Assembly (NCBI RefSeq): GCF_024281235.1
Contig: NZ_JAHWXY010000001.1
Location: 1,116,001-1,180,000 of the forward strand
Origin: Shinella daejeonensis
GTDB lineage: Bacteria; Pseudomonadota; Alphaproteobacteria; Rhizobiales; Rhizobiaceae
Direction: 5' to 3'
Length of the DNA: 64,000 nt
The position numbers and the translations under genes are program-made. This document shows, in pieces, positions 1 through 64,000 of the stretch. The notes beneath the pieces were generated by a model. It saw only the letters and a program-made list of their open reading frames with translations. It made no database searches and was not told the DNA's origin. How positions within the stretch are numbered: position 1 is the stretch's first letter; each line of letters starts with the position of its first letter.

Positions 1-696
1 GGCGGACTTCCAGGCACCGCAGCGGGACGGCGCGCCGCCGGCGAGGACCCCGCCAAGCGGGCGCAAATTCTCGACGGCGCCAAGCGGGTCTTCATGGAGC
101 GCGGCTACGAGGCCGCGAGCATGAATGACGTCACCCGCGCCGCCGGGGTCTCGAAAGGCACCATCTACGTCTACTTCGAGAACAAGGAGGACCTTTTCGG
201 CTCGATGATCGAACGCGAGCGCCAGCGCCTCACCGAAAGGGTCGGCCATGCGCTGGACGGCGGGCGCCCGCTGGCCGAAACGCTCAGGGAATTCGGCATC
301 CTCTTCGCCACCCATATCACGGCGGATGAAACCATCCGCGCCATGCGGATGGTGATTGCCGCCAACCACCGCCTTCCCGCCCTGTGTTCCCGCTTCTTCT
401 CCACCACCCCGATCAATCCGGTGTCGGTGCTGCAACACTATCTGGATGCCCGGATGGCGGCCGGCACGCTCTTCTGCGACGACACGACCCGGGCGGCCAG
501 GCAGTTCATCGACATGACGACCGTCGGCCTGTTCAAGCCGCGACTATTCGGGGCGATGGAGGCTCCGCCGGACACAGCCGAGATCGAACGCAACGTGGCC
601 TCGGCGATCCGTGTCTTCCTCGCGGCCTATGCCGTCCGGCCGGAAAAGGCGCCGGCCGTGGCTTCCTGCGATAACGAATTCGTGAATACGCCGTAA
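1..696 (+). CDS. TetR family transcriptional regulator, 5' end missing
   Basis: The frame is open from base 1, so the gene starts left of the window; an ATG at 94 lies inside the DNA-binding domain and is not the start. The visible N-terminus is a TetR helix-turn-helix: KRAQILDGAKRVF leads into VTRAAGVSKGTIYVYFENK, the family recognition helix. The remaining ~180 residues are the helical ligand/dimer domain. The ligand is unknown. TetR proteins usually repress adjacent genes; the next gene downstream (TerC-like, 75 bp away) has its own ribosome site, so a link is only possible. The family call is firm, the target is not. Confidence 0.9.
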   Translation, partial: GGLPGTAAGRRAAGEDPAKRAQILDGAKRVFMERGYEAASMNDVTRAAGVSKGTIYVYFENKEDLFGSMIERERQRLTERVGHALDGGRPLAETLREFGILFATHITADETIRAMRMVIAANHRLPALCSRFFSTTPINPVSVLQHYLDARMAAGTLFCDDTTRAARQFIDMTTVGLFKPRLFGAMEAPPDTAEIERNVASAIRVFLAAYAVRPEKAPAVASCDNEFVNTP

Positions 697-771
697 GGCT
701 GCCGCCTGCCGCTTGTCAGCAGACGGCACGAACATACATAGGCTCTCCATTGCCACGCAGAGGATAACCGT

Positions 772-1521
772 ATGGACAGCCTTCTTGCCCTTGCGCAAGA
801 CCCCGCCGCCTGGATCGCGCTTGTCACGCTTGTCGTGATGGAAATCGTTCTCGGTATCGACAACCTGATCTTCATCTCCATCCTCACGAACAAGCTGCCG
901 CCCGAACACCGGGTCAAGGCTCGCCGCATCGGCATCGGCCTTGCTCTTTTCATGCGGCTGGCGCTGCTCGGGACCATCGCCTGGATCATCAAGCTCACCA
1001 CGCCGGTCTTCGAGATCTTCGGCCAGGGCTTTTCATGGAAGGACGTGATCCTGATCGCCGGCGGCCTTTTCCTCGTCTGGAAAGCCACCCGGGAGATCCA
1101 TCATAATGTCGACCCCGCCGAGAAGGGCGAGGACTTCATCGCCAGTTCGGCAACCTCGACGCTTTCGGCCGCCATTGGCCAGATCCTGCTGCTCGACCTC
1201 GTGTTCTCCGTCGACAGCATCATCACCGCCGTGGGCATGACGCCCCATCTGCCGATCATGGTGATCGCCGTGGTTACGGCCGTGCTGGTGATGCTGGTCG
1301 CCGCAACCCCGCTTGCCGATTTCATCGAGAAGAATCCGACGATCGTCATGCTGGCGCTCGCCTTCCTGCTGATGATCGGCATGACGCTGATCGCCGAGGG
1401 CATGGGCGTCCATGTGCCCAAGGGCTATGTCTATGCCGCCATGGCCTTCTCCGCGCTGGTTGAGTTTCTCAATATGCTGTCGCGACGCGCCCGCCGGCGA
1501 AAGAGGATCGAGAATCCGTAA
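772..1521 (+). CDS. TerC family integral membrane protein
   Basis: This 249-aa protein has about seven hydrophobic segments and the TerC signature: an acidic first helix with [13 protein letters not shown] (about residues 23-35) and a second acidic motif [18 protein letters not shown] in the middle. The conserved Asp/Glu within membrane helices fits metal-ion transport; relatives protect against manganese or tellurite, or load manganese into exported enzymes. The start is supported by AGAGGATA just upstream. It is apparently a single-gene unit, because a strong hairpin follows the stop directly. The substrate cannot be read from the sequence. Confidence 0.88.
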
Positions 1522-1528
1522 GCGCGGA

Positions 1529-1554
1529 AGGCCGGCGGCACAGGCCGCCGGCCT
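1529..1554 (+). terminator. GC-rich hairpin after the TerC-like gene
   Basis: A perfect 11-bp stem (1529-1539 with 1544-1554) with the 4-base loop ACAG begins 7 bases after the stop codon. No clear T-run follows, so it may be a weak or Rho-assisted terminator. The rest of the gap to 1820 shows no gene. Confidence 0.5.
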
Positions 1555-1820
1555 CTCGAAAACGGATGCAAGGACGGCCGGACGGGTCGGGAGCTCGACT
1601 GCCGTTTCGTTGGCCACGGGAGGAAACCGGAAAAACTCCCGTGTTCTCCATCCCCGTCCTGTCCGGTTGACACGGCACGGTCCTGCTTGACAAACCCGCC
1701 GTGACGGGGATTGTTCCGATTATCTGTCCGACGGATCACCCGCCGCGCCGTCATCCGGCGGGCGGGCCGGTCGGGGCGGAACCCCTCGACGAAGCAAACC
1801 CGCCGGGCAGGCCACCGACC

Positions 1821-3593
1821 ATGACAATGCAGCAGATCCTCGCCTTCGCAGTCATTGCACTGATGATGGGGGCCTTCATCTGGGGACGATTCCGATACGA
1901 TCTCGTGGCCTGCTGTTCGCTGCTGCTGGCGGTTGCCGTCGGCGTCGTACCCTTCGACAAGGCATTTTCCGGTTTCAGCGACGACATCGTGATCATCGTG
2001 GGAAGCGCGCTGATCGTCAGTGCCGCCGTCGCCCGCTCCGGCGTGGTCAACCTCGCCGTGAAGCGGTTTTTCCCCAACCTCACCTCGATGCATACGCAAC
2101 TGGCGCTGCTGCTTGTCTCCGTCGCGGTCCTTTCGGCCTTCATCAAGAATATCGGCGCCCTCGCCATCATGATGCCACTCGCCTTCCAGTTCGCCCGCAA
2201 ATCCGGCGCGCCGGTCTCGAAATTCCTGATGCCGATGGCCTTCGCGGCCCTGCTCGGCGGCCTCATGACCCAGATCGGCACCTCGCCCAATATCGTCGTG
2301 TCGCGCATGCGCCAGGAAATCGGCGGCGAGAGCTTCACGATGTTCGATTTCACCCCCGTCGGCGCGACACTGACGATCTGCGGCGTGCTGTTCATGCTGC
2401 TCTTCAACCGGATCGTGCCGGAGCGCCAGAACCGCAACGCGAGCGTCGAGGAATCGCTGGAAGCGGCGGCCTATTCGTCGGATGCGACGGTCGGCGAAAA
2501 CTCTGCGGCGATCGGCAAGTCGCTGAACGATGTGCTCAGGCACGGCGACGGCGACGTGATCGCCACCGCCATCGTCCGCGGCCACGTCCATATCGCGCCG
2601 CTGCCCGACGTCCGGCTGGCGGCCGGCGATACGGTGCTGATGGAAGGCACGGCCGGCGCGCTGGACAGGGTGGTCTCGCTCGCCGGCCTCACCCTTACCG
2701 GCAATCCGATCCGCGCCAGCGGCGGCGAGGAAGGCGAGATCAGCGCCATCGAGGCCGTCGTCACCAAGGATTCCCGGCTCATCGATATTTCCGCACGCAG
2801 CATCGCGCTGTTTCATTCCTATGGCATCAACCTTCTGGCTGTCAGCCGGCAGGGCGAGCGCCTGCGTGAAAAGCTCTCGGCCGTGCGCCTGCGCCCCGGC
2901 GACGTGATCGTGCTCCAGGGCAACAATCGTGCGCTGCCGACGCTTCTGCCGGAACTCGGCCTGCTGCCGCTCGCCCAGCGCGAGATCCTGCTCGGCGCGC
3001 CACGCCGCGCGCTGATCCCGGTTCTCGTGCTTCTCGCCGCCATGGCGTCCACCGCTCTCGGCATCGTGCCGGTGGCGACCGGCTTCTTCGCCGCCGCCGT
3101 GGCGATGGTGGTGTTCCGCGCCGTACCGCGGCGGGAGATCTATACGGCGCTGGACGGGCCTATCCTCGTCATGCTTGCCGCGCTCATTCCGGTTTCCGAC
3201 AGTCTGCGCACGACCGGCGCAAGCGAACTCATCGCCGCCTGGCTCGGGGATATCGCCGCCCATCTGCCGCCGTTCGGCGCACTCGGCCTGATCCTGCTGA
3301 CCGCGATGGCGGTGACGCCCTTTCTCAACAACGCCGCGACCGTTCTCGTCATGGCCCCGATCGCCGCCAGTTTCGCAAGCACCCTCGGCTATCGGCCCGA
3401 AGCCTTCCTGATGGCCGTGGCGATCGGCGCGGGCTGCGACTTCCTCACCCCCGTCGGCCACCAGTGCAACACGCTGGTGATGGGTCCCGGCGGCTACAGG
3501 TTCGCGGATTATCCGCGCGTCGGACTGCCGCTTTCCCTGCTGATCGTCCTGGTGGCCGTGCCCGCCCTCCTCTGGGTCTGGCCGCTGCAATAG
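1821..3593 (+). CDS. SLC13-family permease with two RCK_C/TrkA_C domains
   Basis: This 590-aa transporter has two blocks of membrane helices (about residues 1-200 and 400-590) around a soluble middle section (about 215-385) that reads as two TrkA_C/RCK_C ligand-binding repeats, each ending in a LAAGDTVLMEG- or LRPGDVIVLQG-like motif. The hairpin NNAATVLVMAP in the second half is typical of anion symporters of the DASS/SLC13 group. Substrates in the family include sulfate and dicarboxylates; which one applies here is unknown. The frame stays open further upstream to a GTG at 1701, but that stretch is charged and proline-rich and unlike the family, whereas MTMQQIL at 1821 begins the first hydrophobic helix. 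Confidence 0.85.
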   Translation: MTMQQILAFAVIALMMGAFIWGRFRYDLVACCSLLLAVAVGVVPFDKAFSGFSDDIVIIVGSALIVSAAVARSGVVNLAVKRFFPNLTSMHTQLALLLVSVAVLSAFIKNIGALAIMMPLAFQFARKSGAPVSKFLMPMAFAALLGGLMTQIGTSPNIVVSRMRQEIGGESFTMFDFTPVGATLTICGVLFMLLFNRIVPERQNRNASVEESLEAAAYSSDATVGENSAAIGKSLNDVLRHGDGDVIATAIVRGHVHIAPLPDVRLAAGDTVLMEGTAGALDRVVSLAGLTLTGNPIRASGGEEGEISAIEAVVTKDSRLIDISARSIALFHSYGINLLAVSRQGERLREKLSAVRLRPGDVIVLQGNNRALPTLLPELGLLPLAQREILLGAPRRALIPVLVLLAAMASTALGIVPVATGFFAAAVAMVVFRAVPRREIYTALDGPILVMLAALIPVSDSLRTTGASELIAAWLGDIAAHLPPFGALGLILLTAMAVTPFLNNAATVLVMAPIAASFASTLGYRPEAFLMAVAIGAGCDFLTPVGHQCNTLVMGPGGYRFADYPRVGLPLSLLIVLVAVPALLWVWPLQ

Positions 3594-3768
3594 GCCACTC
3601 GACTTTCCCTTGACGCGCCGGGCCGAATGTGGTCTCAACCCTGCCCGACAGGGAACCCGTTCCGCCGCGTTTTTCTGCGGGAAACCGGGCTTTCCTCCTG
3701 ATTTTCCCGCTCACGACGCCGGCTATCCTCGGCGCGGAGCTTGCAGACACGTCAAGACGGGCCACATC

Positions 3769-5238
3769 ATGAACACTTCCGCAAACGCATCCGGCGTCCG
3801 CGTCCGCATTGCCCCCTCCCCGACAGGCGAACCGCATGTCGGCACCGCCTATATCGCGCTGTTCAACTACCTGTTCGCCAAAAAGCACGGCGGCGCCTTC
3901 ATCCTGCGCATCGAGGATACGGACGCCACCCGCTCCACATCCGAATTCGAGCAGAAAGTGCTCGACGCGCTGAAATGGTGCGGACTGGAATGGTCGGAAG
4001 GCCCCGACGTCGGCGGCCCCTACGGCCCCTATCGCCAGTCCGAGCGCAAGGACATCTACCGCCCCTATGTCGACAGGATCGTCGAGGCCGGCCATGGCTT
4101 CAAGTGTTTCTGCACGCCCGAGCGGCTGGACAAGATGCGCGAAGCCCAGCGCGCCGCCGGCAAGCCGCCGAAATACGACGGTCTCTGCCTGCACCTTACG
4201 GCCGAAGAGGTGACGAAGCGCGTCGCGGCCGGCGAGCCGCATGTCGTACGCATGAAGATCCCGACCGAGGGCGCCTGCAAATTCGTCGACGGCGTCTACG
4301 GACCGGTCGAAATCCCGTGGGACGCCGTCGACATGCAGGTGCTGCTCAAGGCCGACGGCATGCCGACCTACCACATGGCGAACGTCGTCGACGACCACCT
4401 GATGAAGATCACCCATGTGGCGCGCGGCGAGGAATGGCTGGCCTCGGTGCCGAAGCACATCCTCATCTATCAGTATCTCGGCCTTGAGCCGCCGGTCTTC
4501 ATGCATCTCTCGCTGATGCGCAACGCCGACAAGTCGAAGCTTTCCAAGCGCAAGAATCCCACGTCGATCTCCTATTATTCGGCGCTCGGCTATCTGCCGG
4601 AAGCGCTGATGAACTTCCTCGGCCTGTTCTTCATCCAGATCGCCGAGGGCGAGGAACTGCTGACCGTGGATCAGCTCGCGGAGAAATTCGATCCGGAGAA
4701 CCTTTCCAAGGCCGGCGCGATCTTCGACATCCAGAAGCTCGACTGGCTGAACGGACGCTGGCTGCGCGAGCAGCTTTCCGAGGAAGATTTCACGCAACGC
4801 GTGCTCGAATGGGCGATGGAGAACGACCGCGTCCGCCAGGGCCTGAGGCTGTCGCAGTCGCGCATCTCCAAGCTCGGCGAACTGCCGGATCTCGCAGGCT
4901 TCCTGCTGAAGTCCGATCTTGGCCTGACGCCGGCCTCCTTCGCCAGGGTGAAATCCACGCCGGAAGAGATCCTTGAGGTCCTCAACCAGGTGCAGCCGGA
5001 CCTCGAAAAGATGCCGGAATGGACGGTTGAAAGCATCGAGGCGGAGCTGCGCGCCAGCGCCGACAGGCTCGGCAAGAAGCTCAAGGTCGTCGTCGCGCCC
5101 CTCTTCGTCGCCGTCTCGGGCTCGTCGCGCTCGCTGCCGCTGTTCGACTCGATGGCGATCCTCGGCCGCTCCGTCGTGCGCCAGCGCCTGAAGGTGGCGG
5201 CGCAAGTGGTGGCCTCGATGGCCGGTAGCGGAAAGTAA
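3769..5238 (+). CDS. gltX: glutamate--tRNA ligase
   Basis: This 489-aa class I synthetase charges tRNA-Glu. The Rossmann catalytic domain opens with RIAPSPTGEPHVGTAY; HVGT (about residues 23-26) is the HIGH motif. KLSKRK (about residue 256) is the KMSKS loop. A CFC pair near residue 114 followed by CLH about 30 residues on matches the zinc-binding insert of bacterial GltX. The frame continues upstream to 3610, but family alignment and the methionine just before the conserved block favour 3769. lysS follows 12 bp downstream and is probably co-transcribed. Rhizobia often carry two GltX paralogues, so discriminating versus non-discriminating activity cannot be assigned. Confidence 0.95.
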   Translation: MNTSANASGVRVRIAPSPTGEPHVGTAYIALFNYLFAKKHGGAFILRIEDTDATRSTSEFEQKVLDALKWCGLEWSEGPDVGGPYGPYRQSERKDIYRPYVDRIVEAGHGFKCFCTPERLDKMREAQRAAGKPPKYDGLCLHLTAEEVTKRVAAGEPHVVRMKIPTEGACKFVDGVYGPVEIPWDAVDMQVLLKADGMPTYHMANVVDDHLMKITHVARGEEWLASVPKHILIYQYLGLEPPVFMHLSLMRNADKSKLSKRKNPTSISYYSALGYLPEALMNFLGLFFIQIAEGEELLTVDQLAEKFDPENLSKAGAIFDIQKLDWLNGRWLREQLSEEDFTQRVLEWAMENDRVRQGLRLSQSRISKLGELPDLAGFLLKSDLGLTPASFARVKSTPEEILEVLNQVQPDLEKMPEWTVESIEAELRASADRLGKKLKVVVAPLFVAVSGSSRSLPLFDSMAILGRSVVRQRLKVAAQVVASMAGSGK

Positions 5239-5250
5239 GGAAAAAGAAGA

Positions 5251-6744
5251 ATGAACGACAAGACCGAAACCGCGCTTTCCTCCGATCCAACGGAAGTCCG
5301 CCGCCAGAAGCTCGACCAGTTGCGCCAGACGATCGGCGACGTCTACCCGGCGCATTTCCACCGGACGATGACCAATGCCGAGCTTGCCGCGAAATATGAG
5401 GAGCTGGAGCTCGATACCGAAAGCGGCGACGTGGTGACGGTCGCCGGCCGGGTCTATTCCTCGCGCAATTCCGGCATGTTCATGGATATCCATGACGCCT
5501 CCGGCAAGATCCAGATCTTTTCGCACAAGGACACCACGCCGGAAGAGGCGCGCGCGCTCCTGCCGATGATCGACCTGGGCGACATCATCGGCGTGACCGG
5601 CGTCGTGCGCCGCACCAAGCGCGGCGAACTGACGATCAACGCGCAGGAGATCGTCATGCTGACGAAGACCCTGCTGCCGATGCCGGAGAAGTGGCATGGC
5701 GTGGCGGATGTCGAAATCCGCTACCGCAAGCGCCACCTCGACATCATGACCAACGAGGACTCCAAGCTCCGCTTCCGCCAGCGTTCGCAGATCGTCTCCG
5801 GCATCCGCCGCTTCATGGAAACCGACGGCTTCATGGAAGTCGAGACGCCGATGCTGCATTCCGTCTATGGCGGCGCGACGGCGGAACCCTTCAAGACGCA
5901 CCACAACACGCTGAAGCTCGACATGTACCTGCGTATCGCGCCGGAACTCTACCTGAAGCGCACGCTGGTCTCGGGCCTGACCGACAAGGTGTTCGAGATC
6001 AACCGAAATTTCCGCAACGAAGGCGTCTCGACCCGGCACAATCCCGAATTCACGATGATGGAGTGCTACTGGGCCTATGCCGACTACGAGGACATCATGG
6101 ACCTCGTGGAACGCCTCTTCGCCGAACTGGCGGTCAAGATCCATGGCTCGACCGAGTTCACCTATGGCGACAAGGAAATCTCCTTCAAGGGCCCCTTCCG
6201 GCGCGTGCCGATGCCCGACGCCGTGAAGGAAGCGACCGGCATCGACTTTCTCGCCATCAAGACCGACGAGGAGGCCCGCGCCGCCGCCAAGGCCGCCGGC
6301 TTTGAAGTCGAGAAGGACTGGACCTGGGGCGAATGCCTCGCCTTCCTCTTCGAGGAAAAGGTCGAGCCGACGCTGATCCAGCCGGCCCATGTCACGCATT
6401 TCCCGAAGGACATCTCGCCCTTCGCCAAGGAAGTGCCGGGCGAGCCGCGCCTCGTCGAGCGTTTCGAGACCTATTGCAACACCTGGGAGCTCGGAAACGC
6501 GTTTTCCGAACTGAACGACCCGGAAGAGCAGCGCGCCCGCATGGTCGAGCAGCTGGAGCAGGCGCACGCCCGCGGCGAGAAGGACAAGCAGCTCGACGAC
6601 GAGTTCCTCGACGCCATCGACCAGGGCATGCCGCCCGCCGGCGGCCTCGGCATCGGCGTCGACCGCCTCATCATGCTGCTCACCAACGCCCCGTCGATCC
6701 GCGACGTCATCCTCTTCCCGGCCCGCCGCGCGAAGAACGATTGA
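5251..6744 (+). CDS. lysS: lysine--tRNA ligase, class II
   Basis: This 497-aa enzyme attaches lysine to its tRNA. An N-terminal OB-fold anticodon-binding domain (about 60-160) precedes a class II catalytic domain with motif 2 (FRNEG near 254, followed by HNPEFTMMECYWAY) and motif 3 (GLGIGVDRL near 464). The start has AAGGAAAAAGA just upstream. Length is normal for LysS. It sits directly behind gltX in one transcription unit. Many alphaproteobacteria use the unrelated class I enzyme LysK, so a class II enzyme here is worth noting but not anomalous. Confidence 0.95.
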   Translation: MNDKTETALSSDPTEVRRQKLDQLRQTIGDVYPAHFHRTMTNAELAAKYEELELDTESGDVVTVAGRVYSSRNSGMFMDIHDASGKIQIFSHKDTTPEEARALLPMIDLGDIIGVTGVVRRTKRGELTINAQEIVMLTKTLLPMPEKWHGVADVEIRYRKRHLDIMTNEDSKLRFRQRSQIVSGIRRFMETDGFMEVETPMLHSVYGGATAEPFKTHHNTLKLDMYLRIAPELYLKRTLVSGLTDKVFEINRNFRNEGVSTRHNPEFTMMECYWAYADYEDIMDLVERLFAELAVKIHGSTEFTYGDKEISFKGPFRRVPMPDAVKEATGIDFLAIKTDEEARAAAKAAGFEVEKDWTWGECLAFLFEEKVEPTLIQPAHVTHFPKDISPFAKEVPGEPRLVERFETYCNTWELGNAFSELNDPEEQRARMVEQLEQAHARGEKDKQLDDEFLDAIDQGMPPAGGLGIGVDRLIMLLTNAPSIRDVILFPARRAKND

Positions 6745-6765
6745 GACGCCGGCGCAGGCAAGCGT

Positions 6766-6783
6766 CCTCCCCGGTGGGGGAGG
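6766..6783. terminator. short hairpin between convergent lysS and hypothetical gene
   Basis: A perfect 7-bp stem CCTCCCC/GGGGAGG with loop GGTG lies 21 bases after lysS, in the gap shared with the convergent gene. It has no T-run on either side. The following bases (AGAGCATTTCCAGC...) resemble the start of a common rhizobial intergenic repeat, but only a fragment is present. Confidence 0.35.
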
Positions 6784-6838
6784 GCCAGAGCATTTCCAGC
6801 AGAGGTGAAATCGCTTCGGCCGGCCCGGCGGCGGCCGG

Positions 6839-7504
6839 TCAATAGCCGTGCGCGGCGACGTCCAGCGAGGCTTCCGGGGACTGCTCCACGCTTACCGTCT
6901 CGCCTTGCGGATCGGCGCAGCCCGAGCGCTCGTCCATCGCCGTGACGATATCCCGGATCTCGACAAGGCTGAGTTCCTTGCGCTCGCCGTAGAATTCTCC
7001 GTTGACGCCCGGCTTGCCGGTGACATAGCGGGCGAGGAAAGGCGCGCTCATGCCGGGGATCTCGGCAGGATTACGGCTGAACAGCACTTCCGCGCCGATC
7101 GCCCGGCCGCGCATATCCGCGCGATTCAGGGGTCCGGCGGTATCGAGCAGGATGACCTGATAGAGATCGGCATTCTCCTCGTTCGACAGCGCGCCGACGA
7201 CCCGCAACGCCGTCTTCACCCGCACCTCGCCGTCCTGCACGGCAGCGCGCACATATTTGCGAAGCCAGGTCTGATCCCCTTGCCTGATACGGACGGTGGC
7301 AACGGCGGTGCAGGCCGCGCCGGAAATATTTTCCTGTCCCGGCCCGAGGATCGCATCGCGACCGACCAGGATCGCCGCGGCGCCGGATGCGCCCGTCAGA
7401 ACGATCACGCCGGCAAGAACCACCGTCAGCTTTCGCGACAGCCGTAATGAAATCGAAGGCAGCTTCACGGTTGCTTGTACTTCAAACTGAGACTCCTGGC
7501 CCAC
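6839..7504 (-). CDS. hypothetical protein with one N-terminal membrane anchor
   Basis: This 221-aa protein is of unrecognised family. It has a short basic N-terminus, one hydrophobic segment (about residues 28-48, KLTVVLAGVIVLTG then AAAILVG), and a presumably periplasmic remainder with two cysteines (in SGAAC and RSGCADP) that could pair. The start is a GTG at 7504 without a clear Shine-Dalgarno site; a later GTG could be used instead, leaving the anchor intact. It is convergent with lysS and divergent from sitA. Typical codon use supports a real gene. Confidence 0.6.
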   Translation of the reverse strand: MGQESQFEVQATVKLPSISLRLSRKLTVVLAGVIVLTGASGAAAILVGRDAILGPGQENISGAACTAVATVRIRQGDQTWLRKYVRAAVQDGEVRVKTALRVVGALSNEENADLYQVILLDTAGPLNRADMRGRAIGAEVLFSRNPAEIPGMSAPFLARYVTGKPGVNGEFYGERKELSLVEIRDIVTAMDERSGCADPQGETVSVEQSPEASLDVAAHGY

Positions 7505-7597
7505 CCGGGGGCGCGAACCCCCGAACCTTAGCCGCCGGGCGTTTCGGAAGTTTTAAATGTGCATGGATTTTTTTACGCGTCATGTTGCGAATGATTT

Positions 7598-7654
7598 GCA
7601 ATTGCGTTGACAGCCGCCGGAAGCTGTCTATATCTTATTGCAACTCACTCGCAA
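7598..7654 (+). promoter_or_regulatory. sitABCD promoter with candidate metal-regulator operators
   Basis: TTGACA at 7607-7612 and TATATC at 7629-7634 (16-bp spacing) form a good sigma-70 promoter 40 bp before sitA. The exact palindrome GCAATTGC (7598-7605) abuts the -35, and TTGC-N9-GCAA (7638-7654) lies just after the -10. In rhizobia sitABCD is repressed by the Fur homologue Mur (or by MntR) with manganese; these repeats are the obvious operator candidates, though neither was matched against a verified site. Confidence 0.6.
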
Positions 7655-7673
7655 GAACGCATCAAGGATCCCC

Positions 7674-8573
7674 ATGTATCGCCGCTCCCTCACCGCCCTG
7701 CTCGTAGCCCTTCCGCTGATCGCGATGACCTTGCCCGCACCGGCGCTTGCCGCCGACAAGCTCAAGGTGGTGACGACATTCACCATCATCGCCGATATCG
7801 CGGCCAATGTCGCAGGCGATGCGGCGGTGGTGGAATCGATCACCAAGCCCGGCGCCGAGATTCACAATTACCAGCCGACGCCGCGCGATATCCTGAAGGC
7901 CCAGGACGCCGGCGTCGTGCTGTGGAACGGCCTCAATCTGGAACTCTGGTTCGAAAAGTTCCTCGCCAACCTCGGCGACGTGCCGAATGTCACCGTCAGC
8001 GACGGCATCGTCCCGATGAGCATCGTGGAAGGCCCTTATGACGGAAAACCCAACCCGCACGCCTGGATGTCGCCGGAAAACGCGCTGATCTATGTCGACA
8101 ACATCCGCAAGGCGCTGTCGGATGCCGACCCGGCCAATGCACAGACCTATGCCGCCAACGCCAAGGCCTATGGCGAGAAAATCGCAGCGCTCGGCACGCA
8201 GATGAGGGCGGAGATCGCGGCATTGCCGGAAAACAAGCGCTGGCTTGTCACCAGCGAGGGCGCCTTCAGCTATCTCGCCCGCGATTTCGGTCTCAAGGAA
8301 CTGTTCCTGTGGCCGATCAACGCCGACCAGCAGGGCACGCCCAAGCAGGTCAAAGCCGTGATCGACGCCGTGCGTGAGCACGATATCCATGTCGTCTTCA
8401 GCGAAAGCACCATTTCCGCCAATCCTGCCCGTCAGGTCGCCGCGGAGACGGGGGCGGCCTATGGCGGCGTGCTCTACGTGGACTCGCTGAGCGAGCCGGA
8501 CGGCCCCGTCCCAACCTATCTCGACCTCCTGCGCGTCACCAGCGAAACCATCGTGAAGGGACTTTCCCGATGA
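7674..8573 (+). CDS. sitA: manganese/iron ABC transporter, substrate-binding protein SitA
   Basis: This 299-aa cluster A-I metal-binding protein has a Sec signal peptide ending ALAADK (cleavage near residue 25). Likely metal ligands are His in [11 protein letters not shown], His in [11 protein letters not shown], Glu in [16 protein letters not shown] and Asp in LYVDSLSE, the His-His-Glu-Asp set of the Mn/Fe subgroup; there is no His-rich loop as in zinc-specific ZnuA. ATG 7674 follows AAGGAT; the in-frame ATG at 7638 would put 12 extra residues before the signal peptide. The stop overlaps sitB by ATGA, beginning a four-gene overlapping operon. Confidence 0.93.
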
Positions 8574-9439
8574 GAATGGGCAGCAGGCCCGAGCCGGTGG
8601 CGGGTATCGTCGCGCAGGACGTGACGGTCACCTACCGAAACGGCCACACGGCGCTGCGCAATGCCAGCTTTTCCGTGCCGAAGGGTACGATCACCGCCCT
8701 CGTCGGCGTCAATGGCTCGGGCAAGTCCACGCTCTTCAAGGCGATCATGGGCTTCGTGCCGGTGGCGAACGGCAAGGTGACGATCCTCGGCCTTTCCGTT
8801 CGCGAGGCGCTGCGGAGAAACCTCGTCGCCTATGTGCCGCAGGCCGAGGAAGTCGACTGGAGCTTCCCCGTTCTCGTCGAGGACGTGGTGATGATGGGCC
8901 GCTACGGCCGGATGAACTGGCTGCGCATCCCCCGCCGGCACGATCACGACATGGTGGAGGCCGCGCTGGAGCGGGTGAACATGGCCGCCTTCCGCAAGCG
9001 CCAGATCGGCGAACTCTCCGGCGGCCAGAGAAAGCGCGTCTTCCTGGCCCGGGCGCTGGCGCAGGAAGGTCAGGTGATCCTGCTCGACGAACCCTTCACC
9101 GGCGTCGACGTCACCACCGAGGAACAGATCGTCGAGCTTCTCGGCAAACTGCGCGAGGAAGGCCGGGTGATGCTGGTTTCCACCCACAATCTCGGCAGCG
9201 TCCCGGACTTTTGCGACCGCACCGTCTTCGTGAAAGGCACGGTCATCGCCTCCGGCCCGACGGCCGAAACCTTCACCGAAGCCAATCTGGAACGGGCCTT
9301 CGGCGGCGTGCTGCGCCATTTCGTGCTCGGCGGCCGCGATCTGCACGAAGACGAAGACCGCCGCGCGGTGAAGGTGATCACCGACGACGAACGTCCCTTC
9401 GTCATCTATGGCGAACGATCGACGGAGAAATCACCGTGA
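8570..9439 (+). CDS. sitB: manganese/iron ABC transporter ATP-binding protein SitB
   Basis: This 289-aa ATPase energises SitCD. The Walker A motif GVNGSGKST (about 46-54), signature LSGGQRKR, Walker [13 protein letters not shown] and the switch His (VSTHN) are all intact. The C-terminal 30 residues past the fold ([19 protein letters not shown]) are acidic, as in other rhizobial SitB proteins. ATGA overlaps join it to sitA and sitC. Confidence 0.93.
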
Positions 9440-10308
9440 TCGCCATCCTGACGGAACCCTTCGATTACGGCTACATGATCAACGCCATGTGGGTCAGCGC
9501 GCTGGTCGGCTGCATCTGCGGCTTCCTGTCCGCCTATCTGATGCTCAAGGGCTGGTCGCTGATCGGGGACGCCCTTTCCCATTCGATCGTGCCGGGCGTC
9601 GCCGGCGCCTATATGCTCGGCCTGCCCTTCGCCGCCGGCGCCTTTCTTTCCGGGGGCCTTGCGGCCGCCGCCATGCTATTCCTCAACCGGGCGACCCGGC
9701 TCAAGGAAGACGCGATCATCGGTATGATCTTCTCTTCGTTTTTCGGCCTCGGCCTGTTCATGGTTTCGATCTCGCCGACGGCGGTCAACATCCAGACCAT
9801 CGTGCTCGGCAATATCCTCGCCATCACGCCGGAGGACATCGTGCAGCTTTCCATCATCGGGGCGGTGACGCTCGTCGTCCTGCTGCTCAAGTGGAAAGAC
9901 CTGATGGTCACCTTCTTCGACCAGAGCCATGCCCGCTCCGTCGGCCTCAACGTCACGGGCCTGAAGATCCTCTTCTTCACCCTGCTCAGCGCCTCCACGG
10001 TCGCCGCCATGCAGACGGTCGGCGCGTTTCTCGTCGTCGCCATGGTGGTGACGCCGGGCGCGACGGCCTATCTTCTCACCGATCGTTTCCAGCGCCTTGT
10101 GATCATCGCCGCCGCCCTCGGCGCCAGCACGAGCCTTGTCGGCGCCTATCTGTCCTATTTTCTCGACGGCGCGACCGGCGGCATCATCGTCGTGCTACAG
10201 ACGGCGATCTTCCTTTCGGCCTTTTTCTTCGCCCCGAAGCACGGGCTCCTCGCCACCCGGCGCAAGGGACGCCGCGCGCTTTCCGTCCCGGAGGCCGTCG
10301 AACCATGA
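9436..10308 (+). CDS. sitC: manganese/iron ABC transporter permease SitC
   Basis: This 290-aa ABC-3 family permease has about eight membrane helices. The family core ([21 protein letters not shown]) is near the N-terminus and the coupling helix region is [18 protein letters not shown]. It starts with GTG at 9436, overlapping the sitB stop (GTGA); the frame is open further upstream, but that region lies inside sitB and encodes arginine-rich nonsense. It forms a heterodimer with SitD. Confidence 0.92.
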
Positions 10309-11147
10309 ACGACACGCTGGCGCTTGCGCTGATGCCCTTTCAGCTTGCCTTCATGCAGAACGCCTTCCTAGTGACGCTGACGATCGCCGTGCCGATGGCT
10401 CTGCTCTCCTGCTATCTCGTCTTGAAGGGCTGGTCGCTGATGGGCGATGCGGTCTCCCATGCGGTGCTGCCGGGTGTGGTGATCGCCTATATGATCGGCC
10501 TGCCGCTGGCGATCGGCGCCTTCGTCGCCGGTCTCGTCTGCGCGCTTGCCGCCGGCTACCTCAAGGACAACAGCCGGGTGAAGGAGGATACGGTCCTCGG
10601 CATCGTCTTTTCCGGCATGTTCGCCCTCGGCCTCGTGCTCTACGTGAAGATCGAAGCGGACGTCCATCTCGACCATATCCTCTTCGGCGACATGCTGGGC
10701 ATCACCCTCGCCGATCTCGCCGGGACGGGGGGGATCGCCCTTTTGTCCGCGGCCTTCATCCTGTTCTTCCGCAAGGACCTGCTGGTGCAGGCCTTCGACC
10801 GCCGGCACGCCGCCGCAATCGGCCTGCCGGTCCGGCTGCTGCATTACGGACTTCTCGCCGTGATCTCGCTGGTGGTGGTCGGCGCGCTGAAGGCGGTGGG
10901 CATCATCCTCGCCGTCGCCATGCTGGTCGCGCCGGGAGCGATCGCCGCGCTTCTCACCCGGCGTTTCACCACGATGCTCGCCGTTGCGGTCGCCGTTGCG
11001 ACCGGCGCCTCGTTCTGCGGCATCTATCTCGCCTTCTTCATCGACAGCGCTCCCGCGCCGACCATCGTGCTGCTGCTGGCGGGGCTCTTCACGCTCGCCT
11101 TCCTGCGGCAGGCGCTTCTGGCCCGCCGCATCGCCCGCTCCTCCTGA
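10305..11147 (+). CDS. sitD: manganese/iron ABC transporter permease SitD
   Basis: This 280-aa protein is the second ABC-3 permease of the operon, paralogous to SitC (compare LVLKGWSLMGDAVSHAVLPGV). It begins with ATG overlapping the sitC stop codon. The last gene of sitABCD, it is followed by an 80-bp gap before an unrelated FAD oxidase. Two distinct permeases per transporter is the usual arrangement for Sit/Yfe systems. Confidence 0.92.
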   Translation: MNDTLALALMPFQLAFMQNAFLVTLTIAVPMALLSCYLVLKGWSLMGDAVSHAVLPGVVIAYMIGLPLAIGAFVAGLVCALAAGYLKDNSRVKEDTVLGIVFSGMFALGLVLYVKIEADVHLDHILFGDMLGITLADLAGTGGIALLSAAFILFFRKDLLVQAFDRRHAAAIGLPVRLLHYGLLAVISLVVVGALKAVGIILAVAMLVAPGAIAALLTRRFTTMLAVAVAVATGASFCGIYLAFFIDSAPAPTIVLLLAGLFTLAFLRQALLARRIARSS

Positions 11148-11226
11148 CGAGCCGCCGGCGCTCGGTCGACATCGCTTTTCTTTCCGTCTATCGTCCGGCG
11201 CAATCGGAAACGGCACGGCTTTTCTC

Positions 11227-12468
11227 ATGGCGAATACAGCGATCATCGGCGGCGGCATCATCGGCTGCGCCATTGCCCTCCACCTTCTGGAAAACGGCCA
11301 CACGGTGACCGTCATCGAGCGTGACGCCGGCGGCCTTTCGGCCTCCGTCGGCAATGCCGGCATCCTCGCCGCACCGGAAATCGATCCGCTGGCGCGGCCC
11401 GAAATGCTGCTTTCCGCACCGAAGTGGCTGCTCGACCCGCTGGGCCCCCTGTCGCTACGCTGGCAAGACCTGCCGGCGCTCACCCCCTGGCTGCTGCGCT
11501 TCCTGCTGTCGATGCGCCCCGCCCGCACGGCCGCCGCGCGTTCCGCCCTGCTCTATCTGATGAAGACGGCGGAGGCCGACCACCTGAAGATGGGCGCCAT
11601 GGCCGGCATCTCCGGTCACATCCGCAGAACCGGCGCGCTGACGATCTTCGACACCGCCGCCGCCCGCGACAAGGCGTTTTCCGGCGACGAGGCGAATGCG
11701 CGCCTGCTCGGCAACAATGTCGAAAAGCTCGACGTGACGGAAGCCCGCCGCCGCATTCCGGCGCTGAGGGGCGACTTCGCCGGAGCGATCTTCAACGACG
11801 GCTATCAGACCTTCGAATATCCCCTGACGCTATTGCGCCGGCTGCAAGGCGTCCTGCGCGAGCGCGCCACGCTCGTCGACGCCGCCGTCTCCTCGGTGGA
11901 ACAGGCAAGAGACGGCATCGTCGTCGTCACGGAAGCCGGCAAGCGCCTTCCCTTCGACCGGATCGCCATCGCCTCCGGCATCTGGTCGCGCCGTTTCGTC
12001 GCCGATCTCGGGCTGAAAGTGCATCTGGAAACCGAGCGCGGCTACAACACCACCTTCGTCGACCCTGCCGTGACGCTGGAAATGCCGGTCTTTTTCGCCG
12101 AGCACGGCTTTGCCGCCACGCCCTTCGAAAAAGCGCTGCGCATCGGCGGCGCGGTGGAACTGGCGCGGCCGGAAGCGCCGGCCAATTATGCCCGCGCCGC
12201 CGCCATGCGCCGCAGGATGCGCCGCTATGTCCCCGACCTGCCGGAAGAAGGCGGAACGGAATGGATGGGCCGCCGGCCCTCCACGCCCGATTCCCTGCCG
12301 GTGATCGGCCTGCATCCGCGCGATCCGCGCATCGCCTTCGCCTTCGGCCACGGCCATCTCGGGCTGACGCTTGCGGCCACGACCGGCCGGCACGTCGCCC
12401 GCCTGCTCGACGGCGAAAACGACACGGCGCTCGCTCCCTTCTCGATCTCCCGCTTCGGCGCCGGATAA
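11227..12468 (+). CDS. FAD-dependent D-amino-acid dehydrogenase-like oxidoreductase (DadA/DAO family)
   Basis: This 413-aa flavoprotein has the N-terminal dinucleotide fold AIIGGGIIGCAIALHLLENGH and the ribose-binding ERD about 20 residues later. Its C-terminal FAD motif is MGRRPSTPDSLPVIG then GHGHLGLTLAATTGR, typical of D-amino-acid dehydrogenases and related amine oxidases. It would deaminate a D-amino acid or secondary amine and pass electrons to quinone or oxygen. No alanine racemase or Lrp regulator is adjacent, so the DadA name is not justified. It could be co-transcribed with sitD but has no functional tie to it. Confidence 0.82.
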   Translation: MANTAIIGGGIIGCAIALHLLENGHTVTVIERDAGGLSASVGNAGILAAPEIDPLARPEMLLSAPKWLLDPLGPLSLRWQDLPALTPWLLRFLLSMRPARTAAARSALLYLMKTAEADHLKMGAMAGISGHIRRTGALTIFDTAAARDKAFSGDEANARLLGNNVEKLDVTEARRRIPALRGDFAGAIFNDGYQTFEYPLTLLRRLQGVLRERATLVDAAVSSVEQARDGIVVVTEAGKRLPFDRIAIASGIWSRRFVADLGLKVHLETERGYNTTFVDPAVTLEMPVFFAEHGFAATPFEKALRIGGAVELARPEAPANYARAAAMRRRMRRYVPDLPEEGGTEWMGRRPSTPDSLPVIGLHPRDPRIAFAFGHGHLGLTLAATTGRHVARLLDGENDTALAPFSISRFGAG

Positions 12469-12473
12469 TCCGG

Positions 12474-13163
12474 TCAGACCGGTTCGGCCGGCAACTGCCA
12501 GTCGATCGGCCTGCGGCCGTGCTCGACGAGAAAGGCATTGGCTTTGGAGAACGGCCGGGAGCCGAAGAAACCGTTGTGCGCCGAAAGCGGCGAGGGATGC
12601 GGCGAGCGCAGGACGAGGTGGCGGCTGCGATCGACGAAGGCGGCCTTCTTCTGTGCGTAAGCGCCCCACAGGATGAAGACGACGGGCTTTTCCTGCTCGT
12701 TCACGGCACGGATCACCGCATCGGTGAAGCGCTCCCAGCCCTGTCCCTGATGCGAGGCGGCACGGCCCATCTCCACCGTCAGAACGCTGTTGAGCAAGAG
12801 CACGCCCTGGCGCGCCCAATGTTCGAGAAAACCGTGACGGGCGGGCGGAATACCGAGATCCTGCTGCAATTCCTTGTAGATATTGACCAGCGACGGCGGG
12901 ATGCGCACGCCCGGCTGAACGGAAAAACACAGGCCATGCGCCTGTCCCTCGCCATGATAGGGATCCTGCCCGAGGATGACGACGCGCACCTCGTCGAGCG
13001 GCGTCAGGTCCAGCGCCCGGAAATATTCCGCTCCCTTCGGAAAGATACGCCGGCCCGCCGCCTTCTGCTCCATCAGGAAGGTCTTGAGGGCGCCCATATG
13101 GGGACTGGAGAATTCCGCCGAAAGCGGCGCTTTCCAGCTTTCGCCGATCTTCACCTCCGCCAT
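12474..13163 (-). CDS. ung: uracil-DNA glycosylase, family 1
   Basis: This 229-aa enzyme removes uracil from DNA to begin base excision repair. The water-activating loop [18 protein letters not shown] and the minor-groove intercalation loop [14 protein letters not shown] are fully conserved. ATG 13163 follows AGGGAGACGGCG; an ATG 57 bp further upstream would add a serine/arginine tail that runs into a repeat element. The gene ends 6 bp from the convergent FAD oxidase gene. Confidence 0.96.
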
Positions 13164-13195
13164 CGCCGTCTCCCTTTCCAAGCTGGAAGGCAATC

Positions 13196-13246
13196 TAGAG
13201 CGGGATAGGGAAAAGTGCAAAGCGGCTTTCCGCCCTTCCCGCTCTA
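13196..13246. repeat. rhizobial palindromic intergenic element
   Basis: This is a 51-bp imperfect palindrome: TAGAGCGGGA at the left end, TCCCGCTCTA at the right, with GGAAAAGTGCAAAGCGGCTTTCC as the core. I recognise the same layout as a very common dispersed repeat of Rhizobiaceae intergenic regions. It lies 32 bp upstream of ung and could form a large hairpin at the beginning of its transcript. Confidence 0.7.
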
Positions 13247-13329
13247 TCCCCTTGGAATCGATCGCGCTTGTGAAGTGGCGCGCAACGACGCCGGCACGCG
13301 CCTGCCTGCCCGGCCTTGCCGGGGAACCG

Positions 13330-14496
13330 TCAGGAAACGCCGCAAACGCGAAGGAAGCTTTTCATCCGTTCCGCCGCCAGGTCCGGCCTGTCGAGCACAT
13401 CGGCGCGGTCGGCGAGGCGGAAGACATCCACGTAATGCAGGAGACCGCGCGCCGACTGCATGCCCGCCGGCATGGTGAAATGCGCCTGATGGCCGTTGAG
13501 CCAGGCCAGGAAGACGACGCCGGCCTTGTAATATTGCGTCGGCGCCTCGAAGATTTTTCGCGACAGGGGCACGGTCGGCGCGATGACGGAGCGGAACGTG
13601 GCGGCGTCACCGGCGGCGAGCGCCGCCAGAGCCCGCGAGGCCTGCGGTGCGACGGCATCGAAAATGCCGAGCAGCGCATGGCTGTACGCCTTGCCATCCC
13701 CCTCGATCAATTCCGCATAGTTGAAGTCGTCGCCGGTAAAGCAGAGAACGCCCTCGGGAAGCCGGCCGCGCAGCGCGACTTCCTTCCCGTTGTCGAGAAG
13801 CGAGATCTTTATGCCTTCGACCTTGTCGCGGTTCTCCGCGATGATCGAAAGCACCGTTTCGAGCGCCTGTTCGAAGGCCTCCGATCCCCAGTAGCCCTTC
13901 AGCTGCGGGTCGAACATGTCACCGAGCCAGTGCAGCACCACCTTGTCCTTCGTCTGGCGAAGGATATGGCCATAGACCTTGCGATAATCGTCCGGCGAGG
14001 CCCCGATACGGGCAAGCGCCCGGCTCGCCATCAGGACCGCCCGGCCGCCGTGCTTCTCCACGAAGCCGACCTGCTCTTCATAGGCCGCGATCACATCGTC
14101 GAGCGATCGGGCGTCGGCGGGCGACAGATGGTCGGTCCCCGCCCCGCAGGCCAGATCCGCGCCCGGAACGGTGCGCGCCTCGGCCAGCGAACGGCGGATC
14201 AGCTCCTGCGCGCCGGCCCAGTCGAGCCCCATGCCGCGCTGCGCCGTGTCCATCGCCTCGGCGATGCGAAAGCCGAGCGACCAGAGATGATGCCGAAACG
14301 CAAGCGTGCTCTCCCAGTCGATGGCCGGCGTCTCCCAGGGTTTCCGCTCGCGCAGCGGATCGGAGACGACATGAGCGGCGGCATAGGCAATGCGGTTGAA
14401 GACCGGCACAGCGGCCGGGCGCGCCGTGGGCACGCCGACGAGACGGTAGGCTTCAAGACCGCCATCGGCGCAAGGCAGGGAAAGGCTGATCGGCAT
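13330..14496 (-). CDS. DUF993 family protein, DHDPS/KDG-aldolase-like TIM barrel
   Basis: This 388-aa protein is of the DUF993 family, distantly related to dihydrodipicolinate synthase. The segment GIKISLLD (about two thirds in) places a lysine where DHDPS-type enzymes form their Schiff base, and [16 protein letters not shown] corresponds to the downstream glycine/aspartate loop. This suggests an aldolase, lyase or dehydratase acting on a keto-acid-like intermediate; the actual substrate is unknown. It is transcribed divergently from the LacI regulator, and a copy of that regulator's probable operator lies 36 bp before its start. Confidence 0.78.
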
Positions 14497-14532
14497 GGTG
14501 TCCTCCCGAAGGTTTCCAGGGTCAATAATTTA

Positions 14533-14547
14533 GATCGTTCCAAATTT
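14533..14547. promoter_or_regulatory. LacI-family operator copy 1 (DUF993 side)
   Basis: GATCGTTCCAAATTT here is the exact reverse complement of bases 14789-14803. The core is a near-palindrome around a central CG (TNGATCGTTCCAA), the usual shape of LacI/GalR operators. It lies about 36 bp upstream of the minus-strand start at 14496. Confidence 0.75.
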
Positions 14548-14783
14548 CAAGAGTGAATCCTGGGAAACCCCGCAAGGTGAGCGCGAAACAGAGAACACTG
14601 GACAGGACAGGATACCGCCTTCCCCTCTCCGCATTTCCCGCAGTCCAGCGGCATAAATCACGCAATTCAGGGAAATTCACGCCTTTCCATGAATCGGGAC
14701 GAGCCGGTGCACGACAAGGGGAGGCGCGCACCGGATGACACGGACGCACGACGGCCCTAACGACAAAATCAACCGATACGCCC

Positions 14784-14812
14784 TTGACAAATTTGGAACG
14801 ATCCAATTATCT
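14784..14812 (+). promoter_or_regulatory. promoter of the lacI-afr operon with operator copy 2
   Basis: TTGACA at 14784-14789 serves as -35; a weak -10 (TTATCT) lies 17 bp on. The operator AAATTTGGAACGATC (14789-14803) fills the spacer, and TTGGAACGATCCAA is an almost perfect palindrome. A bound repressor would block RNA polymerase, implying autoregulation of the lacI gene and its operon. Confidence 0.72.
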
Positions 14813-14856
14813 GGCGCCAGAAGCGGGCGAGAGATACCCGCAAAGGGAGGAAGACC

Positions 14857-16901
<2,045 letters not shown>

Positions 16902-16908
16902 AAGAACG

Positions 16909-18522
16909 ATGAACAAGCACATTTCCCCAGAAGCGGCCGCCGCCCTCATCCCCGACGGGGCCGTCGTCTCGGTTTCCTCCTCCTCCGGCCTCGGCTGCCC
17001 CGACCGGGTGCTGGAGGCGATCGGCGCGCGCTTCGACGAGACCGGCCATCCGAAGAACCTGACGACCCTGCATCCCATCGCCGCCGGCGACATGAGCGGT
17101 ATCAAAGGCGTCGACTTCATCGCGAAAAAAGGCCTACTCTCGAAGATCATCGCCGGTTCCTATCCCTCCGGCCCTTCCTCCGCCGAACCGCCGATGATCT
17201 GGCGGATGATCACCGGCAATGAGATCCCGGCCTACAACATCCCGTCCGGCATCCTCTTCGACATGCATCGCGAGGCCGCCGCCAAGCGTCCGGGCGTCAT
17301 CACCAAGGTGGGTCTCGAGACCTTTGTCGATCCGGGCCGCGAGGGCTGCGCCATGAACGCCCTGGCGAGCGCCGAACCGGTAGTGGAAAAGATCACCTTC
17401 GCCGGCGAAAACTGGCTCTATTTCAAGGCCATCGCGCCTCAGGTCGCGATCATCCGTGCTACCACCGCCGACGAGCGCGGCAACCTCACCTATGAGCACG
17501 AAGGCGCCACGCTCGGCGGCCTCGACCAGGCGCTCGCCGCCCGCAACAACGGCGGCATCGTCATCGCACAGGTCAAGCGCATCGCCGAAGCCGGCTCCCT
17601 GAAGCCGCACGACGTGCGCGTACCCGGCACGCTGGTCGATTATATCGTGGTCGACCCGGACCAGAAGCAGACGACGCAGACGCTCTACGATCCCGCCATC
17701 TCCGGCGAGATCTTCCGCCCGCTCGACAGCTTCCGCATGCCGGAATTCAACATCCAGAAGGTCATCGCCCGCCGCGTGGCGCAGGAGCTTGTCGCCGGCA
17801 GCGCCGTCAACCTCGGCTTCGGCATTTCCGCCAATGTCCCGCGCATCCTGATGGAGGAAGGCCTGCACGGCGCCGTGACCTGGGTTATCGAGCAAGGCGC
17901 CGTCGGCGGCGTGCCGCTGCTCGACTTCGCCTTTGGCTGTGCCTCCAATGCCGACGCCTTCGTCCCCTCGCCCTACCAGTTCACCTACTTCCAGGGGGGA
18001 GGCTTCGACGCATCGCTGCTTTCCTTCCTCGAGATCGGCCGCGACGGCTCGGTGAATGTGTCGAAACTCTCCTTCCGGCCGCATGTGACGGCGGGATGCG
18101 GCGGCTTCGTCGACATCACCGCGCGGGCGAAGAAGCTCGTCTTCTCCGGCATGTTCAATGCCGGAGCGAAGCTTGACGTGGCGGAGGGCAAGCTGGTGAT
18201 CGGGAAGGAAGGCAAGCTGAAGAAGCTGGTCGATGCGGTCGAGCATGTCACCTTCTCCGGCCCGCGCGGCGTCGCGCAGGGGCAGGACGTGACCTATGTC
18301 ACCGAGCGTTGCGTGATGAAGCTGACAGCCGAAGGCATCGTCCTCACCGAGATCGCTCCCGGCGTCGACCTTGAGACCCATATCCTCGACCAGTCGGAAT
18401 TCCCGCTGATCGTCGCGCCAGACCTGAAGCTCATGGATGCCGCCCTCTTCAGGCAAGCGCCCATCGGCCTCACCCTGCCGCAAAAGCCGCAGCGCACGCT
18501 GGAAGGAGCCGCCCATGGCTGA
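16909..18522 (+). CDS. acyl-CoA:acetate/3-ketoacid CoA-transferase (YdiF-like, fused alpha-beta)
   Basis: This 537-aa family I CoA-transferase has both halves in one chain. The N-terminal half carries the glycine-rich CoA-binding segment (SGLGCPDRVLEAIG), and the C-terminal half the active-site glutamate in IEQGAVGG (near residue 328), which forms the glutamyl-CoA thioester. It moves CoA between short-chain acyl groups. It lies 7 bp after afr and overlaps the enoyl-CoA hydratase gene by 8 bp, so the cluster seems to process a carboxylic acid as a CoA ester. No substrate can be assigned. Confidence 0.88.
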   Translation: MNKHISPEAAAALIPDGAVVSVSSSSGLGCPDRVLEAIGARFDETGHPKNLTTLHPIAAGDMSGIKGVDFIAKKGLLSKIIAGSYPSGPSSAEPPMIWRMITGNEIPAYNIPSGILFDMHREAAAKRPGVITKVGLETFVDPGREGCAMNALASAEPVVEKITFAGENWLYFKAIAPQVAIIRATTADERGNLTYEHEGATLGGLDQALAARNNGGIVIAQVKRIAEAGSLKPHDVRVPGTLVDYIVVDPDQKQTTQTLYDPAISGEIFRPLDSFRMPEFNIQKVIARRVAQELVAGSAVNLGFGISANVPRILMEEGLHGAVTWVIEQGAVGGVPLLDFAFGCASNADAFVPSPYQFTYFQGGGFDASLLSFLEIGRDGSVNVSKLSFRPHVTAGCGGFVDITARAKKLVFSGMFNAGAKLDVAEGKLVIGKEGKLKKLVDAVEHVTFSGPRGVAQGQDVTYVTERCVMKLTAEGIVLTEIAPGVDLETHILDQSEFPLIVAPDLKLMDAALFRQAPIGLTLPQKPQRTLEGAAHG

Positions 18523-19294
18523 GCCACGCATCCGCATCGCGGTCGACAGTGCGGTCGCGACCATCACCATCGCCCGGCCGGAAAAGCTGAACGCTTTCGA
18601 CATCGACATGCTGAAGGAGCTTTCGGCCGCCTGCGACGCCATCGAGGCCGATGGCGCCATCCGCGTGGCGATCCTTACCGGTAAGGGCAAGGCGTTTTCC
18701 GCCGGAGGCGACATCCGCGCCTGGGCCGGCATGGAGCCGAATGAATTCGGCCATGCCTGGGTGCGCTTCGGCCATCGTGTCTTCGAACGGCTGGCGACGC
18801 TGCGCATGCCGCTGATCGCCGCCATCAATGGTCATGCGCTGGGCGGCGGGCTGGAACTCGCCGCCGCCGCCGATATCCGCATCGCCGAAACGCAGGTGAA
18901 GATCGGCCTGCCGGAAGCCGGTCTCGGCATGGTGCCCGGCTGGTCCGGCACGCAGCGGCTGGTGAAGCGCTTCGGCGCGCAGGCCGTGCGGCGGATGCTG
19001 CTTGGCGGCGAAATATTGTCGCCGGACGAAGCCGTAAACCTCGGCATCGTCGATCTGGTCGTGGAAACGGATACGGCCGTCTCCGCGGCGCATGCCTATG
19101 CGGCGCGGATCGCCGCGCGCGGCCCTGCCGCCACCGAGGTCTCCAAGCTGATGATCGCCGTGGCGAACGGCGAGGACAACGGCGCGGCGGTCGAAGCCCT
19201 CGGCTCGATCCTCGTCGCCAAGACCGGAGACCTGAAGGAAGGCGTCGCCGCCTTCACGGGAAAAAGACCCGCCGATTTCAAGGGAGAATGGTAA
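18515..19294 (+). CDS. enoyl-CoA hydratase/isomerase family protein
   Basis: This 259-aa crotonase-fold enzyme has the oxyanion-hole segment KAFSAGGDIRAW and both catalytic glutamates of hydratases (GHALGGGLELA and LPEAGLGMVPGWSGTQRL), which favours true hydration over dehalogenase- or ligase-type crotonase reactions. The start ATG overlaps the CoA-transferase end and has GGAAGGAG before it. An in-frame upstream start at 18437 lies inside the previous gene and is rejected. Confidence 0.9.
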   Translation: MAEPRIRIAVDSAVATITIARPEKLNAFDIDMLKELSAACDAIEADGAIRVAILTGKGKAFSAGGDIRAWAGMEPNEFGHAWVRFGHRVFERLATLRMPLIAAINGHALGGGLELAAAADIRIAETQVKIGLPEAGLGMVPGWSGTQRLVKRFGAQAVRRMLLGGEILSPDEAVNLGIVDLVVETDTAVSAAHAYAARIAARGPAATEVSKLMIAVANGEDNGAAVEALGSILVAKTGDLKEGVAAFTGKRPADFKGEW

Positions 19295-20796
19295 TGACCG
19301 CTCATGTGAAGCCCAAGGCCCTGACGGACTACAGAACGCGCGATTTCCGCATGCTGATCGACGGCGTCTGGACGGAAGGGACCGGCGTCATCGAGCGCGT
19401 CGCCCCCGGCCATGGCAGCGTGGTCAGCCGCTATCCGGCCGGCACGAAGGCCGACGCCGAACGCGCCATCGCCGCCGCGCGAAAAGCCTTCGACGATGGC
19501 GCCTGGCCGACCATGACGGGCGCCGAGCGCTCGAACGTCCTGCTGAAGGCCGCCGATCTGATCGCCGCCCGCACCGACGAACTCGCCTTCCTCGACGCCG
19601 TCGAGAGCGGCAAGCCGATCTCGCAGGCCAGGGGCGAGCTTGGCGGGGCCGTGGACATCTGGCGCTATGCCGCAGCTCTCGCCCGCGACCTGCACGGCGA
19701 GAGCTACAACACGCTCGGCCAAGGCACGCTCGGCGTGGTGCTGCGCGAGGCGATCGGCGTCGTCTCGATCATCACGCCGTGGAACTTCCCCTTCCTGATC
19801 GTCAGCCAGAAGCTGCCGTTTGCGCTTGCCGCGGGCTGCACGACGGTGGTCAAGCCCTCCGAACTAACGTCCGGCTCGACGCTCGTGCTCGGCGAAATCC
19901 TCATCGAGGCCGGCGTGCCCGCAGGTGTCGTCAACATTGTCACCGGCACCGGCCTGGAGGTCGGCGCGCCGATGACGACCCACCCCGGCGTCGACATGGT
20001 GTCCTTCACCGGCTCGACCGCCGTCGGTCGTCTCACCATGGCCAACGCCGCGCAGACCCTGAAGAAAGTTTCGCTCGAACTGGGTGGCAAGAACCCGCAG
20101 ATCGTCTTCCCCGACGCCAATCTCGATGAATTCATCGATGCCGCCGTCTTCGGCGCCTGGTTCAACGCCGGCGAATGCTGCAACGCAGGATCGCGCCTGA
20201 TCCTGCACAGGTCGATTGCCGGCGAGGTGACGGAGCGCATCGCCGATCTGTCGAAGAAGGTCCGGGTCGGCGATCCGCTCGATCCGCAAACACAGGTCGG
20301 CGCGATCATCACCCCGCAGCATCTGGAGAAGATCGGCGTCTATGTGGACAACGCGGCGAAAGCCGGTGCATCGGTGGCGCTCGGCGGCAAGGCGCTCGAT
20401 CTCGGTCTCGGGCAGTTCATGGGGCCGACGATCCTCTCCGGCGTCACGCCGGACATGGCCGTCGCCCGCGAGGAGGTTTTCGGGCCGGTGCTGTCGGTGC
20501 TGACCTTCGAGACGACCGACGAGGCGACCCATATCGCCAACGCTATCGACTACGGCCTTTCGGCGGGTGTCTGGAGCCGCGATTTCGATACCTGCCTGAC
20601 GATCGGCCGCAAGGTGCGCGCCGGCACGATCTGGATGAACACCTTCATGGACGGCGCGCCCGAACTGCCCTTCGGCGGCTATCGCCAGTCCGGCCTCGGC
20701 CGCGAACTCGGCCGCCATGCGGTGGAGGATTATACCGAGACGAAGACCCTCAACATGCATATGGGATCGCGCACCAACTGGTGGATGCCGCGATGA
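19294..20796 (+). CDS. NAD(P)+-dependent aldehyde dehydrogenase
   Basis: This 500-aa ALDH superfamily member has the cofactor site (TPWNFPF, KPSE), general-base Glu in LELGGK (near 261) and nucleophilic Cys in AGECCNAGSR (near 294). It oxidises an aldehyde to an acid and ends the LacI operon. Two ATGs, at 19288 and 19294, are possible; AGGGAG at 19281-19286 is correctly spaced only for 19294. It converges with the second lacI gene, leaving 20 bp. The aldehyde may be formed by the DUF993 lyase, but this is inference. Confidence 0.9.
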   Translation: MTAHVKPKALTDYRTRDFRMLIDGVWTEGTGVIERVAPGHGSVVSRYPAGTKADAERAIAAARKAFDDGAWPTMTGAERSNVLLKAADLIAARTDELAFLDAVESGKPISQARGELGGAVDIWRYAAALARDLHGESYNTLGQGTLGVVLREAIGVVSIITPWNFPFLIVSQKLPFALAAGCTTVVKPSELTSGSTLVLGEILIEAGVPAGVVNIVTGTGLEVGAPMTTHPGVDMVSFTGSTAVGRLTMANAAQTLKKVSLELGGKNPQIVFPDANLDEFIDAAVFGAWFNAGECCNAGSRLILHRSIAGEVTERIADLSKKVRVGDPLDPQTQVGAIITPQHLEKIGVYVDNAAKAGASVALGGKALDLGLGQFMGPTILSGVTPDMAVAREEVFGPVLSVLTFETTDEATHIANAIDYGLSAGVWSRDFDTCLTIGRKVRAGTIWMNTFMDGAPELPFGGYRQSGLGRELGRHAVEDYTETKTLNMHMGSRTNWWMPR

Positions 20797-20816
20797 ACCG
20801 CGATGCTCCCCTTGCG

Positions 20817-21872
20817 TCAGTTCGTGGGAAAGGCAAGCTGCGGGCTCTGGAGCAGGTGCAACCCCTCGGCCGGTTCGCCGCCGATGCGCTTGATGAGCAG
20901 CCGGCCCATGGCCTCGCCGGCCGCCGTCAGGTCTTCGTAGATCGTCTCGACCTTGGGCTGGATCTGGCTGAGCAGCCGCGAGGTCTGCTTGGCGACGATG
21001 TCGTATTGGCGACCGAGCGTCAGCCCGTTGTCGCTCATGCCGGTGATCGTGGCGAGAGCGGAAACCTCGCCGGGACAGGCGAAGCCGTCGGGCGCATCCG
21101 GCTCGGCGCTGCGCCGGCGCATGTAGTCGCGGATGACGTCGGCGGAACAGTCGAGGTCGAGTTCTTCGGGAATTTCATAGGCGACGCCCGCCTCTCGCAC
21201 GGCCGTCATGAAACCGTGCAACATATGCTGGTGGAACGTGAGTCGCTTCGGCGGCGGAATCATCGTCACCTTCCGGCGTCCCTTGGCGATCAGCCGCTTC
21301 GTCGCCTCATAGGCGAAGGCGACATTGTCGTAGTCGACGAAGGCATGCGGGGTGGAAAATTCCGTGCGTCCGTGCGTCACGAAGGGGAAGCCGTTTTCAA
21401 GCAGCAGCCGCACGCGCGGGTCGAAAGGCGCCGTGCGCGAAAAGATCAGGCCGTCGGCCATGCCGTTGCGGATGATGTAGTTGACCGGATCGAGCTTGCC
21501 GTCCTCTGGAAAGGTCGGCGTGACGATGAGATGGTAGGGCGTGCCCTGGAGCGCACGGCCGAGACCATGAATGATCGACGTGCCGAAGCCGAGGATTTCC
21601 TCATGCGGGTCGAGCAGAACGGAAATGACATTGGTGCGCCCGGTCTTGAGGCGCTGGGCGGCGCGATCCGGCAGGTAGCCGATTTCCGCGGCCACCGCAT
21701 GCACCCGCTGGCGGGTCGCTTCGGAAATCTGCGGCGCGTTGCCAAGCGCCCGCGAGACGGTGGTCACCGCAAGGCCGGTGAGTTCCGAGATGGTCCGCAG
21801 CGTGGGTTTGCCGGCGCGCGGGCCGGTTCGGACGGGTTCGTCGGACTTCACTATGCGGGACACCGGCGGCAT
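20817..21872 (-). CDS. LacI family transcriptional regulator of the sugar ABC/GMC operon
   Basis: This 351-aa regulator has an HTH at about residues 24-45 (TLRTISELTGLAVTTVSRALGN) after a 20-residue basic lead, followed by the hinge (DRAAQRLKTGRTNVISVLLD) and a ligand-binding domain. It is divergent from a CUT1 sugar transporter and separated by a region with two matching operator-like palindromes. Such LacI proteins in rhizobia normally repress the adjacent transporter until the sugar, often an alpha-glucoside or polyol, is present. The ligand is unknown. Confidence 0.92.
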   Translation of the reverse strand: MPPVSRIVKSDEPVRTGPRAGKPTLRTISELTGLAVTTVSRALGNAPQISEATRQRVHAVAAEIGYLPDRAAQRLKTGRTNVISVLLDPHEEILGFGTSIIHGLGRALQGTPYHLIVTPTFPEDGKLDPVNYIIRNGMADGLIFSRTAPFDPRVRLLLENGFPFVTHGRTEFSTPHAFVDYDNVAFAYEATKRLIAKGRRKVTMIPPPKRLTFHQHMLHGFMTAVREAGVAYEIPEELDLDCSADVIRDYMRRRSAEPDAPDGFACPGEVSALATITGMSDNGLTLGRQYDIVAKQTSRLLSQIQPKVETIYEDLTAAGEAMGRLLIKRIGGEPAEGLHLLQSPQLAFPTN

Positions 21873-21946
21873 TCTTCAATTTGGGTCAATCGGTCGACCG
21901 AACCATACAGAGGCCGCCCGCCCGCGGCAATCTTGCAGCTCATAAA

Positions 21947-21958
21947 ATTTAAAACGTT
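21947..21958. promoter_or_regulatory. LacI-type operator copy 1 (regulator side)
   Basis: ATTTAAAACGTT occurs here on the plus strand and again at 22077-22088 on the minus strand. The AAACGTTT core is the CG-centred palindrome expected for a LacI-family site. It lies 75 bp before the start of the divergent lacI-type gene. The 21873-22168 gap has no other visible feature. Confidence 0.68.
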
Positions 21959-22058
21959 TGCCATACCCGATGCGCAACCCGTAAAATCACCTGAAACCGC
22001 CATGTTTCCAGTATTTCGACCTGTACTGGACGGCGGATTGCCGCATCGCCGCTGCGGC

Positions 22059-22088
22059 TTGACTCTGCAAATTTACAACGTTTTAAAT
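22059..22088 (+). promoter_or_regulatory. promoter of the sugar ABC operon with operator copy 2
   Basis: TTGACT (22059-22064) can act as -35; the -10 region falls on TTTAAA about 17 bp later. The operator AACGTTTTAAAT (22077-22088) overlaps that -10, so binding would block transcription. The binding-protein gene begins 80 bp downstream. Confidence 0.65.
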
Positions 22089-22168
22089 GACTCCGGGGCC
22101 ACTCAGGGCACCTTATCGGCCGGCGGAAGAAATCTTCCGCCCGCAAACTTGCAAACGGGAGGAAAACG

Positions 22169-23419
22169 ATGCGCAAGTTTCTGACGACGACCGCCATTGC
22201 GGCGGTGATGCTGGGCATGGGCGGCCTGTCCGCCAATGCCGAGGAAAATGTGGAGGTTCTGCACTGGTGGACGGCCGGCGGCGAAGCCGCGGCTCTGGAT
22301 GTCCTGAAGAAGGATCTGGAATCCAAGGGCATCTCCTGGACCGACATGCCGGTCGCCGGCGGCGGCGGCACGGAAGCCATGACGGTGCTTCGCGCCCGCG
22401 TCACGGCCGGCAACGCCCCGACCGCCGTGCAGATGCTCGGCTTCGACATCCTCGACTGGGCGAAGGAGGGTGCCCTCGGCAATCTCGACGAAATCGCCGA
22501 GAAGGAAGGCTGGGACAAGGTGATCCCGACCGCGCTCCAGCAGTTCTCCAAATATGACGGCCACTGGATCGCCGCCCCGGTTAACGTGCATTCGACCAAC
22601 TGGATGTGGATCAACAAGGCCGCTCTCGACAAGGCGGGCGGCAAGGAGCCGCAAAACTGGGACGAACTCGTCGCCCTCCTCGACAACTTCAAGGAGCAGG
22701 GCATCACCCCGGTCGCTCACGGCGGCCAGGCCTGGCAGGATGCGACGATCTTCGACGCCGTGGTTCTGTCGCTCGGCAACGACTTCTACAAGAAGGCTTT
22801 CATCGATCTCGATCCCGAGGCGCTCGGCAGCGACCAGATGAAGGAAGCCTTCGACCGCATGACGAAACTGCGCTCCTATGTGGACGACAACTTCTCCGGC
22901 CGCGACTGGAACCTCGCCTCCGCCATGGTGATCGAGGGCAAGGCCGGACTGCAATTCATGGGCGACTGGGCGAAGGGCGAATTCATCAAGGCCGAGCAGA
23001 AGCCCGGCGAGGACTTCGTCTGCATGCGCTTCCCCGGCACCCAGGGGTCCGTCACGTTCAACTCCGACCAGTTCGCCATGTTCAAGGTCGCCGAGGACAA
23101 GGTGCCGGCCCAGCTGGCGATGGCCTCCGCCATCGAGAGCCCGGTCTTCCAGTCCGCCTTCAACGTGGTCAAGGGTTCGGCGCCTGCCCGCACGGACGTG
23201 CCCGACACCGACTTCGACGACTGCGGCAAGAAGGCGATCAAGGATCTCGCCGAAGCCAACGCCAACGGCACGCTCTATGGCTCGATGGGCCATGGCCATG
23301 CCAATCCGGCCTCCGTCAAGAACGCGATCTACGACGTGGTGACGCGCCAGTTCAATGGCGATCTTTCCTCCGAGGAAGCGGTGACGGAACTGGTCGCAGC
23401 CGTCGAGGCGGCGCAATAG
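22169..23419 (+). CDS. CUT1 sugar ABC transporter, substrate-binding protein
   Basis: This 416-aa family 1 extracellular binding protein has a signal peptide ending LSANAEE (cleavage near 23). [26 protein letters not shown] is the typical start of a monosaccharide/glucose-mannose-like subgroup. GGERT-like motifs are absent, so the sugar cannot be named. ATG follows GGGAGGAAAACG, a strong ribosome site. It is first in an eight-gene run to 30804 and is separated from the permeases by two strong hairpins. Confidence 0.9.
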
Positions 23420-23435
23420 GGGCAAGCCCCTTCCC

Positions 23436-23508
23436 TACCCTCTCCCCGCAAGGGAGAGGGTATCCGAACCTCCCGGCAGACTCCTTCTCCCCTTTTGGGG
23501 AGAAGGAG
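23436..23508. repeat. two palindromes of a dispersed intergenic element between binding-protein and permease genes
   Basis: Hairpin 1 pairs 23436-23446 with 23452-23462 (11 bp, loop CGCAA). Hairpin 2 pairs 23481-23492 with 23497-23508 (12 bp, loop TTTT). The pattern CCTTCTCCCC...GGGGAGAAGG is common in Rhizobiaceae intergenic mosaic elements. Inside an operon such structures usually protect the upstream mRNA from 3' decay or cause partial termination. Confidence 0.68.
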
Positions 23509-23572
23509 GACGGCAGCCGGACGAGGGGGCCAAGGGCCGCCCTGCAACCCGATTTCAACGGTGGTAACGACC

Positions 23573-24454
23573 ATGGATAGCCGAAGCCGGCTACAGGAGC
23601 TTCTGCCGAAGCTCGTGTTGGCGCCCAGTTTTCTTATCGTGCTCGTCTTCGTCTACGGCTTCATCGCCTATACGGGCTACCTGTCGGTAACCGACAGCAA
23701 GATGCTGCCTTCCTACAACTTCGTGGGTTTGAGCAACTATTCCAAGCTCTGGGCTCTGCCGCACTGGTGGCGGGCGATCACCAATCTGGGGATATTCGCC
23801 TCGCTCTATATCATCATCTGCTCCGTGCTGGGACTGGGGCTCGCCATCCTGCTCGACCAGAAGATCCGCGCCGAGGGCCTTCTCCGGCCGATCTATCTCT
23901 ATCCGATGGCGCTTTCCTTCATCGTGACCGGCACCGCCTGGAAATGGTTCCTCGACCCCGGCATCGGGCTTGAGAACACCATGCATCTGTGGGGATGGGA
24001 GAGCTTCTCCTTCAACTGGATCAAGGATCGCCACTATGCGATCTACTGCGTGGTGATTGCCGCCGTCTGGCAGTCCTCCGGCTTCGTCATGGCGATGTTC
24101 CTCGCGGGCCTTCGCGGCGTCGACAACGAGATCATCAAGGCAGCCCAGATCGACGGCGCCTCGACGACGACCATCTATCGCCGCATCATCATTCCGCTGA
24201 TGCGGCCGGTCTTCCTTTCCGCCTTCGTCGTGCTCGCCCATCTCGCCATCAAGGCCTACGACCTCGTCGTGGCGCTGACGGGCGGCGGACCGGGACAGGC
24301 GACCGAACTGCCGGCCACCTTCATGTATTCCTACACATTCACCCGCAACCAGATGGGCATCGGCGCATCCTCGGCGATCATCATGCTGGTCATGATCTTC
24401 TCGATCATCATCCCCTACCTCTATTCCGAAATCCGCGGAGGCAAAGGCCGATGA
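23573..24454 (+). CDS. CUT1 sugar ABC transporter permease 1 (MalF-type)
   Basis: This 293-aa protein has six predicted membrane helices and the EAA coupling loop (EIIKAAQIDGASTTTIYRRIIIPLM). The start ATG 23573 gives MDSRSRLQELLPKL, the usual short basic N-terminus; an upstream in-frame start would lie in the hairpin element. It overlaps the next permease by ATGA and pairs with it to form the channel. Confidence 0.9.
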   Translation: MDSRSRLQELLPKLVLAPSFLIVLVFVYGFIAYTGYLSVTDSKMLPSYNFVGLSNYSKLWALPHWWRAITNLGIFASLYIIICSVLGLGLAILLDQKIRAEGLLRPIYLYPMALSFIVTGTAWKWFLDPGIGLENTMHLWGWESFSFNWIKDRHYAIYCVVIAAVWQSSGFVMAMFLAGLRGVDNEIIKAAQIDGASTTTIYRRIIIPLMRPVFLSAFVVLAHLAIKAYDLVVALTGGGPGQATELPATFMYSYTFTRNQMGIGASSAIIMLVMIFSIIIPYLYSEIRGGKGR

Positions 24455-25332
24455 GCGCTCAAAGTCCCGACAACGTCATCTCGCACAACAGGCTGACGCG
24501 CGTGCTGATCTATACCGCGCTCATCGTCTTTGCGGTCTACTACATGCTGCCGCTCTACGTGATGCTGGTGAACTCGCTGAAACCGCTTGAGGAAATCCGC
24601 CAGGGCGGCATGCTGAACCTGCCGCGGCAATGGACGATCGAGCCCTGGCTTTCCGCCTGGTCGACGGCGCAGATCGGCGTGCAGCCGACCGGCCTGCGGC
24701 CCTTCTTCATCAACTCGATCCTGATGGTCGTGCCGGCCGTGGCGATTTCCACCGTCATCGGCGCGCTGAACGGCTATGTGCTGACCAAGTGGCAGTTCAG
24801 GGGGTCGAACGTCTTCTTCGGCCTGCTGCTGCTGTCCTGCTTCATCCCCTTCCAGATCGTGCTGATCCCGATGGCGCGCATTCTGGGAATGCTGGGGCTG
24901 GCCGGTTCGCTCTGGGGCCTGATCCTCGTGCACGTCGTTTACGGCATCGGCTTCACGACGCTTTATTTCCGCAACTATTATGAAAATTTCCCGACCGAAC
25001 TGGTGCGGGCGGCGCAGATCGACGGCGCAAGCTTCTTTCAGATCTTTCTCCGCATCCTGCTGCCGTCTTCCGGGCCGATCATCGTCGTTTCGGTGATCTG
25101 GCAGTTCACCAACATCTGGAACGACTTCCTGTTCGGCGCTTCGTTCTCCGGCGCCTCGACGACGCCGATGACGGTGGCGCTCAACAACCTCGTTTCCTCT
25201 TCGACGGGCGTGAAGGAATACAACGTGCATTTCGCGGGCGCGATCCTCGCGGCGTTGCCCACCCTCATCGTCTACATCGTCTCCGGACGCTATTTCGTGC
25301 GCGGCCTGATGTCCGGCGCCGTGAAAGGATAA
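24451..25332 (+). CDS. CUT1 sugar ABC transporter permease 2 (MalG-type)
   Basis: This 293-aa permease has six membrane helices; the EAA loop reads ELVRAAQIDGASFFQIFLRILLP and is followed by a conserved GxIxVxxIWQFTNIWNDFLFG-like segment found in glucose/sugar CUT1 permeases. Its ATG overlaps the stop of permease 1. The ATPase gene starts 6 bp after its stop. Confidence 0.9.
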   Translation: MSAQSPDNVISHNRLTRVLIYTALIVFAVYYMLPLYVMLVNSLKPLEEIRQGGMLNLPRQWTIEPWLSAWSTAQIGVQPTGLRPFFINSILMVVPAVAISTVIGALNGYVLTKWQFRGSNVFFGLLLLSCFIPFQIVLIPMARILGMLGLAGSLWGLILVHVVYGIGFTTLYFRNYYENFPTELVRAAQIDGASFFQIFLRILLPSSGPIIVVSVIWQFTNIWNDFLFGASFSGASTTPMTVALNNLVSSSTGVKEYNVHFAGAILAALPTLIVYIVSGRYFVRGLMSGAVKG

Positions 25333-25338
25333 CGCCCC

Positions 25339-26484
25339 ATGTCTTCCACGCACATGTCTTCCACGCCCGCATCGTTCCTGAAGATCAGCAACCTGCGCAA
25401 ATCCTACGGTTCGCTCGAAATCCTGAAGGATATCAATCTGGAGATCGAGGAAGGCGGCTTCCTCGTGCTCGTCGGCCCTTCCGGCTGCGGCAAGTCCACG
25501 CTGCTCAACACCATCGCCGGGCTGGAGCCGATCACCTCCGGCGAAATCGCCATCGACGAGCGTTCGGTCGCGGGCCTGCATCCGTCCAAGCGCGATATCG
25601 CCATGGTGTTCCAGTCCTATGCGCTCTATCCGAACATGACGGTCGCCGGCAACATCGCCTTCGGCATGGAAATCCGCGGCGTGCCGAAGGCCGAGCGCGA
25701 GAAGGCGATCAAACAGGTCGCCGACATGCTCCAGATCAGCCATCTGCTCGACCGCAAGCCCGGCCAGCTCTCCGGCGGCCAGCGCCAGCGCGTCGCCATG
25801 GGCCGGGCGCTGGTGCGCAATCCGAAGCTCTTCCTCTTCGACGAGCCTCTGTCGAACCTCGATGCGAAGCTGCGCGTCGACATGCGCACCGAGATCAAGC
25901 GCCTTCACCAGCGCATGGGTACGACCATCGTCTATGTGACGCACGACCAGATCGAGGCGATGACGCTGGCGACAAAGATCGCCGTGCTGAAGGATGGCGT
26001 GCTGCAACAGTTCGGCTCGCCCGCGGAAATCTACAACAACCCGGCCAATACATTCGTCGCCGACTTCATGGGCTCACCCGCCATGAACCTGCTGACGGGC
26101 ACGGTCGAGGCAAACGGCTCCGGCCTTTCCGTCGCGCTCGACCGGCAGCACGAGGAGCCTCTGGTTCTCGGCATGCCGCACGCACCGGCGGGCCTTGCGA
26201 ACTATCACGGCAAGAAAGTGATCTTCGGCATCCGTCCGGAGGCCCTGACCGATCCGGACAGCGCCGATCGCAACGCACGCACCGTCGCGGAAGGCGATTG
26301 CCTGATCGACGTGGTCGAGCCGGCCGGCGCCGATACGTTCGCCGTCATCCATCTCGGCGGCAAGGCGATCGTGGCGCGGCTGCGCGCCGATGCGGCCATC
26401 GCGGCAGGCCAGACGGCGCGTCTCGCCTTCAACCTCGACAAGGCGGTGTTCTTCGACCCCGCAAGCCAGTTGCGCATCGCCTGA
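25339..26484 (+). CDS. CUT1 sugar ABC transporter ATP-binding protein (UgpC/MsmK/MalK-like)
   Basis: This 381-aa ATPase has Walker A GPSGCGKST (near residue 48), signature LSGGQRQRVAMGRAL, Walker B LFLFDEPLSNLDAKLR, switch His YVTHD, and a C-terminal TOBE/MalK regulatory domain from about 240. Two in-frame ATGs (25339, 25354) both encode MSST; the real one is undecided. It completes the transporter and precedes the catabolic genes at 7 bp. Confidence 0.9.
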   Translation: MSSTHMSSTPASFLKISNLRKSYGSLEILKDINLEIEEGGFLVLVGPSGCGKSTLLNTIAGLEPITSGEIAIDERSVAGLHPSKRDIAMVFQSYALYPNMTVAGNIAFGMEIRGVPKAEREKAIKQVADMLQISHLLDRKPGQLSGGQRQRVAMGRALVRNPKLFLFDEPLSNLDAKLRVDMRTEIKRLHQRMGTTIVYVTHDQIEAMTLATKIAVLKDGVLQQFGSPAEIYNNPANTFVADFMGSPAMNLLTGTVEANGSGLSVALDRQHEEPLVLGMPHAPAGLANYHGKKVIFGIRPEALTDPDSADRNARTVAEGDCLIDVVEPAGADTFAVIHLGGKAIVARLRADAAIAAGQTARLAFNLDKAVFFDPASQLRIA

Positions 26485-26491
26485 GCACGCC

Positions 26492-28000
26492 ATGAGCACG
26501 CAACCGGATATCGTCATCATCGGCTCGGGCATCGGCGGCGCCACGATGGCCGCCGCCCTTGCCCCGACGGGCGCCAGGATCGTCATCCTCGAAGCCGGCG
26601 ACCACCTTGCCGACTGCCCGGAAAACCGGGATCAGCGCGCCATCTTCCAGCGCGGCCATTTTCGCCCGCGGGAAATGTGGTACGAGGCGGACGGGACGGC
26701 CTTCAACCCCGGCAACTACTACAATGTCGGCGGCAATTCGAAATTCTACGGCGCGGTTCTGGTGCGCTACCGCAAGGAGGATTTCGAGGAGATGCGCCAC
26801 CGCGACGGCGTCTCGCCCGCATGGCCGTTCCCCTATGAAGAACTGGAGCCGTGGTATTCGGCGGCCGAAACGCTCTATAACGTGCGTGGCGCGCTCGGCG
26901 AGGACCCGACCGAACCGCATCATTCCGCCCCCTATCCCTTTCCACCGGTTCCGGACGAACCGGCCATCGCCAGCGTCCGGGCACGGATGAAAGCCGACGG
27001 GCTGCACCCCTATTCCCTGCCGCTCGGCGTCGACATCGACCGCTGGCTCGCCAGGGGCAAAACGCCCTGGGACGCGCATCCGAACTGCGACGACGGCAAG
27101 ATGGACGCGGAAAGCGTCGGCATCGCCGCGGCGCTGAAGCATCCGAATGTCGAACTGCGCACCCGGTGCCGGGTCACGCGGCTCGCCACGGCACCGCACG
27201 GGCGCACCGTCTCGACCGTCCACTATGTCCGGGACGGCGAGGCGGCGAGTATCTCGCCGAAGATGGTGATCCTCTCGGCCGGCGCGGTGCAATCCGCCGT
27301 GCTGCTCCTGCGTTCGGCCTCGGAGGCCTTCCCGGCCGGCCTTGCCAATACCTCCGGCCAGGTCGGCCGCAATTTCATGAACCACAATTCAAGCGCGGTG
27401 ATCGGCGTCTCGCCATTCTACCGCAATACGTCCGTCTATCAGAAGAGCTTCGGCTTCAACGACTACTATCTCTCCGACGGGAACGGCGGCCCACCACTCG
27501 GCAATGTGCAACTTCTCGGCCGCGTTTCGGGAAAGATCCTGAAAGCCAACATGCCCGCCGTGCCGGAATGGCTCCTCGATCAGGTAGCATCCCGCGCCAT
27601 CGATTTCTACGCGATGAGCGAGGACCTGCCGCATCCGGAAAGCCGCATCATGGTCGACCGGGACCGGATCGTCCTGAAATGGACGCGCACCAACTGGCAG
27701 GCCCATCTCGACCTTGTCGCCAAACTCAAGGCCGCGCTGAGAAGGGCGGGATTCCCGCTCGTGCTCGCCCGCGCCTTCGACAAGCGGACACCTTCGCATC
27801 AGTGCGGCACCGTGCGCATCGGCAAGGATCCGGCAACCGCGCCGCTCGACATCTGGTGCCGCAGCCATGAGCACCCCAACCTCTTCGTGGTCGACGCCGC
27901 CTTTCTTCCGACCTCGGCGGCGGTCAACCCGGCGCTCACGGTCGCGGCCCAGGCGCTGCGCACCGCCGACCACATCAAGTCCAGGGATCTAGCCGCATGA
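26492..28000 (+). CDS. GMC family FAD oxidoreductase (sugar/glucoside dehydrogenase-like)
   Basis: This 502-aa flavoprotein has an N-terminal FAD fold (IVIIGSGIGGATMAAAL), GGNSKFYGAVLVRYRKEDF as the GMC sugar-dehydrogenase-type FAD-contact region, and a C-terminal catalytic segment with His in PSHQCGT and Asn in SAAVNPALTVAAQA. This layout resembles pyranose oxidase and membrane-linked glucoside/gluconate dehydrogenase subunits more than choline dehydrogenase. There is no Tat motif, so it is probably cytoplasmic. It overlaps the SDR gene by ATGA and shares the operon with a second GMC enzyme. Confidence 0.82.
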   Translation: MSTQPDIVIIGSGIGGATMAAALAPTGARIVILEAGDHLADCPENRDQRAIFQRGHFRPREMWYEADGTAFNPGNYYNVGGNSKFYGAVLVRYRKEDFEEMRHRDGVSPAWPFPYEELEPWYSAAETLYNVRGALGEDPTEPHHSAPYPFPPVPDEPAIASVRARMKADGLHPYSLPLGVDIDRWLARGKTPWDAHPNCDDGKMDAESVGIAAALKHPNVELRTRCRVTRLATAPHGRTVSTVHYVRDGEAASISPKMVILSAGAVQSAVLLLRSASEAFPAGLANTSGQVGRNFMNHNSSAVIGVSPFYRNTSVYQKSFGFNDYYLSDGNGGPPLGNVQLLGRVSGKILKANMPAVPEWLLDQVASRAIDFYAMSEDLPHPESRIMVDRDRIVLKWTRTNWQAHLDLVAKLKAALRRAGFPLVLARAFDKRTPSHQCGTVRIGKDPATAPLDIWCRSHEHPNLFVVDAAFLPTSAAVNPALTVAAQALRTADHIKSRDLAA

Positions 28001-28776
28001 CGACCACACCACGCCCCGTCGCCATCGTCACCGGCGGCCGCCGCGGCATCGGCCTCGGCATCGCAAGAGCCCTTGCGGCGGAAGGCTTCGACATCGCCAT
28101 CACCGGCATCGGCGACAGCGACGCGGCGACCGACGCCATGCTCGCCGAACTTGCCGTCCCGGGCGGCCGGGCGATCTATCTCAAGAGCGACCTTGCCGAT
28201 CTTTCCCGCCACGCGACCGCCGTCGCGGAAATCGAAAACAGGCTCGGACCGATCGCCTGCCTCGTCAACAATGCCGGCGTCGCCTCCGTGGTGCGCGGCG
28301 ATTTCCTCGATCTGCTGCCGGAAAATTTCGACGCGATCGTCGCGACCAACCTGCGCGGCACGGTGTTCTTCACGCAGGCCGTGCTGCGGGCGATGCTGCA
28401 TGCAAAAGAGGCCACCGGCCCGCGCTCGATCATCAACATCACATCCGTATCGGCGACCCTTAGCTCCCCCGAACGGCTCGACTACTGCATGACCAAGGCC
28501 GGACTGGCCGCCTTCAGCCAGGGGATGGCCCTGCGTCTGGCGGAAACCGGCATTGCCGTCTTCGAGATCCGGCCCGGCATCATCCGTTCGGACATGACCG
28601 CCGGCGTCTCGGCAAAATACGATGCGCTGATCGAAGACGGCCTCGTGCCGATGAAGCGCTGGGGCGAACCGGACGATATCGGCGCGGCCGCCGCGGCCCT
28701 TGCCACCGGCCGCTTCGGCTTCGCCACCGGCTCGGTGATCAATCTCGACGGGGGATTGTCGATCGGGCGACTTTGA
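27997..28776 (+). CDS. SDR family NAD(P)-dependent oxidoreductase
   Basis: This 259-aa classical short-chain dehydrogenase has TGGRRGIGLGIA as the cofactor-binding loop, NNAG at about 90, Ser of INITSVS, and the YCMTK active-site Tyr and Lys. The C-terminus ends SVINLDGGLSIGRL, as in polyol and ketoreductase enzymes often labelled 3-ketoacyl-ACP reductases. It likely interconverts a keto sugar and an alcohol within this transporter-linked pathway. Confidence 0.88.
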   Translation: MTTTPRPVAIVTGGRRGIGLGIARALAAEGFDIAITGIGDSDAATDAMLAELAVPGGRAIYLKSDLADLSRHATAVAEIENRLGPIACLVNNAGVASVVRGDFLDLLPENFDAIVATNLRGTVFFTQAVLRAMLHAKEATGPRSIINITSVSATLSSPERLDYCMTKAGLAAFSQGMALRLAETGIAVFEIRPGIIRSDMTAGVSAKYDALIEDGLVPMKRWGEPDDIGAAAAALATGRFGFATGSVINLDGGLSIGRL

Positions 28777-28812
28777 GCCGACGCACCCGCTTGGAAATCT
28801 TGAGGACAGGGC

Positions 28813-30468
28813 ATGACCTACGACTACATCATCACCGGCGCCGGACCTGCCGGCTGCGTTCTCGCGAACCGGCTTTCGGAAGACCCGACCGTTCGCGTGC
28901 TGCTGCTCGAAGCCGGCGGCGGCGACTGGAACCCCCTTTTCCACATGCCGGCGGGTTTCGCCAAGATGACCAAGGGCGTGGCCAGCTGGGGCTGGGAGAC
29001 CGTGCCGCAGAAACACATGAAAGGCCGTGTGCTGCGCTATACGCAGGCGAAGGTCATCGGCGGCGGGTCCTCGATCAACGCGCAGCTCTATACGCGCGGC
29101 AACGCCGCCGACTATGACCTGTGGGCGAGCGAAGACGGCTGCGAAGGCTGGAGCTACCGGGAAATCCTTCCCTATTTCAAACGCGCCGAGGACAACCAGC
29201 GCTTTGCCGACGACTATCATTCCTACGGCGGACCGCTCGGCGTCTCGATGCCGGTCTCGGCGCTGCCGATCTGCGACGCCTATATCCGTGCGGGCCAGGA
29301 ACTCGGCATTCCCTATAACCACGATTTCAACGGCAACCGGCAGGCGGGCGTCGGCTTCTATCAGCTGACCCAGAAAAACCGCCGCCGTTCCTCCGCCTCG
29401 CTCGGCTATCTTTCCCCGGTCAGGGACCGCAAGAATCTCACCATCCGCACCGGCGCCCGCGTCGCCCGCATCCTGCTGGAAGGGTCGCGCGCAACCGGCG
29501 TCGAGGTGGTGGCGGGCGGCAGGCTCGAGACCATCCGGGCGGAGCGCGAGGTGCTGGTCTCCTCCGGCGCCATCGGCTCGCCGAAGCTGCTCCTGCAATC
29601 CGGCATCGGTCCGGCCGATCATCTGAAATCGGTCGGCGTCGAGGTCCGGCACGACCTGCCCGGCGTCGGTTCGAATCTACAGGATCATCTCGACCTTTTC
29701 GTCATTTCCGAATGCACCGGCGATCACACCTATGACGGCGTCGCCAAATGGCACCGCACGCTCTGGGCGGGCCTGCAATATGTGCTGTTCCGCTCCGGTC
29801 CCGTCGCCTCCTCGCTCTTCGAGACCGGCGGCTTCTGGTATGCCGACCCCGATGCCCGCTCGCCGGATATCCAGTTCCATCTCGGCCTCGGCTCCGGCAT
29901 CGAGGCGGGCGTGGAAAAGCTGAAGAACGCCGGCGTGACGTTGAATTCGGCCTATCTGCATCCGCGCTCCCGCGGCACGGTGCGGCTCGCCGCAGCCGAT
30001 CCCGCCGCAGCGCCGCTCATCGATCCGAACTATTGGGACGATCCGCACGATCGGAAAATGTCCATCGAGGGGCTGAAGATCGCCCGCGAGATCATGCAAC
30101 AGGCCGCGCTGAAGCCGTTCGTCATGGCCGAGCGCCTGCCGGGACCGAAGGCGGTCACCGACGAGGACCTGTTCGACTACGGCTGCGCCAACGCCAAGAC
30201 GGACCACCACCCGGTCGGCACCTGCAAGATGGGAACGGACGCGGACGCCGTCGTCGGTCTCGATCTGAAGGTGCACGGGATCGAGGGCCTGCGCGTCTGC
30301 GACAGCTCCGTCATGCCGCGCATTCCCTCTTGCAATACCAACGCACCGACCATCATGGTGGGCGAGAAGGGCGCGGACCTGATCCGCGGCGTGCCGCCGC
30401 TGCCGCCGCAGATCTTTCTCCATGAGCGCAACGACGCCCGTCCGCGCGCCCGCAACGATGTGAGATAG
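28813..30468 (+). CDS. GMC family oxidoreductase, choline dehydrogenase-like (BetA type)
   Basis: This 551-aa flavoenzyme opens with YDYIITGAGPAGCVLANRLSE and GGGSSINAQLYTRGNAADYD, the GMC signature 1. Signature 2 is ASGAIGSPKLL-like (SSGAIGSPKLLLQSG). The catalytic His lies in TDHHPVGTCKMG and the final Asn in PSCNTNAPTIMVGEK. It oxidises a primary or secondary alcohol. Absence of choline transport or betaine aldehyde dehydrogenase nearby argues against BetA itself. GAGGACAGGGC precedes the ATG. Confidence 0.87.
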   Translation: MTYDYIITGAGPAGCVLANRLSEDPTVRVLLLEAGGGDWNPLFHMPAGFAKMTKGVASWGWETVPQKHMKGRVLRYTQAKVIGGGSSINAQLYTRGNAADYDLWASEDGCEGWSYREILPYFKRAEDNQRFADDYHSYGGPLGVSMPVSALPICDAYIRAGQELGIPYNHDFNGNRQAGVGFYQLTQKNRRRSSASLGYLSPVRDRKNLTIRTGARVARILLEGSRATGVEVVAGGRLETIRAEREVLVSSGAIGSPKLLLQSGIGPADHLKSVGVEVRHDLPGVGSNLQDHLDLFVISECTGDHTYDGVAKWHRTLWAGLQYVLFRSGPVASSLFETGGFWYADPDARSPDIQFHLGLGSGIEAGVEKLKNAGVTLNSAYLHPRSRGTVRLAAADPAAAPLIDPNYWDDPHDRKMSIEGLKIAREIMQQAALKPFVMAERLPGPKAVTDEDLFDYGCANAKTDHHPVGTCKMGTDADAVVGLDLKVHGIEGLRVCDSSVMPRIPSCNTNAPTIMVGEKGADLIRGVPPLPPQIFLHERNDARPRARNDVR

Positions 30469-30477
30469 GACAGAGCC

Positions 30478-30804
30478 ATGATCCGCCACTGCGTCTTCAT
30501 CCGCTTCAAGCCGACCATTTCCTCCGCCTACAAGGCGGAGTTGTTCAACGAGATCGCCGCGCTGCAAAATCGGCTGCCGGGCATCGCCGCCGTCCATATC
30601 GGGGCCAACGTCAGCCCGGAAGCCGGCATGGACAAGGGGTTCGGCGAAGGTTTCATCGTCGATTTCACCGACAGTTTCGCCCGTGACGCCTATCTGGACG
30701 ACCCCGCGCACCGGGCGACGGGCGCGCGGCTTGCCGCCGCCGCCGAAGGGGGCCTTGCCGGCATCCTCGTCTACGATCTGGAGATCGACGATCGTCCGGC
30801 ATGA
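30478..30804 (+). CDS. Dabb (stress-responsive A/B barrel) domain protein
   Basis: This 108-aa single-domain protein, IRHCVFIRFKP...FIVDFTDSFARDAYLDDPAH, shows the dimeric alpha-beta barrel pattern, with H and the DP-H pair as usual. Members include small lyases/cyclases as well as proteins of unknown role; the position 9 bp after the GMC dehydrogenase suggests it acts on an unstable product of that pathway. It ends the operon. Confidence 0.82.
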   Translation: MIRHCVFIRFKPTISSAYKAELFNEIAALQNRLPGIAAVHIGANVSPEAGMDKGFGEGFIVDFTDSFARDAYLDDPAHRATGARLAAAAEGGLAGILVYDLEIDDRPA

Positions 30805-30935
30805 CCGCCGGTCCGTCACGCGCATCCGGAAAGTCGATATTTCACCGTCAGCAAATATTAAGCAACGCGTGACACTGTCCTGCGACGAGCGCAACCAAAA
30901 CGCGCCGGTCGGGGAACACGGACGAACGAGACGCA

Positions 30936-33617
30936 ATGATGCGCCATGCCATGCGAAGAGCCGTCGACGGACTGGGATATTATCTTCCGGCGCTGGTCGT
31001 CGCCGTTGCCGTCTGCTTTGCCGTCGTGCTCGCCGATATGCAGAAACGCCAGCTTGAGGAAGAATACCTCCGCTCCTTCACCACGGAACAGCTCGGCCGG
31101 CTGCAATCCCGCCTTCAGGGCAATATTCTCGGCAATATCAAGCTCGTGCAGGGGCTGATCGCAACGCTTTCCGTCGAGCCGGACATAGCGCCGGAGCACT
31201 TCTCAGAATTGGCCCGCCGCATTTTTCGCGAAGACGCGCAGCTTCGCAATCTCGCCATCGCGCCGAATATGGTCGTCACCCTTGCCTATCCGCTGAAGGG
31301 AAACGAACGTTCGATCGGCCTCGACTACCGCAAGATCGAGGCGCAGCGGGCGGCCGCCCTTCTCGTCAAGGAGCGCGGCCAGCCGCTGGTCACGGGACCG
31401 GTGGAACTGGTGCAGGGCGGTCTTGGCGTCATCGCCCGCTATCCGCTCTACAAGAACGAGAAGGATCGCGAGACGTTCCGGGGCATTGCTTCGGCGGTCA
31501 TCGATCTGGATGAACTGCTCACCGTCAGCGGTTTCGAGGACACGGACCTGCCGATCGCCGTTTCGCTCTCCGTCGGCGCGCACGACGGCCGCCCCGGCGG
31601 GGTTTTCTTCGAAACCGCGACACCGGTCGATAGCGCGCCCGTCGTCACCGCGATCAATCTCGGCCATGACCAGTGGACACTGTCGGCGTCTCCGCTCGGC
31701 GGCTGGAACCAGGTTTCCGGCCTCGGCCCCTTCCGGCTGGCGCTGGCCGCGCTCGGCTTCATCATCGTCATGCCGATGTTCTGGGTCGGCTATCTGATGA
31801 AGGATCGCCACCGCCATCTTCTCGCCCTCAAGGACCGTGAGGACCGTCTGGAAACCGTCTCCCAGCGGTTGCAGCTTGCACTCAACGCCTCTCGCGTCGG
31901 CGTCTTCGAATATGACGCCAAGACCGGGACGCTGTCCTGGGACCGGCGCATGCGCGAGCTTTACGGCGTTGCCCGGGAAAAACAGGTCTGTAGCTACGAG
32001 GACTGGCGCGCCGCGCTGCATCCCGACGATCTCGAAGCGGCGACCCAGCGGTTCGAGCAGGCGCTGGAGGACAAAACACCGTATATAACCGCGTTCCGCG
32101 TCCTGAGCGCCGACGGGCGCACCCGTCACATCCGCGCCCACGGCATCACCTATCGCACGCCCTCGGGCGGGAACCGGATGGTCGGCGCCAATTGGGACGT
32201 CACCGAGGATATCCAGCTACAGGCCGAACTGCTGAACGCCAAGCTCACCGCCGAAGCGCAGAACACGGCGCTGGAGGACGCCCGCCTCGTGCTCGAACAC
32301 AATGCGCTGCACGACGCCCTCACACGCCTGCCCAACCGCCGCTTTCTCGACCAGGAACTGGCGCTTGCAAGCAATCGCGGCGGCGACGGCCCCCTCACCC
32401 TCCTGCATATCGATCTCGACCGCTTCAAGGACATCAACGATACGCTCGGCCATGCCGCCGGCGACGAGGTGCTGAAAAACGCCGCCGCCATCCTGCGTTC
32501 GCATGTGCCGCCGGAAGACTTTATCGCCCGCATCGGCGGCGACGAATTCGTCCTCCTGTCGCGGCGCGACCCCACCGTCACCGATTTTTCAGCGCTGGCG
32601 ACCCGGATCGTGCGGGCGATCAACGAGCCCTTCACGGTCGCCGGCCACGATTGCCGCATCGGCGCGAGCGTCGGCGTCGCCACCCGCAACGATACCGGGG
32701 AAACCGCCGAACAGCTTCTGGTCAACGCCGATATCGCGCTCTACGAGGCTAAGCGCCGCGGCCGCAACTGCGTCGAGAGCTTCAACGACGAACTGCGCCT
32801 GCGGACCGTCGAGGCCAAGCGCCTCGGCGACGATATCCTGCGCGGCCTGGAGCGGCAGGAATTCGAGGCGTTCTTCCAGCCCCAGTTCGACGCCCGGACG
32901 CTGGAGATCGTCGGCGTCGAGGCGCTGGCGCGCTGGCGGCACCCCACCCGGGGGCTTATTTTCCCCGACGTCTTCCTGCCGGTCGCCGAAAATCTCAATG
33001 TCGTCTCCCGCATCGATGAGGCGATCCTCAATCAGGCGCTGCTCCAGGCGATGCGCTGGCGGGCGCAGGGGCTCGACATCCCGCGCGTCTCCGTCAATGT
33101 CTCCTGCCAGCGGCTTCGCGACGAAACGCTCACGGCCAAGCTGCGAGACATGAACATTCCGGCCGGATTGCTGACGTTCGAACTGCTGGAATCGATTTCC
33201 TTCGACAGCGCCGACGCCAGCCTGAAACAGGCGATCGAGGAGATCAAGGCGCTCGGCATCGATATCGAGATCGACGATTTCGGCACCGGCCACGCCTCCA
33301 TCGTCAGCCTGCTGGAACTGTCGCCGAAACGGTTGAAGATCGACCGGCGGCTGATCCTGCCGCTTCTGGAATCCCAGGCCCAGCAGAGCCTCGTCAGTTC
33401 CATCCTCGATATCGGCCGCGTGCGCGGCATCGAGATCGTCGCCGAGGGCGTGGAGACGCTGGCCCATGCCGAACTGCTGCGCAGGCTCGGCTGTCACGCC
33501 CTCCAGGGCTACGCCTTCGCACGACCGATGCCGGCGGAGGAATTCCTCGTCTTCGCGCAGTCCCGGTCGTGGCTCGACGAGGCGACGCCTCGCTTCAGGG
33601 CCGCAGGAGCGACGTGA
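30936..33617 (+). CDS. membrane-bound CHASE-PAS-GGDEF-EAL cyclic-di-GMP enzyme
   Basis: This 893-aa protein has membrane helix 1 (about 15-34), a periplasmic CHASE-like sensor (about 75-205), membrane helix 2 (268-288), PAS (305-425), GGDEF (455-610) and EAL (630-875). The cyclase motif GGDEF is intact (near 533), but the RxxD inhibitory site just before it reads PPED, so product inhibition there is probably lost. The phosphodiesterase EAL motif (VEALARWRHP), DDFGTG loop and EGVET are intact, so both activities are possible. It is tail-to-tail with the CofD-like gene, overlapping by 23 bp. Confidence 0.9.
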   Translation: MMRHAMRRAVDGLGYYLPALVVAVAVCFAVVLADMQKRQLEEEYLRSFTTEQLGRLQSRLQGNILGNIKLVQGLIATLSVEPDIAPEHFSELARRIFREDAQLRNLAIAPNMVVTLAYPLKGNERSIGLDYRKIEAQRAAALLVKERGQPLVTGPVELVQGGLGVIARYPLYKNEKDRETFRGIASAVIDLDELLTVSGFEDTDLPIAVSLSVGAHDGRPGGVFFETATPVDSAPVVTAINLGHDQWTLSASPLGGWNQVSGLGPFRLALAALGFIIVMPMFWVGYLMKDRHRHLLALKDREDRLETVSQRLQLALNASRVGVFEYDAKTGTLSWDRRMRELYGVAREKQVCSYEDWRAALHPDDLEAATQRFEQALEDKTPYITAFRVLSADGRTRHIRAHGITYRTPSGGNRMVGANWDVTEDIQLQAELLNAKLTAEAQNTALEDARLVLEHNALHDALTRLPNRRFLDQELALASNRGGDGPLTLLHIDLDRFKDINDTLGHAAGDEVLKNAAAILRSHVPPEDFIARIGGDEFVLLSRRDPTVTDFSALATRIVRAINEPFTVAGHDCRIGASVGVATRNDTGETAEQLLVNADIALYEAKRRGRNCVESFNDELRLRTVEAKRLGDDILRGLERQEFEAFFQPQFDARTLEIVGVEALARWRHPTRGLIFPDVFLPVAENLNVVSRIDEAILNQALLQAMRWRAQGLDIPRVSVNVSCQRLRDETLTAKLRDMNIPAGLLTFELLESISFDSADASLKQAIEEIKALGIDIEIDDFGTGHASIVSLLELSPKRLKIDRRLILPLLESQAQQSLVSSILDIGRVRGIEIVAEGVETLAHAELLRRLGCHALQGYAFARPMPAEEFLVFAQSRSWLDEATPRFRAAGAT

Positions 33618-34737
33618 GCGCACGCGCGACCGCGACACCGTCATGCTGGCCGCGCTGCCACGGATCCTCGAACTCGCCGAGCAGCACTTCCGCCGCGAGC
33701 ATGGCCGAAGCCTCCTCCAGGTCGCCTTCCTGAAGATAAGCGAAGGCGCCGACCGTCTTCTGGAACGGCAGCAGCTGGCGATTGACCAGAACATGGGTGA
33801 AGGGACGCGTATCCTCGCCGCCGTTGTCGCGCCAGGCAGCGCCTGCGACGGTCAGCATCCGCGCCGCGTCGAACCCCTGCGTTTCCCGGCATTGCAGGAT
33901 ATTGCCGATGAATATCCGGCGCGCGCGGCGATTGGCGGCAATCGCCGGCACGATGCCTTCAACGCAGAAATGCGCCAGCACGCTGGTGAAGAAGCTGCCG
34001 GGACCGAACACGAAGGCGTCGGCCTGCGCGAGGCTTTCCAGCACCGCCTCATTGGCGCTGACCGACGCGCCGCCGGGACCGGCAAGGGTGATCTCCCGGA
34101 TGCCGGCGCTTCCCTCGCCGGCTTCGAGCGCCGTCACACGATGCTGGCCGGCAATCCGGCGGCCGTCGTTCAGAACCGCGGAAAGATCGATGCCGTTCAT
34201 CGTCGAGGACGGCCAGACATGCCCCGCAATGTCGCAGAGCTTTCGGAAGACGAAGATCGCCGTATTGATCTCGCCGTTATGGGCAAGATGCGCCCCGGTC
34301 AGGATGAAATTGCCGATACTGCCGTTGCGAAAGTCGAAATCCGGGCCGATCGCCGCGCGGAACGTGCCGAGATAATTGAGGATCGCACCCCGCAGGCCGG
34401 GCTCCATGCGCTCCAGCAGGGGATGCCGCCCCTCCGCATAGAAGGCGAATTCGCTGCGCGCATCCTCGGTGGAACCGCTGGTCAGCCGGGCATTGCAGAC
34501 TTTCACCACATCGCCCGCGCGTCCCTCGCCATAGGCCATGGTCATCAGCGCCTGGCGGATATCGCCGACCGAAAGCACGTTCAGGTTCTCGCGGATGATC
34601 CTGGAACTGCCGCCGCTGTCCCAGGCCGGCACCACCCGCGTCAGGCGAAGCGGCAGGCCGCATAGCGCGAGATTGAGCGAGCGGCAGGCGGTCCCGCCGG
34701 AAAAAAGGACGATATGCGGCATGGGGTCGTCTGCCAT
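33595..34737 (-). CDS. CofD/YvcK-like family protein
   Basis: This 380-aa protein begins HIVLFSGGTACRSLNLAL, the nucleotide/substrate loop of the CofD (2-phospholactate transferase)-YvcK fold. NGIDLSAVLNDG and FGPGSFFTSVLAHF are further family blocks. Coenzyme F420 genes are not nearby, so it is better compared with YvcK-type morphogenesis or metabolic regulators than with CofD proper. ATG 34737 has AAGGAAG upstream; an earlier in-frame start would add a cysteine/glycine-rich tail and is less likely. It is divergent from the cystine-type ABC operon. Confidence 0.75.
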   Translation of the reverse strand: MADDPMPHIVLFSGGTACRSLNLALCGLPLRLTRVVPAWDSGGSSRIIRENLNVLSVGDIRQALMTMAYGEGRAGDVVKVCNARLTSGSTEDARSEFAFYAEGRHPLLERMEPGLRGAILNYLGTFRAAIGPDFDFRNGSIGNFILTGAHLAHNGEINTAIFVFRKLCDIAGHVWPSSTMNGIDLSAVLNDGRRIAGQHRVTALEAGEGSAGIREITLAGPGGASVSANEAVLESLAQADAFVFGPGSFFTSVLAHFCVEGIVPAIAANRRARRIFIGNILQCRETQGFDAARMLTVAGAAWRDNGGEDTRPFTHVLVNRQLLPFQKTVGAFAYLQEGDLEEASAMLAAEVLLGEFEDPWQRGQHDGVAVARALTSLLRP

Positions 34738-34893
34738 CAGGCTTCCTTGCGATTTGCGGCCGCACCCGTGCGGCCCGGCGAAAATGACATCGGCCGCCGG
34801 CGCGCGCAAGCATCCGGCCCGCCGCCGGCACCCGGGCCTGCGGACCGCTTTCGAAACGGGCCACTGCGGGCATGGAAAAAATATTTGCCTTTG

Positions 34894-34907
34894 GCGAATT
34901 TATTCGC
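34894..34907. promoter_or_regulatory. palindrome upstream of the cystine-type ABC operon
   Basis: GCGAATTTATTCGC is a 14-base palindrome (6-bp arms, TT centre) in an AT-rich patch 78 bp before the binding-protein start. It is the only A/T-rich island in the 34738-34985 gap and so a good candidate operator or promoter region; no regulator is assigned. Confidence 0.4.
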
Positions 34908-34985
34908 AGTTTTCTACCCATCGTTTCCGATGGATTTCTGCAATCAATCGCCCATCGAACCCACCAGCCACGATTGGAGCTGACA

Positions 34986-35759
34986 ATGAACTGGTTGAAG
35001 ACCCTCGCTCTTGCCGCCGCGCTTCAGGCGACCGCACTCGCTCCGGCGCTGGCCGGCGAAAACCTCGCCGCCGTCACGCAGGCCGGCGTCCTGAAGATCG
35101 GCACCGAAGGCACCTACGCCCCCTTCACCTATCACGACACCAGCGGCAAGCTGGTCGGCTTCGACGTCGAAATCGGCGAGGCCATCGCCGGGCGTCTCGG
35201 CGTGAAGGCCGAGTTCCTCGAAGGCAAATGGGACGGCCTGATCGCCGGCCTCGACGCCAACCGCTACGACGCGGTCATCAATCAGGTCGGCATCACCGAG
35301 GAGCGCAAGAAGAAATACGATTTCTCCGAGCCCTATATCGCCTCCAAGGCGGCGCTGATCGTGCGCGAGGACGACGACAGCATCAAGGGCTTCGATGATC
35401 TCAAGGGCAAGAAGTCGGCGCAGTCGCTGACCAGCAATTTCGGCAGGCTCGCCGAACAGTCCGGCGCGGAGCTTGTCGGAACCGACGGTTTCGACCAGTC
35501 GATCCAGCTCGTGCTGACCGGCCGCGCCGACGCGACGATCAACGACAGCCTGTCCTTCCTCGACTTCAAGAAGCAAAAGCCCGACGCGAAGGTGAAGATC
35601 GTCGCCACCCAGGAAGGAGCCGACTATTCCGGCGTCATCATCCGCAAGGGCGAGCCCGAACTGCTTGAGGCGATCAACAAGGCGCTGGCCGAGATCAAGG
35701 CGGACGGCACCTATCTGGCGATTTCGGAAAAATATTTCGGACAGGACGTCTCGAAATAG
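34986..35759 (+). CDS. tcyJ: cystine-type amino acid ABC transporter, binding protein (TcyJ/FliY-like)
   Basis: This 257-aa family 3 binding protein has a signal peptide ending PALAGE (near 23). KWDGLIAGLDANRYDAVINQVGITEERKKKYDFSEPY-type sequence closely follows E. coli FliY/TcyJ, which binds cystine, cysteine and diaminopimelate. GGAG lies 6 bp before the ATG. Permease and ATPase genes follow after a hairpin. The match is to the subfamily; specificity for cystine rather than another polar amino acid is probable, not proven. Confidence 0.82.
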   Translation: MNWLKTLALAAALQATALAPALAGENLAAVTQAGVLKIGTEGTYAPFTYHDTSGKLVGFDVEIGEAIAGRLGVKAEFLEGKWDGLIAGLDANRYDAVINQVGITEERKKKYDFSEPYIASKAALIVREDDDSIKGFDDLKGKKSAQSLTSNFGRLAEQSGAELVGTDGFDQSIQLVLTGRADATINDSLSFLDFKKQKPDAKVKIVATQEGADYSGVIIRKGEPELLEAINKALAEIKADGTYLAISEKYFGQDVSK

Positions 35760-35820
35760 GCCCGGACGACCGGTCGGCGGCTTCGCACCCGCCGTTTCCT
35801 CATTCATACTGATGCAAGAC

Positions 35821-35840
35821 GGCCGGGGATCGCCCCGGCC
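35821..35840. repeat. stem-loop between tcyJ-like and permease genes
   Basis: A perfect 8-bp stem GGCCGGGG/CCCCGGCC with loop ATCG follows the binding-protein gene by 61 bp and ends 23 bp before the permease start. With no T-run it looks like an mRNA-stabilising or attenuating hairpin rather than a full terminator. Confidence 0.55.
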
Positions 35841-35863
35841 TCTCCATATCCGGAGGATCCCCC

Positions 35864-36544
35864 GTGCCGCCCTGGCTTCAACTGATGACGGACTCGCTCG
35901 TCCCGCTTTTGTGGGCGGCCCTTTCCTTCACCATTCCGCTCACGCTGCTGTCCTTCACCTTCGGACTGGCGCTGGGACTGGTGACCGCAATCCTGCGCCT
36001 GTTCGCCCCTGCCCCCTTCGCCGTGGTCGCGCGGTTCTATGTCTGGGTCATCCGCGGCACGCCGCTGCTGGTGCAGCTCTTCGTCATCTTCTACGGCCTG
36101 CCGAGCCTTGGCATCCTGCTCGACGCCTTCCCGGCCGCCCTCATCGGCTTCACCCTCAACGTCGGGGCCTATACGTCGGAGATCATTCGCGCCGTCATCT
36201 CCTCGGTGCCGCGCGGCCAGTGGGAAGCCGCCTATTCGATCGGCATGAGCTGGTCGCAGGCGATGCGCCGCACCATCCTGCCCCAGGCCGCCCGCGTCGC
36301 CGTGCCGCCCCTGTCCAACACCTTCATCTCGCTGGTCAAGGACACGTCGCTTGCCGCCGCCATCACCGTTCCGGAACTCTTCCAGACGGCGCAGCGCATC
36401 GTCGCCACCACCTATGAGCCGCTGATCCTCTATATCGAGGCGGCGCTGATCTATCTGGCGCTGAGTTCCGTGCTGTCGGCCCTCCAGGTGCGGCTGGAGC
36501 GCCGTTTCGCCCGCTACGGCGGTTTCCTGGAGGCACGGTCATGA
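35864..36544 (+). CDS. tcyL: cystine-type amino acid ABC transporter permease (TcyL/YecS-like)
   Basis: This 226-aa HisM-type permease has about five helices. YVWVIRGTPLLVQLFVIFYGLP and the EAA loop (GQWEAAYSIGMSWSQAMRRTILPQA) with PPLSNTFISLVKDTSLA parallel E. coli YecS. It starts with GTG after a strong GGAGGA. It overlaps the ATPase gene by 4 bp. Confidence 0.85.
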   Translation: MPPWLQLMTDSLVPLLWAALSFTIPLTLLSFTFGLALGLVTAILRLFAPAPFAVVARFYVWVIRGTPLLVQLFVIFYGLPSLGILLDAFPAALIGFTLNVGAYTSEIIRAVISSVPRGQWEAAYSIGMSWSQAMRRTILPQAARVAVPPLSNTFISLVKDTSLAAAITVPELFQTAQRIVATTYEPLILYIEAALIYLALSSVLSALQVRLERRFARYGGFLEARS

Positions 36545-37338
36545 TCGAGCTTCGTCATATCGAGAAACGCTTCGGCGACAACCCGGTGCTGCGGGATATC
36601 AGCCTGACGATGAGCGAGGGGACGGTGACCGCGCTGGTCGGCCCGTCCGGCGGCGGCAAATCGACGCTGCTGCGCTGCGTCAACCTGCTGGAAATCCCCA
36701 CCGCCGGCACGATCCGCATCGGCGACGAAAAGCTGGAATTTTCCCCCGGCCGCAAGGTCGGCTGGCAGGCCGTGCAGAAACTGCGTCGCCAGACGGGCAT
36801 GGTCTTCCAGAATTTCCAGCTGTTTCCGCACCAGACCGCCATCGCCAATGTCATGGAAAGCCTCGTCACCGTCCTGCGCTGGCCGGCCGACAAGGCGCGC
36901 GCCCGGGCGCTGGAACTGCTCGACAAGGTCGGCATGGCGCATAAGGCGGACGCCTGGCCCGCCACCCTTTCCGGCGGCCAGCAGCAGCGCGTGGCGATCG
37001 CCCGCGCGCTTGCCCCTTCGCCGCGGGTGCTCCTGTGCGACGAGCCCACCTCGGCGCTCGATCCCGAACTCGCCGAGGAGGTCGTCGAGGTGCTGACGCG
37101 GCTCGCTCGCGAAGGCACGACGATGATCATGGCCTCGCACGACCTGCGCCTCGCTTCGCGTATCGCCGACGCGGTGGTCTTCCTGGAAGGCGGCGTCATC
37201 GTCGAGCAAGGCAGCCCGCACGATATTTTCACCGCGCCCCGCAAGGAGCGCACGAAGCGCTTCGTCGCCTCCCTCGGCATCCCGCAGGCCCAGGCTCCGC
37301 AAGCCGCTTCACCGGACGACGACACGCGGAAAACGTGA
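36541..37338 (+). CDS. tcyN: cystine-type amino acid ABC transporter ATP-binding protein (TcyN/YecC-like)
   Basis: This 265-aa polar-amino-acid ATPase has Walker A GPSGGGKST (near 35), signature LSGGQQQRVAIARAL, Walker B VLLCDEPTSALDPEL and switch His MASHD. An unusual C-terminal extension (about 20 residues rich in Ala, Gln and Asp) follows the core. It is the last gene of the tcyJLN-like operon. Confidence 0.87.
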   Translation: MIELRHIEKRFGDNPVLRDISLTMSEGTVTALVGPSGGGKSTLLRCVNLLEIPTAGTIRIGDEKLEFSPGRKVGWQAVQKLRRQTGMVFQNFQLFPHQTAIANVMESLVTVLRWPADKARARALELLDKVGMAHKADAWPATLSGGQQQRVAIARALAPSPRVLLCDEPTSALDPELAEEVVEVLTRLAREGTTMIMASHDLRLASRIADAVVFLEGGVIVEQGSPHDIFTAPRKERTKRFVASLGIPQAQAPQAASPDDDTRKT

Positions 37339-37443
37339 ATTCCTTTTCCGTGACAGTTGAAACGACGAGGCGTTTCGCGCAGAGTCATCGGCGCATGACG
37401 GGTCGCCGCGTCAGCGGAACGCCGTCCAGAGGAGTATTGTGTC

Positions 37444-37893
37444 ATGACCAAGAAAACACCGAACCCGATCGACGTGTTCGTGGGTTCCCGCGTGCGCCTG
37501 CGCCGATTGATGATCGGCATGAGCCAGGAAGCACTCGCGGATCGACTCGGTGTCACCTTCCAGCAAGTGCAGAAATACGAGAAGGGCACCAATCGCATCA
37601 GCGCAAGCCGTCTCCAGGCCATCGCGGACGTCTTCCGCGTGCCGCCGGGGTTCTTCTTCCAGGAGGACGATTCGGTTTCCGCAGGGGCTCAGCTTGCCGG
37701 CCAGCCAGGCGATATCTCGTCCTTCGTCGCCTCCAAGGAAGGGCTCGATCTCAACCGCGCCTTCCTCAAGATCGGAGATGAGAAGGTGCGCAAGTCGATC
37801 ATCTCGCTCGCCACGGCGCTTTCCAACGCCGCAACCGGCGATCAGCCGGGCGAGCGCGGCGAAGCCGGCGACAAGCCGGAATTGCGGATCTGA
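37444..37893 (+). CDS. XRE-family regulator, PraR-like
   Basis: This 149-aa regulator has an N-terminal Cro/CI helix-turn-helix (VGSRVRLRRLMIGMSQEALADRLGVTFQQVQKYEKG) that closely follows the PraR/PhrR-type repressors of rhizobia, which govern biofilm and quorum-sensing genes. The C-terminal tail is longer and less conserved (ISLATALSNAATGDQPGE), so this may be a paralogue rather than PraR. GAGGAG stands 9 bp before the ATG. The SARP-like gene follows after 8 bp, suggesting co-transcription. Confidence 0.85.
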   Translation: MTKKTPNPIDVFVGSRVRLRRLMIGMSQEALADRLGVTFQQVQKYEKGTNRISASRLQAIADVFRVPPGFFFQEDDSVSAGAQLAGQPGDISSFVASKEGLDLNRAFLKIGDEKVRKSIISLATALSNAATGDQPGERGEAGDKPELRI

Positions 37894-37901
37894 TCAACCC
37901 G

Positions 37902-39716
37902 ATGCCCGCGCGCCTGCAAACGCTGGGGCAGCTGCGCCTTCTCGATGAAGGCGGCCTTGACATCGTCTATCCCGAAAAGGCGCTGCTGATCCTTTGCTTT
38001 CTGCGTGCGCGTCGGCAGGAGCAGGCCACGCGTAGCGATATCGCGCTCCTTCTGTGGGACGACGCCCATCCTGCCGCCGCCTTCACCAACCTGCGGCAGA
38101 CCCTCCGGCGGGTGGCGAAGCGCCAGCGCGCGCTTGGCCGCACCTATCTCGCCTTCGACGATACGACGGTGATGCTCGGTCCCGACCCGGTGGAATGCGA
38201 TATCGACGCCATGGGCGAGGAGGCGGATCCCGTCCTGCTCGCCCGCCTCCTGACTGACGATTTCCTGCGCTCCGTACGCCCCGGTTCGCAAGCGCTGGCA
38301 AGCTGGATCGCCACCCAGCGCGAGGGACACCGGGGCCTGCTGCGACGGGCGGCACTCCGGCTTGCCGAACGCGACGATCCGGGCGATCGCACCGCCCTGT
38401 CCTCGGCCACCCTCCGGCTTCTCGAAAACAATCCGGCCGACGAGGAAATCCGCACGCTTTTGACCGGCTACGCCGCGCCGCGCGGTCCCGTGGCCGCCCT
38501 GCCGCAAACGCGGCCGGTCATCGTTCCCGCAGGCGAGGCCGAACTTGCCGCCGCCCGCAGCAGGCAGCCGCGTATCGTGTTGCTGCCGCCGGTCACCTCG
38601 CACGCGACCCGCGGCATAGGCCGCTTCGCGGAAGCGCTGATCGAGGATGTGACGATCGGCCTGTGCAGCATGCGCTCGATCTCCCTCATTGCACCGCATA
38701 CCGCCACCCAGATCTCACGCCAGGTCGACAAGGCCGCGACCTATTCGCGCCACCGGATCAGCTATATTCTCGAAACGAGACTGCACGATGAAGGCGACGG
38801 CTACACGCTTTTCGCCCAGTTGATCTTCTTCGGCGACGACGAGATCATCTGGGCCGATCGCTTTCCCCTGCGCTCCGACACCTTGCTTCATGCCCGCGAG
38901 GCCATTGCCCGCCGCATCGCCGCCGCCATCGCCGATGGGATCGAGCGCAACGAAACCGCACGCGGCGACTACGAACGCGATTGCGAGGCCTATCGCGCCT
39001 TCCTGTCCGGCCAGAGCCTGCTCGGCAACCTCGACCTGCGCCATGTGCGGCGCGCACGCAAGAGCTTTCGCGAGGCGCTCGTCACCAGCAGCGATTATGC
39101 ACCGGCGCTCGGCGGCCTTGCGCGCAGCTATTTTCTCGAATGGCTGGTGACCGCGCGCGGCGACGGGGAACTGCTGCGGCAGGCAGAGGACTATGCCGAG
39201 GCGGCGGTCAAGGCGGACGAGACCCTGCCTTCCGCCTATCGTGAGCTGGGCGTCGTCAAGCTCTACGCCCGGCAATTCGACGAAAGCGAGGCCTATCTCA
39301 ACCATGCCGAACAATTGAGCCCCCACTATGCCAATGTCATCGCAAGCCATGCCGATACGCTGGTGCAGGCCTCGCGTCCCGAAGCCGGCTTGCTGAAGAT
39401 CGAGCGGGCGATCGACCTGAACCCGATGCCGCCGGACGAGTATTTCTGGACGGCGGCCGGCGCCTGCTACTCGCTCGGCGACTATCAGGGCGCGCTCGCC
39501 TTTATCGCCCGCATGAAGGACAAGACACCGGCCGACCGCATCTCCGCAGCGGCCCTCGCCATGCTGGGCGAAACCCGCAAGGCCCGCCTGTTCATCCGCC
39601 GCATCTATGAGGTCCATCCCGATTTCGATCTCGATAGCTGGATGGCGATCGTGCCCATCAAGGAAGAATGGCAAAGGCAGCACTATTATGCCGGCCTCAG
39701 GAAGGCCGGCCTCTGA
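37902..39716 (+). CDS. SARP/BTAD-type regulator with C-terminal TPR repeats
   Basis: This 604-aa protein's first ~100 residues form a winged-helix DNA-binding domain (QLRLLDEGGLDIVYPEKALLILCFL then RSDIALLLWDDAHPAAAFTNLRQTLRRV). A bacterial transcriptional activation domain follows to about 190. A TolB/adenylate-cyclase-associated-like segment (about 220-340: PRIVLLPPVTSH) and tetratricopeptide-like helices (360-600) complete it. No cyclase or kinase domain is present. It probably activates transcription in response to a protein partner or ligand. SARPs are best known in actinobacteria but this architecture is recurrent in Rhizobiales. Confidence 0.8.
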   Translation: MPARLQTLGQLRLLDEGGLDIVYPEKALLILCFLRARRQEQATRSDIALLLWDDAHPAAAFTNLRQTLRRVAKRQRALGRTYLAFDDTTVMLGPDPVECDIDAMGEEADPVLLARLLTDDFLRSVRPGSQALASWIATQREGHRGLLRRAALRLAERDDPGDRTALSSATLRLLENNPADEEIRTLLTGYAAPRGPVAALPQTRPVIVPAGEAELAAARSRQPRIVLLPPVTSHATRGIGRFAEALIEDVTIGLCSMRSISLIAPHTATQISRQVDKAATYSRHRISYILETRLHDEGDGYTLFAQLIFFGDDEIIWADRFPLRSDTLLHAREAIARRIAAAIADGIERNETARGDYERDCEAYRAFLSGQSLLGNLDLRHVRRARKSFREALVTSSDYAPALGGLARSYFLEWLVTARGDGELLRQAEDYAEAAVKADETLPSAYRELGVVKLYARQFDESEAYLNHAEQLSPHYANVIASHADTLVQASRPEAGLLKIERAIDLNPMPPDEYFWTAAGACYSLGDYQGALAFIARMKDKTPADRISAAALAMLGETRKARLFIRRIYEVHPDFDLDSWMAIVPIKEEWQRQHYYAGLRKAGL

Positions 39717-39746
39717 TCGTTCCAGGCAGGGAAAAAGCGGTCTCCC

Positions 39747-40022
39747 ATGGCGAAGATCGTCGTTCTGGATCTTGAAGAGCAGGATGGCCACTGGATCGCC
39801 GATCTCGACGCCGGCACGGTGACGGCGGTCGAGCCGCCCGCAAGCGGCGATCTGGCCGCCGCCAACGGCTTGCGCAAGGCCGGCGCGAGGCATTCGGACA
39901 ACTCCGGGCCTAGCGGCGGCAGCGGTTTCCCATTCCACGTGTGTCACGCCGATATCACGCGCAAAAATCGTCCATCGGGGCTATACTCTCCCTCTTATCG
40001 AGGGAGACATGGGGGGTGTTAG
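39747..40022 (+). CDS. small hypothetical ORF, uncertain
   Basis: A 91-codon frame begins MAKIVVLDLEEQDGHWIADLDAGTVTAVEPP, which has protein-like composition, but its end (SPSYRGRHGGC) runs across the promoter-like region of the next gene and looks non-coding. It has only a distant purine-rich ribosome site. It may be a genuine small protein or a decayed one truncated by a frameshift near residue 50. No family recognised. Confidence 0.3.
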   Translation: MAKIVVLDLEEQDGHWIADLDAGTVTAVEPPASGDLAAANGLRKAGARHSDNSGPSGGSGFPFHVCHADITRKNRPSGLYSPSYRGRHGGC

Positions 40023-40026
40023 GGCA

Positions 40027-40251
40027 ATGCACGGAAAAACCTGCGATACCGAAGACCGCGATACCGAACTGATGGCGCTCGCCCGTCTGGTGGCCTATGC
40101 GCTGGAATCGTCCCGATCGCTCGACGCCGAAGTCGTTGAGGTTTGCCTGGAGAAGGCGCTGGAGGCGGTTCTCGACCAGATCGACGACACGTCGCGCACA
40201 ACGCTGACAACGGGCGACATCATTCTGATCAACCGCTCCGCGCTTTGCTGA
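40027..40251 (+). CDS. small hypothetical alpha-helical protein
   Basis: A 74-aa frame starting at ATG 40027 (an earlier ATG at 40009 follows GAGGGAG and may be used instead, adding 6 residues). The protein is acidic and mostly helical: DTELMALARLVAYALESSRSLDAEVVEVCLEKALEAVLDQI. No known motif. It follows the SARP regulator on the same strand and may be its small partner; function unknown. Confidence 0.5.
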   Translation: MHGKTCDTEDRDTELMALARLVAYALESSRSLDAEVVEVCLEKALEAVLDQIDDTSRTTLTTGDIILINRSALC

Positions 40252-40252
40252 A

Positions 40253-40291
40253 GCCGCCTCCGGCGGCCGTTACATCCCCGGACAACCGGGG
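40253..40291. terminator. two short hairpins between convergent genes
   Basis: GCCGCC-TCC-GGCGGC (40253-40267) and CCCCGG-ACAA-CCGGGG (40276-40291) fill the 46-bp gap between two convergent genes. Neither has a T-run, so bidirectional termination is only suggested. Confidence 0.35.
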
Positions 40292-40297
40292 ACGATC

Positions 40298-41542
40298 TCA
40301 GCCGCCGTATTCGATGATCTCGAGCCCGGCGTTGTAGTCCGTCGCGTAGATCAGGCCGCGCGCATCGACGAAAACGTCTGCGGACTGGATGACCTGTGGG
40401 CGGCCGGGCCGCTTGTCGGTCATGCGGCGCGGAGCGGCGGGCACCAACGCGCCTGTCTCGACCGGCCGGTAGGGGTCGGAGATATCGAAGGCGCGGATGC
40501 CCGCATTCTGCCAGGTGGCGAAGATCAGCGTGTCGGAGACGAAGCTTCCCGGCCGGTTCTCATGCAGGTTATGCGGACCGAAGTGGCCGGCCTTCTTCGC
40601 GTAGTCGATTTCATTCGGGATCGGAAAGGTCGAGATGCTGATCGGGTTCGACGGTTCGCGGATATCGAACACCCAGGTGTGCTTGCGTCCGTCCTCCTCG
40701 TTGTCGAGCACCGCCTCGTCGGCGACGACGAGAAGGCCGCGCCCGACAAGCGGCAGCGGCGAATGCGTGCCGCCGCCGTAGGGCGGGCACCAGTTATGAT
40801 GCCTGATCAGCTTCGGCGCGGCGTGATCCGTAATGTCGAGCAGCGTCAGCCCGCCATCGCGCCAGCAGGCATAGGCGGTATCGCCCGCGACGAGCGCATG
40901 ATGCAGCGCATGACGCCGGCCGGCCGGCGCGGCGGGGCTTTCGCCTGCCGCCTTGTTCATGCCGGGCAGCCACCAGCGCCCGACGAGTTCCGGCCGGGCC
41001 GGATCGGCCATGTCGATGGTGACGAAAATATAATCGGTGAAGCCGTCGAGCAGCGCCGACGCATAGGCATAACGCCCGCCGACATACCAGAGCCGGTGAA
41101 AGCCGACGCCGTCCACATCGAGCTGGCCGATCTTCCGCGGCCGGTCGGGCGTGGAAATATCATAGACCGTCATGCCGGCCGTCCAGGCGCGCTTCTTCCG
41201 TGCGCCCTCCACACTCTCGCCGACGGATTTCGTGTAATAGGTCTTCTCGTCAGCGAAGGTCTCGACGTCGGCGAAGAGGTCGAGCGCGTTGATCACCAGC
41301 AACAGGTCGTCATGGGTCTGGAGATGGATGTTCCAGGTATTGGCCGGCGCCGGCACATAGGTCACCTCGCCCGGGTTCCTCGGGTCGCGCAGGTCGACGA
41401 TGGAAAACCCCTGCGACCAGGGGTGCGCCACATAGGCGAAGCCGCGATGCACCATGAGTTGAAGACCGTCGCCGCGCCCGCCGATATCGGAATGGCCGAT
41501 CAGCTTCATGTTCCGGGCAAAATCGGGTGTCGGCAGGGTCAT
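40298..41542 (-). CDS. LVIVD-repeat beta-propeller protein
   Basis: This 414-aa protein has repeated blocks of about 45 residues with YDIS/FDIS/LDIT-DP-P patterns (SIVDLRDPRNP, VYDISTPDRP, LLDITDHAAP, AFDISDPYRP), the signature of LVIVD propellers. There is no signal peptide, so it is probably cytoplasmic. Histidines (RLWYVGG, GHFGPHNLHENR) resemble metal-site residues, but no catalytic site is certain. It lies 70 bp after a ribose-type binding-protein gene on the same strand, with AAGGA before its ATG, so it may be an enzyme or lactonase-like step for the transported sugar. Confidence 0.75.
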   Translation of the reverse strand: MTLPTPDFARNMKLIGHSDIGGRGDGLQLMVHRGFAYVAHPWSQGFSIVDLRDPRNPGEVTYVPAPANTWNIHLQTHDDLLLVINALDLFADVETFADEKTYYTKSVGESVEGARKKRAWTAGMTVYDISTPDRPRKIGQLDVDGVGFHRLWYVGGRYAYASALLDGFTDYIFVTIDMADPARPELVGRWWLPGMNKAAGESPAAPAGRRHALHHALVAGDTAYACWRDGGLTLLDITDHAAPKLIRHHNWCPPYGGGTHSPLPLVGRGLLVVADEAVLDNEEDGRKHTWVFDIREPSNPISISTFPIPNEIDYAKKAGHFGPHNLHENRPGSFVSDTLIFATWQNAGIRAFDISDPYRPVETGALVPAAPRRMTDKRPGRPQVIQSADVFVDARGLIYATDYNAGLEIIEYGG

Positions 41543-41612
41543 GGCGCAATCCTTCTGTCATGAGGAAACGGAACGCCGCCGGCGCGACGTTCCGGTTGCT
41601 GAAAATCGGGGC

Positions 41613-42653
41613 TCAGTTGAGCGCCGGGATCCAGTCGGCGGTGGCCGCATCGCTCTTCAGGAAAGCCGGGAACTTCTGCTGTAGTTCCTCGATGGTCGAT
41701 ATCCCGTTGTCCACGAGATCGTCACGGGTGACGAGCGTCGGCTGGAGCAGGACGGAGCGGCCGGGAAACTGGCCGGCGATGGCCAGCGAAACGGCGCGGA
41801 CCGAGACTTCGCCGACGACGGCGGCATTGGTGGCGGCGGTCGCCACCCAAGCGCTGTCAGGCTCGGCCATGAGCTGGATGTCGGCGGTCGAGATATCGAC
41901 GCCGTAGATCTTGACGTTGGAAGACGTGCCGAGTTCGTCGATGGCAAGCTTGACGCCCTTGGCGAATTCGTCCCACGGCGTGAAGATGACGGAAATATCC
42001 GGATTGGCGCGCAGGATCGCCTTCGTCTGGTCGGCGACGGAAGCCGGAACGGTATCATTGACCACGCCCCAGACGGCCTTTTCCGTGAGATCATGCGACT
42101 TCACGAAATCCTGCCAGACGGCGTAGCGACGGTCGAGCGGCGCAAAACCCGCGACATAGACCGCACCGCCAACGAAGCCTTCGCCCTTGTCCTTGACCGC
42201 CTGTTCAAGCACGAGGCGGGCCATGTCGGCGTCCGACTGCTCGATCTGCGGGATCTGCGGATTGTCGAGGTCCACGTCATAGGCGACGACCTTGATGCCG
42301 GCGTCGAGCGCCTTCTGCGCCACGTCCTTCAGCACTTCCGGCCGGCCGTTGTTGATGATGATACCGTCGACGCCGAGATTGATCGCCTGTTCGACGAGGC
42401 TGCGCTGGGTGTCGTTGTCGTTGCGCGCCTGGGAAACGGTGAGCGTCACGCCCAGTGCATCGGCCTGTCGCTTCACGCCCGCCTCGAAGGCCTGCAACCA
42501 GTCGCCCGCCCCGAGGAAGCTCACGACAGCGATATCGACGTCGCCCTTGTCGAAGGGCGCCGGCGCGCCTTCCAGCCCCGCCGCCCCCGCCTGACCTGTC
42601 AGAAGCAGCGCACCGGCAAAGGCGCCGGTCAGCGATTTCACAAATCCGTTCAT
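41613..42653 (-). CDS. ribose-type (CUT2) sugar ABC transporter, substrate-binding protein
   Basis: This 346-aa family 4 (peripla_BP_4) binding protein has a signal peptide ending QAGAAG (near 25). DIAVVSFLGAGDWLQAFEAGVKRQADALG opens the first lobe and the hinge sequence NGRPEVLKDVAQKALDAGIKVVAYD follows. The start at 42653 has AAGGAG 7 bp before it. It is encoded downstream of the ATPase and permease and upstream of the propeller gene. The sugar is unknown. Confidence 0.9.
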   Translation of the reverse strand: MNGFVKSLTGAFAGALLLTGQAGAAGLEGAPAPFDKGDVDIAVVSFLGAGDWLQAFEAGVKRQADALGVTLTVSQARNDNDTQRSLVEQAINLGVDGIIINNGRPEVLKDVAQKALDAGIKVVAYDVDLDNPQIPQIEQSDADMARLVLEQAVKDKGEGFVGGAVYVAGFAPLDRRYAVWQDFVKSHDLTEKAVWGVVNDTVPASVADQTKAILRANPDISVIFTPWDEFAKGVKLAIDELGTSSNVKIYGVDISTADIQLMAEPDSAWVATAATNAAVVGEVSVRAVSLAIAGQFPGRSVLLQPTLVTRDDLVDNGISTIEELQQKFPAFLKSDAATADWIPALN

Positions 42654-42679
42654 GGGTATCTCCTTGGTTTTCCAAAAGG

Positions 42680-43717
42680 TCAGGATCGGCCCCGGGCGAC
42701 GCCATAGGTCAGCGCCAGAGCCCCGACGAGCACGGCGCCCTTGACGAAGTCCTGAGCGTAATAGGGCGCATTCAGCATGGTGAGGCCGTTCAGCAGAACG
42801 CCGACGAAGACCGCGCCGACGATGGTGCCGAAGACATTCGGCCGGCGCAGCCCCAGCACGGCAAAGCCGATCAGCGCCGCCGCGACGGAATCCATCAGCA
42901 GCGACGAGCCGGAAGACACGTCGCCACGCCCAACACGGGCCGCCACCACGATGCCGCCGAGCGCTGCCAGCGTACCGGAAATGACATAGGCGAGCGTCTT
43001 CAGCCGATCCGTTCGGCCACCGGCAAGCCGCGTCGCAAGCTCGTTGCCGCCGGTCGCAAAAAGCAGTCGCCCGATGCGCGTGCGTTCCGTCAGCACGAAA
43101 AGCACCACCGCGACCACCGCCATGACCACCACCGGCAGCGGCACCACCCCGAACAGGCTCGACCGGCCGATCAGCAGGAACAGCGGATCGTATTTGCCGG
43201 TCGCCGTCGAACCGTCGGGAAGGATCAGCCCCGGCGAGATCGAGCGCCCCGCGGTCGGAATAAGCTGGAGGCCGGTCAGCAGGAACATCATGGATAGGGT
43301 GGCGAGCAGGTCCGGCACCTTGAGCCGGACGATCAGGAAGGCGTTGGCGAAACCGATCAGGGCCCCGAGCAGGAGCACCAGTATCACCGTGGAGAAAGCC
43401 CCAAGCCCCCAGACGATCATGAAATAGCTCGCAGCCATGACGCTGGAGGCGGCCACCGCGCCGATCGACAGATCGAAGCCGCCGACGGAGAGCGTGACGG
43501 TGACGCCCGCACCGAGGATGGCGACCACCGAAACGGCCTGGAGGATGCTCATCAGATTGTTGATGTTGATGAAGGCGGGCTGGGCGACGCTGAAGCCGAC
43601 CACCATCGCGAAGAGCAGGATGAAGACGGCGCCGGCGCGCAGGAATTCGCGCATGGCCTCGCCGGAAGCGGCTGCCGCCTCCCTGTTTTCCGGGCGTTCG
43701 TTCTTTGCCGGTGTCAT
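42680..43717 (-). CDS. ribose-type (CUT2) sugar ABC transporter permease (RbsC-like)
   Basis: This 345-aa permease of the BPD_transp_2 family has eight to ten helices. SVGGFDLSIGAVAASSVMAAS and ATGGNELATRLAGGRTDRLK are the family core motifs (sugar permeases of the RbsC/XylH type). It starts with ATG overlapping the ATPase stop (ATGA) and is followed 26 bp later by the binding protein. Confidence 0.9.
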   Translation of the reverse strand: MTPAKNERPENREAAAASGEAMREFLRAGAVFILLFAMVVGFSVAQPAFININNLMSILQAVSVVAILGAGVTVTLSVGGFDLSIGAVAASSVMAASYFMIVWGLGAFSTVILVLLLGALIGFANAFLIVRLKVPDLLATLSMMFLLTGLQLIPTAGRSISPGLILPDGSTATGKYDPLFLLIGRSSLFGVVPLPVVVMAVVAVVLFVLTERTRIGRLLFATGGNELATRLAGGRTDRLKTLAYVISGTLAALGGIVVAARVGRGDVSSGSSLLMDSVAAALIGFAVLGLRRPNVFGTIVGAVFVGVLLNGLTMLNAPYYAQDFVKGAVLVGALALTYGVARGRS

Positions 43718-45195
43718 GACGGATTTTCCTCAAGCGCGTGGGCGCGGGCGATGGGCCGGGCCGCGCGCAGACTGTGATGATCCATGACGAGCACGCGGTC
43801 CGCGACCTCGATCGCCTCCTCCGGATCGGACGTGGCGATCAGCGTCGCGCGGTCGGCGTGGCTGCGGATGGCGGTGATGATATCGTGGCGCGCGCCGACG
43901 TCGACCCCCTGGAAGGGTTCGTCGAGAAGCAGAAGCTTGCCGGGCTCCGCCTCCCATCGGGCCAGCACCACCTTCTGCTGGTTGCCGCCCGAAAGCGTCC
44001 AGACCGAGGCCAGCGGGCCGCCGGCGCGGATGCCGAGCCGGTCGATCGCCGTCTCCGCCCTTGCCCGCTCCCGCCCCGTCGCAAGAAACCCGGAAGGATA
44101 CCAGCGCTTCAGATGCGGCAGGGCGATGGTGGCGGCGATGGATTCGCCCGGCCAGCCGGCCGGCATCAGCGAGGAACGGTGACGGTCTTCCCCCGCCATC
44201 GAGACGCCCGCCTCGATGGCCGCGCGCGGCGTGGCGGGCGCATAGGGCTGGCCGGCAAGCCGCATTCGTCCCGCGGCCAGCCGGCCGCTGCCGAAGATCG
44301 CCGAAAGAAGCCGGCTCTTGCCCGCCCCGAGAACACCCGTCACGGCGACGACCTCGCCGCGCCGCAGCGTCAGGTCGAAAGGCGCGCTTGCCGCAAGAAG
44401 CCGCGCATCCTGCATCTCGAATATCGCCTCGCCCTCGCCGGCGCGCGCGTCGGGCCGGGCGGAGGAAAGCGGTCGTCCGATCATCGTCTCGATGGCCGCA
44501 TCGAAATCCACCGGCTGAGCGAAAGTCTGCACGACACGGCCGCCACGCAACACCGCGACCCGGTCGGCGAGCGCCGCAAGATCGGCGGTGCGGTGGGAAA
44601 TGTAGAGAATGGCGATGCCCCGCCGCTTGAGATCCAGCAAGGCCGCATAAAGCCGCTGCGATTCACTTGCCGAAAGGCTCGCCGTCGGCTCGTCCAGGAT
44701 CAGCAGTTCCGCCTTGTTGGCGAGCGCGCGGGCAATGGCCACAAGCTGTCGGTCGGCGGCCGCCAGATCGGCAAAATCTCGATGGACCGGCAGGTCGAAA
44801 CCTGCCTCCCGCAGTATCGCCTCCGCCTCGCGCCGCACATGGCGACGCGAAACGAAGAAGGGCTGGCGCGGATCGACGAAGCGGTTGAGCATCAGCGCAT
44901 CGGCCACCGTCAGGCCGGGAATGCCGACAAGATCCGTCGACTGATGCACCGTCACCACGCCGGCCGCCGTCGCAGCCGCCGGATCGGCCGGCGCAAAGGG
45001 GCGGCCCTTGAAGGTCACCCGCCCGGAATCGGCGGCCAGCACGCCCGAAAGGATTTTGACGAAGGTGGACTTTCCCGCGCCGTTGGCGCCCATCAGCGCG
45101 ACAATCTCGCCCGCCTCGATGGCGAGAGAGAGATCGACGAGCGCGCGGGTCGAGCCGAACGACCGCGACAGGGATTGAGCGTCAAGAAGCGGCAT
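43714..45195 (-). CDS. ribose-type (CUT2) sugar ABC transporter ATP-binding protein, double domain
   Basis: This 493-aa RbsA-type ATPase has two nucleotide-binding domains. The first has Walker A GANGAGKST and Walker B LLILDEPTASLS but a degenerate signature (LAAADRQLVAIARAL). The second has a weak Walker A (GVLGAGKSR) but intact LSGGNQQK and LLLLDEPFQGVD, the usual asymmetry in this family. MPLLDAQSLS starts at 45195 (ATG); a TTG at 45252 would add 19 unrelated residues. First gene of the operon. Confidence 0.9.
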   Translation of the reverse strand: MPLLDAQSLSRSFGSTRALVDLSLAIEAGEIVALMGANGAGKSTFVKILSGVLAADSGRVTFKGRPFAPADPAAATAAGVVTVHQSTDLVGIPGLTVADALMLNRFVDPRQPFFVSRRHVRREAEAILREAGFDLPVHRDFADLAAADRQLVAIARALANKAELLILDEPTASLSASESQRLYAALLDLKRRGIAILYISHRTADLAALADRVAVLRGGRVVQTFAQPVDFDAAIETMIGRPLSSARPDARAGEGEAIFEMQDARLLAASAPFDLTLRRGEVVAVTGVLGAGKSRLLSAIFGSGRLAAGRMRLAGQPYAPATPRAAIEAGVSMAGEDRHRSSLMPAGWPGESIAATIALPHLKRWYPSGFLATGRERARAETAIDRLGIRAGGPLASVWTLSGGNQQKVVLARWEAEPGKLLLLDEPFQGVDVGARHDIITAIRSHADRATLIATSDPEEAIEVADRVLVMDHHSLRAARPIARAHALEENPS

Positions 45196-45614
45196 CGCGA
45201 CCCGTCCGGTTTCAGGAAAGCCGAATTGGCAGGCGTCGGGACGAAAAGGCAAGCATGGCCATTGCCCGCACCCGCTCAGGAAAGGAAAAATATTCCATCA
45301 ACGGCCCCCTTTCCTCCGCAAACGGCGTCCGCCCGCCCGCCTGACCCGAAGATCCCCGCTCCGATGCATGAAAGCTGCCCGAAAAGTCACCGGGGCGCTG
45401 GAAAACGACGCTTATTTCCTTGCGAAGCAACTGACAAGTAAATTATAGTATTTTTATATGATTTCAGCGCTTTGATGCCTGGGCCGAACCGGAATCCTCC
45501 CTTCCCGGGGAGCATGCAGGACGATATCCCCGAACGGGCGGAATGCGTTAGGCGCGGGAAGCACTCCCGGCCACAACTGGGCTATCGCCTGCGGGCGGAT
45601 GAAAGCGAAATGAC
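45196..45614. other. 419-bp intergenic region between divergent transporter and Rrf2 genes
   Basis: No credible gene is visible. Around 45431-45460 is an AT-rich island in otherwise GC-rich DNA: CTGACA (45431-45436) and TTATAT (45454-45459, 17-bp spacing) form a plausible promoter pointing at the Rrf2 gene, with a 150-base leader. The part next to 45196 presumably carries the sugar-operon promoter but shows no clear motif. Confidence 0.5.
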
Positions 45615-46082
45615 ATGCTCACCAAGAAGGGGAAATACGGGCTGAAAGCGCTGGTGGATCTGGCGCAGCTGGAGCCAGGCGAAACCGCATTCGTAAGCGA
45701 GATCGCGCTGCGCAACAATATTCCCAAGAAGTTTCTCGACGCGATCCTGCTCGACCTGCGCAATGCCGGCATGCTGCGCTCCAAGAAGGGGCCGGGCGGC
45801 GGCTATGCGCTGTCGCATCCGGCTTCGGAAATCCGCATCGGCCGCGCCATCCGGGTGCTGGACGGGCCGCTCGCCCCCATCCGCTGCGCCAGCCGCACGG
45901 CCTATGAGGCCTGCGAGGATTGCGCCGATCCCGAAAGCTGCCAGGTCCGCCGGGCGATGAGCGACGTTCGCGACGCCATCGCCGCCATCCTCGACACGAT
46001 GACGCTGGAGCAGTTCGTCGCCGCGCCGGGCGCGAACGCGCTGATCGACGAGGAAGACGAGCCGGCCAAGCGCTTCGGCTGA
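45615..46082 (+). CDS. Rrf2 family transcriptional regulator with cysteine cluster
   Basis: This 155-aa regulator has an N-terminal winged helix (KKGKYGLKALVDLAQLEPGETAFVSEIALRNNIPKKFLD, then the wing KKGPGGGYALS). The C-terminal part holds four cysteines in the span RCASRTAYEACEDCADPESCQ, suited to an iron-sulfur cluster or thiol sensing. The cysteine spacing is unlike what I recall for RirA, NsrR or IscR, and suggests a different Rrf2 subgroup. It is convergent with gdhA. The ribosome site is weak. Confidence 0.88.
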   Translation: MLTKKGKYGLKALVDLAQLEPGETAFVSEIALRNNIPKKFLDAILLDLRNAGMLRSKKGPGGGYALSHPASEIRIGRAIRVLDGPLAPIRCASRTAYEACEDCADPESCQVRRAMSDVRDAIAAILDTMTLEQFVAAPGANALIDEEDEPAKRFG

Positions 46083-46149
46083 CCGCCGTCGCCACGGACG
46101 CGGCCGGGTCGATCTCCGCGCGGCGGGATAATCACGAACAGACCGCATC

Positions 46150-46188
46150 CATAGAAAAGAGCCCGGCAAGCCGATATCCGCCGGGCTC
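46150..46188 (-). terminator. Rho-independent terminator of gdhA
   Basis: On the minus strand a perfect 9-bp stem GAGCCCGGC/GCCGGGCTC (46159-46167 with 46180-46188) is followed by TTTTCTAT, a clear U-rich tail. It starts 20 bp after the gdhA stop. It is the best terminator in the window and may also stop transcription from the convergent Rrf2 gene. Confidence 0.82.
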
Positions 46189-46208
46189 CTGCGTCCTGCC
46201 TGCCTGGC

Positions 46209-48801
<2,593 letters not shown>

Positions 48802-48979
48802 TCAGACGACAAAACCGGGAAAAATACGATGAGGGGGCCTTATGTGCGCATTACTTGCGCAATGCAAGAGCGCGATGGCTGCCGGTTCCCCTCATTACGG
48901 GCAAGACTGCCCAAATTTTTTCCGCAGCGCCCGCATGGAAAGGGTGCGCGCGATTGCCGCGCCCGGCATGATAGCTTTT

Positions 48980-48993
48980 TTGATCTTTATCAA
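48980..48993 (+). promoter_or_regulatory. FNR/FixK/NnrR-type binding site upstream of pseudoazurin
   Basis: TTGATCTTTATCAA is a perfect TTGAT-N4-ATCAA box, the consensus of CRP/FNR-family oxygen or NO regulators in rhizobia. It sits 77 bp before the pseudoazurin start, allowing activation from an upstream position. It predicts induction of the gene under low oxygen or nitric oxide. Confidence 0.8.
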
Positions 48994-49069
48994 AGAGGAT
49001 GAACCGCCTGCGGATTTATGTCTGCTGTATTCGGTCCATTGCGGGACCGATGGAAAAAGGAGAATGACA

Positions 49070-49513
49070 ATGCATGGCGTTCTGGCAAAAATCATCGGCG
49101 CGGCAGCCCTTTTCACGGTCATGACCGCCCCGGCCTTCGCCGCGGAATACGAAGTGCATATGCTCAACAAGGGAGAGGCCGGCGCGATGGTGTTCGAGCC
49201 CGCCTTCCTCCAGGTGGCTCCCGGCGACACCGTGACGTTCATCCCGACCGACAAGGGCCATGACGTCGAGACCATCAAGAACCTGATCCCCGAGGGCGCC
49301 ACGCCCTTCAAGAGCAAGATGAACGAGACCTTCAAGGCGACATTCGACGTCGAGGGCGCCTACGCCATCAAATGCACGCCGCATTTCGGCATGGGCATGG
49401 TAGGGCTGGTCGTCGTTGGCGATGCGCCGACCAACCTCGATGCCATCAAAACCACGAAGATGCCGAAAAAGGCCCGCGAGCGTATGGACGCGGCGATCGC
49501 CGCCATCCAGTAA
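49070..49513 (+). CDS. pseudoazurin (type 1 copper protein), copy 1
   Basis: This 147-aa periplasmic blue copper protein has a signal peptide ending APAFAA (near 25). The copper ligands are present: His64 in KGHDVETI, Cys102, His105 and Met110 in [10 protein letters not shown]. Pseudoazurin donates electrons to copper nitrite reductase or nitrous-oxide reductase during denitrification. The ATG at 49070 is 7 bp from AAGGAG; the ATG six bases earlier is too close. It is preceded by an FNR-type box. No nir or nor genes are in the window. Confidence 0.93.
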
Positions 49514-49576
49514 CGTTCCCGAAGGAACCTGTCGAAAACGGCGGCAGCGGCCGCACCGCCGCCGTTCCATTGGCCG

Positions 49577-50077
49577 TCAGGCGGCTTTCTTCTGCGCCGC
49601 CGCGTTAACCGCGCCCTCGGCAAGTTTCGTCAAGGCCTCGTCTGTGCCGGCTTCCTGCTTCAGCGTCTCATCGAGCAGCTTGGCGGCTTCGGCATGGCCC
49701 AATCGCTCGGCCCAGGCCTTCAGGGTGCCGTAGCGGGCGATCTCATAATGCTCCACCGCCTGCGCGGAGGAGATGAGCCCGGCATCAAGGGCCTTCGTAC
49801 CCTTGAATTCATCCATGATTTCCTCGCCTTCCGCCAGAATACCCTGGATCGCCTCACAGGTCTTGCCCTGGGCGCGCTTGCCGATCAGCTCGAAAACCTG
49901 CTGCAAGCGCTCGATCTGCCCCTCGGTTTCGTCCCTGTGCTTCTCGAAGGCCTTTTTCAGGTCCGCCGACTGCGCGGCCCGCGCCATCTTCGGAAGCGCC
50001 TTCACCACCTGCCGCTCGGCAAAATAAATGTCTTTCAGCGTGTCGTAGAATAGATCGTTGAGCGATTTCTCGGTCAT
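49577..50077 (-). CDS. DUF892 (YciE/YciF) ferritin-like protein
   Basis: This 166-aa four-helix protein, SLNDLFYDTLKDIYFAERQVVKALPKMARAAQ, has the YciF ferritin-like fold; Glu and His in ETEGQIERLQQ and EHYEIARYGTL can form a di-iron site. Such proteins are induced by osmotic, oxidative and stationary-phase stress. The ATG at 50077 has GGAG 9 bp upstream; an ATG at 50092 could add five residues. A sequence fitting the EcfG promoter lies upstream. Confidence 0.88.
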   Translation of the reverse strand: MTEKSLNDLFYDTLKDIYFAERQVVKALPKMARAAQSADLKKAFEKHRDETEGQIERLQQVFELIGKRAQGKTCEAIQGILAEGEEIMDEFKGTKALDAGLISSAQAVEHYEIARYGTLKAWAERLGHAEAAKLLDETLKQEAGTDEALTKLAEGAVNAAAQKKAA

Positions 50078-50129
50078 GTCCTCGTTCTCCATTCCTTGCG
50101 AAATCCGGCCTCGTTACCGGACGAATCCA

Positions 50130-50154
50130 AACCCTCATCAAAGCCGGATGTTCC
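50130..50154 (-). promoter_or_regulatory. candidate EcfG/RpoE2 (general stress) promoter for DUF892 gene
   Basis: On the minus strand GGAAC-N16-GGTT begins about 77 bp before the gene. The alphaproteobacterial general-stress sigma factor recognises GGAAC-N16/17-cGTT. The -10 is one base off the optimal CGTT. Confidence 0.5.
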
Positions 50155-50211
50155 GGGACACGGCAGCGATGGCGAAAAAATCGCGGCCGCGGGCTGCGGA
50201 CCCGGCACGCC

Positions 50212-50237
50212 GGAACCATTTGTCCGATCCCCGCGTT
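50212..50237 (+). promoter_or_regulatory. candidate EcfG/RpoE2 (general stress) promoter for glgX
   Basis: GGAAC (50212-50216), 17 bases, then CGTT (50234-50237) exactly matches the general-stress promoter consensus of rhizobia. It lies 117 bp before the glgX start and is divergent from the similar site facing the DUF892 gene. Confidence 0.55.
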
Positions 50238-50309
50238 CCGCAAGCGATCCCCATGCCGGACGATCTTCGAAAAACGGCGGGGTCCATGGCATCGGGGACT
50301 GGCGTCATC

Positions 50310-50345
50310 GCCGCACAAGGGGCCGCATAAGGGGCCGCACAAGGG
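50310..50345 (+). repeat. 3 x 12-bp tandem repeat directly before glgX
   Basis: Three head-to-tail units GCCGCACAAGGG, GCCGCATAAGGG, GCCGCACAAGGG end 8 bp before the glgX ATG, so each unit also supplies a purine-rich AAGGGG ribosome-site-like sequence. Copy number changes would alter the leader and the ribosome site. Confidence 0.8.
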
Positions 50346-50353
50346 GGCATTTC

Positions 50354-52438
50354 ATGGGCTATTCCTTCACGGAACTCGATTTCCTCAAGCCGGAACTCGG
50401 GGCGGAATTCACCGGCGAAGGGACGCATTTCGCCGTCTTTTCCGCCCATGCCGAACAGGTCGACCTTTGCCTTTTCAGCAACGACGGCAAGGAGGAGACA
50501 GCCCGGTTGCCCCTGCCCAAGCGGGAGGGCGACATCTGGTCCGGCTATATCGCGGGCCTTGAACCGGGCACGCTCTACGGCTATCGCGCCCATGGACCTT
50601 ACGAGCCGGAAAAGGGGCATCGGTTCAATCCCAACAAGCTGCTGCTCGATCCCTATGCCAAGCAGGTCGCCGGCGAACTTTCGTGGAACGACGCGCTTTA
50701 CGGCTATCGCATCGGCGACGAGGCGGCCGACCTTTCCTTCGATGAGCGCGACAGCGCCCCCTTCACGGTGAAGGGCGTGGTGCAGGACCCGGATTTCGAC
50801 TGGTCGGGCGATGCCGCGATCCGTCGGCCATGGACGGAAACAATCATTTACGAGGCCCATGTACGCGGCATGACGATGTGCCACCCCGGCGTTCCGGAAG
50901 AATTGCGCGGGACATTCCTCGGCATGGCGAGCGACCCGATCCTCGAGCATCTCACCAGTCTCGGCATCTCCGCCGTCGAGTTGCTGCCCGTCCAGTATTT
51001 TCCCGACGACCGTTATCTGATCGAGAAGAACCTGCGCAATTACTGGGGATACCAGTCCCTCGGCTTCTTCGCACCGCAGCCGCGCTACCTGTCAGGCAAT
51101 GGCATCACCGAGTTTAAGACCCTGGTGAAGCGCTTCCATGCCGCCGGCATCGAGGTGATCATGGACGTGGTGTACAATCACACGGCGGAAGGCTCCGAAC
51201 AGGGGCCGACGCTCAGCTTCCGCGGGCTCGACAACCTCAGCTACTATCGCCTGTCGCCGGAAGACCCGCGCCATGCCTACGACACGACGGGCACCGGCAA
51301 TACGCTCAATATCGCGCATCCGATGGTGTTGCGCATGGTTCTCGACAGCCTGCGTTACTGGGTCGGGGTCATGCATGTGGACGGCTTCCGCTTCGACCTT
51401 GCCAGCACGCTCGGCCGCACCCGCCATATCGAATTCGACCGCGAGGGCACCTTCTTCGATGCGATCCGGCAGGATCCGATCCTGTCCGGCGTCAAGCTGA
51501 TCGCCGAACCCTGGGATGTCGGCGACGGCGGCTATCAGGTCGGCGGCTTCCCCTATCCCTTCCGGGAATGGAACGACAAATACCGCGACGACATACGCCG
51601 CTTCTGGAAGGGCGACGGCGGCCTCCTGCCCGCTCTTGCCGAGCGGCTGGCGGGATCAGCGCGTCAGTTCAATCACTCCGACCGTGGCGCGACCTCCTCC
51701 GTCAACCTGCTCAGCGCCCATGACGGCTTCACCCTCATGGACACCGTCTCCTACAGCGACAAGCACAACGAGAAGAACGGCGAGGAAAATCGTGACGGCC
51801 ATTCGGACAACCATTCCGACAATATGGGCGTCGAGGGGCGCACCGACGAGGACGGCATCCTTTCCGCACGGGCGCGGCGACGTCGCAACATGATGGCGAC
51901 GCTGCTCTTGAGCCAGGGCGTCCCGATGATCCTCGGCGGCGACGAACTCGGCAACAGCCAGGACGGCAACAACAACACCTATTGCCAGGATAACGAAATC
52001 GGCTGGACCGACTGGACCGGCCTCGACGATCCGTTTCTCGCCTTCTGCCAGGAGGCCGTGGCCTTCCGCAAAACCCATCCGGCCGTCCGTCAGGAGCGGT
52101 TCCTCACCGGCGAGCCGGGCGAGGACGGCACCGTCGACATCGGCTGGTTCAGGCCCGACGGCACGCCGATGGAAGACGCCGCCTGGGCGGATGACGCCCT
52201 GCGCGCAGTCGGCCTTTTCCTGCACAAGCCCGAAAATGGCGGCGCTGGAGACCGGCTTTTCCTCGCCTTCAACGCCGGCGGCGACTGCGGCTTCACGCTT
52301 CCGGCGGTCAACGGCGTCGGCAGCTGGACACGCGTTCTGGACACCGGCGCGCAAACAGGGGCTTTCCTCGCCCATCCCGCAGAAAACCCGGCGACCGTCT
52401 TTGCGGCGAGCATCGCCGTTTTCGCACCCGCCGATTGA
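50354..52438 (+). CDS. glgX: glycogen debranching enzyme GlgX
   Basis: This 694-aa glycoside hydrolase family 13 isoamylase-type enzyme has an N-terminal CBM48 domain (about 10-120) and a TIM barrel. Nucleophile Asp is in GFRFDLA (near 348), acid/base Glu in LIAEPWD (near 385) and third Asp in SAHDGFT (near 457). It trims alpha-1,6 branches of glycogen. The frame extends upstream to 50096, but MGYSFTELDFLKPELG at 50354, right after the tandem repeat, is the family-like start. No other glg genes are adjacent; its neighbours are stress-type genes. Confidence 0.93.
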   Translation: MGYSFTELDFLKPELGAEFTGEGTHFAVFSAHAEQVDLCLFSNDGKEETARLPLPKREGDIWSGYIAGLEPGTLYGYRAHGPYEPEKGHRFNPNKLLLDPYAKQVAGELSWNDALYGYRIGDEAADLSFDERDSAPFTVKGVVQDPDFDWSGDAAIRRPWTETIIYEAHVRGMTMCHPGVPEELRGTFLGMASDPILEHLTSLGISAVELLPVQYFPDDRYLIEKNLRNYWGYQSLGFFAPQPRYLSGNGITEFKTLVKRFHAAGIEVIMDVVYNHTAEGSEQGPTLSFRGLDNLSYYRLSPEDPRHAYDTTGTGNTLNIAHPMVLRMVLDSLRYWVGVMHVDGFRFDLASTLGRTRHIEFDREGTFFDAIRQDPILSGVKLIAEPWDVGDGGYQVGGFPYPFREWNDKYRDDIRRFWKGDGGLLPALAERLAGSARQFNHSDRGATSSVNLLSAHDGFTLMDTVSYSDKHNEKNGEENRDGHSDNHSDNMGVEGRTDEDGILSARARRRRNMMATLLLSQGVPMILGGDELGNSQDGNNNTYCQDNEIGWTDWTGLDDPFLAFCQEAVAFRKTHPAVRQERFLTGEPGEDGTVDIGWFRPDGTPMEDAAWADDALRAVGLFLHKPENGGAGDRLFLAFNAGGDCGFTLPAVNGVGSWTRVLDTGAQTGAFLAHPAENPATVFAASIAVFAPAD

Positions 52439-52457
52439 TCCGCGTCCTTAGCGATCG

Positions 52458-52709
52458 TCAGGCGGATCGGAAAGGTCCGTCCCGCCGCGCCCGGCCGCGC
52501 AGGGCGTCGACGACGGCCCGTGTGGCGGCGTCGGCCTCCGCCGGTGACCGGTCTCCTTCCGGCCGCCCCGGAAGGGCGACCCGTTCCAGCTCCGCCCACT
52601 CGCGTTCGGCGCGCTGCCAATGCTCCCGGTCGAAGCCATGCCTCCGGCCGGCGGCTTCCCAGAGGCCATAGGCGCGCCTGCTGATCCATGCTTCACGCTC
52701 GACCGTCAT
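52458..52709 (-). CDS. DUF2934 domain protein
   Basis: This 83-aa protein has WISRRAYGLWEAAGRRHGFDREHWQRAEREW, which is the DUF2934 signature (RRAY-LWE-GR-G-D-EHW-AE). It is a small, charged, cytoplasmic protein of unknown function, often found with stress genes. AGGA is 2 bp before ATG. It converges with glgX. Confidence 0.8.
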   Translation of the reverse strand: MTVEREAWISRRAYGLWEAAGRRHGFDREHWQRAEREWAELERVALPGRPEGDRSPAEADAATRAVVDALRGRARRDGPFRSA

Positions 52710-52887
52710 GATCCTGTCCCTTCGAAATCCCGATGGCGACCGACGGCCGGCCGTGGGAATCCCGCATCCGTTTCACGGGTCTTCTTCTCGTCTATCGCGG
52801 ATACGGAAGATCGGCGCCGACCGCCGAACAGACTACGCCGATACGTCGGCCGGCTCCCTTCGCGGTCTCCTTGCGCTTGTCGAGGAA

Positions 52888-52912
52888 AACGCGGGAAGGC
52901 CCGATCGGTTCC
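52888..52912 (-). promoter_or_regulatory. candidate EcfG/RpoE2 promoter for the DUF2934 gene
   Basis: On the minus strand GGAAC-N16-CGTT matches the general-stress consensus exactly. It is 179 bp upstream of the DUF2934 start, farther than usual, in the 221-bp gap before the transporter genes, which otherwise holds nothing visible. Confidence 0.4.
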
Positions 52913-52930
52913 CGAAAAGTCACTCGCAGG

Positions 52931-53713
52931 TCATCGCCGCCTGGCCAGCACCGAGCGGAACAGGATGACCGCGAAACCGGCGAGTAGTGTCACCGTGATG
53001 AACAGAAAGGCCGCGGCAGCGATGGCCGGGCTGATGTTTTCCCGGATGCTGGAGAACATCTGCCGCGCCAGCGTTCGCTGGTTGGGTCCGGCGACGAAGA
53101 GCGTCAGCACCACCTCGTCGAGCGACGTGGCGAAAGCAAGCACCGCGCCGGACAATACGCCCGGCAGCGCGAGCGGCAGCGTCACACGGCGGAAGACCGT
53201 GACCGGAGGGGCTCCAAGGCTTTGCGCGGCAAGCTCCACCCGGCGATCGATACCGGCCAGCGCGCCGCTCACGCTCACCACCACGAAAGGCACGGCGACG
53301 ACCGTATGGGCGACGATGACCCCGGCATAGCTGTTGATCAGGCCGACGCGAGCGAGCAGAACCTGCATGCCGACGCCGAGCACCACGGCCGGCACGACCA
53401 TCGGCAGGAGAAACATCGTTCGAAAGAAGCCGCGAAAGCGCAGCAGCCGGTTGCGCAGCCCGAGCGCGGCGGCGGTCCCCAGAACGGTGGCGAGGATCGT
53501 CGCCCCCGATCCGATGATCAGGCTGTTGATGATCGCCCGCCGCCAGGCGTCGGCGGTGAAAAGCTCCGTGAACCAGCGCATCGACCAGGAAGGCATCGGA
53601 TAAGTGAGGATCACGCTCGACGTGAAGGCAAGCGGCAGGATGGCGATCAGCGGCACCACCAGGAACAGGATCGCCAGCAACGCGAAAACCAGTTTGGAAA
53701 GCCTCAGCACCAT
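52931..53713 (-). CDS. polyamine-type ABC transporter permease 2 (PotC-like)
   Basis: This 260-aa permease has six helices and the EAA loop (LAAQSLGAPPVTVFRRVTLPLALPGVLSGA) typical of spermidine/putrescine and related iron(III)/amine transporters. It follows permease 1 by 3 bp with AAGGAG before its ATG. It ends the transporter operon on the minus strand. Confidence 0.88.
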   Translation of the reverse strand: MVLRLSKLVFALLAILFLVVPLIAILPLAFTSSVILTYPMPSWSMRWFTELFTADAWRRAIINSLIIGSGATILATVLGTAAALGLRNRLLRFRGFFRTMFLLPMVVPAVVLGVGMQVLLARVGLINSYAGVIVAHTVVAVPFVVVSVSGALAGIDRRVELAAQSLGAPPVTVFRRVTLPLALPGVLSGAVLAFATSLDEVVLTLFVAGPNQRTLARQMFSSIRENISPAIAAAAFLFITVTLLAGFAVILFRSVLARRR

Positions 53714-53716
53714 CGC

Positions 53717-54895
53717 TTAGCTCCTTCCCGGCTCTTCGGCGGAAAGCCGCGCGTAGACGCTGTAGAGAAGGAGCGTGGCGACGAGCAGCACGACACCGAG
53801 CGCACCGGCCATCCCCCAGTTCGCCGAGCCGATGGCGTAGAAGGCGATGATCGAGCTGATCATCTGGTCACCCGGCCCGCCGATCAGCGCCGGCGTGATA
53901 TAGTAGCCGATGGCCGAGATGAAGACGAGCAGGCTGCCGGAGGCGACGCCCCTCAGGCTGAGCGGCAGCAGCACGCGCAGGAAGGCCCTGAACGGGTGGG
54001 CGCCAAGCGATGCCGCGGCCGGCATCAGGTTCCCCGGAATGGTGATCAGCGTGCTGTAGATCGGCAACACCATGAAGGGCAGCAGCACATGGGTCATGGC
54101 GATGATGACGCCGGTGCGGTTGAAGATGAGCGGCACCGGCCCGTCCGTCAGCCGCAGCCATTGCAGGAGATCGTTGATGAGTCCCTGCTCCTGAAGCAGG
54201 ATGAACCAGGCGGCCGTGCGCACCAGAAGCGACGTCCACAACGGCAGCAGCACCGCCGCCAGCATCAGATCGCGCTTCCAGCCGCCAAGCGAGGCTGCGA
54301 TCATCGCATAGGGATAGCCGATGCAGATGCAGGCCAGGGTCACCAGCGCCGAGATCCAGAAGGTCCGCACCAGAATGACCCGGTTGACCGACTCGTCGGG
54401 CGGAAGATGCTCGATTGCGCCCTGGGCATCGCGCCCGAGATCGACCGCCGCAAGAAGGTTGCGATCGGTGAGCGGCGACAGGGCGTTGGCGATGGCGAGC
54501 CAGAATTCCGGTTTTTGCCAGCGCTTGTCGATGGAGACGAGGTCCGCCGGCGGATCGTCCGTATCGGCAAGTGCGGTGGTGGTCTTCGACATCAGCGTGC
54601 GGAAGCCGGACTGGGCGCTGTTGAGGCGGCGCACCATGTCGCCGAGCGCCTGTGCGTCGTCGACGGCCCTCAGATCCTCCATCAGCGCGGCCTGCATCGC
54701 CGGGCTGGGCGGCGACAGGCGATCCCATGCCGCCAGCACATCGGCGCTGTGCGGCAGAAGACGCAGCACCGCGGTATCGGAAACCGATTGCGACACCATG
54801 CTGAAGAGCGGCCAGACGAAGAAGGCGACGAGGAAGGCGAAGAGCGGCGCCAGCAGCAGCAGCGACCGTCCGGTTCGCGTCGGGGAGCCGCTCAT
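53717..54895 (-). CDS. polyamine-type ABC transporter permease 1 (PotB-like), with long periplasmic insert
   Basis: This 392-aa permease is longer than typical PotB (about 280) because about 110 residues (roughly 45-160) lie between the first and second helices, containing ALMEDLRAVDDAQALGDMVRRLNSAQSG. The remaining helices and the EAA loop (AAASLGAHPFRAFLRVLLPLSLRGV) are normal. The insert is a known feature of some spermidine/putrescine permeases. ATGA overlap with the ATPase gene fixes the start at 54895. Confidence 0.86.
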   Translation of the reverse strand: MSGSPTRTGRSLLLLAPLFAFLVAFFVWPLFSMVSQSVSDTAVLRLLPHSADVLAAWDRLSPPSPAMQAALMEDLRAVDDAQALGDMVRRLNSAQSGFRTLMSKTTTALADTDDPPADLVSIDKRWQKPEFWLAIANALSPLTDRNLLAAVDLGRDAQGAIEHLPPDESVNRVILVRTFWISALVTLACICIGYPYAMIAASLGGWKRDLMLAAVLLPLWTSLLVRTAAWFILLQEQGLINDLLQWLRLTDGPVPLIFNRTGVIIAMTHVLLPFMVLPIYSTLITIPGNLMPAAASLGAHPFRAFLRVLLPLSLRGVASGSLLVFISAIGYYITPALIGGPGDQMISSIIAFYAIGSANWGMAGALGVVLLVATLLLYSVYARLSAEEPGRS

Positions 54896-55959
54896 GGACG
54901 GATGATCCGGCAATCGCCCGAGGAGAAGGCCGCATAGACCTTCGTGCCCGGGGGAAATTCGCGTGAGCGCCGGTCCAGCTTGGCGACCAGCGGATGGACG
55001 GCGTTCTGCAATTGCACGCGTAGATGATCGCCCTGATAGACGGAATCGGCGACCTCCGTTTCGAGACAATTGCGCTGCTCCGCCGGCGTCTCGGCAAGCT
55101 GGATGCGCTCCGGCCTGATGGAGAGATGGACAGGGCCGCCGGGCGCAAGGTCGCCCGTCACCGCCGAGACGATGCGCAGGCCGGACGCCAGCCGCACCGT
55201 GGCTTCCTGCCCCTCCACTGCTTCCACGACACCTTCCACCAGGTTGGTCTCGCCGATGAATTCGGCGACGAAGCGGGTCCCCGGCTCGTCATAGACCTGC
55301 CGGGGCGTGCCGATCTGCTCGATCCTGCCCTTGTTGAAGACCGCGACCCGGTCGGACATGGTGAGCGCTTCCGACTGGTCGTGCGTGACGAAGACGATGG
55401 TCAGGCCGAGACGGCGATGCAGGTCGCGGATATCGAGTTGCATCTGCTCACGCAACTGCTTGTCGAGGGCGCCGAGGGGCTCGTCCATCAGCACGACGCG
55501 CGGCTCGAACACCAGCGCACGGGCAAGCGCCACACGCTGCTGCTGGCCGCCGGAGAGCTGGGAGGGCCGCCGGTCGGCCAGCGCCGAAAGCTGAACCATA
55601 TCGAGAGCACGGCGGACCCGCTCGGCGGTGTCCGCCCTGGCGACGCCGCGCATCTGCAAGGGAAAGGCGATATTCTCGCCGACGGTCATATGGGGAAACA
55701 GCGCATAGCTCTGGAACACCACCCCCATGTCGCGCCTGTGTGTCGGCACGTCGTTGACCGCGCTGCCGTCGACGAGGATCGCGCCGGACGTCGGGCTCTC
55801 GAAGCCGGCGAGCATCATCAGCAATGTCGTCTTGCCGGATCCGGACGGCCCGAGCAGGCTGACGAATTCCCCTTTTGCGATGGAAAGATCGAGGTTTTCC
55901 ACCACGCAGAGCGCGCCGAAAAATTTCGTGATGCGGTCGAACCGGATGAACTCTGCCAC
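54892..55959 (-). CDS. polyamine-type ABC transporter ATP-binding protein (PotA-like)
   Basis: This 355-aa ATPase has Walker A GPSGSGKTT, signature LSGGQQQRVALARAL, Walker B VVLMDEPLGALDKQLR, switch His FVTHD, and a C-terminal TOBE_2 regulatory domain (about 240-350) as in PotA/FbpC. It starts with GTG 6 bp after AAGGAG. It is second in the operon, after the binding protein and a stem-loop. Confidence 0.88.
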   Translation of the reverse strand: MAEFIRFDRITKFFGALCVVENLDLSIAKGEFVSLLGPSGSGKTTLLMMLAGFESPTSGAILVDGSAVNDVPTHRRDMGVVFQSYALFPHMTVGENIAFPLQMRGVARADTAERVRRALDMVQLSALADRRPSQLSGGQQQRVALARALVFEPRVVLMDEPLGALDKQLREQMQLDIRDLHRRLGLTIVFVTHDQSEALTMSDRVAVFNKGRIEQIGTPRQVYDEPGTRFVAEFIGETNLVEGVVEAVEGQEATVRLASGLRIVSAVTGDLAPGGPVHLSIRPERIQLAETPAEQRNCLETEVADSVYQGDHLRVQLQNAVHPLVAKLDRRSREFPPGTKVYAAFSSGDCRIIRP

Positions 55960-56030
55960 GCAAAGCTCCTTCGTTGACAGGCCGGCGGAAAGGTCGCAAG
56001 GGCCCCGCTCCTGCCTTCACGGCGGAAGAG

Positions 56031-56074
56031 GATGCCGGCGGACGAACGAGAAAGCCTCGTCCGTCGCCGGCATC
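56031..56074. repeat. long stem-loop between binding-protein and ATPase genes
   Basis: Arms GATGCCGGCG (56031-56040) and CGCCGGCATC (56065-56074) pair perfectly; the inner bases GACGA/TCGTC extend the stem imperfectly around a small loop. It begins 5 bp after the binding-protein stop on the minus strand. No clear T-run follows, suggesting mRNA protection or partial termination. Confidence 0.65.
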
Positions 56075-56079
56075 TCGGT

Positions 56080-57129
56080 TTACTGGGCGAGCCAGGCGTT
56101 GAAGCGTTGCGTCAGCGCCTCGGTGTTATCGATCCAGAAATCCGTATCCAGCGATATCGCCTCCGGCAGGTTGGCGGGATCGGTCGGCAGATCCTTGGCC
56201 AACTCCGGCGGAACCATCGCCGCCGCTTCCTTGACCGGCAGGCCGTAAGCCACATATTCCGGCAGCTTCGCCTGATGCTCCGGCTGGCTTGCGAAAGCGA
56301 TGAAGTCCGCGCCGGCCTCCTTGTTTTCGGCATCCTTCAGGATCACCCAGCTATCGACCGCGTAGATGCTGCCCGGCCAGACGACCTTGAGGTTGCGCCC
56401 CTCGCTGCGGTTGATGCCGGTGATGCGTCCATTGTAGGCCGAGGCCATGGCGACTTCGCCGGAAGCAAGGAACTGCAACGGCTGGGCGCCGGATTCCCAC
56501 CAGACGATATTCGGCTTCAGTTCATCGAGTTTCTTGAAGGCGCGCTCGACACCGTCGTCACTGGCCAGGACGTCATAGACCTCGTCCGTCGAGACCCCGT
56601 CGGCCATCAGCGCGAATTCAAGCGTATATTTCGGGCCCTTGCGCAGGGAACGCTTGCCCGGGAACTTTTCGATATTCCAGAAGTCCGCCCATGAAGCCGG
56701 ACCTTCCTCCATCTTGTCACCGTCATAGGCGATGGCCGTCGACCAGACGATGGTGCCGACGCCGCATTCGCTGACGGCGGAAGGCATGAACCTGTCCTTG
56801 TCGAGCTTGTCCCAGTCGATCTTCTCGAAAAGACCGTCCGCACAGCCGAGCGCCAGTTCCTCCGCCTCGACCTGGACGACGTCCCAGTTGGGCGCGCCGG
56901 CCTTCACCTTGGCCTGTAGAACGCCGATGCCGCCGTCCCAGGCTTCGTCGAGCAACGGCTTGCCGGACTTGGCGAGATAGGGTTCGAAATAGATCTTGCG
57001 TTGCGCATCCTGATAGCTGCCGCCCCAGGAGACGACGGTCAGGTCGCGCGCAAGCGACGGGACCGCAAGCCCCGCCGCGAGCGCCACGACGGCGGTGGCC
57101 AGCAGGCCCGATTTCAACGATTTCTGCAT
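56080..57129 (-). CDS. polyamine-type ABC transporter, substrate-binding protein (PotD-like)
   Basis: This 349-aa periplasmic protein of family 1/8 has a signal peptide ending VPSLARD (near 28). LTVVSWGGSYQDAQRKIYFEPYLAKSG is the conserved beginning of the spermidine/putrescine/opine group. The AAGGGGGG ribosome site is 7 bp before ATG 57129; the ATG six bases earlier is too close. It is preceded by a promoter region with a GntR operator. The substrate is probably a cationic amine or amino acid, unproven. Confidence 0.88.
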   Translation of the reverse strand: MQKSLKSGLLATAVVALAAGLAVPSLARDLTVVSWGGSYQDAQRKIYFEPYLAKSGKPLLDEAWDGGIGVLQAKVKAGAPNWDVVQVEAEELALGCADGLFEKIDWDKLDKDRFMPSAVSECGVGTIVWSTAIAYDGDKMEEGPASWADFWNIEKFPGKRSLRKGPKYTLEFALMADGVSTDEVYDVLASDDGVERAFKKLDELKPNIVWWESGAQPLQFLASGEVAMASAYNGRITGINRSEGRNLKVVWPGSIYAVDSWVILKDAENKEAGADFIAFASQPEHQAKLPEYVAYGLPVKEAAAMVPPELAKDLPTDPANLPEAISLDTDFWIDNTEALTQRFNAWLAQ

Positions 57130-57290
57130 AGGCATTCCCCCCTTTAGAGATATTTTGCAGGCCGGCTTTCATGCCGGCCCGATCCATTTGCGACCGCTCC
57201 TCCAGCGGTCGCTCACTCCATCGCCTTGGAACGGAAGACCTTGCTTCCGGCTGGCTGGTCGCCCATTCTTGCGGGACGGCCTTGACTGGA

Positions 57291-57302
57291 ATGATGCATC
57301 AT
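57291..57302. promoter_or_regulatory. GntR-type operator before the transporter operon
   Basis: ATGATGCATCAT is a perfect 12-bp palindrome. On the minus strand TTGACC (57313-57318) is a -35 candidate about 10 bp ahead, so the operator would lie in the promoter spacer. The core TGATGCAT is shared with the site at 58902 and nearly with 58118. It is 162 bp upstream of the binding-protein start; the 57130-57357 gap holds no gene. Confidence 0.72.
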
Positions 57303-57357
57303 AAAAACGTCCGGTCAACGGGATTTTTCAAATTCCGGGTCTTGCCGCTTGCGCGGT

Positions 57358-58098
57358 TCAGACATGCTGGCCGCCGTTGATGTGGATTTCCGCCCCGTTG
57401 ATGTAGGATGACTGTTCCGTGCACAGGAAATGAATGGTCTCGGCGACTTCACGCGGCTCGCCCAACCGGCCCATCGGGACTTCCGCCGCCACCAGTTCGT
57501 CTGTTCCGGGAGACAGGATGGAGGTCTGGATCTCGCCCGGCGCGATGGCGTTGGCCCTCACCCCGTGTTTTCCGAACTCATGCGCCATCTCCCGCGTCAG
57601 CGCCGAAAGCCCCGCCTTGGAGGCGGCATAGGCGACGCCCGCGAAAGGATGCACGCGCGAGCCGGCAATCGAGGTGACATTGACGATCGAGCCCTTCGCC
57701 GCCTTGAGTTCCGGCAGGAGCGCCCGCGCGATCAGCGCCGTGGAGATGAGATTGACGTTCAGAACCTGCGTCCAGACGTCGGCGGTGGTCGCGCCCACCC
57801 CGAGCCGCTCCCGGTCCGGCCCCTTGGGCGAAATGCCGGCATTGTTGACCAGCGCATGGAGCCGGCCGTGCGGCAGGCGCTCGCGCACCGTCGCGGCGAG
57901 ACGGTCGATCTGCGCAAGATCGGAAAGATTGGCCTGGATATGGCTTTCGCGCGCCGACGGCCAGGCGCATTCCTCCGAAAACGGCTGGCGCGACACCGTG
58001 AGGATACGCCAGCCTTTCGCCTGGAAGTGCTTGACGGTCGCATGGCCGATCCCCCGACTCGCGCCCGTCAGCAGCATGTAACGGCGTTCTTCTGTCAT
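57358..58098 (-). CDS. SDR family oxidoreductase
   Basis: This 246-aa classical SDR has the cofactor loop TGASRGIGHATV, NNAGIS near 85, Ser in VNVTSIAG and YAASK with active-site Tyr/Lys. The end (SSYINGAEIHINGGQHV) is normal. Its ribosome site is AGAGG; a GntR operator lies 20 bp before its start. It sits between the GntR gene and the transporter operon on the same strand, so it probably oxidises or reduces the transported compound or its product. Confidence 0.88.
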   Translation of the reverse strand: MTEERRYMLLTGASRGIGHATVKHFQAKGWRILTVSRQPFSEECAWPSARESHIQANLSDLAQIDRLAATVRERLPHGRLHALVNNAGISPKGPDRERLGVGATTADVWTQVLNVNLISTALIARALLPELKAAKGSIVNVTSIAGSRVHPFAGVAYAASKAGLSALTREMAHEFGKHGVRANAIAPGEIQTSILSPGTDELVAAEVPMGRLGEPREVAETIHFLCTEQSSYINGAEIHINGGQHV

Positions 58099-58117
58099 GC
58101 GAGCCTCTCGTCCGATG

Positions 58118-58128
58118 CTTGATACATC
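58118..58128. promoter_or_regulatory. GntR-type operator before the SDR gene
   Basis: CTTGATACATC differs by one base from the site at 58902-58912. It lies 20 bp upstream of the SDR start (minus strand), on top of or just downstream of its promoter. Confidence 0.68.
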
Positions 58129-58188
58129 GTAATTATCCGAAGCTGAAATGCAAGCCGCTTCAAAAGCCGGCGTCGAAGATTGTCGCAG

Positions 58189-58869
58189 TCACCCCCGGGC
58201 GGACCTTGGTTCCCGGCTACGCTCCACCTTTTCCAGGATCGGCTTGCCGCCGAGCAGGATGTCATCGACGATCGCCATCGAGGCCGCCGCCGGATCGTGC
58301 CGCTTCAGCGCCTCGACCACCGGATAATGATGATCGATCATCGCCCGGCCGCCCCCGAGATAGGAGTCGGCGATAAGCGGGCCCATTTGCAGCCAGAGCC
58401 GGCGCAGGATGTTGTTGAGCACCGGCAGACCGGCAATCTTCGGCAGCATGAAATGGAAAGCCTGATTGAGTTCCGTGCCCTTCAGCCGGTCTCCAGCGGC
58501 GATTGCGGCCTCGTTTTCCCGGAGAATGGTCTCCAGAGCCTCGATATCCGCCCGCGTCGCCTCCTGGGCGGCCGTCTCGGCCGCCAGCCCCTCCAGCCGC
58601 ACGCGGATGGCGCGGATTTCCCGGTAGCGGCTCTCGCTCATCGCCGGAATGCGGATGTCGCGCGGCGAACGGAAGATGATCGCTTCGTCATTGGCAAGCT
58701 TCAGGATGGCGTCGCGGATCGGCGTGACGCTGGTGCCGAACTGCTCCGCGAGTTCGCGGATCTTCAATCGGTCGTGCGGCTGGAAACGTCCCTGCATGAG
58801 TGCGTCGCACAGCGCCCCATAAACGGCGCTGCTGAGGCTTTCATGATCCAGAGTGGGAAATTCAGGCAT
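58189..58869 (-). CDS. GntR family transcriptional regulator (FadR subfamily)
   Basis: This 226-aa regulator has the winged HTH (SSAVYGALCDALMQGRFQPHDRLKIRELAEQFGTSVTPIRDAILKLANDEAI) at residues 12-65 and the helical FCD ligand domain to 220, with metal/ligand histidines in NQAFHFMLPK and IDHHYPVVEAL. No clear ribosome site. It sits between the SDR gene and the divergent kinase gene. Three matching palindromes in its surroundings point to it as the controller of the whole 56-61 kb module. Confidence 0.9.
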   Translation of the reverse strand: MPEFPTLDHESLSSAVYGALCDALMQGRFQPHDRLKIRELAEQFGTSVTPIRDAILKLANDEAIIFRSPRDIRIPAMSESRYREIRAIRVRLEGLAAETAAQEATRADIEALETILRENEAAIAAGDRLKGTELNQAFHFMLPKIAGLPVLNNILRRLWLQMGPLIADSYLGGGRAMIDHHYPVVEALKRHDPAAASMAIVDDILLGGKPILEKVERSREPRSARG

Positions 58870-58901
58870 GGAACGGGCTCAAAAAATCGGCTAACAACAT
58901 A

Positions 58902-58912
58902 CTTGATGCATC
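58902..58912. promoter_or_regulatory. GntR-type operator in the divergent gntR-kinase promoter region
   Basis: CTTGATGCATC contains the palindrome GATGCATC and matches the sites at 58118 and 57291. It is 33 bp upstream of the GntR start and 117 bp before the kinase gene on the other strand, consistent with autoregulation and joint control. Confidence 0.7.
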
Positions 58913-59028
58913 TTTTTTTGCGCGCTTTCAAGTAAAGCCGGCGGCAAATGGCATCGCATGGCGCCTGAAAGGGAAATCGGCCGGGAGGACACCGCGCGAG
59001 CGGGCCGATCCGGGAAGACGGAGCAGGA

Positions 59029-60078
59029 ATGAGCGAGGATACCGCCACCCGGAAGACAGCGGACGCAATGTCCGCATCCTGGAGCGAAACGACACTGGAT
59101 GACGCCCTGGCCGCCGTCGCGAAGTTTTACGGCCTTGCGGGCGAACTGAATCGCCTGTCCAGCGAGCGCGACGAGACTTTCCTGCTTTCCGCCGCGAACG
59201 GCAGCGCCTTCACCCTGAAAATCGCCAATCCGGCGGAAGATCCGGCCGCACTCGATTTTCAGGACGGCGCGCTGCTGCATCTGGAGCAGGCGGCCCCCGC
59301 CGTTCCCGTACCCCGGCTCGTGCGCACGCTCGATGGCGCCACAAGCCGGACGTTGGACACGATGGACGGACCGCGCATCATGCGCCTCCTCACGTTCCTG
59401 GAAGGCGAGATGCAATATCGCACCCCGGCCGACCCGGCGCAAAGCCGCAATATCGGCGGCGCGCTCGCGGCGCTGGGGCTGGGTCTTGCGGGCTATGCCG
59501 GGCGTCCCCCTTCGGGCAAGCTGATGTGGGACATCTCGCACACGCTCGATCTTGCCGCCTTCCTCGAATATGTCGCCCCCGGGCGGCGCGGACGGGTGGA
59601 AGCCGTGCTGGAGGAATACGCCCGGGCACTGCCGCTGATCGGCGCTCTGGAACGCCGGCAGATCATCCATAACGATTTCAACCCGCACAATATCCTCATG
59701 TCGCCGCAAGCGACGACGGAGGTGGTCGGCATCATCGACTTCGGCGACATGGTTCATGCACCGCTCGTCAACGATGTCGCGGTCGGGCTTTCCTACCATC
59801 TGGCGACGCCCGACTGGGCCGCGCGGGCCGGCGGCTTTCTCGAAGGCTTTCTCGCCGGGCGGGCTCTGCTGCCGCTCGAACTGGAGCTTCTGCCGTTGCT
59901 CACCCGCGCCCGGCTCGCCATGTCGGTGATCATCGCGGAATGGCGCTCCGCCCGTTTCCCCGGGAACCGCAGCTATATCATGCGCAATCACGTCGCCGCC
60001 TGGACCGGCTTGCAACATATTGCCGACCTTACTCCCGCCGGGCTGCAACAGCTCGCGCACAACCCCGCAGAGGCTTGA
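59029..60078 (+). CDS. APH-fold kinase (hydroxylysine kinase-like phosphotransferase)
   Basis: This 349-aa aminoglycoside-phosphotransferase/choline-kinase-fold protein has the catalytic loop IIHNDFNPHNILM (H-x-D-x4-N) and the metal-binding DFGD of GIIDFGDMVHAP. Paired with a class III aminotransferase-like gene 3 bp downstream, it matches the known pairing of hydroxylysine kinase (AGPHD1-type) with phosphohydroxylysine phospho-lyase. Start 59029 (GGAGCAGGA directly ahead) gives 13 residues before a second possible ATG at 59068. Alternatives: ethanolamine or another amino-alcohol kinase. Confidence 0.8.
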   Translation: MSEDTATRKTADAMSASWSETTLDDALAAVAKFYGLAGELNRLSSERDETFLLSAANGSAFTLKIANPAEDPAALDFQDGALLHLEQAAPAVPVPRLVRTLDGATSRTLDTMDGPRIMRLLTFLEGEMQYRTPADPAQSRNIGGALAALGLGLAGYAGRPPSGKLMWDISHTLDLAAFLEYVAPGRRGRVEAVLEEYARALPLIGALERRQIIHNDFNPHNILMSPQATTEVVGIIDFGDMVHAPLVNDVAVGLSYHLATPDWAARAGGFLEGFLAGRALLPLELELLPLLTRARLAMSVIIAEWRSARFPGNRSYIMRNHVAAWTGLQHIADLTPAGLQQLAHNPAEA

Positions 60079-60081
60079 ACC

Positions 60082-61404
60082 ATGTCGATGGTGAACGCAT
60101 TCACGAATGAGGATTTCGAACAGCTCGACGCCACGGAAAAGGCGCTGATCGCGCGCCGCGAGAAGGTGCTCGGCCCCGCCTACCGGCTCTTTTACGAAAA
60201 GCCGCTGCATCTCGTGCGCGGCGAAGGCGTCTGGCTCTACGACGCCGCCGGCGAGCGCTATCTCGACGCCTACAACAATGTCGCCTCGCTCGGCCATTGC
60301 CACCCTCGCGTGGTGGCGGCGATCACCGGGCAGACGGCGGTGCTCAATACCCACACCCGTTACCTTCACGAAGGCATCGTCGACTATGCGGAAGCGCTGA
60401 CGTCGACGTTCCCGGCCCCGCTCAGCCAGGCGATGTTCACCTGCACCGGCAGCGAGGCCAACGATCTGGCGCTGCGCATCGCGCGGCATGTGACGGGCGG
60501 CACCGGCATCATCTCCACCCGTCTCGCCTACCATGGGGTAACCGGCGCGGTTGCGGAATTCTCGCCCTCCCTCGGCGAGGCCGTGCCGCTCGGGGCGCAT
60601 GTGCGAACCGTCGCAGCCCCGGACAGCTACCGCTTTCCCGCCAGTGAGATGATGGAGAAATTCGGCCGTGACGTGCGTCGGGCGATCGCCGACCTGAAAC
60701 GGCACGGCATCAAGCCCGCCATGCTGATCGTCGACACGATCTTCTCCAGCGACGGCATCTTCGCCGGCCCCAAAGGCTTCCTGCAACCGGCCGTCGATGC
60801 CATCCACGAAGCCGGCGGCCTGTTCGTCGCCGATGAGGTGCAACCCGGTTTCGGCCGAACGGGCGAGACGATGTGGGGCTTCGAGCGCCACGGCGTGTCC
60901 CCCGACATGGTGACGATCGGCAAGCCGATGGGCAACGGCTATCCGATGGCCGGCATCGTCGTGCAGCCGGAAATCATCGCGGAATTCGGCGCGAAGACGC
61001 GCTACTTCAACACCTTCGGCGGCAATCCCGTCGCCGCGGCGGCCGGAAAGGCCGTGCTCGATGCGATCCGCGAGGAGGGCCTGCGCGAGAACGCGCTTGC
61101 CGTCGGAAACCACATGATGGACAGCCTGCGGACGCTTGCCGACCGCCATCCCGCCATCGGCGACATTCGCGGTTCGGGCCTGTTCGTCGGCGTCGAGATC
61201 GTCGCCGACCGCGGGGAAAAGCGTCCGGACGCAGCCCTCACTGCCCGCATCGTCAACGGGCTGCGCGAGCGCCGGGTGCTGATCAGCGCCTCCGGCCCGT
61301 TCGCCAACGTCCTGAAGATCCGCCCGCCCCTCGTCTTTTCCCGCGAGAACGTCGACACGCTCGTTACCGCGCTCGATGACGTATTGACCCGGGGAAAAGG
61401 CTGA
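60082..61404 (+). CDS. class III aminotransferase-fold enzyme, probable phospho-lyase (AGXT2L/PHYKPL-like)
   Basis: This 440-aa PLP enzyme has the PLP-phosphate site FTCTGSEANDLALRIAR, the ring-stacking segment FVADEVQPGFGRTG and the Schiff-base Lys in TIGKPMGNGYP (near 281). Class III members with DEVQxGFGR next to an APH-type kinase are ethanolamine-phosphate or 5-phosphohydroxylysine phospho-lyases rather than true transaminases. This would convert the kinase product to an aldehyde, ammonia and phosphate. A conventional omega-aminotransferase cannot be excluded. It starts 3 bp after the kinase stop. Confidence 0.82.
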   Translation: MSMVNAFTNEDFEQLDATEKALIARREKVLGPAYRLFYEKPLHLVRGEGVWLYDAAGERYLDAYNNVASLGHCHPRVVAAITGQTAVLNTHTRYLHEGIVDYAEALTSTFPAPLSQAMFTCTGSEANDLALRIARHVTGGTGIISTRLAYHGVTGAVAEFSPSLGEAVPLGAHVRTVAAPDSYRFPASEMMEKFGRDVRRAIADLKRHGIKPAMLIVDTIFSSDGIFAGPKGFLQPAVDAIHEAGGLFVADEVQPGFGRTGETMWGFERHGVSPDMVTIGKPMGNGYPMAGIVVQPEIIAEFGAKTRYFNTFGGNPVAAAAGKAVLDAIREEGLRENALAVGNHMMDSLRTLADRHPAIGDIRGSGLFVGVEIVADRGEKRPDAALTARIVNGLRERRVLISASGPFANVLKIRPPLVFSRENVDTLVTALDDVLTRGKG

Positions 61405-61480
61405 CCGGCCCTTCCTCATGCGCTATCGCAAGGGACGCCCGCGCCATCTCGTCAGCGATTGCGCGGGCGACACGGCGGAC

Positions 61481-61945
61481 CTATTCGGAGGCGGAAACGG
61501 CCTGGTGCAGATCCGCCCGCTCCAGGATCTCCACAAAGCGCTTGTGCGCACGCGGCGGCATGTCCGCTTCGAGAAAATCGTCCGGCAGGGCCGCGTCGCC
61601 GACACGCACCACCATGACCATTCCCATCCCGAAATGCGGCGAGCACTTGATCCCGTAGAAGCCCGGCTGATCGAAGGTGACCTCGATCTCCTCGTCGATC
61701 TTCCCCTTGAAGCTTTCGGCGCCATCCGGCGTCATCTCCGGAATGGAAGCCGCGTTATGGCTGCGGCTGCCGACCTTGAACCGCAGCGTATCGCCCGGCC
61801 GCAGCGTCACGAAGTCCGGCTCGAACACCATGCTGCCGTGCTCGCCGCGATTGAGCATCCTCACTTCGATCGTCCCGGCGATTGCCGGAAACATGGTGGA
61901 AAGGAGGAAAAAGGATGCGATGAAAAACGATCTCAAGACCATCAT
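61481..61945 (-). CDS. pseudoazurin (type 1 copper protein), copy 2
   Basis: This 154-aa protein has a signal peptide ending FPAIAG (near 24) and a cupredoxin domain. His63 in SRSHNAASIP, Cys101, His104 and Met109 in KCSPHFGMGM are the copper ligands. It differs clearly from copy 1 (about half the residues identical by eye). Its start overlaps the stop of the upstream ABC ATPase gene by 4 bp, so it belongs to the metal-chelate uptake operon. No FNR-type box was seen near it. Confidence 0.92.
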   Translation of the reverse strand: MMVLRSFFIASFFLLSTMFPAIAGTIEVRMLNRGEHGSMVFEPDFVTLRPGDTLRFKVGSRSHNAASIPEMTPDGAESFKGKIDEEIEVTFDQPGFYGIKCSPHFGMGMVMVVRVGDAALPDDFLEADMPPRAHKRFVEILERADLHQAVSASE

Positions 61946-62742
61946 GCCGGCTCCCGGATAGTAAAACGGCGCGCCGTCGTCGACGGCCGCGCATAGCGGA
62001 TGAAACAGGACCCGTCCGCCTCGATCTCCACCCGGGCGTCGACCCGGAAGATGTCGGCGAGCAGATGGTCGGTCAGGATTTCGGGCGGGCGGCCAAGCGC
62101 GGCCAGCCGTCCCTCATGAAGAACCGCGACGCGGTCGCAAAACAGCGCGGCATGGTTGAGGTCGTGCAGGGCGGCGACGACAGTAAGGTTGCGGGAGCGC
62201 ACGAGATCGAGAATGCCGACCTGATGCTCGATATCGAGATGGTTGGTGGGTTCGTCGAGGATCAGCAGGCGCGGCTCCTGCGCCAGCGCCCGCGCGATAT
62301 GGATCCGCTGGCGCTCGCCGCCCGAAAGGGTCTGCCACGGCCGGTCGGCGAAGGCCCGCATGTCGACATCGTCCAATGCGCGATCGATAATGGCTTCGTC
62401 CTCGGCCGACCACGGGGAAAGCGCGCTCAGATGCGGCGTCCGCCCAAGCTCCACCGCCTGGCGCACATTGAGCCTTTCGCCGGTCTCCGCCTGCTGCTCG
62501 ACGAAGGCGACCTTCCGGGCGACATCGCGCCGTGGCAGCCGCGCGATATCGCGGCCCTCCAGAAGCACGCTGCCTGTGACGGGCCGGCGCAGGCCGGCGA
62601 TCATCGACAGCAGGCTCGTCTTGCCGGAACCATTCGGGCCGACGATACCGAGAAATTCACCGGGCATGATCTCCAGCGAGACATCGTCGACGATCGTCCG
62701 GCGGCCGGCCTTCCAGCCAAGATTGCGCGCTGCCAGTTTCAT
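61942..62742 (-). CDS. FecE/HmuV/BtuD-type ABC transporter ATP-binding protein
   Basis: This 266-aa ATPase of iron-siderophore, haem or cobalamin uptake has Walker A GPNGSGKTS, signature LSGGERQRIHIARAL, Walker B LLILDEPTNHLD and switch His ALHD. The ATG at 62742 overlaps the permease stop (ATGA). The frame is open far upstream but that region is the permease gene in another frame. The ligand is undetermined. Confidence 0.9.
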   Translation of the reverse strand: MKLAARNLGWKAGRRTIVDDVSLEIMPGEFLGIVGPNGSGKTSLLSMIAGLRRPVTGSVLLEGRDIARLPRRDVARKVAFVEQQAETGERLNVRQAVELGRTPHLSALSPWSAEDEAIIDRALDDVDMRAFADRPWQTLSGGERQRIHIARALAQEPRLLILDEPTNHLDIEHQVGILDLVRSRNLTVVAALHDLNHAALFCDRVAVLHEGRLAALGRPPEILTDHLLADIFRVDARVEIEADGSCFIRYARPSTTARRFTIREPA

Positions 62743-63767
62743 CGCGTCACCGGCCTTCGGATGAGGATCAGCGCGAAAGCGGGCGCCCCGACAAGCGCCG
62801 TCATCACACCGATCGGCAGGACCTGGCCGGGGATGACGGTGCGCGACAGGATATCCGCGCCGATCATGAAAGCCGCACCTGCGAGCGCCGCTGCCGGCAG
62901 CAGCACGCCGTGACGAACGCCGACGATCAACCGGGCGGCATGCGGAACGACGAGACCGACGAAGCCGATCGAGCCGACGATGCTCACCATGGTGGCGGTC
63001 ATGAGCGCGGTGACCGCGATCATCGTCGCATAGACGCGACGAACGGGCACGCCGAGCGAAGCCGCCGATTGCGGGCCGAAGGCGAAGGCGTCGAGCGAGC
63101 GCGCATAGAGCCAGCAGATCGCAAGCCCCCCGAGCGCCACCGGCAGCGCCAGAAAGACATCCGGCCAGCGCACGCCGGAAAGGTTGCCCAGCAGCCAGAA
63201 CATGATGCCGCGCGCCTGATCGGCGGTCGCCGATTTCGTCACGACGAAGGACGTGAGCGCATTGAACAGTTGCGACCCGGCAATCCCCGCAAGGATGATG
63301 GCGACAGGGCCGCGCCCGGATCGCAAGGCCAGCAGCGCCACCAGACCGAAGGCGACCAGCGCGCCTGCGAACGCGCCTGCCGACAGCGAGAAAAAGCCGC
63401 CGCCGAAACCGAGGATCGCCACCGCGACGGCGCCGCTCGACGCCCCGGCGGATATGCCGAGGATATAGGGATCGGCAAGCGCGTTGCGCAGCAGCGATTG
63501 CAGCACCACCCCGCAAACCGCAAGCGACGCACCGCAGGCGGCCGCCACCAGCGCCCGGGCGATGCGATAGTTCCAGACGATGCCCGCGTCGATGGGATCG
63601 AGGTCATGGCCGGCATCCCACAGCCGGTTCGCCACGGTCTTGACAACCGTGGCGAGCGGGATCGCGGTCTCGCCGATCGCCGCACCGGACGCCAGCGCGA
63701 CGAACAGCACCGCCAGCGCTGTCACGCCGCCGGCGACGACCCGCAGCAACGCAGGCGAAAACCTCAC
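62739..63767 (-). CDS. FecCD-family ABC transporter permease
   Basis: This 342-aa permease has about ten helices. RIARALVAAACGASLAVCGVVLQSLLRNALADP is the conserved FecCD block with the coupling GxxxQxxxRNPLA-type motif, and SIGFVGLVVPHAARL is the second block. It starts with ATG overlapping the binding-protein stop. It probably forms a homodimer with the single ATPase gene downstream. Confidence 0.92.
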   Translation of the reverse strand: MRFSPALLRVVAGGVTALAVLFVALASGAAIGETAIPLATVVKTVANRLWDAGHDLDPIDAGIVWNYRIARALVAAACGASLAVCGVVLQSLLRNALADPYILGISAGASSGAVAVAILGFGGGFFSLSAGAFAGALVAFGLVALLALRSGRGPVAIILAGIAGSQLFNALTSFVVTKSATADQARGIMFWLLGNLSGVRWPDVFLALPVALGGLAICWLYARSLDAFAFGPQSAASLGVPVRRVYATMIAVTALMTATMVSIVGSIGFVGLVVPHAARLIVGVRHGVLLPAAALAGAAFMIGADILSRTVIPGQVLPIGVMTALVGAPAFALILIRRPVTR

Positions 63768-64000
63768 TTCGCCAGGCCGGAGGATGCCAGCGCATCGGCC
63801 AGCACCTCGATGCCGTCGATCGTCCTGATCGTCGGATTCATCGCCTGTGCATCCATGACCACGATCCGCTTCTGCGTCACCGCCGGCATCAGGCCTGTCA
63901 CCGGATCGCTGTCGAGGAACTCCAGCTTCACGGCGATATCATCGGCCGGAAAACGGCGACGGTCCATCTTGCCGGCCACGATAACGGTCGGATCGGCACG
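63764..64000 (-). CDS. FecB/BtuF-type substrate-binding protein, 5' part outside window
   Basis: The frame is open to the window edge; only the last 78 residues are visible, ending NPTIRTIDGIEVLADALASSGLAK, a typical C-terminus of periplasmic siderophore/haem/cobalamin binding proteins (TroA-like fold). The segment RADPTVIVAGKMDRRRFPADD precedes it. It is the first gene of the FecBCD operon. The ATGs near 63967-63979 are internal, not starts. Confidence 0.82.
   Translation of the reverse strand, partial: RADPTVIVAGKMDRRRFPADDIAVKLEFLDSDPVTGLMPAVTQKRIVVMDAQAMNPTIRTIDGIEVLADALASSGLAK

What the first reader, a model, noticed from the sequence alone, without database searches (positions are those of the whole stretch)
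57130..61404. GntR regulon with three matching palindromes controlling a kinase, phospholyase-like, SDR and polyamine-type transporter module
Seen directly: ATGATGCATCAT (57291), CTTGATACATC (58118) and CTTGATGCATC (58902) lie in the promoter regions of the transporter, SDR and gntR/kinase genes. Known: an APH-fold kinase next to an AGXT2L-type PLP enzyme is the arrangement of hydroxylysine (or amino-alcohol) catabolism: phosphorylation, then phosphate elimination to an aldehyde. Inferred: the transporter imports a cationic hydroxy amine or amino acid, the kinase and phospholyase open it, and the SDR acts on a side or end product. The combination with a PotABCD-type importer and SDR under one GntR repressor is not one I know as described.
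Basis: partly seen in the sequence, partly recalled or inferred. Interest (0 to 1): 0.75.

Follow-up and report, generated by a model that had tools for sequence, protein, structure and literature searches.

The report
GntR regulon for GABA-like hydroxyamino acid
A group of genes in a soil bacterium related to nodule bacteria appears to import and break down an unidentified GABA-like amino acid under one repressor whose DNA switch is the same in distantly related bacteria, which makes the unknown food compound something that can now be tested.

Summary
The three palindromes are at the stated places. In the window alone they are barely above chance, but the core TGATGCATCA, with up to one mismatch, lies upstream of a module gene in 66 of 67 homologous loci (62 of 63 without repeat fetches), from alpha-, beta- and gammaproteobacteria. 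The site in the gntR/kinase gap is the conserved one; the importer site is poorly kept in close relatives. So this is a real GntR (FCD-type) regulon.

The PLP enzyme is nearest to solved phospholyases by a wide margin. The importer's 'polyamine' label is not favoured: the binding protein is nearest to Atu4243, a GABA-binding protein (199 bits; a chain titled spermidine/putrescine-binding, 8jv1, 166; PotD 62; PotF 32) and keeps the GABA-site Arg and Asp.

In six homologous modules an omega-transaminase is found and no kinase/phospholyase in the stretch; others hold both. Companion genes in relatives include gabD, lhgO and an LDH/MDH-like gene.

Best reading: catabolism of a vicinal hydroxy- (or oxo-) omega-amino acid by reduction, phosphorylation and elimination to a semialdehyde. 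5-aminolevulinate and 4-amino-3-hydroxybutyrate lead; hydroxylysine is possible. The substrate is inferred, not shown.

The parts
52931..53713 (-). ABC importer permease 2 (PotC/PotI-like)
   Evidence: PF00528, 61.5 bits; PotC model 145.4 bits, under its cut-off 326; found with the module in the relatives
53717..54895 (-). ABC importer permease 1 (PotB/PotH-like); start taken at the ATG at 54895
   Evidence: PF00528; PotH model 155.5 bits, under its cut-off 489
54892..55959 (-). ABC importer ATPase
   Evidence: TIGR01187 potA subfamily, 389.7 bits, above cut-off 355.6
56080..57135 (-). periplasmic binding protein nearest to GABA-binding ones; Arg237 and Asp261 align with the GABA-site Arg and Asp
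   Evidence: PDB: 4eq7/4euo 199 bits, 8jv1 166, PotD 62, PotF 32; GABA-site residues from PMC12999171 passages; pocket comparison
57291..57302 (.). operator 1, perfect palindrome ATGATGCATCAT upstream of the importer genes; overlaps the -10 of the only promoter-like match in 57100-59100 (weak: 0.4 expected by chance)
   Evidence: poorly kept in close relatives
57358..58098 (-). short-chain dehydrogenase/reductase; YxxxK active site, invariant Arg37 after strand 2 (NADP-type by a recalled rule)
   Evidence: PF13561/PF00106; alignment of 19 homologues
58118..58129 (.). operator 2, imperfect site CTTGATACATCG upstream of the SDR gene
58189..58869 (-). GntR/FCD transcriptional regulator
   Evidence: PF00392 + PF07729; PRK11414 95.8 bits (cut-off 225) and phnR_burk 64.8 (271.5), so no named family
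58902..58913 (.). operator 3, CTTGATGCATCT in the divergent gntR / kinase gap; the best conserved site
   Evidence: GATGCATCA invariant in the upstream alignment of 10 loci
59029..60078 (+). APH-fold small-molecule kinase (HNDFNPHN, IDFGD)
   Evidence: PF01636 110.6 bits; motifs; best NCBIfam model PRK06148, 192.6 bits, matched over its first third
60082..61404 (+). class-III PLP enzyme of the phospholyase (AGXT2L/ETNPPL) kind
   Evidence: PDB: 5g4i 393 bits, 6tor 361 bits, next best 193; GKPMGNG, DEVQ.GF.R and YNNV motifs

Best explanation
This is an accessory catabolic regulon for a vicinal hydroxy- (or oxo-) omega-amino acid of the GABA / 5-aminovalerate type, HOOC-(CH2)n-CH(OH) or C(=O)-CH2-NH2. 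The FCD-GntR protein binds TGATGCATCA in front of the gntR/kinase and SDR genes and, in this genome, the importer, and, like most of its family (recalled), probably represses until the substrate or an intermediate is present. The GABA-type ABC importer brings the substrate in. The SDR probably reduces the keto form to the amino alcohol with NADPH. The APH-fold kinase phosphorylates the hydroxyl. The phospholyase then releases phosphate and ammonia, leaving a semialdehyde (succinic or glutaric) for a GabD-type dehydrogenase encoded elsewhere in this genome. In relatives an omega-transaminase, in some with an aldehyde dehydrogenase and a 2-hydroxyacid oxidase or dehydrogenase, stands in for or beside the kinase/phospholyase step. 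Shown: the gene families, the operator and its conservation, the linked partner genes, the kinship of the binding protein. Inferred: substrate, reaction order, direction of the SDR, repression.
For: Operator in 66 of 67 loci, perfect in 11 of 11 Vogesella/Aquitalea/Crenobacter loci and in Rahnella, Pseudomonas and Haematobacter plasmids. PLP enzyme nearest to phospholyases. Binding protein nearest to Atu4243 and GABA-sensor proteins; Arg237 kept in 55 of 56 and Asp261 in 55 of 56 aligned rows (some rows are one genome twice, one row is a neighbouring less related binding protein). Transaminase-type L128 and L131, mixed L144-L146 and kinase/phospholyase-type modules share all eight pocket letters WYIWYRDY; a second pocket kind, FNFWYRDY, is likewise shared by transaminase-type L153 and kinase/phospholyase-type L075, L120 and L078. 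Partner genes: Rahnella cluster with a MocR-family regulator, gabT, gabD (both above a GABA/SSADH model cut-off) and the module, with operators before the binding protein, SDR and gntR; L120 the same set, no gntR in the stretch; SSADH-like gene (under the model cut-offs) right after the phospholyase in R. leguminosarum L030, which also has operators; SDR-gabD-LhgO-like run in L115; lhgO in Phaeobacter and beside the SDR in L129; LDH/MDH-like gene (under the cut-offs) after the SDR in L144-L146. Own genome has GabD homologues (71% and 62% to the L115 gabD) and no close homologue of the L128 transaminase (best 42%). PMC5320631 notes gabT3 + COG2334 kinase in the GabR regulon of Bordetella avium (passages).
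Against: No ligand, activity or expression was measured. Four of the eight GABA-site residues differ in the window protein (T to Y, F to I, F to W, W to Y), so the ligand is not simply GABA. A chain titled spermidine/putrescine-binding protein, 8jv1, scores 166 bits, between the GABA and opine proteins, and 4eq7 itself bears 'Polyamine' in its title; in 8jv1 the Arg is kept and Glu stands at the Asp place. Pseudomonas GABA-binding proteins can also bind ethylenediamine and weakly spermidine (PMC11113362), so a diamine is not excluded. The two pocket kinds differ at three of eight places, so the two lineages might bind different ligands. The importer operator is poorly kept in close relatives. 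The SDR is not always present: no hit in L030 or L044, none in the genome of L148 at E 1e-60; it occurs without the module in Rhizobium and Sinorhizobium plasmids and at 57-58% identity in other contexts, so it is no marker of the pathway. The Rahnella MocR-family regulator passes the PdxR model cut-off, not GabR's. CsiD and LhgO gave no hit in this genome (the LhgO search had no positive control), which weakens a five-carbon end route here. The phospholyases of operator-bearing modules do not form one clade. The AlphaFold model of the binding protein was poor (mean pLDDT 67.2) and was not used.
Confidence: 0.55

Rival explanations
1. Five-carbon version: the substrate is 5-aminolevulinate. 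The SDR reduces the 4-keto group to 5-amino-4-hydroxyvalerate, kinase and phospholyase give glutarate semialdehyde; in relatives the transaminase and an aldehyde dehydrogenase give 2-hydroxyglutarate, which LhgO oxidises to 2-oxoglutarate.
For: Gives the SDR a job (keto reduction, NADP-type Arg37 invariant in 19 aligned homologues) and explains lhgO beside binding protein, SDR, transaminase and aldehyde dehydrogenase in Phaeobacter and beside the SDR in L129. Reduce-phosphorylate-eliminate is the logic of levulinate catabolism (recalled, Rand 2017, not held).
Against: No hit for lhgO or CsiD in this genome. Rahnella and L120 carry gabT/gabD, equally fitting four carbons. No paper on this route was found in the one search made for it.
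Confidence: 0.2
2. Four-carbon version: the substrate is 4-amino-3-hydroxybutyrate (GABOB); kinase and phospholyase give succinic semialdehyde, which GabD turns to succinate; the transaminase route gives malate.
For: Binding protein nearest to a GABA-binding one; gabT/gabD clusters; SSADH-like gene after the phospholyase in L030; GabD homologues in this genome; no further genes needed.
Against: Leaves the SDR without a clear role and does not explain a true LhgO.
Confidence: 0.2
3. One reading: 5-hydroxylysine, phosphorylated and split to 2-aminoadipate semialdehyde.
For: Kinase plus phospholyase is the human arrangement (recalled, Veiga-da-Cunha 2012, not held; in the reference list of PMC8154272). 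Hydroxylysine also bears a carboxylate and a terminal amine, so the binding protein does not exclude it.
Against: Companion genes in relatives are those of GABA-like acids; no aminoadipate gene is among the features listed for the annotated clusters, whose gene tables are incomplete.
Confidence: 0.12
4. A simple amino alcohol or amino ketone (ethanolamine, 1-amino-2-propanol, aminoacetone), as in the classical amino-alcohol kinase / phospho-lyase pathway (recalled).
For: Same enzyme pair; the nearest solved phospholyases include ethanolamine-phosphate phospho-lyase 6tor; the SDR could reduce aminoacetone.
Against: The conserved Arg237, which pairs with the carboxylate in GABA-binding proteins (recalled), would have no partner; gabD and lhgO neighbours unexplained.
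Confidence: 0.12
5. A hydroxylated diamine such as 2-hydroxyputrescine, in which the transaminase opens one end and kinase/phospholyase the other.
For: Transaminase and kinase/phospholyase occur together in L144-L146 and, with the SDR, in Paracoccus L178; Pseudomonas GABA-binding proteins also bind ethylenediamine; 8jv1, titled spermidine/putrescine-binding, is a fairly close relative of the binding protein (166 bits).
Against: Far from PotD and PotF; pocket Arg; many modules show no transaminase in the stretch.
Confidence: 0.1

Closest known systems
AGXT2L-type phospholyases (ethanolamine-phosphate phospho-lyase 6tor; bacterial phospholyase 5g4i) with hydroxylysine / amino-alcohol kinases
   Same: APH-fold kinase next to a class-III PLP enzyme; 393 and 361 bits to the solved phospholyases against 193 for the next enzyme
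   Different: Here under an FCD-GntR with its own operator, with an SDR and a GABA-type importer; omega-transaminase as partner or stand-in in relatives
GabR (MocR) GABA regulons with gbtABCD importer and gabT3 + COG2334 kinase (PMC5320631, passages seen)
   Same: kinase + class-III enzyme tied to GABA transport and gabT/gabD; Burkholderia L043 has kinase, phospholyase, a MocR-family regulator and a related importer
   Different: Different regulator family and operator; SDR present here; that paper assigns no reaction to the kinase pair in the passages seen
Atu4243 / Pf622 GABA-binding proteins
   Same: closest solved relatives of the binding protein; Arg, Asp, Trp and Tyr of the GABA site kept at 237, 261, 37 and 297
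   Different: four of the eight GABA-site residues changed in the window protein
Levulinate (lva) pathway of Pseudomonas putida (recalled, not read)
   Same: keto reduction, phosphorylation by an APH-fold kinase, phosphate elimination
   Different: acts on CoA thioesters; here a PLP enzyme would eliminate phosphate with the amine

Membership tests
AGXT2L-type class-III phospholyase | closer to solved phospholyases than to transaminases | tested here: met
   393 and 361 bits against 193 for the next enzyme
AGXT2L-type class-III phospholyase | GKPMGNG and NNV motifs, seen in both solved phospholyases | tested here: met
   present in the window protein and in 5g4i and 6tor; GKPMGNG in 76 of 78 and YNNV in 77 of 78 homologous stretches over 400 bits, module members and others
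AGXT2L-type class-III phospholyase | releases phosphate and ammonia, no transamination | not testable with these tools
   needs enzyme assay
5-hydroxylysine catabolism (kinase + phospholyase) | APH-fold kinase beside the phospholyase | tested here: met
5-hydroxylysine catabolism (kinase + phospholyase) | substrate 5-hydroxylysine; aminoadipate-semialdehyde genes linked | tested here: inconclusive
   none among the listed features of annotated clusters, whose tables are incomplete; substrate not testable
PotABCD polyamine importer | gene architecture with a PotA-type ATPase | tested here: met
   TIGR01187 389.7 bits, cut-off 355.6
PotABCD polyamine importer | binding protein passes the PotD or PotF model | tested here: not met
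   PotD model 64 bits, cut-off 582; PotF 33.9, cut-off 636. PDB: Atu4243 199, 8jv1 (titled spermidine/putrescine-binding) 166, PotD 62, PotF 32
FCD-GntR autoregulated catabolic regulon | GntR+FCD protein with a conserved palindrome upstream of itself and its targets | tested here: met
   the importer site is weakly kept in close relatives
FCD-GntR autoregulated catabolic regulon | repression released by a pathway metabolite | not testable with these tools
   needs binding and expression tests
Levulinate (lva)-type pathway | CoA ligase and acyl-CoA dehydrogenase-like eliminating enzyme (definition recalled) | tested here: not met
   neither is among the nine proteins scanned here

The most novel reading that the evidence does not exclude
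An undescribed route for using 5-aminolevulinate, the haem precursor, as food: reduction to 5-amino-4-hydroxyvalerate, phosphorylation, and PLP-dependent loss of phosphate and ammonia to glutarate semialdehyde, with a transaminase / 2-hydroxyglutarate branch in relatives, under one GntR protein binding TGATGCATCA.
Probability: 0.2. Interest if true: 0.8.

Novelty: new variant of a known kind. Interest (0 to 1): 0.5.

Why it matters
It turns loose annotations ('aspartate aminotransferase family protein', 'phosphotransferase', a polyamine-like transporter) into one conserved regulon with a defined operator and a short list of substrates. An orthologous cluster lies on pSymA of the laboratory strain Sinorhizobium meliloti 1021 (binding protein SMa1755 by position; SMa1761 by annotation and number), so it can be tested at once. 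It also argues that kinase/phospholyase pairs in soil bacteria may serve GABA-like hydroxy acids and not only ethanolamine or hydroxylysine, and it questions the polyamine label on the importer.

Tried and rejected
A polyamine substrate: set aside as first choice by the binding-protein comparison, though 8jv1 keeps it open. The operator as a window-only chance match: not excluded by the window alone (5 of 100 shuffles), excluded by conservation. Further regulon members in this genome: the other 10 one-mismatch places show no homologue of the module proteins beside them. The SDR as a marker of the pathway: rejected; 55-64% homologues in many genomes of the order stand without the module, six of 20 examined loci share an upstream ORF that looks like pdxH by eye, and Rhizobium and Sinorhizobium plasmids carry 79-84% homologues without it. 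A link to the iron/B12-type transporter beside the module in the window: not supported; its permease has homologues in only two other loci, L010 and L184, both about 40% (which repeats because the ATPase query was out of frame; the ATPase hits are at most 40% identical outside this genome and in most loci fall on the module's own ATPase). Siderophore-type uptake genes do lie near the module in S. meliloti L073 and Pseudomonas L184. One origin of the phospholyases: not supported; Neisseriales members group with MocR-linked Burkholderiales ones (bootstrap not settled). Structure model of the binding protein: too poor to use; no fold search was run. Literature: searches listed no paper that I recognised as describing this regulon or catabolism of 5-amino-4-hydroxyvalerate; the library is partial and long lists were seen only in part. 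PMC4494728 holds none of the operator letters searched for in its main text. Papers were seen only as search listings or passages: PMC12542648, PMC5320631, PMC11113362, PMC12999171, PMC8154272.

Rows dropped before counts: one search left out loci shorter than 3.5 kb, the short genome-search loci L083-L113, L064 and everything from L154 on (so L178, without a promoter-placed site, and L184, with a perfect one, are not counted); also loci whose GntR, kinase or transaminase fell under my score limits or outside the stretch (L074, L115, L120, which carry perfect operators; L147, with a one-mismatch site), and L151/L152, a GntR with a perfect operator but no module genes. One search left out repeat fetches, L073, the short L065-L067 (represented by L080-L082) and stretches under 330 bits or 380 residues. 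One search left out L064 and L030 (other gene order).

Full report
What is there. The window belongs to a 4,657,968-base genome. One genome that the tool calls same-genus (G466) has a contig of the length of the Shinella sp. WSJ-2 contig (L011 / L137, 510,722 bases), so this is probably a Shinella relative; that is my inference. From 52.9 to 61.4 kb lie permease, permease, ATPase, binding protein, SDR and gntR on the minus strand, and kinase and class-III PLP enzyme on the plus strand.

Is the operator real. In the window alone the pattern is at the edge of chance (5 of 100 shuffles). In the genome the perfect 12-mer occurs once, at 57291; at up to one mismatch there are 12 places against 1 for the reversed control. 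A scan of genome contigs with the PLP enzyme gave 63 loci. Most of those from Shinella, Ensifer, Agrobacterium, Rhizobium, Neorhizobium, Ciceribacter and similar genera keep the whole module; Agrobacterium rubi L010 has no importer hit and R. leguminosarum L030 no SDR hit. Eleven loci from Vogesella, Aquitalea and Crenobacter have gntR, kinase and PLP enzyme, ten of them with the SDR, and no binding-protein hit. All 11 have a perfect TGATGCATCA between gntR and the next gene. With further loci added, 66 of 67 modules (62 of 63 without repeat fetches) have a site with up to one mismatch within 300 bp upstream of a module gene, and 47 of 51 perfect sites fall in such stretches. The sites are not equally kept. 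In 35 alphaproteobacterial loci the gntR/kinase gap has a site of up to one mismatch in 34; the SDR/gntR gap has 0-1 mismatch in 9 and 2 in 26; the importer gap has 0-1 mismatch in 2 of 34 (one of them this window), 2 in 18 and 3-4 in 14. In an alignment of ten upstream stretches the invariant run is GATGCATCA. The only promoter-like match between 57100 and 59100 has its -10 hexamer inside operator 1, which fits repression but is weak evidence.

The PLP enzyme. It scores 393 bits against solved phospholyase 5g4i and 361 against ethanolamine-phosphate phospho-lyase 6tor; the next solved enzyme scores 193. GKPMGNG is in both phospholyases and in 76 of 78 homologous stretches; YNNV is in 77 of 78 (6tor reads INNV). 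No activity is shown. The genome holds three more close relatives: two at 58-60% with a kinase beside them and one, 47%, in a 1014-residue frame with a kinase part.

The importer. The binding protein is closest to Atu4243 (4eq7/4euo, 199 bits), then 4i1d (193), GABA-sensor proteins (175, 173), 8jv1, titled spermidine/putrescine-binding (166), and agropine/mannopine-type proteins (164, 154); PotD scores 62 and PotF 32. The PDB title of 4eq7 itself says 'Polyamine'; that Atu4243 binds GABA is stated in PMC12999171, and that 4eq7/4euo are Atu4243 and that its key residues are Arg203 and Asp226 is recalled (Planamente 2012). The GABA site of iGABASnFR2, made from Pf622, is W9, T13, F100, Y102 (F in the parent), W202, R205, D228, Y264 (PMC12999171, passage). 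Through the alignment, read by hand, these map to W37, Y41, I129, W131, Y234, R237, D261 and Y297. So the charged pair, Trp37 and Tyr297 are kept and four residues differ: a GABA-like but not GABA-identical ligand. In 8jv1 the Arg is kept and Glu stands in place of the Asp.

Partner genes. In Rahnella the SDR-kinase-PLP genes follow a MocR-family regulator (above the PdxR model cut-off, not GabR's), gabT, gabD and importer genes, with operators before the binding protein, the SDR and gntR. L120 (unnamed, same phylum) has the same set with operators before binding protein and SDR, but no gntR in the stretch. In R. leguminosarum L030 an SSADH-like gene, under the model cut-offs, follows the PLP enzyme, with operators nearby. 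In L128 and L131 no kinase/PLP pair is found and an omega-transaminase (67% and 63% to the Phaeobacter one, which passes model PRK06105) stands in the importer-SDR-gntR module with perfect or one-mismatch operators. L143, L149, L150 and L153 are also transaminase modules with a site, some on short contigs; L150 adds an aldehyde dehydrogenase, a metallohydrolase and, by eye, what looks like a TRAP transporter. L144-L146 hold transaminase, importer, gntR, kinase, PLP enzyme and SDR together, followed by an LDH/MDH-like gene (under the model cut-offs). Paracoccus L178 has PLP enzyme, annotated phosphotransferase, SDR and transaminase in a row, but no operator in a promoter position. In L115/L153 the SDR is followed by a gabD above its cut-off and an LhgO-like oxidase below its cut-off. 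In Phaeobacter lhgO, binding protein, permeases, ATPase, SDR (54-56%), transaminase and aldehyde dehydrogenase form one run without this operator at a module gene. In L129 an lhgO above its cut-off sits beside the SDR, without the operator.

How it most likely works. If the amine-bearing carbon is next to a hydroxyl, the two enzyme sets make sense: kinase plus phospholyase remove amine and hydroxyl together and leave a semialdehyde; transaminase plus aldehyde dehydrogenase keep the hydroxyl and leave a 2-hydroxy acid, which needs an oxidase or dehydrogenase (LhgO or the LDH/MDH-like protein). The pocket comes in two main kinds, WYIWYRDY and FNFWYRDY, and each kind occurs with both enzyme sets, which argues that the enzyme sets serve one ligand within each lineage; whether the two pocket kinds bind the same ligand is open. 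The SDR, with an invariant NADP-type Arg in 19 of 19 aligned homologues, would supply the hydroxyl from a ketone. With two CH2 groups the compound is 5-aminolevulinate; with one it is GABOB, whose keto form would be unstable. The first explains the SDR and LhgO, the second explains gabD and asks for no other genes. This genome has GabD homologues but gave no CsiD or LhgO hit (the LhgO search had no positive control). I cannot decide between them.

Weak points. All function is inferred. The SDR is missing from some modules and occurs alone in others. The importer site is weakly kept in close relatives. The PLP enzymes of operator-bearing modules are not one clade, so parts have been exchanged. 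GntR homologues of this kind (E up to 1e-48) are rare in even draws: 7 of 398 genomes of the phylum, 9 of 297 of the order and 1 of 385 of the class, each count including this genome.

What is known. In S. meliloti 1021 the binding-protein orthologue is SMa1755: the site listed by PMC12542648 at pSymA 999179, with the number 314 beside it, lies 314 bp from the start at 998865 computed from L072; that 314 is the distance to the start is my reading. SMa1755 and SMa1761 (aminotransferase) are in one regulatory module of that paper with small fold changes (table passage), which is compatible with joint expression but is not evidence for the substrate. PMC5320631 notes a kinase and gabT3 in the GabR regulon of Bordetella avium, which supports the GABA connection. 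No paper on this GntR regulon was recognised in the searches named under Tried and rejected.

Verdict.

Noticed in passing
L119, L122, L123, L124, L125, L127: SDR homologues at about 60% identity lie near an upstream ORF that looks like pdxH by eye in six of 20 loci examined; those aligned share the invariant active-site letters of the module SDR: a housekeeping SDR of unknown reaction, perhaps a reductase of small amino ketones.
   Followed up: partly
L080 (G000:C33:134000-153000) and L081 (G000:C37:130000-149000): Two more kinase + phospholyase pairs in the same genome (58-60% identity), each among ABC-transporter and enolase-superfamily-like genes by eye: probably other vicinal amino-alcohol substrates.
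   Followed up: partly
L082 (G000:C22:254000-273000): A 1014-residue frame whose class-III part is 47% identical to the phospholyase and which has a kinase hit ahead of it, like the fused PRK06148 kind; not scanned itself.
   Followed up: no
L151, L152: A GntR homologue (66% to the Pseudomonas one) with a perfect operator upstream but none of the module genes beside it. Possible capture of the regulator or an orphan autoregulated gene.
   Followed up: no
L150 985-6768: Transaminase-type module with a metallohydrolase and a TRAP-like transporter by eye where the ABC importer would be, suggesting uptake of a blocked or cyclic form of the same substrate.
   Followed up: no
L030 7806-8637: R. leguminosarum locus without an SDR hit has five near or perfect operator matches between importer and kinase genes, two of them overlapping.
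   Followed up: no
L073 1-3614, L184 1-4288, window 61942-63767: Siderophore/B12-type uptake genes lie near the module in the window, in S. meliloti and in Pseudomonas mandelii, but the window's permease has homologues in only two other fetched loci, so this is probably coincidence.
   Followed up: partly
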